A stretch of 64,000 bases of DNA from Paramecium tetraurelia (lineage: Eukaryota; Ciliophora; Oligohymenophorea; Peniculida; Parameciidae): the NCBI RefSeq assembly GCF_000165425.1, contig NW_001798969.1, positions 205,022 to 269,021 on the forward strand. Direction: 5' to 3'. Shown piece after piece: positions 1 through 64,000 of this stretch; within the stretch, counting starts at the first letter, position 1, and each line of letters starts with the position of its first letter. Both the position numbers and the translations under genes were made by a program. The notes under the pieces were generated by a model. That model was not told the origin of the DNA, ran no database searches, and saw only the letters and a program-made list of their open reading frames with translations.

Positions 1-149
1 GTTAAATGAAAATATTTTAATGAATTCAAAATTCTTTATATAATTGTTTTTGTTTCACTCATATATGATATGATTTCAAAGTGATATTTTCGCATTTATG
101 TTATATTTCTTGTTGAGTTATTTAAATAATAAATATTAATTAAAATAAC

Positions 150-922
150 ATGGATTCTAATAGTAATAAGGAGAAGGATAAGGATATATAGTTTCTTTAG
201 AAAAGAGTGAAATTGACTCAACAAGAAAATGAATTGCTGAGGAAGGAAAATTAATTGTAAAGATAACAACTTTCTCAAATGAAAAATACATTTACAAATA
301 TCATATCAACTAAAAGATTAAAGACAGCAGATGGAAGAAGCAATTCAGTTTCTGAGTATATTTCATTATGAAATAACTTAGACGCTTTTAAAATGAGGAT
401 GCCTTGAGATAAGTATTGGAGATGCAGAGAAATCGAATTAATTAATTAGAAAAGGATAATGACTAGTATAAATAGAAATACGAGAAGATACTTTTCTAGG
501 ATAAATCATAACCATATTCTTAAACCCAGGTCGACGATTCAACAATAAAAGAACTTTATGATTTAAGAAAGAAGAACAGTGAATTAGAATAGAGAATCAA
601 AGATATGATTAGTTAACACGCAAAGGAATTAGCAAATTACAGATAAAAGATAGCTTAATAGGATGCATAATTTATGGTGTCCTAATCTTAGGGTTTCTCT
701 ACACCTCTATCAACTTAATCATAAAAATTAGAGCCTTTAAACAATGGTGGATATCAGATTTTGAAATAAGGAATAAAGAAGTACTGAATGCTATGATACT
801 AATCAATATTAAGTTATGCAAATTCAATATAAATTAATACTTATTAAATGTAACCAAATCCATCTCTCATATAAGGAAAAACTTGTTTGAGAAGTCATAA
901 ATGGGGACAACAAAACATCTGA
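150..922 (+). CDS. Coiled-coil protein, hypothetical; 3' end uncertain
   Basis: I do not recognise the family. The start is the ATG at 150, followed by a basic and acidic, Gln-rich stretch with heptad-like leucines, so a coiled coil is likely. A 26-nt intron (356-381) removes an in-frame TGA, and a 33-nt intron (781-813) gives 237 codons ending at TGA 920-922. Downstream of the coil the protein is Asn/Gln/Ser-rich. The weak point is the end. All three plus frames stay open with protein-like composition for some distance past 922, with later stops near 1035-1082, so either another intron or a small indel may extend the gene. The first 600 bp are secure; the tail is not. Confidence 0.6.
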
Positions 923-1308
923 AAGGAATGGAATATTCAAGGGTTTAAGACATAGGGTAGTTAATGGGAGTTTCCTTATTAATTACAGCTCTATCATTTA
1001 AAGATTACATCATTAATGTAGTGGTTCTAATAAATTGATATTGGATAAAATATAAAGTGAACTATTTTAGAATGAAAAATGAAATCAAAAGATATTCCTT
1101 TCCTTGATGATGTATAAAAAAATGTACAAAAAAAGAAATTATTTTGTAAATATGAGAGCCAAGTGAGAAATATTTGGAATTTGGCCTGGAGTTAAAAATG
1201 TTTAATTTATTTTAAGAAACACATAAATCAGTTATGGATAGATAACAGAGAAGTATAATTAAAAAAAATATTTCAGAATAATTATGAATTATTATAAAAA
1301 TAATTTAT
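923..1308. other. Ambiguous tail of first gene, then AT-rich spacer
   Basis: From 923 to about 1080 the sequence keeps coding-like composition on the plus strand, in more than one frame, and probably belongs to the end of the preceding gene. From about 1100 to 1308 it becomes A/T-rich intergenic DNA leading to the hydrolase start. I see no RNA gene or repeat here. Confidence 0.4.
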
Positions 1309-2025
1309 ATGCAAAAATAGATTTTAAGGCCTTAATTCTTATACTCTCTAGTTTACCAAAAGGCAACTCCTACTAGAACAATTGGTGGAAAACTACCAGT
1401 CTATGTTACACCTGCACCTTATGGTTTGGTTGTAATCTAGGAATGGTGGGGTCTCAATTCATCCATTTGTAAAACAGCAGATATCATGAGTTCTTATGGA
1501 TTCAAGTGTGTTGTGCCTGATTTGTATAGAGGGAAGATAGCTAAGGATACAGAAGAGGCAGGACATCTTCTTTCTGGATTAGATTGGAAATAAGCTTTAA
1601 TTGATATAGAAGAATCAGCACGTTATTTGAAGGAAGAATTGCATTGCTAAAAAGTTGGAATTTTGGGATTTTGTATGGGAGGAGCACTTAGCATAGCAGC
1701 GATTACAACATCTAAAATAATATCTGCTGCTGCACCATTTTATGGTGTATGTGACTTAAGTGCATTCAAATTATCAAATGCAAATGGACCAATTTTAGCT
1801 TAATTTGGTTAAAATGATGAGATGGTAGGTTTCTCATCAGTTTAAGACGCTAAAAGATTAGAATAAACTGCATAATCGTAAGGTAATAAGAGTTTGTAAG
1901 TGAAAATATGGCCAGGAGTAGGACATGCATTTTGTAATCAAGATAGACCAGAAGTATATAACTAAGTAGTAGCTAAGTAAGCCCTAGATTTGGCAGCAAA
2001 GTTCTTACATGAAAATTTAAAATGA
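1309..2025 (+). CDS. Dienelactone hydrolase family protein
   Basis: This is a single 238-aa exon with no intron, the usual length for the family. The catalytic nucleophile motif is GFCMGG, with Cys where other alpha/beta hydrolases have Ser, as in dienelactone hydrolases. An N-terminal EWWGL motif and a C-terminal PGVGHAF motif carrying the catalytic His are present, and an Asp of the NDEM segment fits the third member of the Cys-His-Asp triad. Known members hydrolyse lactone or ester bonds in the cytosol; the natural substrate in ciliates is not known. The ATG at 1309 is chosen because it is the first in frame and gives the normal N-terminus. The neighbouring gene converges from the other side, with 22 bp between stops. 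Confidence 0.88.
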
Positions 2026-2047
2026 TGAATAATTTATAATAAACAGT

Positions 2048-3895
2048 TCAGTCAGAGACAATGAATTACTCATATTCTTCGATTAATTAATGTACAAAAT
2101 CTAATACTTTATAATCCTCCAAAGCAACTTTAAAGCTTTATTGAAAATCATAATATTAAGAGTAAGTGATTTTGAATCTTTTATGGATTATTTGTAAATC
2201 CTACTTCTTAAAGAATCTAACTCCGTAAAGTAACAAATTAAGTTTACACAAAATACTTTGACTCATGTTGGCCTCTTCAGTCTCATATACTTAATTAAGA
2301 TTTCTTTGAGCAAACTCGTACTCTAGAATCGAATGAGCCTTTGAAATCAAGTAATCCTCTCCAAGATTGACTATTAATTGACCTCTCGCTTCCCCAAGAA
2401 TGATAGGCCTAATTTCATCCCAATCTTCTTTGAAATCCTCTATAATCAAGTTGTCATTGGTTAATAGTTTGACTTCTTGGATGGCTTTTTGTTTGAGTTT
2501 CTCAAAAATCTTTTCATTTATTATGGCTTTTTTGCAATGTATTAAATGTAGATCATCTCTAGTAATAGCTTTTATGTTATATCTGAAGAAATAATGGAAA
2601 ATATTGCAACAGTGAGCAGTGAATCTTTGCTTTCCTCTACGAATTATTAATTCCGATAGCATGGTATCTTACTAGCAGCTGTTCACGAAGTTGTCAATGA
2701 ACTAATGAAAGCCAATTTAGTTCACATAATATTAGAGATCCTTCTTGTTGATTATAGCATATTTGTAGATATCCATTCTGCGTAATAATAATCTGATATT
2801 TTTCCAAGGAATATTTGATTCTTAAAGAGTTAAAGAAAGATAGTATTTAAAATTTGTAAGCTAAACATTTGTTAATGCATATTTAACATGTCTCTCTCTT
2901 AAAGTTTCACAAGAATAGTTTGGCGAATCTAAATGATAAATGAGCTGAAAGAACAATCTTGCAAATTTGATTTCTTAAGTAGCCACATCAATTTTTTCAA
3001 AATAAGGAGCAAGTGTGACATCAGACAAGATTTTTTTATACATGGATTTGGTTATTGCTTAGATACCTTATTCTCCTCCATAAATCTCATATTCCAAGAC
3101 TTCATTCAGTATATAAGGTCTCATGTTTTCAATTTTTTCACAGGAATTGAACATTTTCTCTGTTGGTATATTTAAAAGCATAAACCTATTCAGAAAGTGA
3201 TACTTAAACTTAAAAAAATGAGCATGAGTCAACTGCATGCCATTATGAATCACTCTTAAACGAGCTAAATCCAAAAACATTTATTAATCATAAGCTGTTG
3301 CCAACAAATTCCTAAAAATTTGTTTAACTCCATTTTGATTTTTATTAGGAAATTTTGGAGCGAGCATAGTATCTTTACGAGTAATATCAAAATATATTTG
3401 ATCTACCTCAAAATTGAGAAGATCTTCAGTGCCTTGAGGTTTAGGAGCCACCTTACGCTTCACTGATAACTTTTGAAGATAACTTTTAATTATTTAATCT
3501 TAAGATTTTATAGGCACCAATTATTACTATGAGTTCTAATGACTAGCTTTTCGAATAACATCATTAAATATTTATGAATTTCGAATTATATAAGAAGGTT
3601 TTTTTTTCTAACTCCATTATTTAATAGTAAAGAGTGGCAATTCTGACCTACTTGTTTTGGAGCATGATAATTCTTTGAATCTTAAATGTGTTTAAGGATC
3701 TCCATTGGATGCTCGTCTGTTGCTGAGAGCATAACTCAAGTTTTATTCGATTTAAAGTCCCTGTATTTATGATTCAAAGAGAGTCCTTTGGGATTCGTGA
3801 TAATTATTTTGGGATTTCTTTTTGCTCGTTCTGTATTATTTAACTGCATAATTTAATACGAAATCCTTAAATGATTATTAAGAGTCAGATATCAT
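2048..3895 (-). CDS. Tandem triple-globin-like protein, copy A
   Basis: This is one uninterrupted frame of 615 aa. A polar N-terminal region of about 190 residues is followed by three successive helical segments that each look like a globin fold with a candidate proximal His: RVIHNG (His about 217), LRERHVKY (His about 336) and LHLIHCKK (His about 453). The middle segment is the most globin-like: a YKKIL helix, LAPYF, then RERHVKYAL. A C-terminal helical tail of about 130 residues follows. It is a full-length paralogue of the gene upstream, matching it through all three segments and the tail. Globins bind haem for O2, NO or redox sensing; whether every segment binds haem cannot be told. The start lies only 17 bp past the stop of the upstream copy. 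Confidence 0.6.
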
Positions 3896-3912
3896 AAATA
3901 ATAAAATTTATA

Positions 3913-5968
3913 TCAATCGAAAACTATATGTTTTTTGTAGTCATCTATTACATCAAGAATAAAGTATAATTTTTGTGGTTCATCTTGCATAACTATTTTC
4001 ATAGCCTAAATAAATTGGTAGATATAATTAAGTACTTATTAAAATTCGAAATATGGTTACTCTCTTATTCTTAATCGTTTATGAAGAACCTCAATATCTG
4101 TTCTTTTGTAAAAATGGAGTCCATATAGAATTAAATTGAGTTTGCATCTTAAGTTTTAACCCACAGATGATTCATTATCCTTAGTTAATTTTACTATTTA
4201 CTTCAAATACTTTGTATAATAAAGGTCGCTGCATGATCTCATTTTCAAGTTTAGATGCTATTCTATTGATCACATGTTATCCTCCAAGCTATTTTATTAT
4301 AGTCTTCCTTGGTCTATTCAAAAGAATAGGAGTTATTTCTTCCCAATCCTCTTCAAAATCGCTTAATAAAATGGGATCATTAGTTACTTTGCTTACTGCT
4401 TGCATGGCTTTCTCTTTGAATTTCTTAAAGACCTTTTCTGAAATTATAGTTTTATTCTTATGAATCGATTCAATATCACTATCTGTAATTGACTTGACAT
4501 TATCTCTAAAAAAATAATGGAAAACATTTTCACAATGAGCAGTAAATCTCTACTTCCCCCTTTTTTAAACTAAATCAAAGAGGATTGGTTCGCTTGTACA
4601 TAAACGAACAAAACTATCAATGAACTCCCGATAACCTCCAGGAGAACTGAATATGCTTTCCTACAATGATTATTTGTTTAATATGGCAAATTTGTAAGTA
4701 TCCATTTTCCTTAACAACATTCTAATATGCTTAAATCTGATTCCTAATTTTTACAGCGTGGTGGATAAATAAAACTTAAAATTGGCCAATTAAACATGTG
4801 TAAGCTTGTATTTTACATGTCTTTCTCTCAAGACTTCTAGGGTATAATTTGGTGATTCAGTATGATCAATCAATTGGGCAAATAATTTCGCAAACTTAAC
4901 TGCTTGTTCCTCTAATTCTATTGCCTTAAAGTATGGACTTAATGTGTAATCTTTAAAGATCTTTTCATAAGTATTTTTAGCAATTTCATTAATTCCGAAT
5001 TCTCCCCCGAATATCTCAAAATCACTCTTCTCATTTAATATTAATGGTTTAAAATTTTCTAATTTATAGCATCCTTTAAACAACAACTCAACTGGAGTCT
5101 CCATATCCATAAATTGGTTTATAAAGAAATACTTAAATCTAATAAATTACTCCTTCTTTATAAACAAAGGTGCATGTATACTTCTCATCCGAAATGGATC
5201 AAGCAAGATTTCCTATGTGTACCCAATTCCTAAGATGCTCTTATAAATATCCTTCAAGTACTTTAATGATTTTCCCTAGAATTTGACCTTTAACTATCGA
5301 TCTTGAATAATACGTGAATAAAGAGTCTCTGAATGTTAATCAAGTAGTTCATTACAACCATATTGTTTTATCTAAGTTTTTATGATTCTCTAAAATTTAG
5401 TCTCAAAGAATTTGCTTATAATTTCAGTCTAGGTCATTGGTTATTACTTTAACTCTCTATGATGGGAATGTATTTTAGGCTTTCTTAGTTGTTCAAGTTG
5501 ATCTTGTACATTTCTTAATCCAGCAAAACTTGATACCTTAGTTTTTGTTGAGATGGGAGTGAATTTAAAATGAACAGGAGAATTAGGGAGTATGATGTCT
5601 TGTGAATCCCCTATCAACGGTAGTTGATAGGCAGTCTTTGCAGGAGATTGTTATTGGCTTCGAAAATTCTTGGCCTTATTTACAAAGTCCTTCAGTGCTA
5701 TTTGACATTAAGATGAATGCTTAATGACTAACTCATTTTATTAGTCAGATCGTAAAAGTGTATTTAACTATTTTTCCCACCTTTCCTTTTTAGAGTTAAT
5801 AGGAGAGCCTTATAATGGTGACAGTCGTCTTGTATTTTAGAATCTCATATCATCCTTGGTTTGCTACATTTGAATGAAGTCTCTAAAAGCCATGCTTTTA
5901 CTATCTTATTTCATATGCTCAGTGGGAAATTTTATTGGGCATCTCGGTGAAGTTGAAAGATTATGCAT
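3913..5968 (-). CDS. Tandem triple-globin-like protein, copy B
   Basis: The protein is 677 aa, made of two exons. The 22-nt intron at 4180-4201 is supported because splicing restores a C-terminal tail that matches copy A closely (RCKLN against LCKLN, HKRLR against HKRF). Without splicing a TGA would end the protein early. The N-terminal 200 residues are Ser/Gln-rich and basic. Three globin-like segments follow, with candidate haem ligands SIHAPLF (His about 265), RERHVKYKL (His about 384) and SIHKNK (His about 503). The middle segment has the classic YEKIF, LSPYF, EEQAVKF order seen in single-domain globins. The calls rest on motif reading, not on a profile search; segments 1 and 3 are more divergent than segment 2. 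Confidence 0.6.
4180..4201 (-). other. 22-nt spliceosomal intron
   Basis: The intron begins GTAAAT and ends CTAAG on the minus strand. Removing it restores homology with the tandem paralogue downstream, which makes this one of the best supported mini-introns in the window. Reading through would meet TGA within 3 codons of the intron end. Confidence 0.85.
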
Positions 5969-6804
5969 TATTATTTAAAAATAATAAATATTGCTTATAT
6001 AAAACTAACTTTATAAAAATAATTGTCTCAAATTTCTGACAGCCCTCACATTTGTTGAATTAAATTCAGTCATAAAGTAAATTTGGCTCTTTTAAAGATT
6101 ATTTCTATTAGTTTTACATTTTAGTCTAAGAACTGATTATCCATCATAATATTTTAATTATAAAGTCTAAAATTAACAAATTAAAAACAAAATTTTAACA
6201 ATTTAACTTATCAATATATATATTAGTCGATTAAATTCTTATTTAACAGCTACGTCAATAAATTTAGCATATGTTAAATAACACTATCTAAAAGTAATTC
6301 ATAAATTATTTAAATAAGTTTTTTTAATTCTAAATTATAAAAACTGCAAGCTTATGGTAACTACTCAAAATCAAACTGGAAAATAGTATTTCTCGTTTTA
6401 TAAATTTGTAACAAGATGAAACTATTCCTAATATTTAATTAAATTTTATTATTGTTTTAAGTTAATCTTAAATAAAGTTTCTTTATTATAGAAGTATTTA
6501 TTTATAATTATGACTCTATATTCTTATACTATATAATCAAGTAATAAAGATATTCTCAATTAATATCATATCGTATTAAGTAAATAAACCATTAAATAAA
6601 TAAATTATATTCTAGATTATGTCTTTGAAATTCGATTGATAATAATGTTATGTATACTTTTACGATAAATCATCATCTTAAAATCCAATCAACAGACTTT
6701 GAATTTAAATTAAAAATAAAGAAAAATTAGATTTGATTACTCAAACTTTGGTATTTATTAATTAATATTTTTCTAAGATATTTTTAATAATAAATTTAAA
6801 TTAT
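5969..6804. other. AT-rich intergenic spacer
   Basis: About 840 bp of very A/T-rich sequence lies between the start of the globin-like gene and the 3' end of the Gln-rich gene. No frame has coding-like composition on either strand and I see no RNA gene or clear repeat. The promoter of the globin-like copy B must lie in its left part. Confidence 0.6.
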
Positions 6805-7752
6805 TCAATAAATTTATGTACTATCTAAGTTTTTTAATGCTCTTGAACTATATATAATTAGAATTAGATATATACCCATAATAATTGAAAGGCTGATGGT
6901 TACTATCACTTTTTAATTTGAAAGTGTTTGGTGCTCCTGCCTAATAATTATTATATTATTAAGAGAAATACTAGTTTTGTTAAATATTTTATGATGGTAA
7001 TTAATACGTTTAATATTATTGCGTTGATTGGCTTGGTTACAATTAATATTATTATTATGTTGCTTGACTTGGTTATAATTAATATTATTATTGTGGTAAT
7101 TATGATTATGAAAGTTGTTGTTATGACTATTGTAATTATTATGAATGCATTTATTATTGTTGTAATTACTAATTTTACAATTATTATTCCTATTGGTATT
7201 AATAATTTTGATGCTATTAAGGATATACATTTTCTGCTTATTAATTCTACAATTGTGACTAAGTCATTTATTAATTTTATAATTGTGTTTGTGTTTTTAA
7301 CTATTATTAACTATCATAGCCAATAAGCATATTGCCTACGTTTTAGTAATTTATTCTTTATTCATTAGATTGCTGTGAATATCTTTGAGGTGCATAATCC
7401 TTCTGGTTTTGATTGTAGGGTTCTTTGCGAAAGATATTATCTTGCCCTAGGTACGAAAAATTGTGATTGTATCGCTATGGATCTCTTCCAGAAGGACTGG
7501 TGATTTAATAATTGATAAGCGGTTTCGTAAAATTTTTGATAGGATCAGGTCTAGATTATATAGATTGTGATACACATAGCTCTGATTCTTTAGTAATGAC
7601 TGACCGATGATCTAAGAGGGAGGCTCGATCTTTCTGACTCTGGGTCGTTCATGTAATCGAAGATCATCAGGATATTACTAAGGCTATTTGCGTTTGTTTC
7701 TTTGGCTAATTTCTTCTTGGAAGCTTCGAACATAGAGTTCTGGGTCTTGCAT
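6805..7752 (-). CDS. Gln-rich low-complexity protein, hypothetical
   Basis: The protein is 298 aa and of no recognised family. The N-terminal half is charged and Pro/Asn-rich. The C-terminal half is dominated by glutamine, mostly written TAA and TAG, with runs of Q broken by Leu, Ser and Tyr. Two introns fit: 23 nt at 7551-7573 and 28 nt at 6848-6875. The second is followed by a normal-looking end (LKNLDSTQIY, then TGA). It is transcribed in the same direction as the MORN/pseudokinase gene, 152 bp downstream of that gene's stop. The long open frames on the opposite strand here are mirrors of the Q-rich repeat. Confidence 0.7.
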
Positions 7753-7904
7753 TAAATTAAATAAATCAATATTTAATGATTATGAAGGCAGAACTTAATT
7801 TTATATTTCCCTTAATTTTGAAATATATGATTGATGAGTATTTGAGAACCGAAATCAGAACATAATTAATCAAATCCTGTTGATGCAAAAATTAATGAGA
7901 TAAT

Positions 7905-10180
7905 TCAATAAACTAGTTTGTTGTTTATCCATCTGCCATCCATGATTTTTCCATTCATACAATAGAATATGCCAGGACCATTTATAAAATCTTTTTAGAA
8001 AGTGCCCACAAATCGTTCCCCATTGGTTAAGTAGAGGGTACCCTACCCTTCCTTGTTATCCTAATCAAAATTTCCACTATACTTAATCCAGTAACTAAGG
8101 ACATATAGGATATTATATAATACTCTTCAACATTGTCGAAATCTCTGTAATCAAATGATTCTTGCAATGGTTAAGGATGCTCATTGTATAGAGTTCCATG
8201 ACCTTAAAACTAATCTTCACTCCATTGTCCCTAATAGGCAGGTTGTCCTGTTGCATAATAGAGTGTGCCTAAAAAAGAATGTAATTGATTCATTACCATC
8301 TCCGTGCATCTTGTTCTCTTTCCACCCACCATCATACAATCCACCATCTTGATAGTAAAACTTTCCTTATCCATGTCTCATGCCATTGGCTTTCATTCCC
8401 TCATAACGAGATCCATTTGAATAATGCTCAACTACAAACTCTGGTCTACTGACACTGTCAGCCTTAAATTAAGGGATGTCATATGGTAATGAAAACTCCT
8501 TGGTTTAAGTGGCTGTTATTTATTAAGGAAGATTGGTGGAATCACTAAGAATTTTAGAAAATTTGAAATATTCTTATCTTTAGGTGGTTTATTCGATATC
8601 TTCATCAGGTTGAGGGTCTATATTTTCATCAAATTACGACTATTTGCTTATGGTTTCACTAGGTTATTTGAAGTGTAGAGTGTCACATTGATCAGGTTGC
8701 AGAGCCTGGATTGGAGCAGGCTACTTTTATATATTGCTGCCCTTTTAACTACTGAATTGATATTCCTGTGCTTATTAAGTGGTATAATTCATTCTAGATT
8801 ATTACTAAGTTGCTGTTCTTGTATTTGACATTTTATTAGATAAAGGTTTTGGAGGAAAATATATTTATTAGTGCTATCCACTTTTATTACTAAGTATAGA
8901 CAAATCTGTGGGAATTGTTGGTATAGCATATGTGTATGTCTAATTCACATCCTTGCTGCTATGTCTCGATCCTCTGAGTCTTGGGACTGAACTATCTCTA
9001 TTATCTCTTACTATCAGTTACTATTGAGGTACTAATATTTTGCCTAAGGGAGTGAGACTTCTTTATGAAGTGTCAGTTTTAATTGAATATTAATGAACAT
9101 ATTCTAGTGGTGCGATGTTCTACACTTATTGAACTCTTCTCGATTGAATCTATTAGAGACTATTCACTTAAGTTAGGCTTGGTTGAATTGTAGTATTGGC
9201 AATAGTTGGATGTTGTTGTTGTATTGTTTATAGAGTATTAGATTAATATGTAGGATCTATAATGATCTACCTTTAAATTACATTGGGGATATATTATTGT
9301 TTATTCTGAACTTATTAATTAGTGATGTATTGTTCCATCTATAAGAAATCTGGCCTTTGATCTTCTTTGATTGTTAACATTGTTGTTATCCAATCGCAGA
9401 ATTGCTGTCCATATCTCTGCCTCAATTTTTATAGTTTACTATTCAAAACATCCTCAATTAGTAGGCCTTGTTCGTAGGAGTAACAATCGGAACTTGGTTA
9501 ATTTAAGGCCAAGTGGAGGAAGAGCATGCCCAATGTGAATAGGTCACTCTTGTGTTCATTGTGTTTTGGTTACCAATTGTTTAATTGAATTGACTTCACC
9601 AAAATTGGGGATAGATAAATGCATTCCAAACAATTCGGATTTTAGAGCACTTACATAAAGTTTGTGTTATGTTGAAAGTACATTGGGTCTGTCACTTTGA
9701 TTGTGTCATCAACCAGGTACAGGTATTTGAGTTACAGTGAATTGTGCGGAATCTCATTTTTTTGCATGCATGCTAATCCTACAATCGCTTGTTTCAAATA
9801 GGATACTAATTGGGTTTCATTTAGTGCTGGAACTAACTCCAAATTGCCAGTCGGATACTCAAAAAGTAAGTAGACTTTGTAGAATTGTCCACAGAGTTAT
9901 TACTCGAATTGGTAAAAGTAATTGCTCAGATTAAGCACATTTTAATGATTGATTTTATGTCTTACTTGGTATTGTTGGACAGCCTTCTTGAAGTGAATCT
10001 CATCTGTTATGTTCAAAGTACGAAGAATCAACTTCTGATGAGGATCTCTCTTATGCTATAGGATTAGACACTCAGGAAAGTCTATGATCATCTACTTTAC
10101 GACATACCATTGTTATAAACATTAATCTATCTGAAGTGATCATAAAGCTTAGTGATTGGTTTCGAATCTGTTGCTCCCAT
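7905..10180 (-). CDS. Pseudokinase with C-terminal MORN repeats
   Basis: The protein is 730 aa after removing introns of 26 nt (10095-10120), 28 nt (8269-8296) and 29 nt (8095-8123). Residues from about 15 to 290 have the layout of a protein kinase domain, with hinge-like LLFEYP, a C-lobe SDLFTLG and a conserved late Arg (EDQRPDF). The catalytic HRD is replaced by PHNS and the DFG by VTDP, so phosphotransfer is unlikely. A Ser/Gln-rich linker of about 230 residues follows, then at least four MORN repeats (SRYEGMKANG, GLYDGGW, YSGNFDQDNKEGQGTL, ERFVGTF), which usually attach proteins to membranes. It is probably a scaffold at the cortex or a membrane; the partner is unknown. Confidence 0.75.
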
Positions 10181-10606
10181 TTTTGATTTCAAAATATAAT
10201 TAACTGCCTATATAATATATACATCAATTATACTAACATAAATGTATTAAATCAATTATATTATTCTCATTATTTTTTTCATCATTTCCTATTATCTTCA
10301 CCACTTAAATAATTGAGATTTATGTGAAATCAAATTACTTACTTAGATGAATGTCTAAACAATTAGAATTTTAATTTCATAACAAATATTCTCAGATAAA
10401 ATCACTCTTCATGCTTTTGTAAATATCAACTATTAAATAAAATGCTTAGATATTATAAATTATTCATATGATTGGGAACCCTAAAAAGGATTAGAATATA
10501 ATATAAAATGAATGATCCCAAAGTACATTAATAATCAATCATTATAAACTATTAATACTATTGCGAAACTCTTGCTTGACTAATTACACAAAATAGGGAC
10601 AATTAT
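10181..10606. other. AT-rich spacer between MORN and small Gln/Ser gene
   Basis: About 430 bp of A/T-rich sequence separates the start of the MORN/pseudokinase gene from the stop of the next minus-strand gene. It should hold the promoter of the former. I see no coding frame or RNA gene. Confidence 0.5.
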
Positions 10607-11098
10607 TCATGTGTTTTCTGATGATTCTTAAGAGGATAGATTGATCCAATTTTCTAATCTTAATTAATTTATCAATTTGATCCAACAGATTGCTTATGAC
10701 TTAGTAATAATGATTTACTCATTGTTCAATTGATTTAAAAGTGAAGGAGAACCAGGGGTGCTTTGGATCGGTTTATTCGGTGTTTAGATTTGTGAAATCT
10801 GGGAGACTTAGGACATATTGAGTTTGGGAGTCGAAAAGTCAGATTAAGTGTATCTCTTGCTCGATTGTTGATTGAGCATGTAACCCAGTTGGTTGATATT
10901 ATCAGCACATCTACTTTGAGCCTATTATATGAGATAATATGAGACTTGGATTAAGTCTTAGATTAGATCTTTGTAGTGATTGGTTTGAACTGAACTTGTG
11001 GATCGGTACTTCTCTGTTCTGTGGATGGATTCCAATTGATCGATCTCGTACTTCCCATCCAAGATGTCAGAATAGCGAATCTATTCTTAACAGTTCAT
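10607..11098 (-). CDS. Ser/Gln-rich hypothetical protein, 163 aa
   Basis: This is a single open frame of 164 codons ending at TGA 10607-10609. The family is not recognised. The protein is polar, with a Ser/Thr/Pro-rich middle (repeats of the type SQISQIQTPN, TPGSPS) and Gln written as TAA/TAG in typical ciliate fashion. The opposite strand is also partly open here but needs several splices to make sense, which is why I prefer this strand. The ATG at 11098 lies 17 bp from the ATG of the divergent plus-strand gene. Confidence 0.6.
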
Positions 11099-11115
11099 TA
11101 ATATTAATAATAAAT

Positions 11116-11446
11116 ATGGATTGCATTCGTTTCTGGACTATCATTTTTGCTTGTGGATTCATCCTATTTGTAATGGAGCATCATTTAATCGTAGTTGTCC
11201 TTGTTCCTAATACTCAAATACTAGATCGAATTTTACAGGTATCCTGTTAAGAATCAAACCAATTCGGAGACTACTGCCATTGTATCAGCTTGTGTGTATT
11301 TGGCCCTGACTATTGGGTTCATAATTTGGGGGAGAAGAAGGGCTGAGAAGCATAAATTGGAGATCTTATAGTAATATAGCAATTTGCCAGCCAATCAATT
11401 TGAGGCAGCTCCTGAGATCGAGAATGAGAAGAAGATGGAATCATGA
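11116..11446 (+). CDS. Small two-pass membrane protein, hypothetical
   Basis: The protein is about 98-102 aa. It begins MDCIRFWTIIFACGFILF (first membrane segment), has a short loop with an NQT glycosylation sequon, a second membrane segment (IVSACVYLALTIGFIIW), a GRRRAEK stop-transfer cluster and an acidic tail ending EKKMES. One intron ends at 11224. Its 5' site is ambiguous because four GT positions (lengths 34, 31, 28 and 22 nt) all keep the frame. The function is unknown. It is divergently paired with the preceding gene, with only 17 bp between start codons. Confidence 0.55.
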
Positions 11447-11500
11447 GAAAAACTCATGTAATTAGGAATTTACAATAATAATCTATAATATTATCTTCTT

Positions 11501-13906
11501 TCATTTCTTGATGCTAGGAAGTTTAAATTACTTCCTAATATCACAAATACTCTTAGTCGTAGGGGTTTTGGATTTAAGTACAGGCTTTTTCAAAGAGGAA
11601 GCAGCATCCAAGAGGGGACTCTTATTGGAATCAAAGTCAACTGACTTCTTTACCAGGAATGCTTAAGTGGCATTGTTTTACAATTGAGGTTTCTTGATCA
11701 ACATGGTTTGACTGTGCAAAGTTGAATTGGTGGTTTTTATTTTGGAAAGAGGGTACTTCTTTTTGTATTTGGTCAAGTAATCATTTAAATCTATTTTATT
11801 GATTTCCAAATCATCTCTTTCTTAATCCAATAGCAATTATCGCTGTTTTTAATCGTTCTTAAAGATCTGCTCCTCGTGTTCAAGCATCTCCTGATCCTTC
11901 TGATTCAATTCGTTTTCATCACTTGGCTTTAGTAGTTCTTCCTTAGTCTGTTGGATCATGTACTGAAAGGAACGAGACCCACTGAGGATACAGTCTTGAA
12001 CAGCATCATTGAACATATTCAAAGTGGATGCATCTTCGGAATCTATCTTCTTATAGAGGATTGGCAAGATCTAATGGATTCTAATTGAAAAATACCTTGA
12101 TCAATCTCACCCTCACATTAAGGATCGGGTCCTTGGAGAAGATAAGTATATCGTAAAATTAATATTGTTTGAATAGTTTTCTAGAGATGAATTAAGTGAA
12201 TTCTTGGACTATATCAATGAAGGTGATTCTATTAAAGTAGCTATCTGATTTAAAGTAGAGTTCAAATAGTTAGATGATCCAATCCTTTCTCTTCCTTAGA
12301 TCTCCTAAGTTACTTAAGTATTTGGCAATGTTCAGACAACACAATTGTTTGGTTTTCGGAATTCCCTTACTTATGGTTGTAATCATAGTATTTAGAAACG
12401 TAGTGATTTCAGGGAATATTTATTGGCATTCCGAAAATTTGGATAGTAGATCTATTTGCAGATCCCATTGATTCTTCGCAATTAGACTATTAAGCAATTC
12501 AAGGGCATGTTGACCAAATAGTGGTTGTTACTGACTACGCATAAGATTAACAAACTACTTGTTTTTGAAACGAATTGACAATTTATGTAAATCTCGCTAT
12601 TAACAATTGTAAGACTGCAACACATTTCGATTTCATAAAGTTAATGAAAACTTGAACTAAAATGTCTGTATTCTCACTCAGAAGTACAACCTCATGAAGA
12701 CTACTTAAGATAGACCTCTAAAGAGATTCATTGGGATCATTGCAACACAACATATATTACTCTTGAAAGAATTCGAACTTTTTGAGACTCAATGAGAGTA
12801 TGGCTGGGAAATTAGAAATATAATTGATTCTCACATCCAAGTTCTTACTCTTGGCATATGAAACATAGATGTTGAGAAATAGAGATGTCTAATTTACATT
12901 TAAATAATCTTTAACCTAAATTTTTAAAATATTGATTACCAACATATAAACTCTACCACACATCTTAGACATGACAACTTTACTATCTTCATTTAAACTT
13001 TGTATTTGATCAATGAATAGTTTAGTGCATCTGTTTTTGATTTCATCAACTGATAATAAATTGGCGATGGTGAAGAATAATCTCATGCCTGAACTCTTTA
13101 CAATGATATCTGTATCATAATACAGTTCCATGATCTTTTCAAGCAAATAACACTCTATCAAATCACTAGATAGTTATTAACACACTTTCACTATCACATC
13201 TTCAGCCATCACCAATCTTACTTCCTTATCATGATCTGAACACAAATTTCTAGCTCTATCCAACAACGGCCCTTTGATCTCATTTCCTAAAAGCTAATCT
13301 TCATGAACCAAATTACTTATGCCAATGTGCCTATGAGTTTGGCAGCACTTTATCTAGAAATTGTTGGCTATGAAGCATCAGTCAGCAGTAGTATCAGTTA
13401 TTACACTGGGTTTAGAATGATGTTGAGACTGATAACTCTAAGCAATGCATCCATAGTGTGTATCCATTCATCCAAAACTGGCAATGACCAAATTTTTAGA
13501 ATCTGAGCAGTCAAATCATAAATTTATAATAACTCCGTTATTTAAAGTGAGTTCTCCTTAATCAATTTATGAAGTGACTTGGCTGCAATTATTTGATTGT
13601 CCTCCTCTTGTTGCTGAATTTCCTCTCTTAAATAATCAATATATCATACACTATGACTTTGAATAAAATCTCGAATGCATTTGGTTCTTTTAAAATTCTA
13701 TGCAAGTTTTAATATATCTAAATATAAACCATAGGTGTTACTGCCTTCTTTTGCAATTATTGCCCCTTTATCAATATCTGATACGACCTCTGGCATTCAC
13801 TCAAATCCTCCTCCAACGTCAATTTCTTGAGTTCATCTTCACTCTAATATAGAACGGAGTCTCATACTTTAGTACTTGTCTTGTATTCTTATTCAGGGAA
13901 AAACAT
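11501..13906 (-). CDS. HEAT-repeat protein, phosphatase-regulator-like
   Basis: The protein is 748 aa after six inferred introns of 23-32 nt; with these lengths the exons sum to an exact multiple of three. The body is a long array of paired amphipathic helices of HEAT type (for example LLTDASQPTISRQSAAKLIG and DHDKEVRLVMAEDVIVKVC). These resemble scaffold or regulatory subunits of PP2A and PP4, particularly the PPP4R4/PP2A-A group. The C-terminal 180 residues are charged and low in complexity, with Lys/Ser-rich motifs. The assignment to a phosphatase complex is an inference from repeat style; another HEAT protein is possible. One intron ends in AAGAG, an unusual 3' end that recurs elsewhere in the window. 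Confidence 0.6.
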
Positions 13907-13959
13907 GAAAATTTTAAATATTATTAAATTGAAAATAAATATCAATAGGATAAGAATGT

Positions 13960-14901
13960 TAGCTAATTAATTACTTAAAGATTTCATTTTAGTATTGCTA
14001 ATGCTATTCAATTATTTAGAAATTCATCCCTCTATTATTCTCATTCTAGTAATAATGAAGGTGGCTAATATTAAATCTCGAAATTTTATAACTCCTTCAT
14101 TTAAACAACAATTAATCATAATTTTAAGCATTCTCTACTTGTTTACTCTAATCTTCCAAACTTATATGCACATCCCCCTCCTATTTGTGAATCCTATAAT
14201 TTATATTTTCTTCTATAAATTATAATATTAATGCAAATCAAATTTTCCATATCAAATATCCTCGTTTGACCAGGTAGATGATTCTAATGGACTTAATTCC
14301 TAGGGAAAACAATTTCCAATTACTCTACCTTCAAAAAAGTAAGAGTTAACTTCCTTAACTCTTCTGTTCATATTAATGAACTCTTCCTGTGAAATTTGGA
14401 TATAATGAAAAAATGGATGAAGTTAACCATCCATTTTCTATTAAGTAACTCTCCAGTCTGCCAATTAATGGCCATTTAATATTCAATAAGTATTGATGAT
14501 GTACCACTTATTCTTAATTTACTATTTCCTGAAAATATAAGGATTGAACTTAATTATCATTATTCATACTATTCTGTGATGTCAATTATTCTAATCATAA
14601 TTCGAGTTCCTATATTGAAGTGATGATAAGGATAGTTCCTTCTAATCAAATTTTCTATTGATTTCTCTTATAATCAGTTAAATTTGTACACCAATATTTC
14701 ATAATATTACCATTTTAAATAATCCAAATTAAATGCTGAATAAGGTTTTTCATATATTCCAAGCGAAAATTTAATTTCATTTGTTTTCTTTTAAATCGCT
14801 TTAGAATCTTATTATAGTATCCAATAAATAATCATTTATTCATTCTCCGCCTTATCTTCTCCTGCTTTAAGGGTATTTGCTTTGCCCTAGAATAGGCACA
14901 T
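13960..14901 (-). pseudogene. Probable relic of a heterotrimeric G-protein alpha gene
   Basis: From the ATG at 14901 the translation follows the order of G-alpha subunits. It has an N-terminal helix (GEDKAENEQMI...LQQDSKAI), an EIKFSLG strand where G-alpha has EVKLLLLG, a helical domain including LKSIENLIRR and a final RRVKEVNSYFFEG resembling R-EYQLNDSA-YF. The P-loop is gone: LGIYEKP stands where GAGESGKST is expected. Several short introns join the first 190 codons up to a TGA at 14252. Beyond that, fragments such as KYKLQDSQIGGG (compare KLIDVGGQ) continue in shifted frames to about 13960. Either the gene is decaying or it is a very divergent, nucleotide-free product. The family call is by eye and tentative. 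Confidence 0.35.
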
Positions 14902-15360
14902 AATTTTTTTTTTCTTTTGAAAATATATTCATTAACTTATGTTAAAATGTACAATCATCATCACAATCACAAAGCTATATTTTAAGTTAGGATTAAATTT
15001 TACTTATGAGTATAAATTTTTGTCTTTACTTTTGAAAACGAATACTTCTTTGTAAATTACTGAGCGTGATCTTATATAAATTATGAATATTAAATATTTA
15101 ATTTTTATTGATAAATTACTCTATGTATAAACCACGATTTCAAAATTCTTCTTTTGCTATTAATATCCATAATAATAACAATGTTTAATCAAATTCAATG
15201 CATAGCATTATTATTACTATATTTTTATTCGAAAAATGAGAATCAACAAAACTGATTTCTTGTTTTTAAGTCAAAATTTGAAGACTACCTAAGATTATTT
15301 TTGTAAATCATAAAAAATCATGACTAATAATGATAGTATATTATAGGAATATATATTATT
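14902..15360. other. AT-rich intergenic spacer
   Basis: About 460 bp of A/T-rich DNA lies between the G-alpha-like relic and a small minus-strand gene. No coding frame, RNA gene or repeat was recognised. Confidence 0.5.
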
Positions 15361-15540
15361 TCAATCATTCCACTTAAAATTGGAGTCACTTACTCTCTCG
15401 ATTTCTCTAAATTCATCTAATAGTCTTTTATATTTTTTAACATAGTTTTTGATTGCTATTTTTTTGTTCAACCTTATTTTTTTTTCAATTTATCTTATTG
15501 CCTTTTCTATATCATCTCTTATTTCCTTTATACTTCTCAT
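15361..15540 (-). CDS. Small coiled-coil protein, 59 aa
   Basis: This is a single frame of 60 codons starting MRSIKEIRDDIEKAIRQIEK and ending FKWND before TGA. It is strongly charged, with regularly spaced Ile/Leu, so one long amphipathic helix is likely. No family is recognised. The frame stands out from very A/T-rich surroundings, where chance frames rarely encode such balanced Lys/Glu/Asp content. It could also be the last exon of a longer gene whose upstream part I cannot see. Confidence 0.4.
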
Positions 15541-16611
15541 AAGTTTTTAAATAATGAAATATCTTGTTATATTAATTTATTAATTTATTGATAAAATTAA
15601 TATAATTCATACTTAATGGTTTTGAAATTCTTGTTAATAACTTAATTCATTTTCTCTAAAAACATAATTTAAGAATTTGATTTTCATTAAACTGATTTGA
15701 AATGAAAATATCTGAAGAAAAGCTCATTAACTCTTGAATATTTACTAGATTTATCCAAGAGCCCAACCCTTTTTGTCATAAATTTATTCATCTCCAAAAA
15801 CTAATACTAATCTGCTTAGCAAAAATGTTTTGGATATTCTTAATGGTAAATTGGTTAGAAGGGTTCATCTTATTCCAACAAATCTGAGAGCAGATCTGAG
15901 AAGCGACTAAGCATTTAAGTATGATTATTGATAATAATATCTAAATTCTTATCTTTTTTCTAGTATTTTCTTCTTTTGAATTTCAATGAAGTTTCCTTAA
16001 ATCCTAAGTAAAGATTCTGTAAAGTTTGGGCAAAATTAGTGTACAAAAACTAATTGAATTGTAATTAGAAAGAATGCATTGAGTAATCTAAAGACAACTT
16101 TAGATTTATATCAAGAAAAACTTTGGATTTATATCAAAATGCTTGGATTTTCCCTTAACACTTCAATTATGTAATATCTTAGTTGTCGTTGCTTAAGAAA
16201 TCCTAAGTAGTTATATTATATAAATTACAAATTTGATCAATTCTTCTTACTAATTTTGATTTTAACATTGAAGAAATGTAGTCTGTATTCTTAATTGGCA
16301 AATAGAATTGACAGACAACATTCATTCAAAAAGAAAATGATTTAAAAATGCCAACATAAAATTTTTTCTATAAAGAACTCTGCATAAAAATGGTACAGCA
16401 CAGGGTATTAATTAAGAGCTTAAAGCTGGTGCCACTTAATTGAGTCAAGGAAGGAGGGCCTAGATTCAATTCTTTTATGAAAAAGAACTTAGTTAGTGAA
16501 CTTTATATGAAATATATTCTAGAAAGTATATGAATAAATATATTTCATTTTGTGATTAGATTTTAAGAATAAATGAGATATAAAACTATTCATTTTATAT
16601 TAATATAAAAA
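15541..16611. other. Long spacer with an unresolved coding-like patch
   Basis: This is mostly A/T-rich intergenic DNA. A patch at about 15721-15931 is richer in G/C and open in all three plus frames; the best ends LRSDQAFKYDY before TGA 15929-15931, but no start codon is in frame. It may be an exon of an unrecognised gene or a relic. Around 16390-16480 a second G/C-richer stretch has no tRNA-like fold that I can draw. Confidence 0.4.
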
Positions 16612-17226
16612 ATGAATTAATTGGTATCAATTGATTCAACGTTGTAAGCCAATTTAGAACGACTAAGTTATTTGATGGCCCAGAAGAAGGAGAAGAAACC
16701 TGACTTCAGAGATCAATTCAAAACTCAAACAAACTCTAAGAAAATATTCGTTAATTTGAGAGCTTTTGTCAAGCAACCACAACCTCCCTCTCCTCCATCT
16801 TAGAACTAGTATAAAGAACACAAAATTCCTTCATAAACAATTACTACTTAGACGCAGACTCCAAAAACACCCACTTATAGACAATAGTTCATAAGACAGT
16901 AGTCATTAGCCTAACTAGAACCTTGTTTCAGGAGACAAGAAATATCTGCCAGTAATATAATGAGTGAAAGGACGGATGTTAAGGCAAGTTATAAGAATTG
17001 GGTGGGCTTATCAGTAATAGAAAGAAATGAACTATTTCTTAAGAAGAAGTAACAAAAATTACAGAAGATGAGAGTCGATAAAGATGAATAGGAGCTCAGC
17101 AAATGTACATTCTCTCCTCATTTCTATAATCCAATCAGCATCGAGAGGCCATCCTCATGTTGTTAGAATAAATCTTATCAAGATATTCATAAGTAACGAA
17201 AGAATCAAAATGAGAAATTATATTGA
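16612..17226 (+). CDS. Hypothetical basic protein, 204 aa
   Basis: This is a single exon from ATG 16612 to TGA 17224. It is not a recognised enzyme. The N-terminal part is Lys-rich and the middle is Pro/Thr/Gln-rich (PQPPSPPSQN, TQTQTPKTPTY). The C-terminal part has the short pattern ELSKCTFSPHFYNP, a type of motif common in ciliate cytoskeletal or basal-body-associated proteins of unknown function. Gln is written TAA/TAG throughout. It converges with the channel gene, with about 150 bp between stops. Confidence 0.75.
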
Positions 17227-17377
17227 TCAAACTATTTCCACTTTTTATATAAATACAATTACAATAAATTTAAGTTTTCTTAGGTTATTTATCTACTTGG
17301 AGACAAGCATTACAATTTAAGATCTATTATACTATAACTTTATTATAAACTAAAATAGAATATAGATGTATCTATTT

Positions 17378-20294
17378 TCAACTTATCCACATCTTTTTTG
17401 AATAGTGTTCAGAGGAACTTACTTCAGATTATCGTTATGGATTTTTCATGCGTCCTTAATTTAATTTAAACTAAAAATAGGAAATTAAAATAAAAACTTG
17501 TCTTGATTATTTTATTTCAACTAAAGTAGTAAATGGTAAAAATTGCTTTAATCTTTCTGGTTTGACTTCAAGTCTAAATCTATTGATATCCTCAATATTG
17601 ATTGCATAATAATCCAAGTATTCTTCAAACACATTGACACTATTTTAATATTTAAAATTCTTACTCGTATTCAGTGTCTATTTTTGGTTTTATTTGTGCA
17701 CCATTGTAATACTTTTAAACTTCTTTCAAAACAACTGATAAATTATTGTGAGTGTTATAAATTTCAAAATCAAATCCAACTTCAAAATGATCAATCAAAG
17801 AATAAGTTTATTAACCTTTATTTTAAGTGAATAGATTCTCTTAAATTTAATTTTCTTTTTAAACTTAATATTCTAATATGATTTCATCCAATTTCTATTA
17901 GATTGTCTCTGAATCACTTTCTTCCTCTGAACTTTCATTTTCATTAATTTTACTATGACTTATACTGCTGCTCTGCATGTTTAATGAGGGTGTTGAGGAT
18001 TAAATTAATTAAGAGAGAGATTTAGTAAGATTATAGAGATCATTTTGTTTTTGATTGATCATTTAGACTTAGTTCTATTATGCACGCATGACCTTTTATA
18101 TTTCTCTTCTTCTGCTTCGATCTTCTTTGAATTTTGATTTGATTTTAAAAGGTTAGGGAACACTTTTAAATTGAATAGTTTTAAATTGGCCATCATCCAA
18201 ATTACACTCTTCTACAATAAATCCTGTCATTGGGATTACAGTTTAGATACTTAATGCCTCTTTCTTGATAAGCTATTAATGCTTGATGGCATTAAAATGT
18301 ACTCTATCCTTTCTCACATACTCCTTCATGATTTATCTGATGCATCTATTCTTTGTTTTATTATACACATATAGATCCACAAGGAAATGCAATTGTGGAC
18401 AATCCCTAACAACATGTCCTGGCAATTCACAAGCAAAGCAATGTATCTAAAGAACTTAAAATTGATGTTTATTGACTTCCTCTTAGATTAAATAGAACTT
18501 CTCAAAATCCTTAGGGTATTTTTGCAATATCTGCAAGAAGTCCTCCCTTTTGAGAACAAACAAATCGCTAAACCCTTCACTCTTGGCTGAGGCAGTTCGA
18601 CCTACATTTCCAAAGAAGTTGATCTCCCCAAAGATTTACTTATTAGTTAATTTGGCTACAACCTGTCGAGTCTTAGGCAACACAATGTTGATCAATCCGT
18701 CTTGAATGAAATAGAGATGATGTGAATTTTTGGGGTTATCTTCAATGATGATATATTCATCTGGTTGTGCAGTCTACTCGAATAAGATTTGAGTAATGTC
18801 TAAGAGGAGGACACGAGAGAAGGTCTTACAGAAATTTGTATAAGTAGCTAAGATATTGCCATTAACATGGACAGTTAACAACTATTTCAATTCTTAGGAT
18901 AGATTAACAGTGATTGCATCCAGTTTAATAAGTCTACTCGAATCCCAAATGTATTATAAATACTTTCTTACTCTCTACTAGAGGTGTTTGGGTATCTTTA
19001 CTTTCTGCATGTAATTGTTGATTTCAGCAATATTCTTTTTTTACTAATCTTTTTTTTAACTCATTTATTACATGGTATTTCCTATGGAATTCATTGTAAA
19101 TGACAACACCCCACAAGCTACCAATAAGAAGAATATTCCACAAAATCTCTCGGTGGTTGTTTAAGGGGAGATGTCTCCATAGCCAACAGTAATCATGGTG
19201 GTGACAGCCCAATAGATTGATGTCACATATCTTACTTCTACAGGTTAATCGTAAATCCCAGCAACGACTAACCAATTGTGATTCGGATCTTCCTGCATTC
19301 CTACAAAGTGAAAGATGCACCCCAACCAGTGCGACCAAAATAATACAAAAAAACTTAACTTAAGGAAGCTAGCAATTGTATTTATGGTAGTATAGGTCTG
19401 TAATTGTTCCTCTATTTTATCGAAAATCACTTTTAGTTTTGCTAACCGAAGTAATCTAATGATCTTAATAAATCGAAAGAATTTTAATAGTCTCAAAATT
19501 TAAGCGCTTTATTGTAAGGTTTTAGATGATCCAGCATTTTTGGTAGTTGAATCAGTTTCTTCGGCATCAGATAACAATACAGATTCTATAATCTAATTAT
19601 GATTGTTTCGTTTAATACCATATCATAGGGGAAAGATGCAATGAGATCCAACCAGAACCAAAGTTTCATATACTGTTTGAATATCGTTGAATATTGATAG
19701 TTGATTGTTCCTTTGATCCAGACTGCTGTGTTGAATGTAACTACGATGTCAATCAAGAAAATAGCAGTGATGAATGTACTAAGTTCATTGCTTATCTCGA
19801 AATCGAAACTGATTCTAAAAGGGATCGACAAAATTTCATAGAATATTAGAAACATACACAAAAAATCCCAAAGGATTTTGAGTGTTCCATCTGGGGAAAA
19901 TACAATGGATTCTAAAAAGGTTAGTCTTTTTTTTGCCTTTGTTCTTTGCTGAATTGAATTACTATTTTTCATCGATGAAAGTGCCATAGTGAGTGTCATT
20001 TCCTTAGACTTCTCCTTTCTTTCAACACACGCGTCATTGTCGAAGGGAGTCTTGAAATCATACATTCGCTGCTCTTGTCTTGAATGATGTAAGGACTTTA
20101 AATAGGATTGAATGCAAAAATACTTTGTCGTTCAATATGTATTGTTCAGTGGGAGACAAACAAAGGTAAGCCTTGCGGTCAGATATAGATTTATTAATGT
20201 ACTCCAATCGTCTTCTCTCTCTTTCAGTGTGTTTGTTAAAGTGTTGCTTTTCCAAGAGGTTGGTCTTTAGAAATTTTTTAACAATAATTGACAT
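17378..20294 (-). CDS. Cyclic-nucleotide-gated / HCN-type cation channel with zinc knuckle
   Basis: The protein is about 940 aa. Residues from about 90 to 330 form S1-S6, with an Arg-rich S4 (RLLKFFRFIKIIRLLR) and a K+-type selectivity filter TVGYGD. A C-linker and a cyclic-nucleotide-binding domain follow (FGEINFFGNVGRTASA, with the phosphate-binding GE...RTA signature). Just past it is a CCHC zinc knuckle, CFACELPGHVVRDCP. The rest is a Ser/Gln/Glu-rich cytoplasmic tail. Introns of 25 nt (20072-20096), 26 nt (19593-19618) and 25 nt (17640-17664) are well supported, and a further 27-nt intron near the 3' end is likely. Such channels set ciliary membrane potential and swimming behaviour in ciliates. 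Confidence 0.88.
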
Positions 20295-20303
20295 TAATTA
20301 AAT

Positions 20304-21947
20304 ATGAGAACTACTCGCATAGCTCAAACTAAGCAGCAAGGTAATTAAAACAAATTGACCTCCATCAAAAACACTCTCAAGTTTCAATTCGACGATGAAA
20401 ACGACAAGAACATAGATCGCACTACAAGTCCCTCTGTGACCATAAAGGATCTGTGTTAGGAGGACAAGGCAAAAATAGGAGATCTAATCAAGAGACTGGC
20501 ATAGGAGCAAGAAGAAAACAAAAAGCTCTAGGAACAGATAAGACTGAAGGAAGAGGAATGCAAGAAGTAAGTAACCAAATACAAGCAACTTTCTGAATCG
20601 GCCAAAAAAGAATAGAAATAGACCGAAGAGAAATTCAAGGAATCCCTAGAAGTCATCAAGAAGTTGCAATAATAGGAACATTTGATTCAAGAATAGATGC
20701 TACTTACGAGAGTGAACAAATTTGACTCATTCACTTAATATGAGATTGAGAACAAAGAAAATAATTCAAAAGTCTCCCAAGCTCCAAATCCACCTCCTAT
20801 ACCTCCTCCCAAATAGTAGAAGAGTGAGATTTTGCAATTGAAAGCGGAGATCGAGGAATTTACAAACAGTTTGAAACAGTTATAGTTTGAATCAAGCAGT
20901 TAAGAAAGATAGGAGATTTCTCCTTTAAGGAAAGTAATTAAACCAGAACCGAAACAAGACAAATAAAGAGTGATTCCTAGACATCAGACACCTGTAAATG
21001 TGCCCAAACATGACCAAAGGAAGCACATTGAAGTATAAACCATTGATCCAGGAAATCATCCAAATCCACATTAAAATTCAGCAGACAAACAGATCTAAAC
21101 AGAAACGGACAGTTTTGCAATTAATTCACACACATCCAACTTTTTCAAAAAGGAAGAATTGATTCAAACACAAGAACCCATTAAAACTCCAGGAACTTAA
21201 AATACTTTATAGACAATTAGATTCTGCGAAGAATTTAAGAATCTAGAAAACAAGTTAAAATAAAACCAAAATCAATATTACAATGGCAATAAGGATCCCT
21301 CAGTCCAATCTGACAGTTTTCAATAGAACCAACATTTTCAAGATGATGAATCATCAGATGAGGAGTTTACTATAGCTTAAGAATTACTGAAACGAAAAAA
21401 CCAAAGAATATCATAGTAATATCAAAAGAGGTCGTCAGTGGGATCTCAAAGAGGCCAATAGGTTTCTGATGTTAGTCTATAGAAATAATAGTAATTCCAA
21501 AATAGTTATCAGTAACAAGTTTAATAACCGTATTATCCATCTTCTTAACAATAAACACAATCAGCATAACAACAAAATCTGATTCAATCTAATTATTTCA
21601 AAACCAATACTCTAAGCTTCAATTTAACCAATTAGGAATACACACCTTAACAATCCATTCAAAAATCTGCTGAATAATTTGGATCGAGTGTCATGCAGAC
21701 TCCTCAACAGAGAGAGATGCTTTCTCAATAATTGCAATTTTCTTAATAGGAGGAAGAAATTGATTCCGTCATCACCAGTTTGAATGGGAGATCCTTCAAT
21801 AAACCGAATGTGTTTCAGCAAGAGCAATATCCCATGATTGAACAGCAACAGGAATCGTATTCTTCAGAGTCTTCTATTCCGAAGGAAGAATATCAGAAAC
21901 TCATTGATAGATACATGAAAGATAATTAAGATTCTGATGATGATTGA
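20304..21947 (+). CDS. Coiled-coil, Gln-rich protein, 547 aa
   Basis: This is a single exon of 548 codons. Residues from about 55 to 150 form a strong coiled coil of Lys/Glu/Gln heptads, a Pro-rich spacer follows (PPPIPPPK), then a long Ser/Gln-rich region with many TAA/TAG codons and an acidic end (KDNQDSDDD). No catalytic domain is visible. It is probably a structural or adaptor protein, perhaps cytoskeletal. The ATG lies 9 bp from the ATG of the divergently transcribed channel gene, so the two transcripts must share or overlap their promoter region. Confidence 0.8.
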
Positions 21948-22000
21948 ATACAATAATGAAAACTATAAAACATCAACAATTAAATTATATTAATTTTCTT

Positions 22001-23769
22001 ATGAGTCGAAGGTAAAATATGAATGATGAAAACTTGAATTGGATTCTCAAGTATCCTAATGAGTTTTCACGAGAAGATTTTGAGTCTCAACACATGCATG
22101 TACTTAAGTAAGAACAATTTGGGTAATTAAAAGAATCAGATGAAATTTTGAATGCATAACTCTATACATTTTGGAATGGAACATTGGAATATAGTAAATT
22201 TATATTAATGCCAAATTTACTAATCAAGGTAACCATCTAAAATGGCTTGTTACAAATACCACAATCTCAATTTAATCAAAGTGGAGCTACCTATTATTTA
22301 TCCCTATCGGAGTGTACGATCACTTAGAAAATGATCCAACATAGATCACAATAAGCTTTTGGCATGCTCTTAACCAATTCAATAGGCACCACTTACTTAT
22401 TCTTCTCCAATTTCGTAACCTTTAGAACCTGGTACAAATAAATGAAACAATTTTGTAAACTCACAGGCTTTCTTGATAAATACAAATTGGGTGACAAATT
22501 ATTGCCTGGATTCTACACATGCACTAAGAAAACCAAGAAAACCCAATACACAGTCCAAATTTACAAAAGTGATGATTTCGAACAATGTTAAGAATTAGAA
22601 GACGCTGTTTATAATGAAATTTAGATACTGAGGAGTATCAAACATCAATCCTTGTTAGAATTAAAGAGAGTATATGAGAATAATAAGTATCTTTTTATTG
22701 TCTATGAATACTATAAAGGTGAGACCCTCTTCAATCTACTAAATTCTAATCTCTAATTACATGAAGTATAAATTGCATCTGTAATTATTTGAATACTAAT
22801 GCTAGATTATATATTAAATCCTCCAAGTCGTTAAATTTCTCAATTAGCATCAATTTTATCATGGTAGCATCAACCCTCAGAATGTCTTAATCAACACTCA
22901 ACATCAAATGCTATAAATCACACTCATAAATCTCTCCTTCAAAGAATATAAAGTCAATGACAAATTAGATTGGATCTTGAATAGAGCAGTCGAGTCTTTC
23001 TTAGCTCCTGAGATCTTTGAAGGCATCGCACCCAACATATCGACTGATATCTATGCATTAGGCTGTGTATTATATTTTATGACCTATTATGATTCAAAAA
23101 AATATGAAGTACTTTAAACCAATATGTATTTTAGATCAAGAATGAAGATAAAGATTTTTATAATGTTATGGACAATTTTGAGATTCAAAAAAATAGAATT
23201 GATGAAAGTGAACAACAATTAAAAGTGGGTTTCTAATAAAATCAATAGAAAAGCAAAGTCAGTTCGTCTTAATTGGATCTTCTAAGAAAAATGCTAGAAA
23301 CTGATGCAAGTAAGTGTTTTATAATATGAGATAAAAGATTGACAATAAAAGAAGCTACTAAACACCATTGGTTTGTGAATGTGAAAAGTAAAATTAAATC
23401 TTTGAAAGTTGAAAGAAAAAGAAAAAAACCACTTCCAAGTTTAAGAACCATAATTGAATTAAGAGAAATGAGTGAAATGGATGTGAGAATGACAATTATT
23501 TAACAACAATAAAGTGGATTAAATGCTTTAAATCATATGAATTCTAAGTTATAATCAACTCCCTCTAATACTAAACGAACTTTAATTTACACCCAACAAC
23601 CCTCTAAACTCATTCAATATGTGGCCAAGAATGAATTTGATGATGATTATGAAAGTAAGAATCCTATTGTTAACTTTCAGTCCCTGATGAAGAACTCTAT
23701 TTGGAAGTCCCTGTGATTAGACGCAAAAGGGAACCCAAAAAACGACCTTCCAACATCAAATTGCTCTGA
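22001..23769 (+). CDS. PH-like domain fused to pseudokinase
   Basis: The protein is 556 aa after four introns of 25, 26, 21 and 26 nt; the exon total is an exact multiple of three. Residues from about 40 to 165 have the strand pattern and closing Trp helix of a PH domain (QMKQFCKLTGF at the end). A kinase fold begins at LDKYKLGDKL. The catalytic loop is HGSINPQN where HRDLKPEN is expected, so the Asp is lost, and DFG is replaced by INLS. The C-lobe has APEIF and DIYALGC (compare DVWSLG) and a final KEATKHHWF helix. It is therefore a pseudokinase, probably lipid-directed through the PH-like part. The tail is Lys-rich. PH-kinase fusions resemble AGC or CaMK-related families. Confidence 0.75.
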
Positions 23770-23844
23770 ACGATTGTTAATCTATTCAAGTTAATTTAGA
23801 ATTAAATGTGTTATTTCTAGATCTTTATTTAAATTAATTTTTAT

Positions 23845-25705
23845 TCATTTTTTTGGTTTCTAAGCAACTGGTTCATCTATGTCATCACACTTTATTTGAC
23901 TGTTAGAAAGAGGTGAGGAAGGGCTCTTCAACAAACTGTTTTACAACTTCACTTTCAATTTTTAAGAATCCTTTTAATTTATTTAATAAATATTACATTG
24001 CAATGATCTAAATATAGTTATAATTGGGTATCAATTTACTACTTTTACAAAACTGTATTCATTTTTGGAAAGTAATTGAGCCTTGATTACTAACTTTAGA
24101 GTGGTGATAAATTAATTTAATTCGCCTTGTCTTATTCTATATCATTTTCTATCAGATTTTGAGTAATGAATTGTTTCTAATCGATCAGAGGCTTAGGTAA
24201 ATTCTTTATTATTTCCATCTACTCTTTTGAAAATAAGATCCGCTTCAACATATCTATCTCTTACAATCTTTTTAGGATTGTTACTATGTCTAAATTCTTT
24301 ATTATTTTTTTTCTCGCCTTCAGGAATTGCTAATGCTTTTCTTTCTACAACCCAAAAATGATTAGAAATGTCTCAAACATAGACTTATTGAGCTTTTCAT
24401 TCTTCTAACTATTTTAGCCTTCAATCTTCTTAAGACTGTTAGGAGGTGAGAATTCTCTCTCCGATTAATTGATTTAAAGTTGAGTTGAACGTTAATTTTG
24501 TTTTTCTGATGAATCCTGGAATCTGTAGAGGGAGTTTGCTAATTCTAGTTTCATCATATTGTCTATGACAGGTTTAAATATGATGGTAACAACCATCATA
24601 AAGATTTGCAATATACCCCCCAGTTTTCCTAGAATCGTTTACAATTTGATATATGTTCTAAAATTATTAGTCTGTTTGAAGTCTAACTTAATAACGTGAA
24701 GAACAAGATATTAGTGGTTATAAAAGTCTGATATTTCTCTCCATTCCGTTTGTTGAATATTTTACTCAACATTTTCATCTTCCAAAATCATTCCTTGATC
24801 TGTGATTGTTTGTACTATTCTGTATGACTAGACAATCGTTTTTGATGTGCTATAAGAAAATCCACTGAAATCATTTGTGATTATTTATTTATATGGTTTC
24901 CCAGGCTGATCAAGCTGGGATATATAGTCACTTTTGTAGACATTATAACGTCCAGCCTATAAGACTTCTTCTATCTCTTCCTAAGGAGCACACCCTTGGT
25001 AAGTACTGCTATTCAAGCAAGCTGTGAATTGGATGTACAAGTATTTATACTCCAAGGCATTGAATAAGCCCTTTAAGACCTAATAAATTATTCGAATGTC
25101 ATACTGGAGGATTTTTCTATTGATACTCTCGATTAATACATTACACTGCTCCAAATCGGATGGTCTTGAAGTACTCTATCTAAAGGTCAGTAGTAAAATG
25201 CGACATGTTGCAGGGTTCAAGCGGCATTTCGTTACAACTTAATTAGTTTCATTGATACTTTAATTGAACTGTTATATTTCCTGTCGATTGGTCTCTTATC
25301 CTCACTCTGTCACACTGACTCACGCTTATATTGAAATACCTATTTATTCCAATCACTGGTTCCGAAAAGCGATCGGCTATTGTTATTGCTAGCGTAAAAT
25401 TTTCATTGTTGAGATAAAATGACTAAGCTCAAATGAATTGATGTTACATCTGTCTCTATGACTTGTATTTCTGAGGAATATATCGAGGGCTTTGATTTCG
25501 AAAGCATTTATTGCACTTCATTAATCAAATAGTATATGGATAGTGTTCCTATTAAAAGTGACATCACAAAGCCTAATTAAGAGGTGTATTTATTCCTATT
25601 GAGAACTGTGAAGCTTGGAAGTTGGCCAAATATGTCTAATTGATACATAAATTCATTTTTCAAATTTAACAACCCCTTGGAAAACTTTTCCATTATATTT
25701 GGCAT
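23845..25705 (-). CDS. Two-pass membrane protein, ciliate-type family
   Basis: The protein is 587 aa with four introns (25, 21, 25 and 26 nt). The N-terminus reads LDIFGQLPSFTVLNRN, then one membrane span (LGFVMSLLIGTLSIYYLI). A large extracellular-type loop contains paired Cys and N-glycosylation sequons (NFT, NIT, NMS). A second span follows (ILGKLGGILQIFMMVVTIIF), then a long charged cytoplasmic tail. The topology recalls P2X-like channels but no P2X motif is seen. It is the same family as the gene at 54393-56172 (shared IDMFG/LDIFG start and Y-TYI-LQTILGKLGG-type second span). The function is unknown. Confidence 0.65.
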
Positions 25706-26380
25706 TTTAAATTAATATCACGTTTAAGAGATGTAAAAAGATATAAAAATTGAAGATATTTTTTATCGATTTTACATTATTGAAATATTAAAAACTTAAT
25801 GTATGTTGTTAAGCTACATTTTTATAAACACAATAATAATGAAAATGCATTCATATGCTTTAAAAAAATTAATTATTAAATCATTAAAATTCATTTGCAA
25901 GATTACTGATTAACTTGAAAGAGTAAAATTATTATTTTAGAGTTTCATTTGGGAATTTAGATTATCCAACTACAAATAAGGTTTATTATCTACATGAGAA
26001 ACTTCCAATAAATCGATGCAAGTTTAGCTATTTATTCAACATTACAATCAATAAATGTTGTTGAATTATTCTAATAGTTTTCGCAGAGTAATTTAATGAA
26101 TCTTTACCTCCATAAACACTCGCTTAAGAAACTGATATTAAATTGTATCTAGCATATTAATGAAATTATATAAAATAGAAAATTGATAAATTCTTTATAA
26201 AAATGTTGAAGTTCAATTTGTCACTCTACAGTCAATAAATGCTCAATTAGATGGTCACAGATAGTATTTTGGTTACATATCTTAAGTTTAGTAAGTGGAA
26301 AAGTTTGATGATTTGTATAATCTTATTTATATTGCAAAAATAATTTTTTTATTTTATTAATAAACTAATATCAAGGGGAT
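25706..26380. other. AT-rich divergent intergenic region
   Basis: About 675 bp lies between the starts of the two-pass membrane protein gene and the STPGR gene. It is A/T-rich throughout with no coding-like frame. It should hold both promoters. Confidence 0.55.
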
Positions 26381-27209
26381 ATGGAGAATACAAACTATTT
26401 AAAAAGGAGGTTCAGAAGTAGTGGTTCACTCGATATGAGGGATACAATGTCCAGTTCTTAAGGGTTTTTTAGCACCAATAAACTATTCGTAAATTAATAA
26501 GGATTAAGTTCCAACATTTCCTCATCTACTTTAAGACATACTGCTCTCCAATTTTCCTTTCCAAGAGCCCATAGATTTAATTCATAATCAGAAACTAATA
26601 TTTAAGCTTTAGAACTCCCAAGTTAATTAGGAAGCAAAACAACTTCCTAAGGATTTGGGGGCAGAATAGAAAACTTTTAATGGATGTGGTAAGAATCAAA
26701 TGCTAAGGAAATGCCAAGTCCAGACAGATATGAGGTAAGAGAAATCCCTGGGAAGGATAAACTCAAAAGGTCTTTCGGAGGACCTTGGGAATTGTACTCT
26801 AAAACATATCTGCCCTATAATAAGAACTAAGCCCCAGAATTTGCCAAATTTCTGCCTGGTAATTATTCACGCTTAATTTGAGGCCCTGGAGAATATAAAG
26901 TTAGAAAGGATTTGGGTTAGCATAGATATAAATTTTTATTGAAAGGGAAGGGCAAGATGTTGAATGATAATCCTGAAAATGGAGTTCCAGGCCCTGAGGC
27001 TTATTCTCCTACCACCAAACTTACCTCGCCATCTCGATTTAAAGTAAAGAGCAATTTTGATTAATTAGGAAATCACTTAAGGGATAGGTGAAAAAAAAGA
27101 TCCCTTTCGATCAACCAGTACAACCCCAGGCCCAGGTAAGTATGAATTACCATCCGCGTTCTCGAAAAAACTTAGGGTAAGAGGAGGGGACAAACGGGCT
27201 TTCATATGA
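26381..27209 (+). CDS. STPGR (SHIPPO-like) repeat protein
   Basis: The protein is 259 aa with two introns (24 and 25 nt) whose removal restores the repeats. At least four copies of a Pro-Gly-Pro-x-x-Tyr motif are present: PSPDRYEV, PGPGEYKV, PGPEAYSP and PGPGKYEL. Such repeats occur in SHIPPO/ODF3-type proteins that sit on or inside axonemal microtubules, so a ciliary or cortical microtubule role is likely. Ser/Arg-rich stretches precede the repeats. The ATG at 26381 is the first in frame and directly follows an A/T-rich leader. Confidence 0.8.
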
Positions 27210-27906
27210 TAATGAATAATCAGCTATTAAAAGCAATCATTATTTTTCTCATTAAGTATTATCAAATTTAACTTTGAATCAATTAATTATCCTAATTTAC
27301 ATAATTCCTATGAAAACTCTGTCTGTAAAAGTATACTCATAAATTTTGTCAAGATCTCTAAATCCATCAAAATTATTGATATTTATTATTGTCTATAATC
27401 TTATCTGTAATTTTGGAACATATTCTTTAAAAAAAGATTCCATTTGTATGAAAATTTATAATTCCCTTTTTTAAAAATGAATAAATTGAAATGTAATAAT
27501 TTAAAGTACAAGAAGAATGTGTTTATATATATACTTTAGATATAAGAGTTTGTAATAAAACAGTTAGGTTTTTTATATTATTAATTATGTGTGTGGTTTA
27601 TTTAAACAAATAGATCCTGAAAAATGAAATTGGTTTATTTTTAAGGATATGCACCTTATAAATTTGAGTATCAAAATTGTGTTGGGTTTAACATCAAAAT
27701 ATTTGTGAAAAAATGTCAAAACGAAGGGATTTATGCTGCAATTTATGACACAGCTTATTGTGGAGTTTAAATATTCAGCTTAAAATTTCTTTGAGGAACA
27801 CTTACGTTGAGCTTGAAGAAACGATTGGCTGTAAATGATTTACATATAAGAAATAATATTTATTCGATTTTGATCTTGAATAATATAATAATTTTAATCC
27901 GTTTTG
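27210..27906. other. Spacer with one possible short ORF
   Basis: This is A/T-rich DNA. A 56-codon plus-strand ORF (27624-27794, starting MKLVYFQGYAPYKF) is a little more G/C-rich than its surroundings and has three Cys, but it has no recognisable family and no support from neighbours. I do not call it a gene. Confidence 0.35.
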
Positions 27907-29839
27907 ATGATTAAGTACTTACTTTTTGTATGTTTGATCACAACACCTTTTGCCCAAACATCTGAGGCAGTTGTAACTCATTATGATTTGGAGGGCAATT
28001 TGATTTAGGAAGACAATTCCTTACAAGTATCTGATGACATTGACAGTATGAATTCAATGACCATGAATTAAAAAGATGTATACTCAAATGACATGGACTC
28101 AATCGGAACTGATAGCATGGATTATTAATCACCAGAATAAGAATCTGTTGAAAGTAGCAATCTTGAAGCTCCAATGAATTTAGAATAAACTGAGAATGAC
28201 AGTATGAATGTTGACCCCAATTCCATGTCAGCCTTAGATTCTATGACAATGAATGGCAGTTTGGAAAACTCTATGCCTGAATAAGATTCCATGTACAGCA
28301 CCAATGATCCAAATAATATTAATGCTGTTGAACCTAACTCAGTGGAAGAAGCATTACCCACACAAAACACTGAGGTTTCTAATTTGGCTGATGCTAACTC
28401 AGAGGTTAGCAATGAAATACAGAACACTAATTTGATTGCAGATCCCAATGAAATCAATATTGTTGATCCAAATAATCTTGGAATACCTTAGGATAATCAA
28501 ATTGATGTTTAAAATATTTTAGAATCAAATGTTGGATTTACTACTGAGACTAACGATCCAAACAATTTAAGCTAAAATGAAGTTGATCCAAATATGGCAT
28601 TTGAAGTTCTTACAAATACAGATAATTTATAATCATCTTCGGAATTGGAAAATGGATTTGCTTAAAGTGAAGTTACTATGGAAAAAAATAAAGTGAAAGA
28701 AATTCCTGAACCAAAAAACGATGAGGAGCATGGTTCAGGTTAAGGGGAAGAAAAATCAGAAGAGGAATCTGAAGAACATTAAAATGGTACTTAATAATCC
28801 AACCACGGACATTCCTAGGGATAAGATAATTCCAATACTCCAGGATTAGGATCTGGTCATCATACAGATTAAGGAGATGGTGATTAAGGATAAGGAGATG
28901 GTGATTAAGGACATGGTGATTAAGGACATGGAGATTAAGGTCATGGTGATTAAGGACATGGCGATTAAGGACATGGTGATCAAGGACATGGAGATGGAGA
29001 TTAAGGACATGGTGATGGAGATTAAGGACATGGCGATGGTGATTAAGGACATGGTGATGGAGATTAAGGACATGGCGATGGAGATTAAGGACATGGCGAT
29101 GGTGATTAAGGACATGGTGATGGTGATTAAGGACATGGTGATGGAGATTAAGGACACGGTGACGGCGATTAAGGATAAGGTGAGGAAAACCAAGGATAAG
29201 GAAATGGAGATTAAGGATAAGGTGATGGTGATTAAGGACAAGGTGACGGTGATTAAGGATAAGGAGACTAAGGATAAGGTGATGGAGACTAAGGATAAGG
29301 AGATGGAGACTAAGGATAAGAAGGTGGAGATTAAGGATAAGGTGATGGAGATTAAGGGTAAGGTGATGGAGATTAAGGGTAAGGTGATGGAGACTAAGGA
29401 TAAGGTGACGGTGATTAAGGATAAGGTGACGGTGATTAAGGATAAGGAGATGGAGATTAAGGATAAGGTGAAGATAACTAAAATGGAGTTAAGGGAGAAC
29501 TTAAGGCAGTAGATTCAACCACTAGTAAATCATTAGTTTAAGGAAATTGTATTATCATTTATTCTTAATGTAACTTCAAGGGAGAATCCTTAGAAGCATG
29601 CAATAGTTTAAGCGAAATTGAGTAAATTTATTAATTATCCTAGGGAATTCAAAGCTTAAATTAGATCAATATATATCCCAGATGGATTGGGATTGACAGT
29701 TTATGATGGCGAGAACTTTACTGGTAACCTACATAAATTCAAATCCTCTTAGGAATGTTTGAAAACCCCATTATCATTTGCCCAATTAGCCAATTCTGGA
29801 AATTAGTTGAGAGGATAAAATTTGAGGTCTAGATAGTGA
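27907..29839 (+). CDS. Secreted acidic repeat protein with beta/gamma-crystallin-like C-terminus
   Basis: The protein is 636 aa. Residues 1-18 are a clear signal peptide (MIKYLLFVCLITTPFA). An Asp/Asn/Ser-rich acidic region follows to about residue 315. Next is a tandem array of GDGDQGHGDQ and GDGDQGQ units (28870-29480), all Gly, Asp, Gln and His. The end is a Cys-containing domain with two Greek-key-like signatures, IIYSQCNFKGESL and LTVYDGENFTGNLHKF, as in beta/gamma-crystallins. A 22-nt intron (29622-29643) inside this domain is needed to join them. In Tetrahymena, secretory-granule tip proteins of the Grt1/Igr group carry such C-terminal domains; a trichocyst or secretory-granule role here is an inference. 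Confidence 0.75.
28870..29480 (+). repeat. In-frame GDGDQG(H/Q) tandem repeat array
   Basis: About 600 bp of in-frame units of 9-21 bp lie inside the secreted protein gene. Up to about 29165 the link is mostly GGA CAT GG (Gly-His-Gly). After that it is GGA TAA GG (Gly-Gln-Gly), so the array has two zones. The array is open in several frames on both strands, which creates long spurious reading frames. Confidence 0.9.
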
Positions 29840-30118
29840 AAGCATTATAATATTCATATCACATTATTTCGATCATTCTTTATAGATTAAAATATAAGAA
29901 GTTAAATATCCATTTGTATACAGATTGCAGAGTGTTCTATCGCATCCATTTAGATCTTTTGTAAATGTTTCAACAATTAAATGGTTTTACATCATTGTTT
30001 ACACTCGAATAATCAGCTTAATTCAAATCGAGCCAGGAAATTCAAATTGACAGTTTAACAGAATTAAATGTTATTATTATTATTTAAAAGTAAATTCTTA
30101 TACATACTAAATAATTGA

Positions 30119-33100
30119 TCAATTAACCAAAATGCCTGGCTTAATGAATAAAATCATCACAACCACTACAGTGATAAAAAGTCCAGCGAAGATTTTGACA
30201 TAAAGCATAAAATTGCCCATACCAAAACCTGCTCCCTTGAAAAAGTCAGCCAACCCTCTTCCCTCAGTTGGTTTAACTAAATAAGGATCTTCATTTGGCT
30301 CATCCTATCCATCTCCAACAGGTTATCCATCAGCTTATTGTTTCGTAAGTATCTTCATTTGAATGAGTACTTAACCTCTGTTTTACCCAGGATAATTTGG
30401 ATGAGACAGCTTTATTTTGGTGGGAGGCATCTCATATTTTCCATCCCTTGATAATCTTTTGATAATTCTATGGGTTAAACATATATACTTACGGTTTTAA
30501 TGACATAGTAGCTTCTCCAAGGGATTCATTAGAACCAAAGGGTGAAAAGTCATAGACTGTCATCTTTAACCTTGGGAATGGGCATGGAATAACCAGTGGA
30601 AATCTCATACGATAAGAGAAGGATCCATCACCATTGTCACTACCATTGTGTACATCTGTCTCTTTGGCTACTTCAGCATCTTTGCCTGTAGCAGAGGCAT
30701 CCATAGCTACGGTTACCATAATGTCGACAACTTTCTTAGTTGCTACCTTTGGTATTTCAAAAGTTTCCCAAATGATCAGTCTTACCTCGTATTCCTAGGG
30801 TAATGGAGCCTACAATGGAGCAGGTTCAATCTCTCTTGCTATATCAATAGGCAAGACTTCCAGAAACATCTCAACAGTTCCTTAAGAGGCTTGTTGTCTT
30901 CCATCTATTTTTAAATCCTTATACTCAACAGGAACCTTGAACTTCTTATCAAAGTTTTCAATTCTTTATTACAAATCTGTAATTTGTCCTGAAAGATATC
31001 CTTTACGTCTTTCAGCATTTTGACTATCATCATATTTTAAGGCTTCTTTTTCAGTTTCAAACCTTTCTTTAAAGACAGTGTAAGCTATTCTCTACTTTAA
31101 CTTTTCTTCACCAACAACTCTATCTTCAATGTCAATTTGAATGCTACCAATAACAGAATCGAACATCCCTTTACTTTTAATATGTAATTTCATTTTCCAA
31201 TCAGTGGGTAATTCTGCATCCAACTCATACATCCTGAAAAAATTAGGACTTAATGTATTTTCAATTGGTCTATCCTGATCAGTGATGTGTTTGATCAAAT
31301 CTTGATTATCATGTCCGCTTTCCCCTATGAAGATTTCTGGATAGGAATCTGCTGAGCAAACAGCTTAAAGTCCAGCCATTTTATGATAAGCGTCTATATC
31401 TTACTTTTATGCTGCTAAATTGAGACATCTCAAAATGTATAATCTCACTTTTAACCTGTAAGGCTGATTGAAGAATTATAGAAAGCCCTCATCAAATAGA
31501 TTAAAGGAATAATCATCTGGCTTATCTGGTACATCCTTTACTGAGGATTTCTTTTTTGAAGTTTTCGACACCTTTGATTTTTTAGATTATTTCTGGTTAT
31601 CAATCACAGTTCCCCCATAATCTGATATTCTAATATCTCCTTTAATAACCGCATCAGTTGGATTCCCAATTAATCCATATTTAGTTGAAGACAATCTATA
31701 TAGAGCAAATCTTCTAAACGGAATCTTGGGAGCTAATTTCTCTTCATATGGACCCTTTAACACTTCTCTACCATAATCATACCCTTCATCCTCATCTACT
31801 TCATTGGTTCCTTTAAAATAGTTTGTTTCTTTAATCTCTACTCCTTTCAATTTTTCTACCTCTCTCTTAATGAGTAATTTCAATTGATCGAACTTCTTAT
31901 ATTTTGTCTTATAAGTCTTTATCATTCCCAACAATTTCTTCTCCTTTTCCTTATTCTCCTTCTTCTTGTCTATAATATCCTCCAATTCAAATGTAAGATG
32001 TGTCATCTCAGTAACTTCGACATTCTGAACTCCCTTATTCTTTAATGTAGATTTTATCTTCAAATCAGGTCTCTCTGCCATCACACTTAACTTGGACATT
32101 GTTGAATACTTTTGGGATTTGCCTGATTAATTACTCTACTTTTATTAACTCATCTTTTCAGGTGCAACACTCTACTTCACAGTTTCTTTAGGTTGTGTTT
32201 CCTTTGGCATAACAGTGTCTTTTTGATCTTATTATTTTTATGATTCTGCATCATGGTTTACAATCACATTCTCATTATCTTCCTAAAGGTCCTCATTTTT
32301 GCCTACATTTAACTAAATATCATCAAAATTTTTCCCTTATTCAAAAAAATTCCTTGCTTCATCAATTAAAATTTAATCCTTTGTTTAAGCTACATCAATC
32401 AATGGAATTGAACAAATGTATCTTTCACTTTTATTGAATGTATCAGATAATTGAATTTCCAATTAAGGATAGAATTTGATGTCCTCTGGTAAAAAAACCT
32501 TTAAATTAACCAATTTTAAGAAGACTGGATCTTGAATTCCTCCTCCAAACCAACTCTTATCATTTTCTAATAAATCTTTTTAAGCCTAAATAATTTCACA
32601 AGGCTCACTATTGTAATAACTTGGATTTTCAACACTTGAATCAACCATATTAAATGGAACTGGCACTTAAACCATTAATTTTGGATCTTTCATTTTCTAT
32701 TTTAGATTTCTCACTCCAAACACTGGGAATTGAGCCCATTTTTAAGTGAATCCTTCTTAGGGAATTATGGGAGTTGGGTCTTCTGAAAAAGCTTCTTTAT
32801 TCTTACCCAATTCTCTTAATTTAAATGCTGCCAAAATTCTGCCAGCTGATTAACCTTAATTGATTATATGATGGAATCCAAAGATGGGATCACCTTCATA
32901 CTTACAAACAAGAGCAGGTATGCATATATCTCCAATGTGATTATTACTGAACCATGAATTGGATTTCTTTTGATTTGTAAAAGTTATAATGATGTTGCTT
33001 GCAAATTCAAGATTTTAATCTATTTTCACAATTTTCTCGAATGCCTTATTCCAAATTGGATTCTTGCCTGATTGTGGCTTGTCTAACTCTAAATATTGAC

Positions 33101-34802
33101 CCCCTATTTTCATCACAAAACTTGCCTGGACTTCCTCTGAATATAGATCAGGACACAAATCATACCCTGCGTAAAATTAGGCATACAAGTGATAATATAC
33201 CTATTGATCTCTCTTGACTATAATTTTAGGTATCTTAAACACAGCGCTTTCAGTTCGAAATATTATGTTAACTAAAAAAAAGCTATGAGGAATATCATTG
33301 TTATCTGTTTATTTGACACTCTTGAATGTGTACCATTTGGGTCTATTAGTTTCTAAGTCTTTGTCTGAATACGGAATTCTTAAATAGGCCACTCTCTTGC
33401 CCTTCTCATTATGTAAGGATACAATCAAATCAGGAATTTATTAAGTATCCTGTGGTAAATCCAATTTCTCATCTTTGGTTTAAATCTATTTGCCCCATGT
33501 ATAACTAATCCCTTAAATCTCTTTGTTTTCAGTCTAAGCCTTCTGTTTATATTTGCTTTTCTTCTCTGTCTTAATATAGGCTTCGTTTGATTTAAAGACT
33601 ATTCCACCAACTTTGAATTTCACTGTAATCTTTTCTCCACAATCTTTAGCTTCCTAGATCTCATATGTGTCGAATCTCAATAAATATTTTTCAATTAGTG
33701 GTTCTCTCTGAGTTGTTAGTGGAACAACCATTAATTCAGGTTTTTCACTTTGAGTAAGATTTATCGACATCAAGACTCTGCCCATGAAGTCTGTTCCGAT
33801 GATACTCTTTTTGTAACCAAGAAATGCCTATTGAAACCCACCTGGTCTTTCATCTTATGGTATTCCATAGAGATTGAACCATCTGAATGGCATTACTCCA
33901 CCTTTACTCTACAAAAAATTGATATTAAAATAATCGTTTTCTGTTGGGACTTCTGGGATCATCGCAATAAAAGTATCTGTTGCCATAGTTCTTCTATCCC
34001 AAACTCTTACCACTATTTTATCGTTGAAAAATGGAAAATGCAAAGGGAACATCAATCGAGACAAGTATTAGGGTTTCTATTGGTTCTTCATTACGGATGT
34101 TATTTGGGCTGTACCTCCTGCTCTTACAGATATAAAACTATCGAGGGTGGGATAACCCATCAATGCTAAGTCTTCTGCTTTTGCAATGTTAACCATCAAT
34201 TGATAGGATTTTCCCCGAATTTCAGGTTTAGAAACGACAGCAATTCTATTCTTTCTCTCTATTCTCGCTTACAATTATTCTGGATTCAATTGGTCATCTG
34301 GAACACCTCCAAATTCATCAGGTTCTTCCTCCACATTATTCTCGTTCATATCGTGGACAGGCGGACGATCAGTTGGGGATATAACATACGCGGATGACAA
34401 TAAAAACCCTTACGGCTCTAATCCTTGTTTAGGATGAACCAAAGGTAACCAAGTATTAAAGATCTCGTGAGCAGGATTCCTGTAGAGCGTTGAAATTCCG
34501 ACTGAGTAAATACCAACAAGTTGATTTTATCCAAATTGTTTTAAATCGTACACTTCTATTTTAATCTCAAAACTCTCGAATTCTATCGAGTTCATTAACA
34601 ACCCCGTGAATGTAAATGATTAGTTAAACACAGCAGTATTTGCAGCCTTTCTAGTCGTGGTTACTTATGGAGGCAAATTACCCACAGATATCTTGACAAA
34701 AGGATCACAAGCCCCAGTCTTATCTCCGCCCTTAAGATCTCTCACTTCTATTACTTACACCTAAACCAAATACTCTTGCCTCTACTGCTACTTATTCTTC
34801 AT
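30119..34802 (-). CDS. Ferlin-family multi-C2 membrane protein
   Basis: The protein is about 1552 aa; with the single clear intron (25 nt, 30468-30492) the remainder is an exact multiple of three. It starts with a C2 domain (VQVIEVRDLKGGDKTGACDP, then FVKISVG). The middle has a charged helical segment and a region containing RRFALYRL. A typical late ferlin C2 carries SPNFFRMYELDAELP and IGSIQIDIEDR. The penultimate C2 carries KETDVH and GDGSFSYRMRFPLV, close to the ferlin KETDVH...G-GNFNWRF motif. The last 25 residues are a single membrane anchor (FAGLFITVVVVMILFI) just before the stop. Ferlins are Ca2+-dependent vesicle-fusion and repair proteins, so a role in exocytosis is plausible. Confidence 0.85.
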
Positions 34803-35438
34803 TATAACTATATTATATATATACAATTAATTAATCTAAAACAAGAGCACATCTGTTTTTTATTATAATTAAACTGCATAACCCACTTTATATTGAAAAC
34901 TAAATAACAAGAAATCCATTCAATCTAATTGATAATTCTCGAAAATACATTTTATTATATCTATGTATATTCATTTTGCTAGAATAACCAACCCATTCTT
35001 TATTTTTAAATATTTCTTAGCAATCTCGTTTTTCAGAGTTAACGTGCTTTTATACTTTGTTACTGATTTTCTCTCAATATCTTGGGGATTAGGTCTACAC
35101 CAAATGTTTTGTCAAGGTAAAAGAATAATCAAAAATCAAGATGTAACTTCGTAATCCCTAAATCTCATGTTAGAATAGTTGAAAAAGTATAATAAACTTA
35201 GATTAACCATATTGAAGAATTAATATACTAATAAAATTGAATTAATTTGAATGATTCTACTATATCAAAGTTATTGGATATGTAATTTCAACTCCAATAA
35301 TATATATAAATTATGAATAATTGATCTGACTTATTTTTAGTTCAGTCTAAGTATTTAAGTTCAAATTAAAAAAGTGATACTTTGATTATATTTGCTTTAC
35401 TATTTCTAAAAGCAAATCTTAAATAATTATTTAATAAA
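34803..35438. other. Divergent spacer with an unresolved minus-strand open stretch
   Basis: This A/T-rich region lies between the ferlin and DM10-protein starts. On the minus strand about 47 codons ending at TGA 34971-34973 look coding (NPQDIERKSVTKYKS), without a start codon or a clear splice partner. It may be the last exon of a small gene or a relic. Both promoters should lie here. Confidence 0.4.
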
Positions 35439-37180
35439 ATGGCGTCGGCATTTCCAAAATTACCAGGTTTTGTGCCAACATAAGAATTGGATGTATATTT
35501 AACATTAATCCAAGAAACCCAACTTTAGAAAGGTGTCTTCTGTGAAATAGGAACAAAACCGAGAAATAGTAACAATTGAAGTTTTACAATATATAGAAGC
35601 AACTGCCAAATAAAGAATACCCTGTCCCCAGAAAATAGCCTGTTTAAATTCCTCCTTAATCAGGAATGTTTAATCCAGATTACTTAAGCACAACACATGC
35701 AATGCATATGCCAAAGGTACTTAAATTAAAACAGTATTATGAGAATGTGGCAAATGATTCCGAAGAGCTCTATTAACCAAGTTGGGTTAAGATGGACAGA
35801 CACGTTCTGAGATTCAGCGGTTATTTTAAGGAGGCAGTCGTGGAATCAGCCTTAGAGAATTACAGGATTCGCAAATTAACAATCTTTTACTATTTAGAAG
35901 ATCACTCCTTGAGTATCACAGAGCCAAAATAAGAAAACAGTGGAGTTCCTCAGGGAGCTTTCTTGAAAAGACAAAAAGTAGCAGTACATCAATATTCTAA
36001 AGGTGTTAAGGGCTGATGGTTCGAAGACATTTATTACACCAGAAGATTTTAGAATCAACCAAGATATTGAAATATTTGGTAAAACGATCAGACTCTTCGA
36101 TTGCGATCAATACACTAGAGAATTTTACGAGGTTTCAATTCACTTAATGTTATTAGGGAATTGGTCAATAATAAGCACCATCATTTAATCCAGGATGTGA
36201 TTCCTTTGAGACTAAAACAATGACTAAGTATGTACCTCAGAAAGACACAGTCATGAAGGATTATCTTGAACATAAATTGGGTGGTGGCAAAGTAACATCA
36301 TAAAAGCAATTTTTAGAAAATGACCGAAAAGTAAATTGATGATCTATATGTAGGTGCTTAAATTCTATGTCTTCTCAGATATAGATTATGTTTTGCATTA
36401 TTATTTGGCTGATGATACCATCGAAATTAAAGAAATCAATTCAGCCAATTCTGGTAGAGTTCCATTCCCAATGATGTTGAGAAGACAAAAATTGCCTCGC
36501 AAATTCTCACTCAATCAACCGGGATAAACTTATGCAGAAGACTTTATCAGACCACAGGATATTCAATTTGGATAACCATTAATAATTTACAACAGAAAGT
36601 TTTTCATTAAGGGATGTGATCCATTTACAAGATATTACTATCAAGAAAAGTTTAATGTTGATTTTCCATTGGGTGGCCAGGAAGAATATCAATAAGAGCA
36701 GAAATCAAGTAATTATCCACTCTATTTCAGATATCATCATACCACCACACAATGGCATAGGAGATGAATAGGATTCATTGGGATACATTTATAGACTTTA
36801 ACCAAAACCTCCAAAAAAGGATTTCTTCAAATGGGTTGACAATCAAGTGAATTTAAGATTTCTGGCTATGTTCAATACAACCAAACCAGAGGATAAAGAC
36901 AGGTACGAAATGCTTAAGATATCAATATAGAGTATTTGTTATAACATACTTCTTGAATGATGATAGTCTTTTGGTTTATGAGCCAACTGTAAGAAACTCA
37001 GGAATCCCAGATGGTAAGTTTTTAGAGAAAAGAAAATACAAAAATGTTCACAATAATAATGAATACTTTATTCCTCGAGATTTAATTGTAGGAAACGAAG
37101 TTGTTATCAATGGTTGGAGATTTCAGTTGCTTGATTGCGATGAATTCACTAAAAAGTGGTACGCTGAAAATTTTAAATGA
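35439..37180 (+). CDS. EFHC/Rib72-like protein with three DM10 domains
   Basis: The N-terminus [13 protein letters not shown] resembles EFHC1/Rib72 proteins, which start with a short LPGF-type sequence. Three DM10 domains follow: one with [10 protein letters not shown] and [13 protein letters not shown], one with [12 protein letters not shown] and [15 protein letters not shown], and one with [13 protein letters not shown] and [12 protein letters not shown]. The protein stops right after the third ([14 protein letters not shown]), so the C-terminal EF hands of EFHC proteins are absent. Introns of about 22-27 nt interrupt it; splice sites near 35.48-35.56 kb are unresolved. These proteins are microtubule inner proteins of ciliary doublets. 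Confidence 0.82.
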
Positions 37181-37327
37181 AATTATCTATTTTGCATAAA
37201 ACATCATATATCCTAGATTTAGATATACGCTTTTTCTTAGTTCTCATTCAATTCCATTGTATTAATTTTAATTCTGATTAAAAAGAAAATATTATAATTT
37301 GTTATATTATATCTCTGATAAATCAAT

Positions 37328-38188
37328 TCATCTGAGCAATCCATGTTCAGGCAATTCAAATCCTACTTCCTTCTTCACATCCTCTTTTAGATGATCATAT
37401 GATTAAAATTCGATCTTAATTACTTCATTATATTTCAAGATTTTCTTAAAGGCTGTAAACTCCTTTTCCAATCTAAACCACAAATATTAAATTCTTCCAT
37501 ATTCTGTATTTCTGCAAACCACAAATCTACTGTCTCTGACTCCTAAAAATTATTTGCATGTAAACAAATTCAAGTAATCATTATGAATGTCCTCAACAGA
37601 GGCGAATTTCAAGGGCTTCTCAAAATCGTAATAGGTGACCCAATTATCATCGATATGATGTTAAAATTAATAATGAGTCTCGTTTTCTTGAATTCTGTAG
37701 TGTTCTTATGCAAATAAGTCATGAGTTTGAGTCAAATCTTAAAAGTTTACTTTAATGGGGAATCTATAGGATCTTGTTCCAAAACCTGGATCCACTAAAT
37801 ATGTTTCATCTTTTATTTAAACACACAAAAATGCATGTGTACTAGGAAGATCTGGGTTGTATGGACTATTTGGCTCTCGAACTTAACATCTAATCAATTC
37901 CACTTAGAATCCTAAATATTTTAAAATATAGTAAAGAAGAAGTTCGTGCTCATAGCAAAGACCCCCTATCTTTTGAACACACAGTCTCTGCAATATATCG
38001 CCAAATTCAAGTGAAATTGGTTTCAATTCTTTCAAGTGTAACTCTGAATTTTAGTAAAAATTGTAAATTATTTGTCTATTGGCTATGAAATATAAAGTCT
38101 CAACTGACACAGATAATTTAATATCTGCTGGAAGTCCAACCCCCTTTAGATAAGTCTAATAATCTTCTTTTGAGATTAATTATTGCAT
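37328..38188 (-). CDS. Arylamine N-acetyltransferase, copy 1
   Basis: The protein is 286 aa in a single exon, a normal length for the family. The catalytic Cys is in IGGLCYEHELLLYY (family R-G-G-x-C-x-E), the His in STHAFLCVQ and the Asp in YLVDPGFGTRS, so the Cys-His-Asp triad is complete. These cytosolic enzymes move acetyl from acetyl-CoA to arylamines, hydrazines and arylhydroxylamines. It is the rightmost (3') member of a three-copy head-to-tail array with about 300-bp spacers, pointing to local duplication. The Arg of the RGG motif is Ile here. Confidence 0.88.
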
Positions 38189-38486
38189 AATAATTCAATT
38201 AATATTTAATTAGAGTATTTTATTAAAATCCTTAAAATATTTACAAAATTGCTTATTCATTTGATTTAATTGTAATCAATGGTTAGTAAACAGCATATTA
38301 ACTTAAAAAAATAATACCAATTAATTTAGAATTATTTCTTAAACAAAAAAACTAATCACCTTTTGCTCACACTTAAAAATAAATGAATAAATAAAAAGCA
38401 TAATCATCTCTAAAATAATTTAGTATAATCATAGGAACATTCATTCATAATAATTATTCATATACATATACATTTAAACTTTCAAT

Positions 38487-39353
38487 TCATTTAACTTCAT
38501 GCTATTCAGGTAAATCAAATCCTAATTCTTTCTTTACATCATCCTTCAATTCTTCATAAGATTTATATTCTGATTTGGTTATTTCATTATTTTTAAATAC
38601 TTTTTTGATTGATGTGAATTATTTTTCTATCCTAAACCAAAAGAATTAGATTCTTCCAACTTCTGTGTATTTGCAGAGCTAGAATCTATTGTCTCTGACA
38701 CCAGAAAATTTTTCGTATGTAAATAAATAATGATAATCTTTGGTTATTTCTTCAATAGTTGCAAATTGAAGTGGCTTGAAAAAATAGTAATATGTAACCC
38801 ATTTTTCATCAATTAAATGCTAAAATTGATAATGAGTTTCATCCTATATGAATCTATAATGCTCTAATGGGAATAAATCATGAGTCGCGTCTAGATTTTG
38901 AAAATTAACTTTGATTGGAAATCTTAAAGATCTTGTTCCAAATCCAGGGTCTGTCAAGTATGTGTCCTCTCCTATAGTTACATATAAAAAGGCATGAGTG
39001 CTAGGAAACTCAGGATCATAAGGGCACCCAGCTTCTTAAACAAAGCATCTAATCAATTCCACGTTGAATCCTATATGTTTAAGTATATAATAAAATAATA
39101 GTTCATGCTCGTAGCATAATCCACCTATTTTTTACACACACAACCTTTGTAGGATCTCAGAGAATTCAAGGGAAATAGGTTTTGAATCTTTTCTATGCAA
39201 AATAGTATTTTAATAGAATGAGTAAATGAGTTGCTTATTTGCTAATAGGTATAATGTTTCAACTGAAACTGATAATTTAATATCAGTTGGAAGTCCAATG
39301 CTTTTTAGATAAGTATTAATATCTTCTTACGAAATTTTGCTTTCTTACTACAT
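38487..39353 (-). CDS. Arylamine N-acetyltransferase, copy 2
   Basis: The protein is 288 aa in a single exon, starting MQQESKISQEDINTYLKSIG, in line with its neighbours. The triad residues are present: Cys in KIGGLCYEHE, His in STHAFLYV and Asp in the LTDPGFGTRS region. The rest aligns over the whole length with copies 1 and 3, including WVTYY and LWFRLE. It lies in the same direction as both neighbours with 298 bp to copy 1 and 199 bp to copy 3, room for separate promoters. It looks intact. Confidence 0.87.
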
Positions 39354-39552
39354 AATAAATAAATTATTAATGATATGGATTACGTAAAGTTGTTGTGTAT
39401 TATTAATTCAAAAATTATCAATTATAAATAAATTCAATTAATATTTATCCTCAAATGTACAAATAATAAATTAATCCATATTAGAAGATACTCAGGTTTT
39501 CATTATTATTGAAATTGTAGATAAATTGTAAAATTAAATGAACTAAAATATA

Positions 39553-40411
39553 TCATCTGATTAAATTCCTGTCTGGTAAGATAAATCCGATTTCTTATCT
39601 GACATCTTCTTTGAGCTCTTCATAATTAGCAAATTCAATTTTTGTTACTTTATCAAAATTGTGAATTTTCTTGAAAGCTGTGAATTTTTGTTCAAGTCGA
39701 AACCAAAAGAATTGAATTTTTCCAGATTCTGTATTCTTACAGATTTGAAACCTATTATCCCTTCCAACCAAAAATTGTTTGGTTGTTAGAAAGTTATAAT
39801 AGTCCTACTTAATCTCCTCTAAGGTTTAGAATCTGATTGGTTTATAAAAGTGATAGCAAGTTACCCATTTTCCATCAATTAGATGCTATAATTAGTAGAG
39901 GGTTTCATTCTCTGTAATCCTGAAATGCTCAAAGGGAAAGAAATCATGAGAATTATTAAGATTTTGGAAATCAACTTTTAGAGGATATCTCAAGGATCTA
40001 ACCCCAAAATCCAATATCTATCAGAAAGATTTCATCCTATAACTTAACATGCATGAAGCCATGAGTAGTTGGGTAATCGGGATTATATGGTCCAGCTTCC
40101 TAAACGAAGCATCTAATCAATTCCACATTGAATCCTATGTGTTTAAGAACATAATAAAGTAATAACTCATGTTCATAACAGAGGCCCCCTCTCTTTTGAA
40201 CACATAGTCTCTGTAAGATATCAACAAATTCAAGTGAAATGGGTTTTGATTCTTTTAAATGGGCATCTGTATTGTGATAGAAGGTATATATGAGTTGCTT
40301 ATTAGTGAGGAGATATAGTGTTTCAACTGAGACTGATAATTTTATATCAGCTGGAAGTCCAATACCTTTCAAATAGGTCTTAAAATCTTCTTGTGAGATT
40401 GATTATTACAT
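39553..40411 (-). CDS. Arylamine N-acetyltransferase, copy 3 (one frameshift)
   Basis: This copy aligns with copies 1 and 2 over its full length but needs a single-base correction at 40002-40009. There the minus strand reads GGATTTTGGGG where the conserved Gly-Phe-Gly after the catalytic Asp (IDIGFG) calls for one T fewer. With that base removed the frame runs for 285 aa to a normal end. The catalytic Cys motif (KRGGLCYEHE, with the canonical Arg) and His (THGFMHV) are intact. No intron of plausible length explains the shift. It is either a sequencing or assembly error in a T/G homopolymer or a fresh inactivating mutation. Confidence 0.75.
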
Positions 40412-40696
40412 ATTATTAATACTATGTAAAGAAAATCACAAATAAAAGATTGAAAATAATTAATTTCAACGACATTCAATGAATTGAAACAATATATCAT
40501 ATAGATTAATTATTTAAAAACAAAAAATTATTAAGTAAAATAAATTAAAACCTATTACTTAATAGTTGTTTGTTAATCTATTTCTGATGTAATTTACATT
40601 TGTATATTAATGTAAGTGAGACATCTTCAGTAAACACTCTGAATAAGATGTTCATTATAATGCATTTATTTAATTAACTGTTAAGCAGATATATTA

Positions 40697-43544
40697 TCAA
40701 TCATCTTCAGGTTGGATATCAAATATACTCTTTTGAGGATTTCCAAATTATTGTTTATATTCCTCAGAAGCACAAGTTTAGGCTATTAAAATAAGAAGCC
40801 TTTCTAATTTGATATGCAATGGTTATTATTAGCGTTATTCCCAACTCATATCAGGAGCAGCTGGTAAGGAGACCTTTTCTGAAATTCTTGCTACTGCTTC
40901 CATGAATTCGATAAATGACATCTAAAAAATCCTATCACTTTCCAATTCATCTATTTACATCATCATTGATAGATTAAAAGCCTAATAAAATAAATAGGAA
41001 TAAATACCAAATCAGCATCTCTATCCACGAATCTCTCATCAAATAAACCTGCTATACCGCATATATCGTGTAGTTCATCCAAACACATAAACTTCTTCTG
41101 TCCTGGCTTCACTTTCTTACTACTAAATCGATTATACACCTAATTCAACATTGGCTTAAAGTATTTGAGACAGTCATCGCATTACTCGTTAAAATAACGC
41201 TCGTCTCTCCACTTTTAAGCATTATATTACTCCATAATGGGTCTACATTGTTGGAGTATCATCTAAACAGATTCTAACATAGAGCTAGCCTATTTTTGTT
41301 TCAAGTATTTGTCATCAGAAACTCTAACCAGAAATTCCATAAATTAATATCTACACAAAGCTCTTTCAGGATTACGGTAATTTCCTTTATATTCAATGGA
41401 GGCTGCACAGGTTGCAATGAATTTTAGATCTAAGTCTGAAAGCTTGAACGTCTTATTGTCGACTAATTCAGTGGCTGATGAAAATTCAGTAATGACATTC
41501 GATGAAATTGACCAAACATCTCCAGTAGGATTGTAGGAGGAATACCATCTGTAGGTTTCTTTGATCATCTTATAATCCTTCCATAAGAGGTTTTTGGCTT
41601 CATTGAGTTCATCTGGATTCTTAATCACCTTCATGATCTTGCTACAACTCCAATCCTTTTCAAAACATTTTCTTAGGAATTCTTCGTTTTCAAATCGAAA
41701 ATCTTTGAACCAAATTGAAATTGGGAAACTCCAAATTCTTTTTTATTTTTTGAGTTTGGGAGGAATATACAAAGGATCTGGAGTCCTTGGCAATATTGAT
41801 GTTAAGGCTTTTAATTCTTTCTTATCCATCAATTGATAATGTCTTAGTTTTTGTATTACATTAATGTTGTCTAATTGGCAAATTACAGTATTGCCATTAA
41901 CTTTAAGTTTCAAAATGTGTCCAAAAGCATTTTAATTAAAATTATTGCTCACCATTTGATTATCAATAATAGTAAATAGAAATTACGTCTGTCCTGAAGG
42001 CACCATTAATGGAAGCTTTATATAAGTTGTCTAGTTTCTTTGGAATGTAAACTTGCTTGTAATCTTCAAAATCCATGTGTAGAAACAAGGGATCACATTC
42101 CCCTTCAGGTGTCCATTCAAACATTTGCTCTTACCAACCTTAACAAATCCAACAGACACTCTCATATCTGAGGGTTGTGATTTAATCCAATCCCTTAATT
42201 CTTGGAGTTTCACCTAGCGGTTTTTATTGGGAATTTTCATCAATAATTAGAAATCCCCTGGGATCTATAACACCCCAGTTTCCATTGAAATGAAAGCCAT
42301 ATATGGTTCTGTTCTGCTTTAGACTTGTTGCTATCAATTTACAATCTTGTAATGTGAATTGATTAGCCGATAAATCACAATGTAACATGATTTTATTACC
42401 AATGAGAAATTCACATATCTTTTAGGTGCAATTTGATTTTTCGATGATTCCAAAGCAATTCCAACTGCCATCGAAAACGACCATGGTTTTATTTTCAATG
42501 AGGGCCTCGAAAATCTTCTGACCTCCAGAACCCTTGATTTGATTCTAGAAACGTTATTGATGTAAAATTACCCAATGCAGATATAATTCTTCAAGTAGGT
42601 CCAACTATAATATTGTATCCTTAAGTGTATCTGCCACTTCATTGGTTAAATAGTTCTTGGAGATATTAAGGGATTTCACTTTATTTGTAGTACTCAATAA
42701 ACACTTTAGAATTTTGATGACAAATTTGTCACCCAATTTGTTATCTTCCAAACTGAGAATTTCTATTCTATTTTAAACATGCAATGTTACTTATTCTCTC
42801 TTAATTGTAATTATTAGCACAAGCAATCAACTCCCAATTGTCCAATTTCATTTTTTGATAAATCCAACACTATGGCCTATTTTCCAATTTAACTCAAAAT
42901 GGAGACAGCTCCATTCTATTTGATTCTGTTATTGCTCAAAAAGAATTCTTTGACTCCTTGGTTTTGTCGTAAACCTTCGGATAGCATTTTTATATATTTG
43001 TCACCATAATGATGGTTGTTGATGGTGACTTGTGATTCATTCCCATTCATTTTGACCATTCCTAATTTACAAGGCAGTGCATCAGAGGATTCAGCCTATT
43101 TGAGCATCTGCGTTTGGATAGACTCATTAATTTTATGATACTCATTTTGTTGTTTAACTTTGTTGAGTACTTTGTAGTGTTAAAAATAGCTTCTTGCTGA
43201 TTGAGATCCCACAAGAGGTTTCTGAATTTGATCCTCTAATTTTTGTTCCGGAGATTCCTGTAACTATTTTATTATATCTTTGTCATTCGCTTTATCATCC
43301 TCTTTTATCAATGGTTACAAAACACTCGAACGCGGAACTCGCTAAAACATTGGTTTCTTGGCAGCTGGACTGTACAATTATGGCAAAGGAGTGTCTTTCC
43401 CTATATATTACAAATACTATGTAGATCGGGGGAGTTGGCAATCGACAAGGCTCTCCTCAACTCTTCTGTTTCATTGGAATGTAAACTTGTGATCTTGCGC
43501 TTCGAATTGTAAATTGAAAATTTATTTGACAACCCTATATGCAT
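40697..43544 (-). CDS. Leucine-rich-repeat protein with C-terminal helical domain
   Basis: The long minus-strand gene has at least two small introns (one ends AAGAG, one of 26 nt near 41.0 kb). After a polar N-terminus come LRR units of ribonuclease-inhibitor style (IVLDLSKNEIGQLG, IEILSLEDNKLGD, VKSLNISKNYLTN, HCDLSANQFTLQD). A C-terminal region of about 350 residues has helices and a late acidic segment FVDRDADL followed by FIEFMEAVARISEKVSLP, reminiscent of calcium-binding or axonemal regulatory proteins. The exact family is unknown; a ciliary or cortical protein is likely. I did not resolve every exon boundary between 41.6 and 42.3 kb. Confidence 0.7.
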
Positions 43545-43593
43545 AATTTATATTTATAAAATATATATGCAAAACAGTTAATAATAGGTTAAC

Positions 43594-44449
43594 ATGCCCC
43601 AGTCGAGAATGATTGGTGACCCTGCCTAATCGCAATACTTACAAAATTCAATGGCTCAAGATCCTCAGTTTTTGAGTTATCAAAATTACAGAAACGAAAT
43701 TCAAGAGGAAGGAGAGATTGTAGCTGAAACAGCCAAATTAAGAAAACTGTACTTCCTCATGCTGCTTCAATTCTTCCTAGTGATTGTGTTTAGTTACGTA
43801 AGCCCATTATTAAATCCCACATAGTTGCGACTGGACTCTTTGGAGGATTACTTTGAATAGAATTCCTACTGGATAATTATTCTTTCACTCGGATGTTTCT
43901 TGCTGTCATTGGCTGCTTATTTTACTAATCCGGAGAACACTGCTGTAAATGTAGTACTGTACGTGCTATTTACAATAGTCTTATATTTCTTTTTTATATC
44001 ACTAACTGCAATTACAAACATTGAACAATCCATGATGGTGGCCTTCATGATTTTTGGATAAGTAATTTATGGCATTTTATATTTGTCAAGATATTTTCAC
44101 AATTCCTATCAGTGATGCAGAGCAGAATCGAGATGTATTACCATCAATAATCTCTCTACGTATTAGCAGGCGGACTCATCATTTTCCAATTGTTCATCAT
44201 TTATTCTATCATCCCCTTCTTTGAAATGATCATCACTCTAGTTTCAGGAGTCGTTTTTGGGTGAGTAATTAATTAATACGCTATGCTAGGTTCCTCCTCA
44301 TTTACAGCACCTAAAGCAATTTAAGTCAAATCAAGTCTGGCGCTGTCAATGGCAGTGTTAGAGTGTATGTTGATTTACTCGGCGTGTTTTTCTATTTGAA
44401 CCAATTGATGGCAGACTTGTTTAGAAAAGAAAAATAAATTGATAAATGA
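43594..44449 (+). CDS. TMBIM/BAX-inhibitor-1-like membrane protein
   Basis: The protein is 265 aa with two 29-nt introns. A polar N-terminus (about 45 residues) precedes seven hydrophobic segments: LYFLMLLQFFLVIVF, SYWIIILSLGCFLLSLAAY, VVLYVLFTIVLYFFF and others. The final segment is followed by VRVYVDLLGVFFYLNQL, which resembles the conserved late VYLDIINLFLYLL segment of the TMBIM family. These proteins are Ca2+ leak channels or regulators in the ER, Golgi or plasma membrane. The family call rests on topology and that final motif. Confidence 0.6.
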
Positions 44450-44487
44450 ATAATCAACTATGTAATATGTCAAATGCAAATTAATGA

Positions 44488-47184
44488 TCACCCAAAATAA
44501 AGTAGAACCTCATCATTTTATCTGTCATTCTAATCCAACAGCTTCTATTCGCTCTTAATCTTCTCATATTGATTGACCCAAAGCTATATTATAAGATCAA
44601 CATGCTACCTTAAGTCCATCATTCCTCAATCTCTATAATTATGGTATTTCAGACTCCAAAGACTTGAATTCTAATTGTTTCAACCCAATCTACTGCTCCC
44701 CCTTACTTTGGATTTTGATGATCTGATCTGCCACCTCTGTTGTCTTAGTAATTAACTTGGCTTGCTCACTTGACACTTTCAGATTAGTAAGCACCTACTG
44801 GAATATCAACTTATCAATAAACTAATTTTGATTGATCTGAATCAAAAGACACTGGCTGATTTCAGTGCAGGCCTAGATGTTGTTGGTTTGAAGAGATAGA
44901 TCAACAAAGAAGCATCCTTTAAGCAAGAGAACTTCGTACATTCTTCTCAAATGGCTAGCCAATGCTGAACATGATTTAATTTCCGATGTTGATTTCAATA
45001 TGGTATAGTACTATCTTATTATCTCTGGGTAATTGGTGTTGGTAATATTTCTTAAGGGTAATTACTATAATAATGAATTGATCATCAGATACTCATCCTT
45101 AAGTTTCTTCAAATCATTTTCATAGTTTGTGGTTATCAGATTGGTTTGAGTAAGGAAGTATTTAATGTAATTATTCACTTCTTGAGGTTTATTCAGTTGA
45201 TCTTTAATCAACGATATATCTTATTGCACTGTTGTCAATGTCAAATAATACAAGTACACATTTTGATTGACTGAATTCAAAAACTAATCGAAATTGCTGA
45301 ATCTCTCGAATTCTCTCTCCAATTGATCCCTATACTTCACCAATCTATTTTTCTATTATTAGATTTATTGTAGAATTATGGGTTTTCTATTTAACACCTT
45401 CTATTCATCCTAGGCAATTAACTATTTATCTTTGTCTTCCTAAAGGACAGACAATAATTTCTAATTGATTTGAATCTTATCTACTTTTAACCATTGTTCC
45501 TATTCATAAATCAACCCAGAGACATTAGAATTTACTCTATTTGACCCAGAGGCATCTTTGTAGACCTAGGCAAAATCTACCTTAGTGACTGTGCTGTCGT
45601 TGCATTTCCACCAAGTTGTTAAGTCCTTCTTGTCTAATATGTAACAATAATAATGTCCACTATTAGCTGATCCATCATGCATTAATACAGATGTCAATAG
45701 ATACATGTTTTAATCAGACTTTAATAGTTTTTTCTTTTGTTCTTAAATTCTTTCCAATTAATCTGTTAATAACTAAACAGTTATCATCATTTTCTCCTTA
45801 TATGATTCTAATTGGAATAGCATTTAGTCACTTGGGATAATGTTTGGATTTGCTGTTTTTTCATCACATATGCAAAACCCATCAATAGTAACCAAATTGT
45901 CAATTTATCCTTCGTTTCTTTTGAATAACTTGATAACTCTATTAAAGTTTTCTTCGATCTCATCCTTTGAGTCTCCGAGACTTTTAAGTTGATCTAGAAT
46001 TCTTTGCTCCTCTTCGTCTAACTTTTAGAGTTCGAAATTCTTCTAACCCTAATTAATAGTTTTAAATTGATTGATGTTTAGGGAGGAATTGAAGTTAAAT
46101 TAGGAATTGTTCTTGCATACCGACTTTTACTTTGGATCATAATAAACTCTATTGACGTAGAAGGAGATTAGAAATGGGGCTTGCACTATATTTTAATCGA
46201 TCTTAGCTTTGGTTTTCTCCTTGTTATCAGTTTCATATTCATCAATAATTAGAACTCTTGTGTTTAAGAACCCTTTTTCTAGATCCTTATCTGCAGCTTC
46301 AATGCTGATTGATCCGAATGTGGTGTCATTAAACTTGATGATCTCCTTGTCGTTCTCCTTGTAGCTCAGGATTTCTTTGGCTTCCCCGTAGAACATCTCA
46401 CAAAATTGTTTCTTTTTTTATTCAAATTCTTCTTCCTTTAAAGCCTATTCGATGGCATCCAAGAAGGAGTTTTATAACTCATTAAAATCGTTTTGGATTC
46501 CTCTAATGAACATGGCGCTAGGTTTGAATTTTTGGAGGGCCTCGAACAAGTTGTAAGGACTTGTGTAGGATTGATTGGATTCCTGGAGCATCAGGAAAAG
46601 CTATTATAATTATAATAGAAAATTGGAGGCTAGGGATTGGTTGTCTTTTAGTTCGAGTTCAAGGATGAATTTTCTGAATGGCAGGACATTGAATAGACTC
46701 TGCAACATGGCATTCATGTAACAAGCTAAAAGGTTATAAATTTAAAAGATTTATACTGTTGCCTAAATTCTTGAGGCCTATAGGGGTGGATTTATTGGTT
46801 CTGTCTTCCGAAATAATTGGTTTGGATCTATGAATATTTGTGAATAAATAGTACTGGGCATTTTAATCCAAGGAAAGTTGGATGGCGATTTTTAAATCTT
46901 ACTATTCTATTTATTAGAGTTGCAATTTCAGTTGCATCTGAGAATTGAATAAATCCTCCTCATTCATAATTTGGGCATTCTCTTGCTCACTACATTAGGA
47001 ATACAGTTGCTTACCTAATTTTAATGAGTTCTTCATGGAATGTTTATTGATTGTTTCCACATTGTTGCCATGCTTTTAAGATGTGAGTCTTTTTGAACCC
47101 AATCTAGGAGTATTATTGGAATAATTGATCAAATATGGTCGATGTGTGTTTAAAGCTGCGATTTAATTGTTTGTTGGTTCCCAT
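44488..47184 (-). CDS. Ubiquitin carboxyl-terminal hydrolase (USP family)
   Basis: The protein is 871 aa with introns of 25, 31 and 25 nt; the exon sum is exact. The Cys box is GLKNLGNACYMNAMLQSLFN (family GLxNLGNTCYMNSxLQ-L), split by the 31-nt intron just before the catalytic Cys. The His box is SVLMHDGSANSGHYYCYI followed by WWKCNDSTVTKV. A long insert with coiled-coil character separates the two boxes, and a charged helical tail follows, a layout like USP25/28. It cleaves ubiquitin from proteins. Its start codon lies 20 bp from that of the divergent TPR gene. Confidence 0.88.
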
Positions 47185-47204
47185 TATATTTTATTATATT
47201 TAAT

Positions 47205-49449
47205 ATGCAATAACAATCGACACAATAATAATAGAGATAAGATACGGTAGTGCTCAAAGAAAGAGAAGAAAGACGATTTGAAGAGTTTTTTAATAAATTT
47301 TCCAGGAATGGCACTTCATTGAATTTTGCCGACATCCTCATGTTTGCACTCGATCGCAGTCTGGTTACCAATGGCAACAATTTCAGCATGTTCTTGACTC
47401 ATTTCGACGATGCATTGGGAGATGTAAAAGGGGAAAGAGCACTCAATAAGCCTTAATTTTATTTCTTTCTCAAGTAACTGGCAAAGAAGATCTTTCACAA
47501 TGACCCTCTTCATCTGGAGAAGATGTTAAACGAGATCTTATCTGAGAAAAGTGCAGTTAGAGATCACAATGTGGAGCCCAATCGAATAATTGTGCTTGAT
47601 GAAACTAATAAAAGATTATTGGCTGAATCCTCCATCTAGGCTATCTCACTCTACGAAAGGGAATTAAAGAACATATTCACAATCTACATGCAAGAGAACT
47701 TGACACATGGCATAATCATGTTGAGATGGAAGGAAATTTGGGTTTAGAATAAAAAGATGAATATGGTATCATTAGTTAAATTTTTAAGAGATGCAGAAAT
47801 CGTACCTCATATTCTCTCTATCGAATAATTGGAGGAAATTCTAATGAAGATTATTCCACCCATCAATAACAAGGAATACGACTTTTTTTAAAAGGGTCAT
47901 TTCATTTAAATTTATGAAAAAAATCTAACAAACTGCAATGATACTGATCCCTAAATCTTAATTCATGAGCTTCAATTGCTTCTCGCCAGAATCTCATTCG
48001 AATTAGGACTCAAAGAAGAAGGAGGAGGAAATCAAAATAATAGAAAGCTCGATGTCGAAAAATATATCAGGAAGTTCTTTGGCGAATTAATGCTATTTAG
48101 AAAGAATGAGAGTATAGAAGGTCCACTCCCCAATTTAAATAGAAAACTTATTAAAAACTTGGAGAAATTCGCTCAAAAACTGCTGAATGATTTAAGCGAT
48201 TTTGAAGATAAGGATTCTTCAGATGATGAACCAGATGGAACAGATGAGTTACAAAGGATAGCAGCATTGTAAGGATCTCTATTATTCGAATAAGGTATAT
48301 ATACATAATCATTGTAAGTGTCACTCAACATCCCTGTAGATTAAGTGATTAAAATGCTAGATAAGGAATTACCTCTGATTCCTCCTTTGCCTTAATAAGA
48401 AAAGCAAATGCCTAAATGGGATCCAGAGAAGAGAGTAGTTATAGGAAATCCAAAACCAGAGTCTCCTAAAAATAAGAATGCCAAACCTAAACCAACCAAA
48501 AAACAGTAGTAGAGAAGAAAAGCTGGAGAACCTGAACCTAGGAAAGTCATTTTTGAATAAAAAACAGAACCTAAATAATCAGAATTTTATATTCAGGAAC
48601 TAGCTGATAAATTGAAATTCGAATAAAAACTTATCTCCGATGTTGAACGCGGTTCTCTCTCAGATGTCTAGGTTGCCCCTGTGCTTATACCAGAAGTGTT
48701 ATATCCTCCAAATCCTCCTTTGGATGTATAATTTCTAGTAGAAGCTGCAATCAATTCTCACAATGAAGCTAATTTTGTGTTTGCTATCTAGAATTATGAT
48801 GATGCAAGAGTAAGATTCAATTGATATCATAGAAAAAATGGATTACTTCTACAGGAAGAGATTTAACTGATGGATTAGAACTGTACTTTGAGTTCAGCAA
48901 GGCTACTGTGTATGAATCTGCTGGAAGAGATGATTTAGCTTTAGTGGCTTATTTGAATGCCAGGCAATTTTCAACCAAATTACCCACAAATAACCCTGAT
49001 AAGGCTTTGGCCTATTGCGGACTTGGATCAGTGTTCTATAATACAGAGGAATATGATTGGGCACTTAGAGCATTTTTGAAGGTATTGAATATAGTAACTT
49101 GCATTAGGCTAGAGAATACAGAGAAAATAGTATTGGTATAGAAACGGTTGACACTGCTACTGTGTACAATAATTTAGGATGCTGTATGTATATGTTAGAA
49201 CGCAATAAGGAGGTAATCGATTTAATATTATATCCATAGTCTTATGGATATTTCAAATTGGCTCATGCCATTTTAGAATCTTAGTTGGGTCAATTTCATC
49301 CAAGAACATTGACTGCAGCTAGGAATATCAATAAATCTAAAAATTGTTGGTTTGAAAACAAGCCAGAGTTTCCTAAATTATGGGTTGAATATGCTTAAGA
49401 CCCTTTTGCAGGGGGAAAGAAGAAGAAAAAGAAGAAGGGAAAGAAGTGA
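47205..49449 (+). CDS. TPR-domain protein, probably ciliary
   Basis: The protein is 722 aa with three introns (23, 26 and 27 nt, the first at about 48810). A Gln-rich N-terminus leads into a helical domain with an EF-hand-like or armadillo-like look, a Lys/Pro-rich linker, then TPR units: YESAGRDDLALVAYLNA, ALAYCGLGSVFYNTEEY, ATVYNNLGCCMYMLERN and YFKLAHAILESQLG. The end is strongly basic (GKKKKKKKGKK). The TPR part resembles kinesin-light-chain-like arrays found in several axonemal proteins; no specific orthologue is named. Divergent from the USP gene with a 20-bp gap. Confidence 0.72.
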
Positions 49450-49539
49450 TCTTTTATATAACTATAATTATTTTTCTTATTAATAGTGTGTTTAAGTTAT
49501 TATAAGAATTGAGAAAATAAAATATTATTAAGAAATTTA

Positions 49540-49895
49540 ATTAGTTGCCTTTGAAATCTGCTGCTTTATTTGAAAAGATGGGTCCATTCATCAAAAGCCA
49601 AGGAAATAGGATTAGTTAAAGAAAAACAATGCTGTGTATTACTTTGAGGTGTCAAAGGCAAAAGGAGAAACTCCAGAATTTTGGACTGTTGATATTACTA
49701 TGATAGTCAATTTCCAAGGGAAACGTTGGAACAGCTGATGCCACCTTCACCATGGTAGATGACGATATGATTGCTATGGCTTAAGGGAAGTTGAATCCTC
49801 AATAGGCTTTTATGCAAGGTTAGATGAAAATCAAGGGAAACATGGCTGCAACAACCAAATTCACCCCAGATGTTGCCAAAGGATGCAAAACTTGA
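49540..49895 (+). pseudogene. SCP2 sterol-carrier-domain relic
   Basis: Fragments in shifting frames spell an SCP2 domain in order: LKSAALFEKMGPFIKS, then KEIGLVK, then NNAVYYFEVSKAKG and PEFWT, then GTADATFTMVDDDMIAMAQG, KLNPQQAFMQGQMKIKGNM, AATTKF and a stop at 49893-49895. The final 50 codons are in one clean frame. The earlier part needs two or three single-base corrections (near 49600 and 49622, and either a 19-nt intron or a shift near 49700), and no upstream ATG precedes the conserved start. A decayed host gene is the simplest reading; sequence error is possible. Intact SCP2 domains bind lipids. Confidence 0.6.
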
Positions 49896-49915
49896 GTAAA
49901 ATATTAAGATCCATA

Positions 49916-50714
49916 TCATAATATCACATTCGATTATGAAGTCTTTATAAATTACACAATCTTTCTACTTACTTCTCCTTCGCAAAGTTCTTTGTTACCA
50001 AACCACTTTATTGATCTTTGGAGATCAATTTCAATTGAATGAGGAGCTTTATTTAATAATTATTAAAACTTATTGACTTTCGGCTCCTATTGGAAAGTTA
50101 TTTCAGAGTAATTCTTATTGATATTATTCTGAATTGGACTCCTATTGTAATTTTAAGGAGAAACCCTCTTGTTTTGATTCTATGGAGAAACTCTCTAGTA
50201 TTTCGGATTGCTCTGTATCATCAAAGGTCGTTTGCATTATTATTATTATTGAAATTGAGGTAGAATAGGTTTTTGATTTCTCTTCTTGCTTGGTTTCATG
50301 TTGATGAATTTGGTATCTACTTAGAAGTTCAGGATTGATTTAATTTCCTTTTGAGGTTTCTCTATTTGCTATTGGTTGCCCACCTATATTTTGCCTTGGT
50401 CTCTAAATGTAAGGGATTGCTTTGGAGATTTGGAGAGTTGAGGAGGTAGTTCAATCTGCTGCTTATAATTTCTCTCTATATCGTATTGTAAATTCTGTTT
50501 GATTGAGGGAGGAGGAGTTTGATTGAGTTGATTTCTTTTGGTCTCATTCTATTTTTCATTCGTGGGATAGGTAAACTTGTATTTGGTATCTAAATCCTTA
50601 AAATACTCCTTTAGATACCTCAAAATTGAAACTACCCAAAGATGATCTTTGTGGCACTCTAATGAATTGTTGTTCTTCAATTTGGAATTCGTCTGGACAT
50701 TATGAAAAATTCAT
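49916..50714 (-). CDS. Gln/Asn-rich hypothetical protein, 258 aa
   Basis: The start MNFSQCPDEFQ lies in a short first exon, joined by a 22-nt intron (50597-50618) to a long second exon. The protein is basic and rich in Gln, Asn, Pro and Ser, with two near-identical tandem motifs, QRVSPQNQN and KRVSPQNYNRSP, that could be phosphorylation sites. No fold is recognised. Its stop lies 20 bp from the stop of the convergent SCP2 relic. Confidence 0.7.
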
Positions 50715-50894
50715 ATTGTTTTTATTATAATATTTATATATTTATTTATTTTGGAGATGTTGCAATTTAGATGGATATACAGAGTGGTATTGATTTGAGA
50801 ACTGAGCCTTTGAGGAATGGAGGCAGTCCATTTATTTGGTGTTATTTATGAAATAATTAAAAAAAAAGATTGTTTTTTAAAAATAATTTTAAAA

Positions 50895-51399
50895 ATGCCA
50901 AAGGGATAAACAACAAATACATAAAAAGCATAGAAGGCAGCTAAAAATGCAAGAGTTGCCAAGAAGGTTGTGAGAGCTAGAAAGCATTTCCAAAATAGAT
51001 TCCACACAGAAAAGCCATTAGCTTTATCTAGAAAACCCAAATTCACAAGGTTAGGGCAATTATCGAAATAATCATAGATTAACAAGATAACTTACTCCCG
51101 TTTCCAAGGGGTTAGATTTCTAAAATGTGCTTAGACACCCACTTATTACAGAAAAGGACATGAAAAAGATGGAAGATGAAAACACCATGGTGTTCTATGT
51201 GAATTAAAAATCAACTAAGCCATAAATTAAAAGAGCATTTTAGAAAATCTATGAAGTTAAGGTCAGAAAAGTTAATGTAATAATAATGCTCAATATTTTA
51301 AAGATCCTTAACACTTTCGGTGGCAAGAAGAAGGCCTACATCAGATTGGGTGGAGAGAATGATGCTCTCAACTTGGCCAACAAGATCGGAATTATTTGA
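50895..51399 (+). CDS. RPL23A: 60S ribosomal protein uL23 (L23a)
   Basis: The protein is 149 aa with introns of 28 and 27 nt. The basic N-terminal extension (KAQKAAKNARVAKKVVRARK) is typical of eukaryotic L23a. The conserved core has HPLITEKDMKKMEDENT, VFYVNQKSTKPQIKRAF and VRKVN, then GGKKKAYIRLGGENDA and a terminal LANKIGII, the usual end. uL23 sits at the polypeptide exit tunnel of the large subunit and contacts SRP. The gene lies alone between short spacers. Confidence 0.95.
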
Positions 51400-51466
51400 G
51401 CTCACAAAATAATTTATCAAAGTACAATAATAATATATATTTATTCATTCACTATTTTCTTTAATT

Positions 51467-53080
51467 ATGGGTTAAGTTTAACAGTCCAAATAACACTTTT
51501 TAAAAAATTAGTAAAAATTGGACCAACATCAAAGCAAAATGTAATTGTGAGTTTCAATTTAGTTTTGAGAGTCTAATTGAAGTCTATTCAAATTAATAGG
51601 AATAAGTTGCAGTCATACGTAAGCTATATTAAAATGATGACTAATATCAAATTGAGTTACACAAATTGCAACAATATTAACAATTATCAAACATACCTGG
51701 ATTGATCAAATTGTTGGAAATTCATAAATAAGAAGAATAATATCTCTGTAGCAACTTTTACAAAATAGATGCAATCTTTGAATACGGTACTCCATTTACC
51801 TCTCAACTCCCCTATTATTAATTTATCTAGTAAGTCATGCACACCTTGATTGAACTGCAAAATAGAGACAAATATCACGGTGATCTAATACCATCATCCT
51901 TTCTCTTTAAAAATTAAGTCAAGCTTTTTCTCCCCAATATCAATCACTATAGTCGTCTATTGAATGGATCATCGGAAGATTGCTATTTGTCACCAGAGTT
52001 ATTAGAATACTTGGGCCGAAACTCCTATAGACCTGAACATAATAAAGAGAAGAGTGAAATCTTTTCTATTGGTCTTATCACTTTAGAATTGATCTTGCAA
52101 GAGTCAATTCAGAAAATATATAATTTTGAAACCTACACAATCAACAGAGGTAAATTGTAAAGACTATTTTAGATATTTTGAATGATCTATTATCAAGAGC
52201 AGATAATAAATTAATTACTAAAATGTTAGAATTACAACCTGAAAATAGACCTAATTATTTATCAATTTATGAGGAGAGTCTAGTTGAAATGATGTAGTAG
52301 TCAGCTATCAAAATAGAAAATTAGCAACCAAGTGGCTTCATTGAAATACCAATTCAATAAGCAAAGGAAATATTACCCATAAAATAATCCAAAAGCTTAC
52401 ATATCAAAACTTAAATCATCTAATCAACTAATACTTTAAAGAAAACTAATCCAACTTAAAGATCTGTTTAAATAATTACTGAAGATAGAACAAAATAATT
52501 GAAAGCTTAACCAAAATAAACTTAAAAAAATTAAGTAAAAAAGATTCCTCCACCTATTTAAGAAAAAAGTCCTAGTCATCATTTGAAATTGAATTCAAAA
52601 TAGAAATCGAATAATTTTGCTAACCTAGAATTACTACAAGTTTAAGAGAATTAGGATTCTAATTTATTATCCCCTTAAAATCAATCAATGTTTCCAAACT
52701 CTCTATAATATTTAACTCCTTCATAGTCACCCAACAACAGGTATTCATATAAAAAATCTCATCAATCCTCAGCAATCAAACACTAATCTCTTGAACCAAG
52801 TGAATATGCGTTTTTGCATGAGCAAATTCATGTACCATACAATCCTGGATCCAATTTTTTAGATTCCTCAAGGTAACAAGAATTGTTTGATCTTGTTTCT
52901 CCAAAAAGTTAAAGGCAAACCTCAACTTTGAAAGATATTTCCAATAAAAAACTTCAAATCAACCAAACCAAAGCCAATTCAAATTTCAAAGAATGCCTCT
53001 AAAAAAAACCGTAGTTACTCAAAGTATAGAGAGGCAATTCTAAATCTCCGAATGTAGCGAGAATACCTGGGAAGAAATGA
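51467..53080 (+). CDS. Pseudokinase with long basic Gln/Ser-rich tail
   Basis: The protein is 522 aa with introns of 22 and 23 nt. The first 270 residues are kinase-like: VAVIRKLYQND near the ATP-site Lys, FEYGTPF hinge, and YHGDLIPSSFLF for the catalytic loop. The HRD Asp is kept but the following Asn is Ser. The DFG motif is replaced by LPN, the APE is SPE and the DxWSxG helix is SEIFSIG. Loss of DFG suggests no normal Mg-ATP catalysis. The rest is a Ser/Lys/Gln-rich disordered tail ending RIPGKK. It differs in architecture from the other two pseudokinases in this window. Confidence 0.7.
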
Positions 53081-53135
53081 GAGGAAAATGTGATTTAATT
53101 AAGAAAAATTTAAATAAAAATTATAAGATTTAATT

Positions 53136-53607
53136 ATGAACGTCGGTACACATGTTAGTGATGATTGCGTAACAGAATTCAACAAGCTCAAATTGGGTAA
53201 ATAATATAGATATTTGACCTTCAAATTAAACACTGAGACCAATTAAGTGATTATTACAATATTATCATTAGATTGTTGTTGATCAAATTGGACAAAGGGA
53301 TAGTACCTATGCTGAATTTGTTGGTCATCTCTAAAACGAAGTATTTATTATTCACTATTAATATTAGTCAAGATATGCAGTTTATGATTATCAAGCTGTA
53401 ACTGATGACGTTCCTCCAAGATAAGTTGAGAAATTAGTCTTCATATTTTGGTCTCCAGATGCTAATTAGCCTGTTAAATAAAAGATGTCATATGCTGCAG
53501 GAAAAGAGGCTTTAAAGAAGAAATTGAATGGTTTATCAAAAGAAATCTAAGCTAATGACCCATCTGAAGTAGAAGAAGCAGAAATGCGTAAATTAGTATT
53601 GAATTGA
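53136..53607 (+). CDS. ADF/cofilin
   Basis: The protein is 139 aa with two introns (25 and 27 nt), the usual cofilin length. It starts MNVGTHVSDDCVTEFNKLK, and the actin-binding core RYAVYDYQAVTDD, KLVFIFWSPDANQPVKQKM, YAAGKEALKKKLNG and EIQANDPSEV matches the family in order. Cofilins sever and depolymerise actin filaments in the cytoplasm. Basal actin dynamics in phagocytosis is the likely role in ciliates. The Ser/Thr-containing N-terminus typical of regulated cofilins is not obvious. Confidence 0.93.
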
Positions 53608-54392
53608 ATAATGAACATTATTAAATCAATTTCATATTGCATTCAAATTACCCTTTCACAGATTCCTTATATCTATTCCACATTTTTACACATTCCTCAA
53701 CTTCAAAGATATCGTTTTCTCAATAACAAAATCATAATTTAACACATAATATTTAAGATGTGCTTAATAATATATGAAGTTTTCCTATAAACAAATCTCT
53801 TGTGCTAAAACTTTGTTACGATGAGATTTATTAATTTTTCTCTTTAATTATAAAAATAAAATGTAATGCATTATTAATGTTAATCCCACATTATTAAACT
53901 GAATACTCATAAGTCTATGTAAAATTTAAGCATTGCTTAGGTTTTATTCTTAGATGAAGTTCAATCACAGCTACAAGAATTAGATAAAATTTTATAATTA
54001 AATTTATATATAAATATTGTTCAAATTTTATAAATTGATTTACAAAGAAGGTATTTTGAGAAATTACTGGTTTCTATATAATCAATCAAACAGAGCAGTG
54101 CATTTTAATATGTCTAACCATCATTATTGTTTCAGGCTATATAAGTAATTCGAATAATTCATTATTCTGTAATCATTAATTAATTACACATATGCTTTTA
54201 GGTTACTGTTTGTATGAGTTATTATAGTTAGAATTCAATACATGAGAAATCCATATTTCAGAATGCTTAATTTTATAAACATCAAAAAAAATGATTTTAA
54301 TTAAAGTTAATTTTATATTGAATCAGTATATAAAAATTTTGAGTATGTGATATAATTGATAAATATATGAATTAAAGCTTCTGGTTGTAAAT
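53608..54392. other. AT-rich convergent spacer
   Basis: About 785 bp lies between the cofilin stop and the stop of the membrane-protein gene. It is mostly very A/T-rich. At 53610-53720 the minus strand is briefly open (ECVKMWNRYKESVKG) but no start or splice partner is visible, so it is not called. The rest holds nothing that I recognise. Confidence 0.45.
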
Positions 54393-56172
54393 TCAGATAT
54401 CAACTCTATTTTCTTAAAGACTCAAATCGTTAAATGAACTAACTTATTGTATCTAAAGAATTGATGTTTACTTCTATGCTTTTTGATTGTCATTTGTTTC
54501 AAAAATCATTTTGACATCCTTATCCAAAAGACTTAAAATACTTTGGTTTATTTTTTAATATTTTTTATGAGTGCTTTCTTTAATCATAGTATAAGAATTG
54601 AAGGCCTAAATTATCTCCTCTTCAAAGGAAAGTTTATTCAAATCGTATTAATTTTGATTAATACTCTCTTTCATTTTTTCTCTGGCTCCTAATTAGATTT
54701 TTGGCTTGTGTATAAAATTAAACAATATTTGCTAATCCTCATTTAACAATATTTTCTTCAATTTGTCAATTTCGATTAATTTATTAATAATATAGATAAT
54801 ATCGATTTAGTTGTAGATTGACTCAATACTTTATTAAATTAATTGTCTATCAGGCCCACACGTAAATAAATATTGATAAATATATAACTTAATTTATTAG
54901 GCTTTTAATTTAAAGTATTTTTTTAACTAAGCCAATTAACTTGAATTTACAAGTCCTTCAGATTACCCTAAACCTTGCACTTAAGGAACGATCTTTTATT
55001 AACCATGAGATTTTTCAAAGTAAAATATTTCTGATGCTAAAAATAAGTCACAAGAAAGTTTGTTAAATGGTTTGACAATTGTTCCTACCAAAAATAACAT
55101 TAATTCTAATAGCCCACCCATTTAGCCAAGAATATCTAATATATTATTATAGGTTCTGTAATATTCGGCTTCTCTATCATCAAGATACAAGGTAATGTCA
55201 ATAAATTGAGGTTACTGGATATTAAACACTTACTCAGACTGCCTTTCAAATAATAAAGTTTTATATTCTTTATTATTCTCAAAATAATAAAAAAAGTTCT
55301 CCTTATTATAAAGTGTTGATTTTCTCATCCACACAGTCATTGACTTGTATTGATAGGAAGATATAGAACTACTTATTAGTTTTGATACTAAAGAAAAAGG
55401 ATTATTGGCTTTCTACTGATTCAAAACTGAATCTGAAACAAAAAACCCCAAGTATCCTTGAGTTAATTTTTTATCAATATATTCTGGGGAAGCACATTCT
55501 ACATAGAATTAAAAAAAAATTACTTCCTCCAGATGTTACATTGTTACATTTCTCAATTTTAAATTAGAGGCTTTTAAAAATTGGGCTTTGTGGAGTGCCC
55601 TAGAGTGATAATGAAATTGAATTCAGATCTTGAGGATCAAGACAAACACTTGAACCTAATAAAGCTTTTGAAATGTTTAATTATTCCTATATTTAGGTAT
55701 TTATTTGCACTGTTGCACAAGATTTTAACGTAAAATTATTACAACTATTGTGAATTTGGTTGTCTGAATCAGTGATTCTTGAACAAGCTTACATTGTAGC
55801 TGTATAAACTAGCTAGTCAGGTTTCTAAACGATGGGTATTCCGTAACTATCGGACAAAACTATGTAAAAGATGAAAGAGTCTTATTCCAGTTTGTATTCC
55901 TATGTTGAAATAAAATAAATTTAAATTACATCAGGAAAAGCTTAATATTGAATATTCTAAAGAACATTAGGACTCTTACGCTCTATCATTTCAATTACTA
56001 AAGATAAGAAGGAATAGTAGATAAGTGTTAAAATCCCAAGACTCATTAGCATTCCAAAAATTGTATGATATTCATTTTCTTTTTTGATTTATAAGTTAAT
56101 TTGAGATCCAAACATATCGATATTTAATAGTAATTTTCTTAAATTCTTCAGAAACAGGCTACAAAATTTCAT
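54393..56172 (-). CDS. Two-pass membrane protein, paralogue of 23.8-25.7 kb gene (one frameshift)
   Basis: The protein is about 582 aa after a 30-nt intron near 55.9 kb and correction of one base in a nine-T run (55511-55519). Without that correction the loop leaves frame, and with it the exons sum to a multiple of three. The layout matches the paralogue: NIDMFGSQINL start, span (IFGMLMSLGILTLIYYSFL), Cys-containing loop, second span (ILGQMGGLLELMLFLVGTIV) and a long Lys/Gln-rich tail ending NRVDI. The family looks ciliate-specific and its function is unknown. Confidence 0.65.
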
Positions 56173-56472
56173 AAGTTTTCCAATAATTTATTTAAATACT
56201 ATCTTAATTTTTATCAAACTAACTTAATAAATATATATCTTCTGTTATAATGTCATCAGAAACGAGAATAATTATCAGTAACATTTCTAACATTCAAATC
56301 GAGCATAAATAACAAAACCTGGAGAGGTAGGGAATTGTTCTCGTTGCAAGTTGAATACGTCATGATAAAATAGAATTTCATGGAGTACAAAGAAATTTTA
56401 TAAATTATAAAGTCACAATTATTACAATTACATATTATAATACAAAATGACGACATTATTAATTATAATTTT
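56173..56472. other. Divergent AT-rich spacer
   Basis: These 300 bp separate the starts of the membrane-protein gene and the acyl-CoA dehydrogenase gene and must contain both promoters. No coding frame is evident. Confidence 0.5.
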
Positions 56473-57739
56473 ATGTTTAGATTGAATTAGTTGGCTGGAC
56501 AATTTAAGGAAGTCAAGTTCCTAGCAGATCCACTTGAATATCTTCGATTGTATGACATGCTTGAAAATGACGAAAAGGATATTTGTTTTGCTGTTCGTAA
56601 ATTTGCATAGGAAAAAGTATGAGGAATCAATTAATTAGGCGGCACCAACAATCAATAAGTATGTTGAGGCAGCGGAATTTCCCACAGAGATTGTCGAAGC
56701 TTTAAAACCATTGAAATTGATTCATAAAACCAACACATACGTCAAAACTGGTTTAGCTTATTTAGAATTAGCCAAAGTTGATGCTGGTCTGTCAACATTC
56801 TATTTATTAATGTAAGAATCGAAAACGATTGATTAGTTCATCATTGGTACCTCATAGTATTGAAACATTTGGTTCAGAGGATTAAAAATAGAAATACTTA
56901 ACTAGGATCAAGGATATGGATATTTTGGGAGGATGGGCACTAACTGAAAGGGAGTATGGATCTGATGCATCAAGTCTATAAACCACTGTCAAGAAGGTAT
57001 AGGGAGGATACTTATTGAATGGCAACAAGAGATGGATTGGAAATGGAAATAAGGATATTTTAGTTGTTTGGGCCAGAAATGCTGAGAATAATAACATAGA
57101 AGGATTTATAGTGGAAAACAAATGGGCTGGAGTTCATGCCGAACCAATCAAACATAAGTTAGCATTGAGAATAGTTTAAAATTGTTAAATCACATTTAAA
57201 GATGTGTTTATACCTGATGAAAATAGGATGCCAAAAGCTAAAGACTTTTAGAATGGTGTAACTTAGGCTTTGTAGCATTCAAGAGTAGGAGTACCTTGGA
57301 TAGCTTTGGGAATATAAGCTGGAGTTTATGAGAATGTAGTTAAATTTATAACGAGAAGAAAATAATTTGGAAAACATATTGCTGGATTTTAATTATAATA
57401 GGAGAGATTGACAAGGATATTGACAACATTCTAAGCCAGTTTTCTGATGGTTATACAGGTTTCTAGATTGGCATAGGAGAAGAAAGCAACTTTGGGATAG
57501 ATTGCAGCTGTGAAAGCATGGGTTACTGATAAAACTAGAGAAGTGGCTAGATTGGGAAGAGAGATGATGGGAGGAGACGGAATCTTAGTTGAAAATTACT
57601 GTATTAAGGCTTTAACTGATGCTGAAGTGGTTTACACATATGAAGTAAATTATTAAATTTAGTAATTTCTTAGGGATCTTATGATATTAATAGTTTGATT
57701 GCTGGTAGGGAAATCACAGGTTTAGCTGCATTTAAGTGA
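56473..57739 (+). CDS. Acyl-CoA dehydrogenase / short-chain acyl-CoA oxidase-like
   Basis: The protein is about 400 aa with three introns (22, 25 and 29 nt). The FAD-binding signature is WALTEREYGSDAS, followed by NGNKRWIGNGNKDILVVWAR. The C-terminal helical domain has TRRKQFGKHIAGFQLQQERL and the active-site segment TYEGSYDINSLIAGREITG, where the Glu of YEG is the catalytic base in the glutaryl-CoA dehydrogenase / plant ACX4 group. These enzymes form the alpha-beta double bond of acyl-CoA in mitochondria or peroxisomes; the compartment cannot be decided here. The last residues, LAAFK, are not a clear peroxisomal signal. Confidence 0.88.
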
Positions 57740-57828
57740 TGTTCTAATATAGGAAATTATATATATTATTATTATTTTAAATTTCTAAGGATGATTACAA
57801 TGAGAAAATAAATCATTAAATTATTATA

Positions 57829-59907
57829 ATGAATAAAAAGAGTAAAACTCCTTAACAATAATCTTAACCTTAAAATCAACAAATAAACCTACCTTCTCCT
57901 TTGATGCAGCCGATGTCTTTGCAATCAGGACCATCTCCATCTTAACCGGATACTTCAGTATTAGATGAATCTGGTGGAGAGAGTGTAAAAGTTGCATTGC
58001 GAATTAGACCAATGAACTAATTAGAGTAAGGAAGAGGGGATGAATAATGCATAAAAGCAATATCAGATTCAAATTGTTAACTCTATTATAAGTAATTCGC
58101 GATCTTAATTAGCAAAGAGGAGTAGCAAAATAATTTAGATTCAATTCAGTTTTGGATGAGAGGTGCACTTAATAAGAAGTGTTTTTGAAATGCAATATTT
58201 AAGAATTGCTAGATGCTGCTCTGGATGGATATTCAGCCACAATATTTGCATATGGTTAAACTGGATCAGGTAAAACTTATACGTAAATTTTCAATTTTAA
58301 TATTCAAGCATTTCTGGAGTTGAAGAACGTTTGGCTAGAGAAAAGTATATTTCTGATGAGTCTGAAGGCATCATTCCCAGAGCTACTAGATACTTATGGT
58401 AGATAATGGCACAAAGAGCAGAACAATTCTATGTGAAAGCCTCGTTTACAGAAATATACAACGAATAGTTGAGAGATCTGCTAAATCCTGCTTCTGGGAT
58501 CTTGCATTGCAGATGGAATCTATAAAATGGATTCTTTGTTGAAGATTTGATGATTGTTGAATGCACATCATTCTCTGATATCCAAGCAGTATTGCATGAA
58601 GGAATGAGAAATAGAAAGTAAGGATCTCATGAATTAAACAAAGATTCAAGCAGATCTCACTCAATATTGACTGCTTATTTAATTGGAGAATAGAATATAG
58701 ATGGATAAATCGTTAAAGTATAATATTATTTAATATTTATTATAGAGATATGGAAAGTTTTCATTTGTTGATTTAGCTGGTTCAGAAAGATTGAAGGAAT
58801 CCAAATCCTAAGGGGATATGATCAAAGAAACTGGTAACATCAACAAGTCTCTATTCACTTTGGGTAAGGTCATCAAGTCTTTGAGTGACAAAAAGAACAA
58901 ACTCCCTTACATCCCCTATAGAGATAGTAAATTAACAATGCTCTTGATGGATTCATTGGGGTAATATAAGTGATTTAATATTAACAGAGGAACTGCTAAG
59001 GCGTTGATGATTGCCTGTGTATCTCCTTCTGCTGCTTATTATGAGGAGACGTTGAGTACTATAAATTATGCCACTTCAACTATGAATATCCAAAACAAAC
59101 CAGTAATCTCTATGGGCGAAAAGGATTAAATTATATACAATCTCACCAGAGAGCGAGATTTGTTGAAGATGGAAAATCAGTATCTGAGGGAACAATTATA
59201 GAGGTAATGTTGATTGTTATTTAGATATACAAATGGATTACCTATAGAAATTCCCAATTTCAATGATAAGAATGGATAAAAGAAATAACTTCCTCCATTG
59301 TAATCTAGACCCATTAGTCATAATTAAATTCTCAATAGTTAACAAAATGGATTTGATCAATAGGTGAATTCCAATAATAGCAAGATTGATTTGCCAGTCA
59401 ACAAAATTTTACATGAGTATTAAATGGAAATCAATAAATTAAAATAAGAAAATGATGAATTGAGAAATGCTCGTGATGTTTCTGTTAAGAATTATCATAT
59501 TGTTATGAATGAAAATAATGCCTTGTAACTCAAGTTGGAGAATTTAGAATAGATTTTTATTGGCAATCCAATCACAAAGGGCGATCAGGATAAATCAAAG
59601 ATTTAAGAAGAATATATGTCTAGTGCATTGTTGATAGAAAATAGCGATTTAAAAAAAAAAGTGGCATCTTTGGAAGAAAAAAATATGGAGTTGGCTTAAG
59701 TATGAAATTCAATTAAAAGTTTAGATAGCTAGGAAAAATCTTAATGGAAAGAGTAGTGACCCGAATGATTTACATGAAATAGTTTAATTGAAACAAACAA
59801 ATAATTAGTTATAATAACGTGTAGAATTTTTATAAGCAAGGGAAAGGGACTTACTCGAATAAATTATGAGATTATAAAGACAACCAAAGGCTTATGCAGG
59901 ATTTTGA
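57829..59907 (+). CDS. Kinesin motor protein
   Basis: The N-terminal extension is Pro/Gln-rich, then the motor starts at [12 protein letters not shown]. The P-loop is [13 protein letters not shown], switch [11 protein letters not shown], and switch [11 protein letters not shown] with [14 protein letters not shown]. The microtubule-binding helix has [17 protein letters not shown], then [18 protein letters not shown] into the neck. Small introns interrupt the motor after GKTYT, after IVK, after DSLG and in the tail. A coiled-coil stalk follows and the protein ends AYAGF. The motor is N-terminal, so plus-end movement is expected; the insert-poor layout resembles KIF12-type kinesins but the subfamily is uncertain. 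Confidence 0.92.
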
Positions 59908-60283
59908 TAATAAATTATATTTTTATCTTTTCAAATACTTCAAAATTTGGATGGACTTACTCACATTTTTGTTCTATTGTATAATATTGACTATTTTTAG
60001 AAAATGGATGCTATCAATATTTATTACCAATTGGTTCTCTTTTCAGAATTTAAAAAGACAATTTATCATAAAATAAAATTTATTCTTTATCATAAATTCA
60101 TTTATCATGATTTTTAAATTACATCTTGTTTCCTCTAATTGTAATTGGAGACTGAAAATGTAGAAAGAGATTATAGATAAATATTTTTATATGTTTAATT
60201 GAATGGAAGAGAACAGTCTAGTTTCTCAAATGAATATTAAATAAATAAGATTCAATAATTAACAAGTCTGTTTAATTATGTAT
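59908..60283. other. AT-rich convergent spacer
   Basis: About 375 bp lies between the kinesin stop and the CBM20 gene stop. It is A/T-rich with scattered short frames only and nothing that I recognise. Confidence 0.5.
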
Positions 60284-60905
60284 TCATTATTGGACAAGAA
60301 GCTCAAATGATTCTTCCTGGAATTAAATAGAAAGAGATTTCACAATTGGTGAAAATCCAACTGAATCCAAGTTTGAAAGATTGTCACTCTCTAAATCAGA
60401 TTCCTAAAATATGTAATAAATTTTACAGATGTAAATCCCTCTTAATCGAATGGATTCAGAACATTTTGAAGTTTTATCTTTTTTATCTTATCTAATAAAT
60501 CGTTATAAAAATATACCTAAATTGATTGATTCATCATCAGAAAGGTCATATAATGATTATATTCGAATAACTTACAATAATTGGGAGTTGTAAGAAAATA
60601 TAATACTCTGGGATTGGTACCGAATTTATATTACTCTATTGTCACTGTCCTCCCAACTCACTTAATTGCCATTTCTGATTATTGCTTTGAACTCGATAAG
60701 TTAGTCTATATTAGCACTATAATATACTTTCATTCACATCAACAGATATGCTACCAACCCAAAATGGATAAATATCTGGGTTTGTAGATAATTGAAGGCT
60801 ATTTGAAGGGTTCCATAACCCTAACTCCTTGACACTTCCCACAATGCAAACAGACTCACATAGAGTAGTTTCACATCTAACTTTAAAATTCAATTTAATT
60901 GCCAT
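60284..60905 (-). CDS. Stand-alone CBM20 starch-binding protein
   Basis: The protein is about 180 aa with three introns (22, 25 and 23 nt). The first 100 residues are a CBM20 domain: LNFKVRCETT, VCIVGSVKELGLWNPSN, PFWVGSISVDV and, across the 22-nt intron, LIEFKAIIRNGNQVSWED. The paired Trp sites and the EFK-I-R-G core match starch- and glycogen-binding modules. The rest is acidic and Ser-rich, with no catalytic domain. Known stand-alone or phosphatase-linked CBM20 proteins target glycogen or amylopectin granules. A storage-granule adaptor is an inference. Confidence 0.78.
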
Positions 60906-61397
60906 AAAACTGAGTTTTTCGAGAAATATTGATGTATTATTTTTAATATTTAAATCGAAAAAATGATCCTTAAGAATCAGCGATTTTTTCTAATATTTAT
61001 AAAAAAAACTTATAAATTAATTACAGATAAGAAATCGAATTCTCTTTTGAATAATCTCTGTGATTTTAAATATATAACAATTTTACTAGAAAGATAATTC
61101 GGATCCCGCTTCTAATTTTTTTCATTTAATCAAGCTTTTAAACAAAAATTAAAAAACGAGTAATTTCTTAAAAAAAATGATAATTTAACATTTGATTATA
61201 AAATTTAAAAATTGCAAACAGTTAACTTTTTCAAAACTTAAGTTGAACTCATTCCTTAACCTTTATACACAGTTCAGTCTTCATTTTCTTGAGGAATTTT
61301 TAAAATCAATAAAAAAAACTTTATATTAATTAATTATAATATCATAAAATTTATGTTATATAAATATATATATATATTACATAATTAACAAATTGTT
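60906..61397. other. AT-rich intergenic spacer
   Basis: About 490 bp of extremely A/T-rich sequence with A/T homopolymers lies upstream of the CBM20 gene and downstream of the XPG-like gene. No gene or RNA was recognised. Confidence 0.6.
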
Positions 61398-63442
61398 TCA
61401 CTTAATCAACGACTAAAAATACTCATTGGTCTTTAACAAAATATCAAATCTCATTCCCTTTTTCTAGTGGATATAATCAAATAATTTGATAAATTCTGTC
61501 CAACAATCTATGTAATGTTATAAATTATGATTTGCCATAAATTCTTATTTGGATTTCTTTTTTTTCAAAAATTAATAAAATTCTTCATTATAATTATATT
61601 TTTTATAAAAAGGATTTTATTGACCAATATTTATAAATTGCTCAATAAGGCCACGTTAATTAAGCTCAAAATATAATCCTATTAATATTGCATCATACTG
61701 TTAACCGTAATTTTTACTTATACAACTGATAAAATCTCCAAAATAATCTAATTAACCTAATTTAGAAACACTATTAATCACAAAAAATCTCAAAAGTAAC
61801 AAAATCTTTTCATCTTCCTCTTAATAATGTTCAGACAAATTAATTAATTGTTTTGTTATCAAATTTTCCTTTTTATCTGCAAATGGTGCTATTATCTCAT
61901 CATCCTTCTCATTTTATGGATTATAAAAGTGCCCAAATAAAATAGGTTTATAGGGTGTTTCCAATAATTTTAGATAAATGAAGAAGGGAATAAAATATTG
62001 AGGTTTAGCATATGACAAAGCAGATGCATATAAAGAACCTTTTTAATTATCCAAATCAATTAAGCCTTATAAATGCAGAAATCTCAAATTTAAATTTAAT
62101 TAAATCAGATCTGAATTTATTTATTATGATTGCTCACCAAGTTCAAATGAAGATTTTCTGGATGTCAATTTTAATGTCTTATAATAAAAATGAATTGAAC
62201 GCAATAAGGTTGGGTTTTTAATTGTCTCTTTAAACAAATTAAAAGAAGTATTCAACTTGATTTAATTCTTTCCTTGGAAATATCCAATATTCAATTTTTC
62301 AAAGGCCATCTAAGAAGGTTCAATAAATTCATATTCTTAGAATTCTAAAGGTTAAAGGAGAGACTGCTCTTTGTAGAACAACCCTATTCCATTACTTTAA
62401 AACACCAAAATTTCAGTTGGTAATTAGATAGCACTGGCAGATGCAGTCTATAACCTCAGTTCATCAAAATTTATATCAATGTATGGAGAATCTTTGATTT
62501 GTTGCATAAACTAAGTGATCTTAACTGGATCAACCAGAAAGTTAGCAAATTTTTAAACTCTCTATTATAGGGTGAGCTTTCCAGCAAAGAATTATTATCC
62601 AATATTGTAGAGAACATTAAATTAATCAGACCTTGGTAATTCTGAAAAAGGCTTTGTAAACTTTGTTTGGCTAAATTAATTTAGAATTTGTTCATTATAG
62701 CCTATGCATTCATTACGAGTGCAATAGTCATGTAATTAATATAATTCTGCTAGAGAATCTAAACTTAATTAGGATTTAGCAGTTAATAGTTTTATGTCAA
62801 TCCATTCGAAAGAGTTTTCGAAAATGTTTAAAATCAAATAATTTAATTCCTTGAAACTAAAACACTTCTCCAATAAGGATATCTCTGCTAATATTCTAAA
62901 CGATTAATAAGAGTAATTTACCCACTTATTAAATTGTTGGTAAAGAGATAGCGAATTTAACTTCCCGCATCTGGAACAACTAAAAATTGGATTTGCAATT
63001 CTCTTAGCCAATCAATGATCATTCTTTTGGGTAACAAAGTATCAATAACAGCATCATTATATATTAATTCTCTGAACTGTGCTCTATATAGATTTGATAG
63101 TATCATTAATTTACTTATTTTTTTCTGATTAGCATTTCATTATAATCTTTGAATTTATTTTCTAATGGATTTACGATGACAAAATAACAATTGGCGTGAT
63201 ATTATGTTCTTTTAGCATTTAGAAAAAGTTCACAACATTTAACTTTAATTCATCATAATTAATATCAAAGAGATTAGGAAACTTAATTACTTAATGAATT
63301 AAATAATCTTGATGAACCCCTAAATAACCTCCATTTAAAGTTTGCAATTGACTAGAATAAAATATACAAAATACTCTCTCTAGATGATATCAAACACTTC
63401 CATAATGTGTCTTAGCTTCTAATTGAGTCTATAAATATTCAT
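61398..63442 (-). CDS. XPG/MKT1-like protein
   Basis: A long minus-strand frame of about 370 codons ends at TGA 61398. Upstream exons, joined by small introns, add an N-terminal region with GGYLGVHQDYLI and ITPIVIL, where XPG-type nucleases have their first acidic cluster and an I-PIFVFDG strand. A later segment with MIIDWLRELQIQFLVVPDAGS resembles the region that reads IPYIVAPYEAEAQ in XPG and MKT1. The acidic catalytic residues look poorly conserved, as in MKT1, a post-transcriptional regulator. The family call is tentative, and exon joins between 62.5 and 63.4 kb are unresolved. Confidence 0.5.
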
Positions 63443-63775
63443 GTATTAAAATAATATATTAATTATAAAATATTGTAATTAGTTTTTATTCTTACTTTAC
63501 CTAGTTTAAGATTTGAAAGTATAGCGATTATACCTGTAAATTATAAATGAACCTTAATTCTTGATTAATTGAAATTTGTAGGAACACCCACATTTAAATT
63601 CTAATTATATAGTCATCTCTACTAAATGATTATATACATATTAATGAATAGACTTTGAAATACCTCAAAAATTTTAAGATTGTTTTAAACACAAAAACGC
63701 AAATTTGATTTTTTTATGAATAATTGTATATAAATATGGATTTGCGATATGATTATTAATTCATTTCAAGCAAAT
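63443..63775. other. AT-rich spacer
   Basis: About 330 bp of A/T-rich intergenic sequence lies between the start of the XPG-like gene and the stop of the TLDc gene at the edge. Nothing else is seen. Confidence 0.5.
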
Positions 63776-64000
63776 ATTAACATAATAGCCTCAAATTACA
63801 TAATATTTGGCTCAGGTGATCCGAATAAATGATTTTTTGCATGTGCTTATCCATATTGACTAAATTAATAGGCATATCCTAAATTTGATGAACCTTTCTA
63901 AAAATCATTCATGATAATTATATCCTAATACCCATATTGTATCTGGGATTAACAAAATAACATTGTATAACTTTTGTCTTTTTAAGTATAAATTTCATCG
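63776..64000 (-). CDS. TLDc-domain protein, C-terminal part, runs off window
   Basis: The last coding exon reads GSSNLGYAYQFSQYGQ, AHAKNHLFGSPEPN and IMQFEAIMLIF before TGA 63776. This matches the end of a TLDc domain (SNLG-Y then A-SFLAG then EIEVF pattern). TLDc domains occur in oxidation-resistance proteins and, in ciliates, in many B-box or coiled-coil proteins, and can bind V-ATPase. The upstream exon is cut by the window edge and the exact intron is not resolved, so only the domain call is offered. Confidence 0.55.

Follow-up and report, generated by a model that had tools for sequence, protein, structure and literature searches.

Do the neighbouring genes at positions 2048-5968 of this 64,000-nucleotide stretch of Paramecium tetraurelia DNA (the window) encode fused globins, and how many globin domains does each chain carry? 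The original prediction had placed a tandem pair of paralogues here, each with a long polar N-terminus, three globin-like domains and a helical C-terminal tail. Two neighbouring paralogous genes, termed A and B, were indeed found on the minus strand, and the range covers both. The genome comprises 69.07 Mb in 231 contigs, and the window is A+T-rich (GC 0.25-0.35 per 4 kb). Reading frames of the region are interrupted under the standard code and become long under NCBI code 6, in which TAA and TAG encode Gln; 34 Gln codons of gene A are TAA or TAG. This code, the A+T-richness and the predicted introns of 22-30 nt suggest a Paramecium-like ciliate. The A and B proteins share 43% identity across 530 BLAST columns, counted with the second intron of B still in, and this alignment begins at A residue 104. 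Both proteins consist of a polar N-terminus followed by four globin repeats. Each chain thus holds four small hemoglobin-type domains, not one.

Gene structures and the four-repeat array

Gene A is a single open frame, and the spliced model of B encodes a protein of 667 aa interrupted by two predicted tiny introns. Both intron predictions come from aligning B to A and to the related loci. In window coordinates, the features are as follows.

3895..2048, minus strand: gene A, four-globin protein, 615 aa, intronless; code 6 open frame with stop TGA at 2050-2048
3434..3895, minus strand: A polar N-terminal segment, aa 1-154, from the translation; no Pfam match in this segment
3107..3433, minus strand: A repeat 1, aa 155-263, proximal His H217 at 3247-3245; profile matches, His in 21/21 members
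2750..3106, minus strand: A repeat 2, aa 264-382, group-I truncated hemoglobin by Pfam, solved-structure profile match and pocket residues (Tyr-B10 Y286, Phe-CD1 F299, Gln-E7 Q307, His-F8 H336)
2396..2749, minus strand: A repeat 3, aa 383-500, helix-E His H428 (2614-2612) and F8 His H453 (2539-2537); predicted structure with Foldseek, weak alignment to Synechocystis GlbN
2051..2395, minus strand: A repeat 4, aa 501-615, F8 His H571; profile matches, His count
3896..3912, minus strand: gap of 17 nt from the B stop to the A start
5968-4202, minus strand: gene B exon 1, 589 aa, with the polar N-terminus, repeats 1-3 and the start of repeat 4; code 6 open frame
4201-4180, minus strand: B predicted intron 1, 22 nt, GT..AG; its removal restores the frame aligned to A
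4179-4036, minus strand: B exon 2, 48 aa, with repeat 4 F8 His H622 (4083-4081); spliced alignment
4035-4006, minus strand: B predicted intron 2, 30 nt, GTA..TAG, no internal stop; stretch absent from A, spliced alignment
4005-3913, minus strand: B exon 3, 30 aa and stop TGA; spliced alignment
5036..5359, minus strand: B repeat 1, aa 204-311, His H265; profile match, His count
4679..5035, minus strand: B repeat 2, aa 312-430, His-F8 H384; Bac_globin above the Pfam cut-off
4319..4678, minus strand: B repeat 3, aa 431-550, helix-E His H478 and F8 His H503; profile match, His count
3916..4318, minus strand: B repeat 4, aa 551-667, spanning both introns

The proximal His residues of the four repeats are spaced by 119, 117 and 118 residues in A and by 119, 119 and 119 in B. 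The three B motifs on which the original prediction was built, SIHAPLF (H265), RERHVKYKL (H384) and SIHKNK (H503), are all present, as is the long polar N-terminus in A and B. The number of domains has to be corrected from three to four: a fourth His motif was found in both proteins, VLHKRL (H622) in B and IIHKRF (H571), in frame, in A, and the presumed helical C-terminal tail is repeat 4. In B this domain had been missed because the frame changes at the predicted 22-nt intron. Read-through from B into A, yielding an eight-domain protein, was rejected as a general rule, since the 17-nt gap shifts A out of the B frame.

A gene family and its duplication history

Whole-genome searches gave 28 matches with A and 25 with B exon 1, and 21 gene models were obtained from these searches and spliced alignment. 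The Globin family PF00042 had zero matches in a search of the whole genome. Member models were produced with a spliced aligner for which A and B served as seeds; the N-termini of these models are unreliable, and repeat 3 of C128 is uncertain, with two matches in different frames meeting near the helix-E His. B-A pairs are located at C16 (the window locus), C74, C50 and C5, and B occurs without A at C217. Single genes are found at C25, C166, C219, C128, C55, C34, C174, C1, C40 and C21, and partial models were obtained at C187 and C159.

The gene structures recur at the related loci. The counterparts of A at C74 and C50 are intronless, with 615-residue matches at 70% identity. By spliced alignment, the first introns of the B-type genes at C217, C74 and C50 measure 22, 26 and 28 nt, and the counterparts of B intron 2 at these loci 24-25 nt. 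The B-A gap is 21 nt at C74 and C50, a length that preserves the frame there; the spacing at C5 is not cleanly readable. Within the 1382 bases beyond B at C217 no globin repeat better than E 0.1 was detected, and the dienelactone hydrolase that neighbours A is present in this stretch; A has therefore probably been lost at C217.

In a repeat tree of 9/21 members per repeat and five single-domain globins, A and B form separate clades (support 1.0 each) with the C5 members inside their respective clades, which places the tandem duplication before the block duplications. The family is under strong purifying selection, with dN/dS of 0.036-0.139 in the six of ten pairs in which dS was unsaturated (dS was saturated in the other 4). 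The same genome also contains single-domain globins; for a fragment of one of them the closest solved structure is the Tetrahymena pyriformis truncated hemoglobin (trHb).

Relation of the repeats to truncated hemoglobins

Judged by its sequence, repeat 2 clearly belongs to the group-I truncated (2/2) hemoglobins. The Pfam family Bac_globin (PF01152) matched B with 22.3 bits (curated cut-off 21) and A with 20.8 bits for the whole protein, just under 21 (E 0.00045), and 21.9 bits for repeat 2 alone. All 11 members scanned gave a Bac_globin match in this repeat (E <= 1). When solved structures were searched by hmmsearch with the repeat 2 profile, globins made up 30/30 matches, the best being P. 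caudatum Hb (1dlw, 5.8e-11). The scores for B and for 1dlw bear out the view of the middle domain as a true globin. The likeness to 1dlw extends over ~100/119 profile positions and brings Tyr-B10, Phe-CD1, Gln-E7 and His-F8 into register; these position names are the ones that we assume for 1dlw. Tyr-B10 is kept in 20/21 members, and Phe-CD1, Gln-E7 and His-F8 in 19/21 each. The F8 His is missing in C187 and C159, and the repeat 1 His is present in both. The predicted pocket is of the canonical O2-binding type, and repeat 2 very probably binds haem. Contacts of Tyr-B10 and Gln-E7 are described for P. caudatum, T. pyriformis and other globins in the available portion of a published account (PMC7082302).

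Repeats 1 and 4 are linked to truncated hemoglobins through profile comparison. In hhalign against five single-domain globins of the same genome, repeat 1 reached E 7.4e-11 and repeat 4 E 1.9e-7. Searches of solved structures with repeat 4 returned globins in 10/10 matches (best 0.003); with repeat 1 the top score belonged to a repetitive lectin (8.2e-6, five weak stretches summed). At E <= 10, Pfam matches were sparse: Globin in 2/11 members and Bac_globin in 1/11 for repeat 1, Bac_globin in 1/11 for repeat 4, and no globin match in any of 11 members for repeat 3. Repeats 1, 3 and 4 (11 members each) stayed below the curated Bac_globin cut-off, their best E of 0.00098 being weaker than the 0.00045 of A, and are therefore classed here as globin-like repeats rather than as members of the Pfam family. 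The F8 His is kept in 21/21 members in repeat 1 and in 20/21 in both repeat 3 and repeat 4 (one gap each), and in 11-row alignments it is among the few columns without variation (5 in repeat 1, 6 in repeat 3 and 4 in repeat 4). A globin-type helix order with this His follows from profile comparison in repeats 1 and 4 and from the predicted structure in repeat 3. The consensus alignment of repeat 4 has neither Tyr at B10 nor Gln at E7, for which reason this repeat could be haem-free.

Further support is provided by comparison of the repeats with each other. With alignments of 11 rows (11/21 members per repeat), hhalign gave E 2.1e-10 for repeats 1 and 2, 2.8e-6 for 1 and 4, 4.6e-6 for 3 and 4, 1.2e-4 for 1 and 3, 0.0018 for 2 and 4 (prob 14.8%) and 0.021 for 2 and 3 (prob 2.2%). 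With a larger set (21 rows each for repeats 1 and 2, 20 each for 3 and 4, segments <=60 residues dropped), the corresponding values were 8.7e-13, 1.1e-8, 2e-6, 6.9e-5, 3.7e-5 and 0.011 (prob 3.9%). In a column-shuffle control, the observed score topped 60/60 shuffles in four of the six pairs and 59/60 in the pairs 2-4 and 3-4. The single exceeding shuffles of these two pairs scored 135 and 131, with the next highest at 19-20; we take the two outliers to be degenerate alignments, yet they were counted. The score of repeats 2 and 3 was barely above its shuffles (19.8 vs 18.5). Profiles that excluded the A/B subfamily and drew on 12 other members (repeats 1 and 2) or 11 (repeats 3 and 4) recovered all four repeats, in order, in A and B. 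Among 1014 window frames, none outside A and B matched the repeat profiles below i-E 0.047. In the repeat tree given above, repeats 2, 3 and 4 form clades (0.99, 0.99 and 0.96), and repeat 1 does not.

The sequence links of repeat 3 are to repeats 4 and 1, the direct match to repeat 2 being too weak for use. Against the five single-domain globins it gave E 0.003 (prob 10.5%); among solved structures the best match was a ferritin (0.064), and cyanoglobins accounted for 3/6 weak matches (0.38-0.39). A structure predicted from the two window copies alone had pLDDT 79.6 and pTM 0.78. In Foldseek all of the best 50 of 268 matches (E <= 10) were globins, with truncated hemoglobins at ranks 1-8 and TM-scores of 0.30-0.66 among these 50; no match reached E 0.001 or better. 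In this model H428 (local residue 51) lies within helix 45-60 (helix E) and H453 (local residue 76) at the end of helix 69-77 (helix F). The helix-E His is kept in 18/21 members, the rest being two gaps and one Ile, and H428 is aligned to a His of helix E in Synechocystis GlbN (1s69, 1mwb), a weak sequence likeness (E 0.38). We take the GlbN residue to be the E10 distal ligand. Six-coordination is reported for Synechocystis and Synechococcus globins, with an E10 His or Lys named as a residue that might supply the sixth ligand, in the accessible part of one source (PMC4720485). The chances that repeat 3 carries a bis-His haem seem to us evenly balanced. Viral relatives of repeat 3 were also sought: 94 pattern matches were obtained in a pattern search, none of them confirmed, and Foldseek against viral structures was uninformative (one 'Globin' of Edafosvirus, rank 12, E 2.8).

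A model of the whole core was poor (pLDDT 53.4); truncated hemoglobins were 48 of its best 50 Foldseek matches (best E 0.0024), the aligning repeat not being given. Mixed-repeat alignments for structure prediction misaligned helix E and were discarded. Taken together, these results give good support for a globin fold in each of the four repeats. The segment-by-segment profile searches proposed with the original prediction thus identified repeat 2 as a globin in Pfam and repeats 1 and 4 through profile comparison, and the proposed structure prediction suggests a globin fold for repeat 3 among the best 50 Foldseek matches. The globin assignment of the first and third domains, and of the newly recognised fourth, gained profile, repeat-to-repeat and fold evidence, weaker than that for the middle domain.

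Proposed function and relation to known globins

We consider it probable that A and B are tandem-duplicated tetra-domain group I (2-on-2) truncated hemoglobins with several haems and a role in O2/NO chemistry. The proteins would act intracellularly, each chain holding several haems, four at most, behind a polar and probably flexible N-terminus. Repeat 2, with Tyr-B10 and Gln-E7, would be the reactive site, combining tight O2 binding with NO handling. In repeat 3 the second conserved His, at or next to E10, may give a bis-histidyl six-coordinate haem like that of cyanobacterial GlbN. The distal sides of repeats 1 and 4 are less polar, and these two repeats may bind haem at other affinities. The likeliest job would be NO dioxygenation or O2 buffering; the multi-haem gas sensor or O2/NO buffer of the original prediction is likewise an inference. 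That haem is held by three or more of the four repeats is somewhat favoured, and O2/NO chemistry as the function stands at about an even chance. In the available part of one report, P. bursaria has 2 globin genes vs 21-46 in other Paramecium, a difference linked to the O2 of its algal symbiont (PMC6474222). These counts, which are not specific to the A/B genes, would fit O2 handling.

Haem-free modules with a globin fold are known elsewhere, and haem might be bound by repeat 2 alone, leaving repeats 1, 3 and 4 as haem-free scaffold or regulatory folds. The full B10/CD1/E7/F8 set is indeed near-universal in repeat 2 only, and the other repeats have diverged enough to be mostly missed by Pfam. 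However, conservation among the counted residues of repeats 1, 3 and 4 is highest for the F8 His (21/21, 20/21 and 20/21), and C187 and C159 lose the repeat 2 His while retaining that of repeat 1; we regard haem in repeat 2 alone as unlikely. We hold it still less probable that the proteins are gas or redox sensors which relay haem-ligand changes to partners via the polar N-terminus or the array itself. The N-terminus is long and polar in both A and B and the pocket residues are unlike between repeats, which would suit sensing, but sequence conservation in this segment is poor, the A-B alignment beginning as late as A residue 104, which is not what a conserved signalling module would show, and an output domain at the Pfam cut-off is absent. 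The Pfam scan of A and B returned no family besides Bac_globin at cut-off and does not place them among globin-coupled sensors.

Chance helical repeats of a non-globin kind could be expected in a ciliate protein rich in helix and in Gln and Lys, and most repeat-to-Pfam matches have weak scores. Against this stand the converging profile, repeat-to-repeat and fold evidence and the failure of other frames among the 1014 of the window to fall below i-E 0.047 with the repeat profiles, so that such an origin is scarcely credible. Within the preferred reading of multi-haem truncated hemoglobins, one speculative extension is a relay in which a bis-His haem of repeat 3 accepts electrons and re-reduces the O2/NO-reactive haem of repeat 2 in the same chain, making a self-wired NO dioxygenase or nitrite reductase, with A and B, encoded 17 nt apart and perhaps co-made, forming an eight-haem assembly; we give it a low probability.

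Truncated hemoglobins have been studied mostly as small one-haem proteins. P. caudatum Hb (1dlw) and T. pyriformis trHb (3aq5) are single-domain proteins of 116 and 121 residues, whereas A and B are four diverged domains fused; Synechocystis GlbN is likewise single-domain. Several globin domains per chain, as in A and B, occur in animals. The Branchipolynoe globin has a 3/3 fold. This extracellular annelid globin has four domains per chain, as A and B do, but arose by an original duplication ~60 Ma, whereas A and B are ciliate proteins with 2/2 domains and unlike pockets; nematode and bivalve di-domain globins are further animal examples (PMC4503718, as far as its text is available), as is the nine-domain haemoglobin of Artemia, for which the source is partial. 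That study of multi-domain globins covers animals, and the available main text contains none of the terms ciliate, Paramecium, Tetrahymena, protist or 'truncated' (PMC4503718). The accessible portion of a 2006 globin census lists only 2/2 globins for ciliates (PMC1457004). A limited text search of the open-access literature turned up no account of ciliate proteins with truncated-hemoglobin domains in tandem; quite possibly the family already exists without a name in annotated Paramecium genomes. Published Paramecium globin counts (21-46 genes in the available part of PMC6474222) may undercount domains because Pfam detects one of the four repeats in A and B. If repeat 3 is bis-His and repeat 2 retains the O2/NO pocket, this conserved four-globin chain would allow haem-to-haem cooperation to be tested in a 2/2 globin of a laboratory organism.

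Other genes in the window
Besides the four-repeat globin genes A and B, the window contains the following features, listed by position:

1312-2022, + strand: dienelactone hydrolase gene (Pfam DLH match), convergent with A
6689-7648: strongly Gln-rich frame upstream of B, with 57 TAA/TAG codons read as Gln
8220-10139: protein kinase domain, then a MORN repeat
17628-19622: ion channel with a cyclic-nucleotide-binding domain
28450-29840: repetitive stretch with several frames open on both strands
30435-34919: 1495-aa frame with C2 domain matches in two stretches
44600-46927: ubiquitin carboxyl-terminal hydrolase

The dienelactone hydrolase gene was also present in the stretches examined at the related loci C217, which carries B alone, and C50, which carries a B-A pair. 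Besides C2, the 1495-aa frame matched no Pfam family at E ≤ 0.001. The repetitive stretch would encode Lys/Asp/Met-type repeats on the + strand and His/Leu-type repeats on the - strand.

Globin-related loci elsewhere in the genome
Beyond the four-repeat family, PF01152 (truncated hemoglobin) matches were found at 19 more loci of the same genome (L001-L012 and L014-L020). Profiles built from the family's repeats matched 18 of these (at least one profile each), at one place only, the sole exception being L018, which matched none.

Within the family, the single gene at C128 (L036/L039) shows a frame change close to the helix-E His of repeat 3. This change may stem from a small intron, an assembly error or decay.

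The gap between B and A
The stop codon of B and the start of A are separated by a very short gap:

3896-3912: B-A intergenic gap, 17 nt

The counterpart gap measures 21 nt in the B-A pairs of both C74 and C50. Since 17 nt offer scant space for separate transcript ends, B and A may lie on one common transcript.
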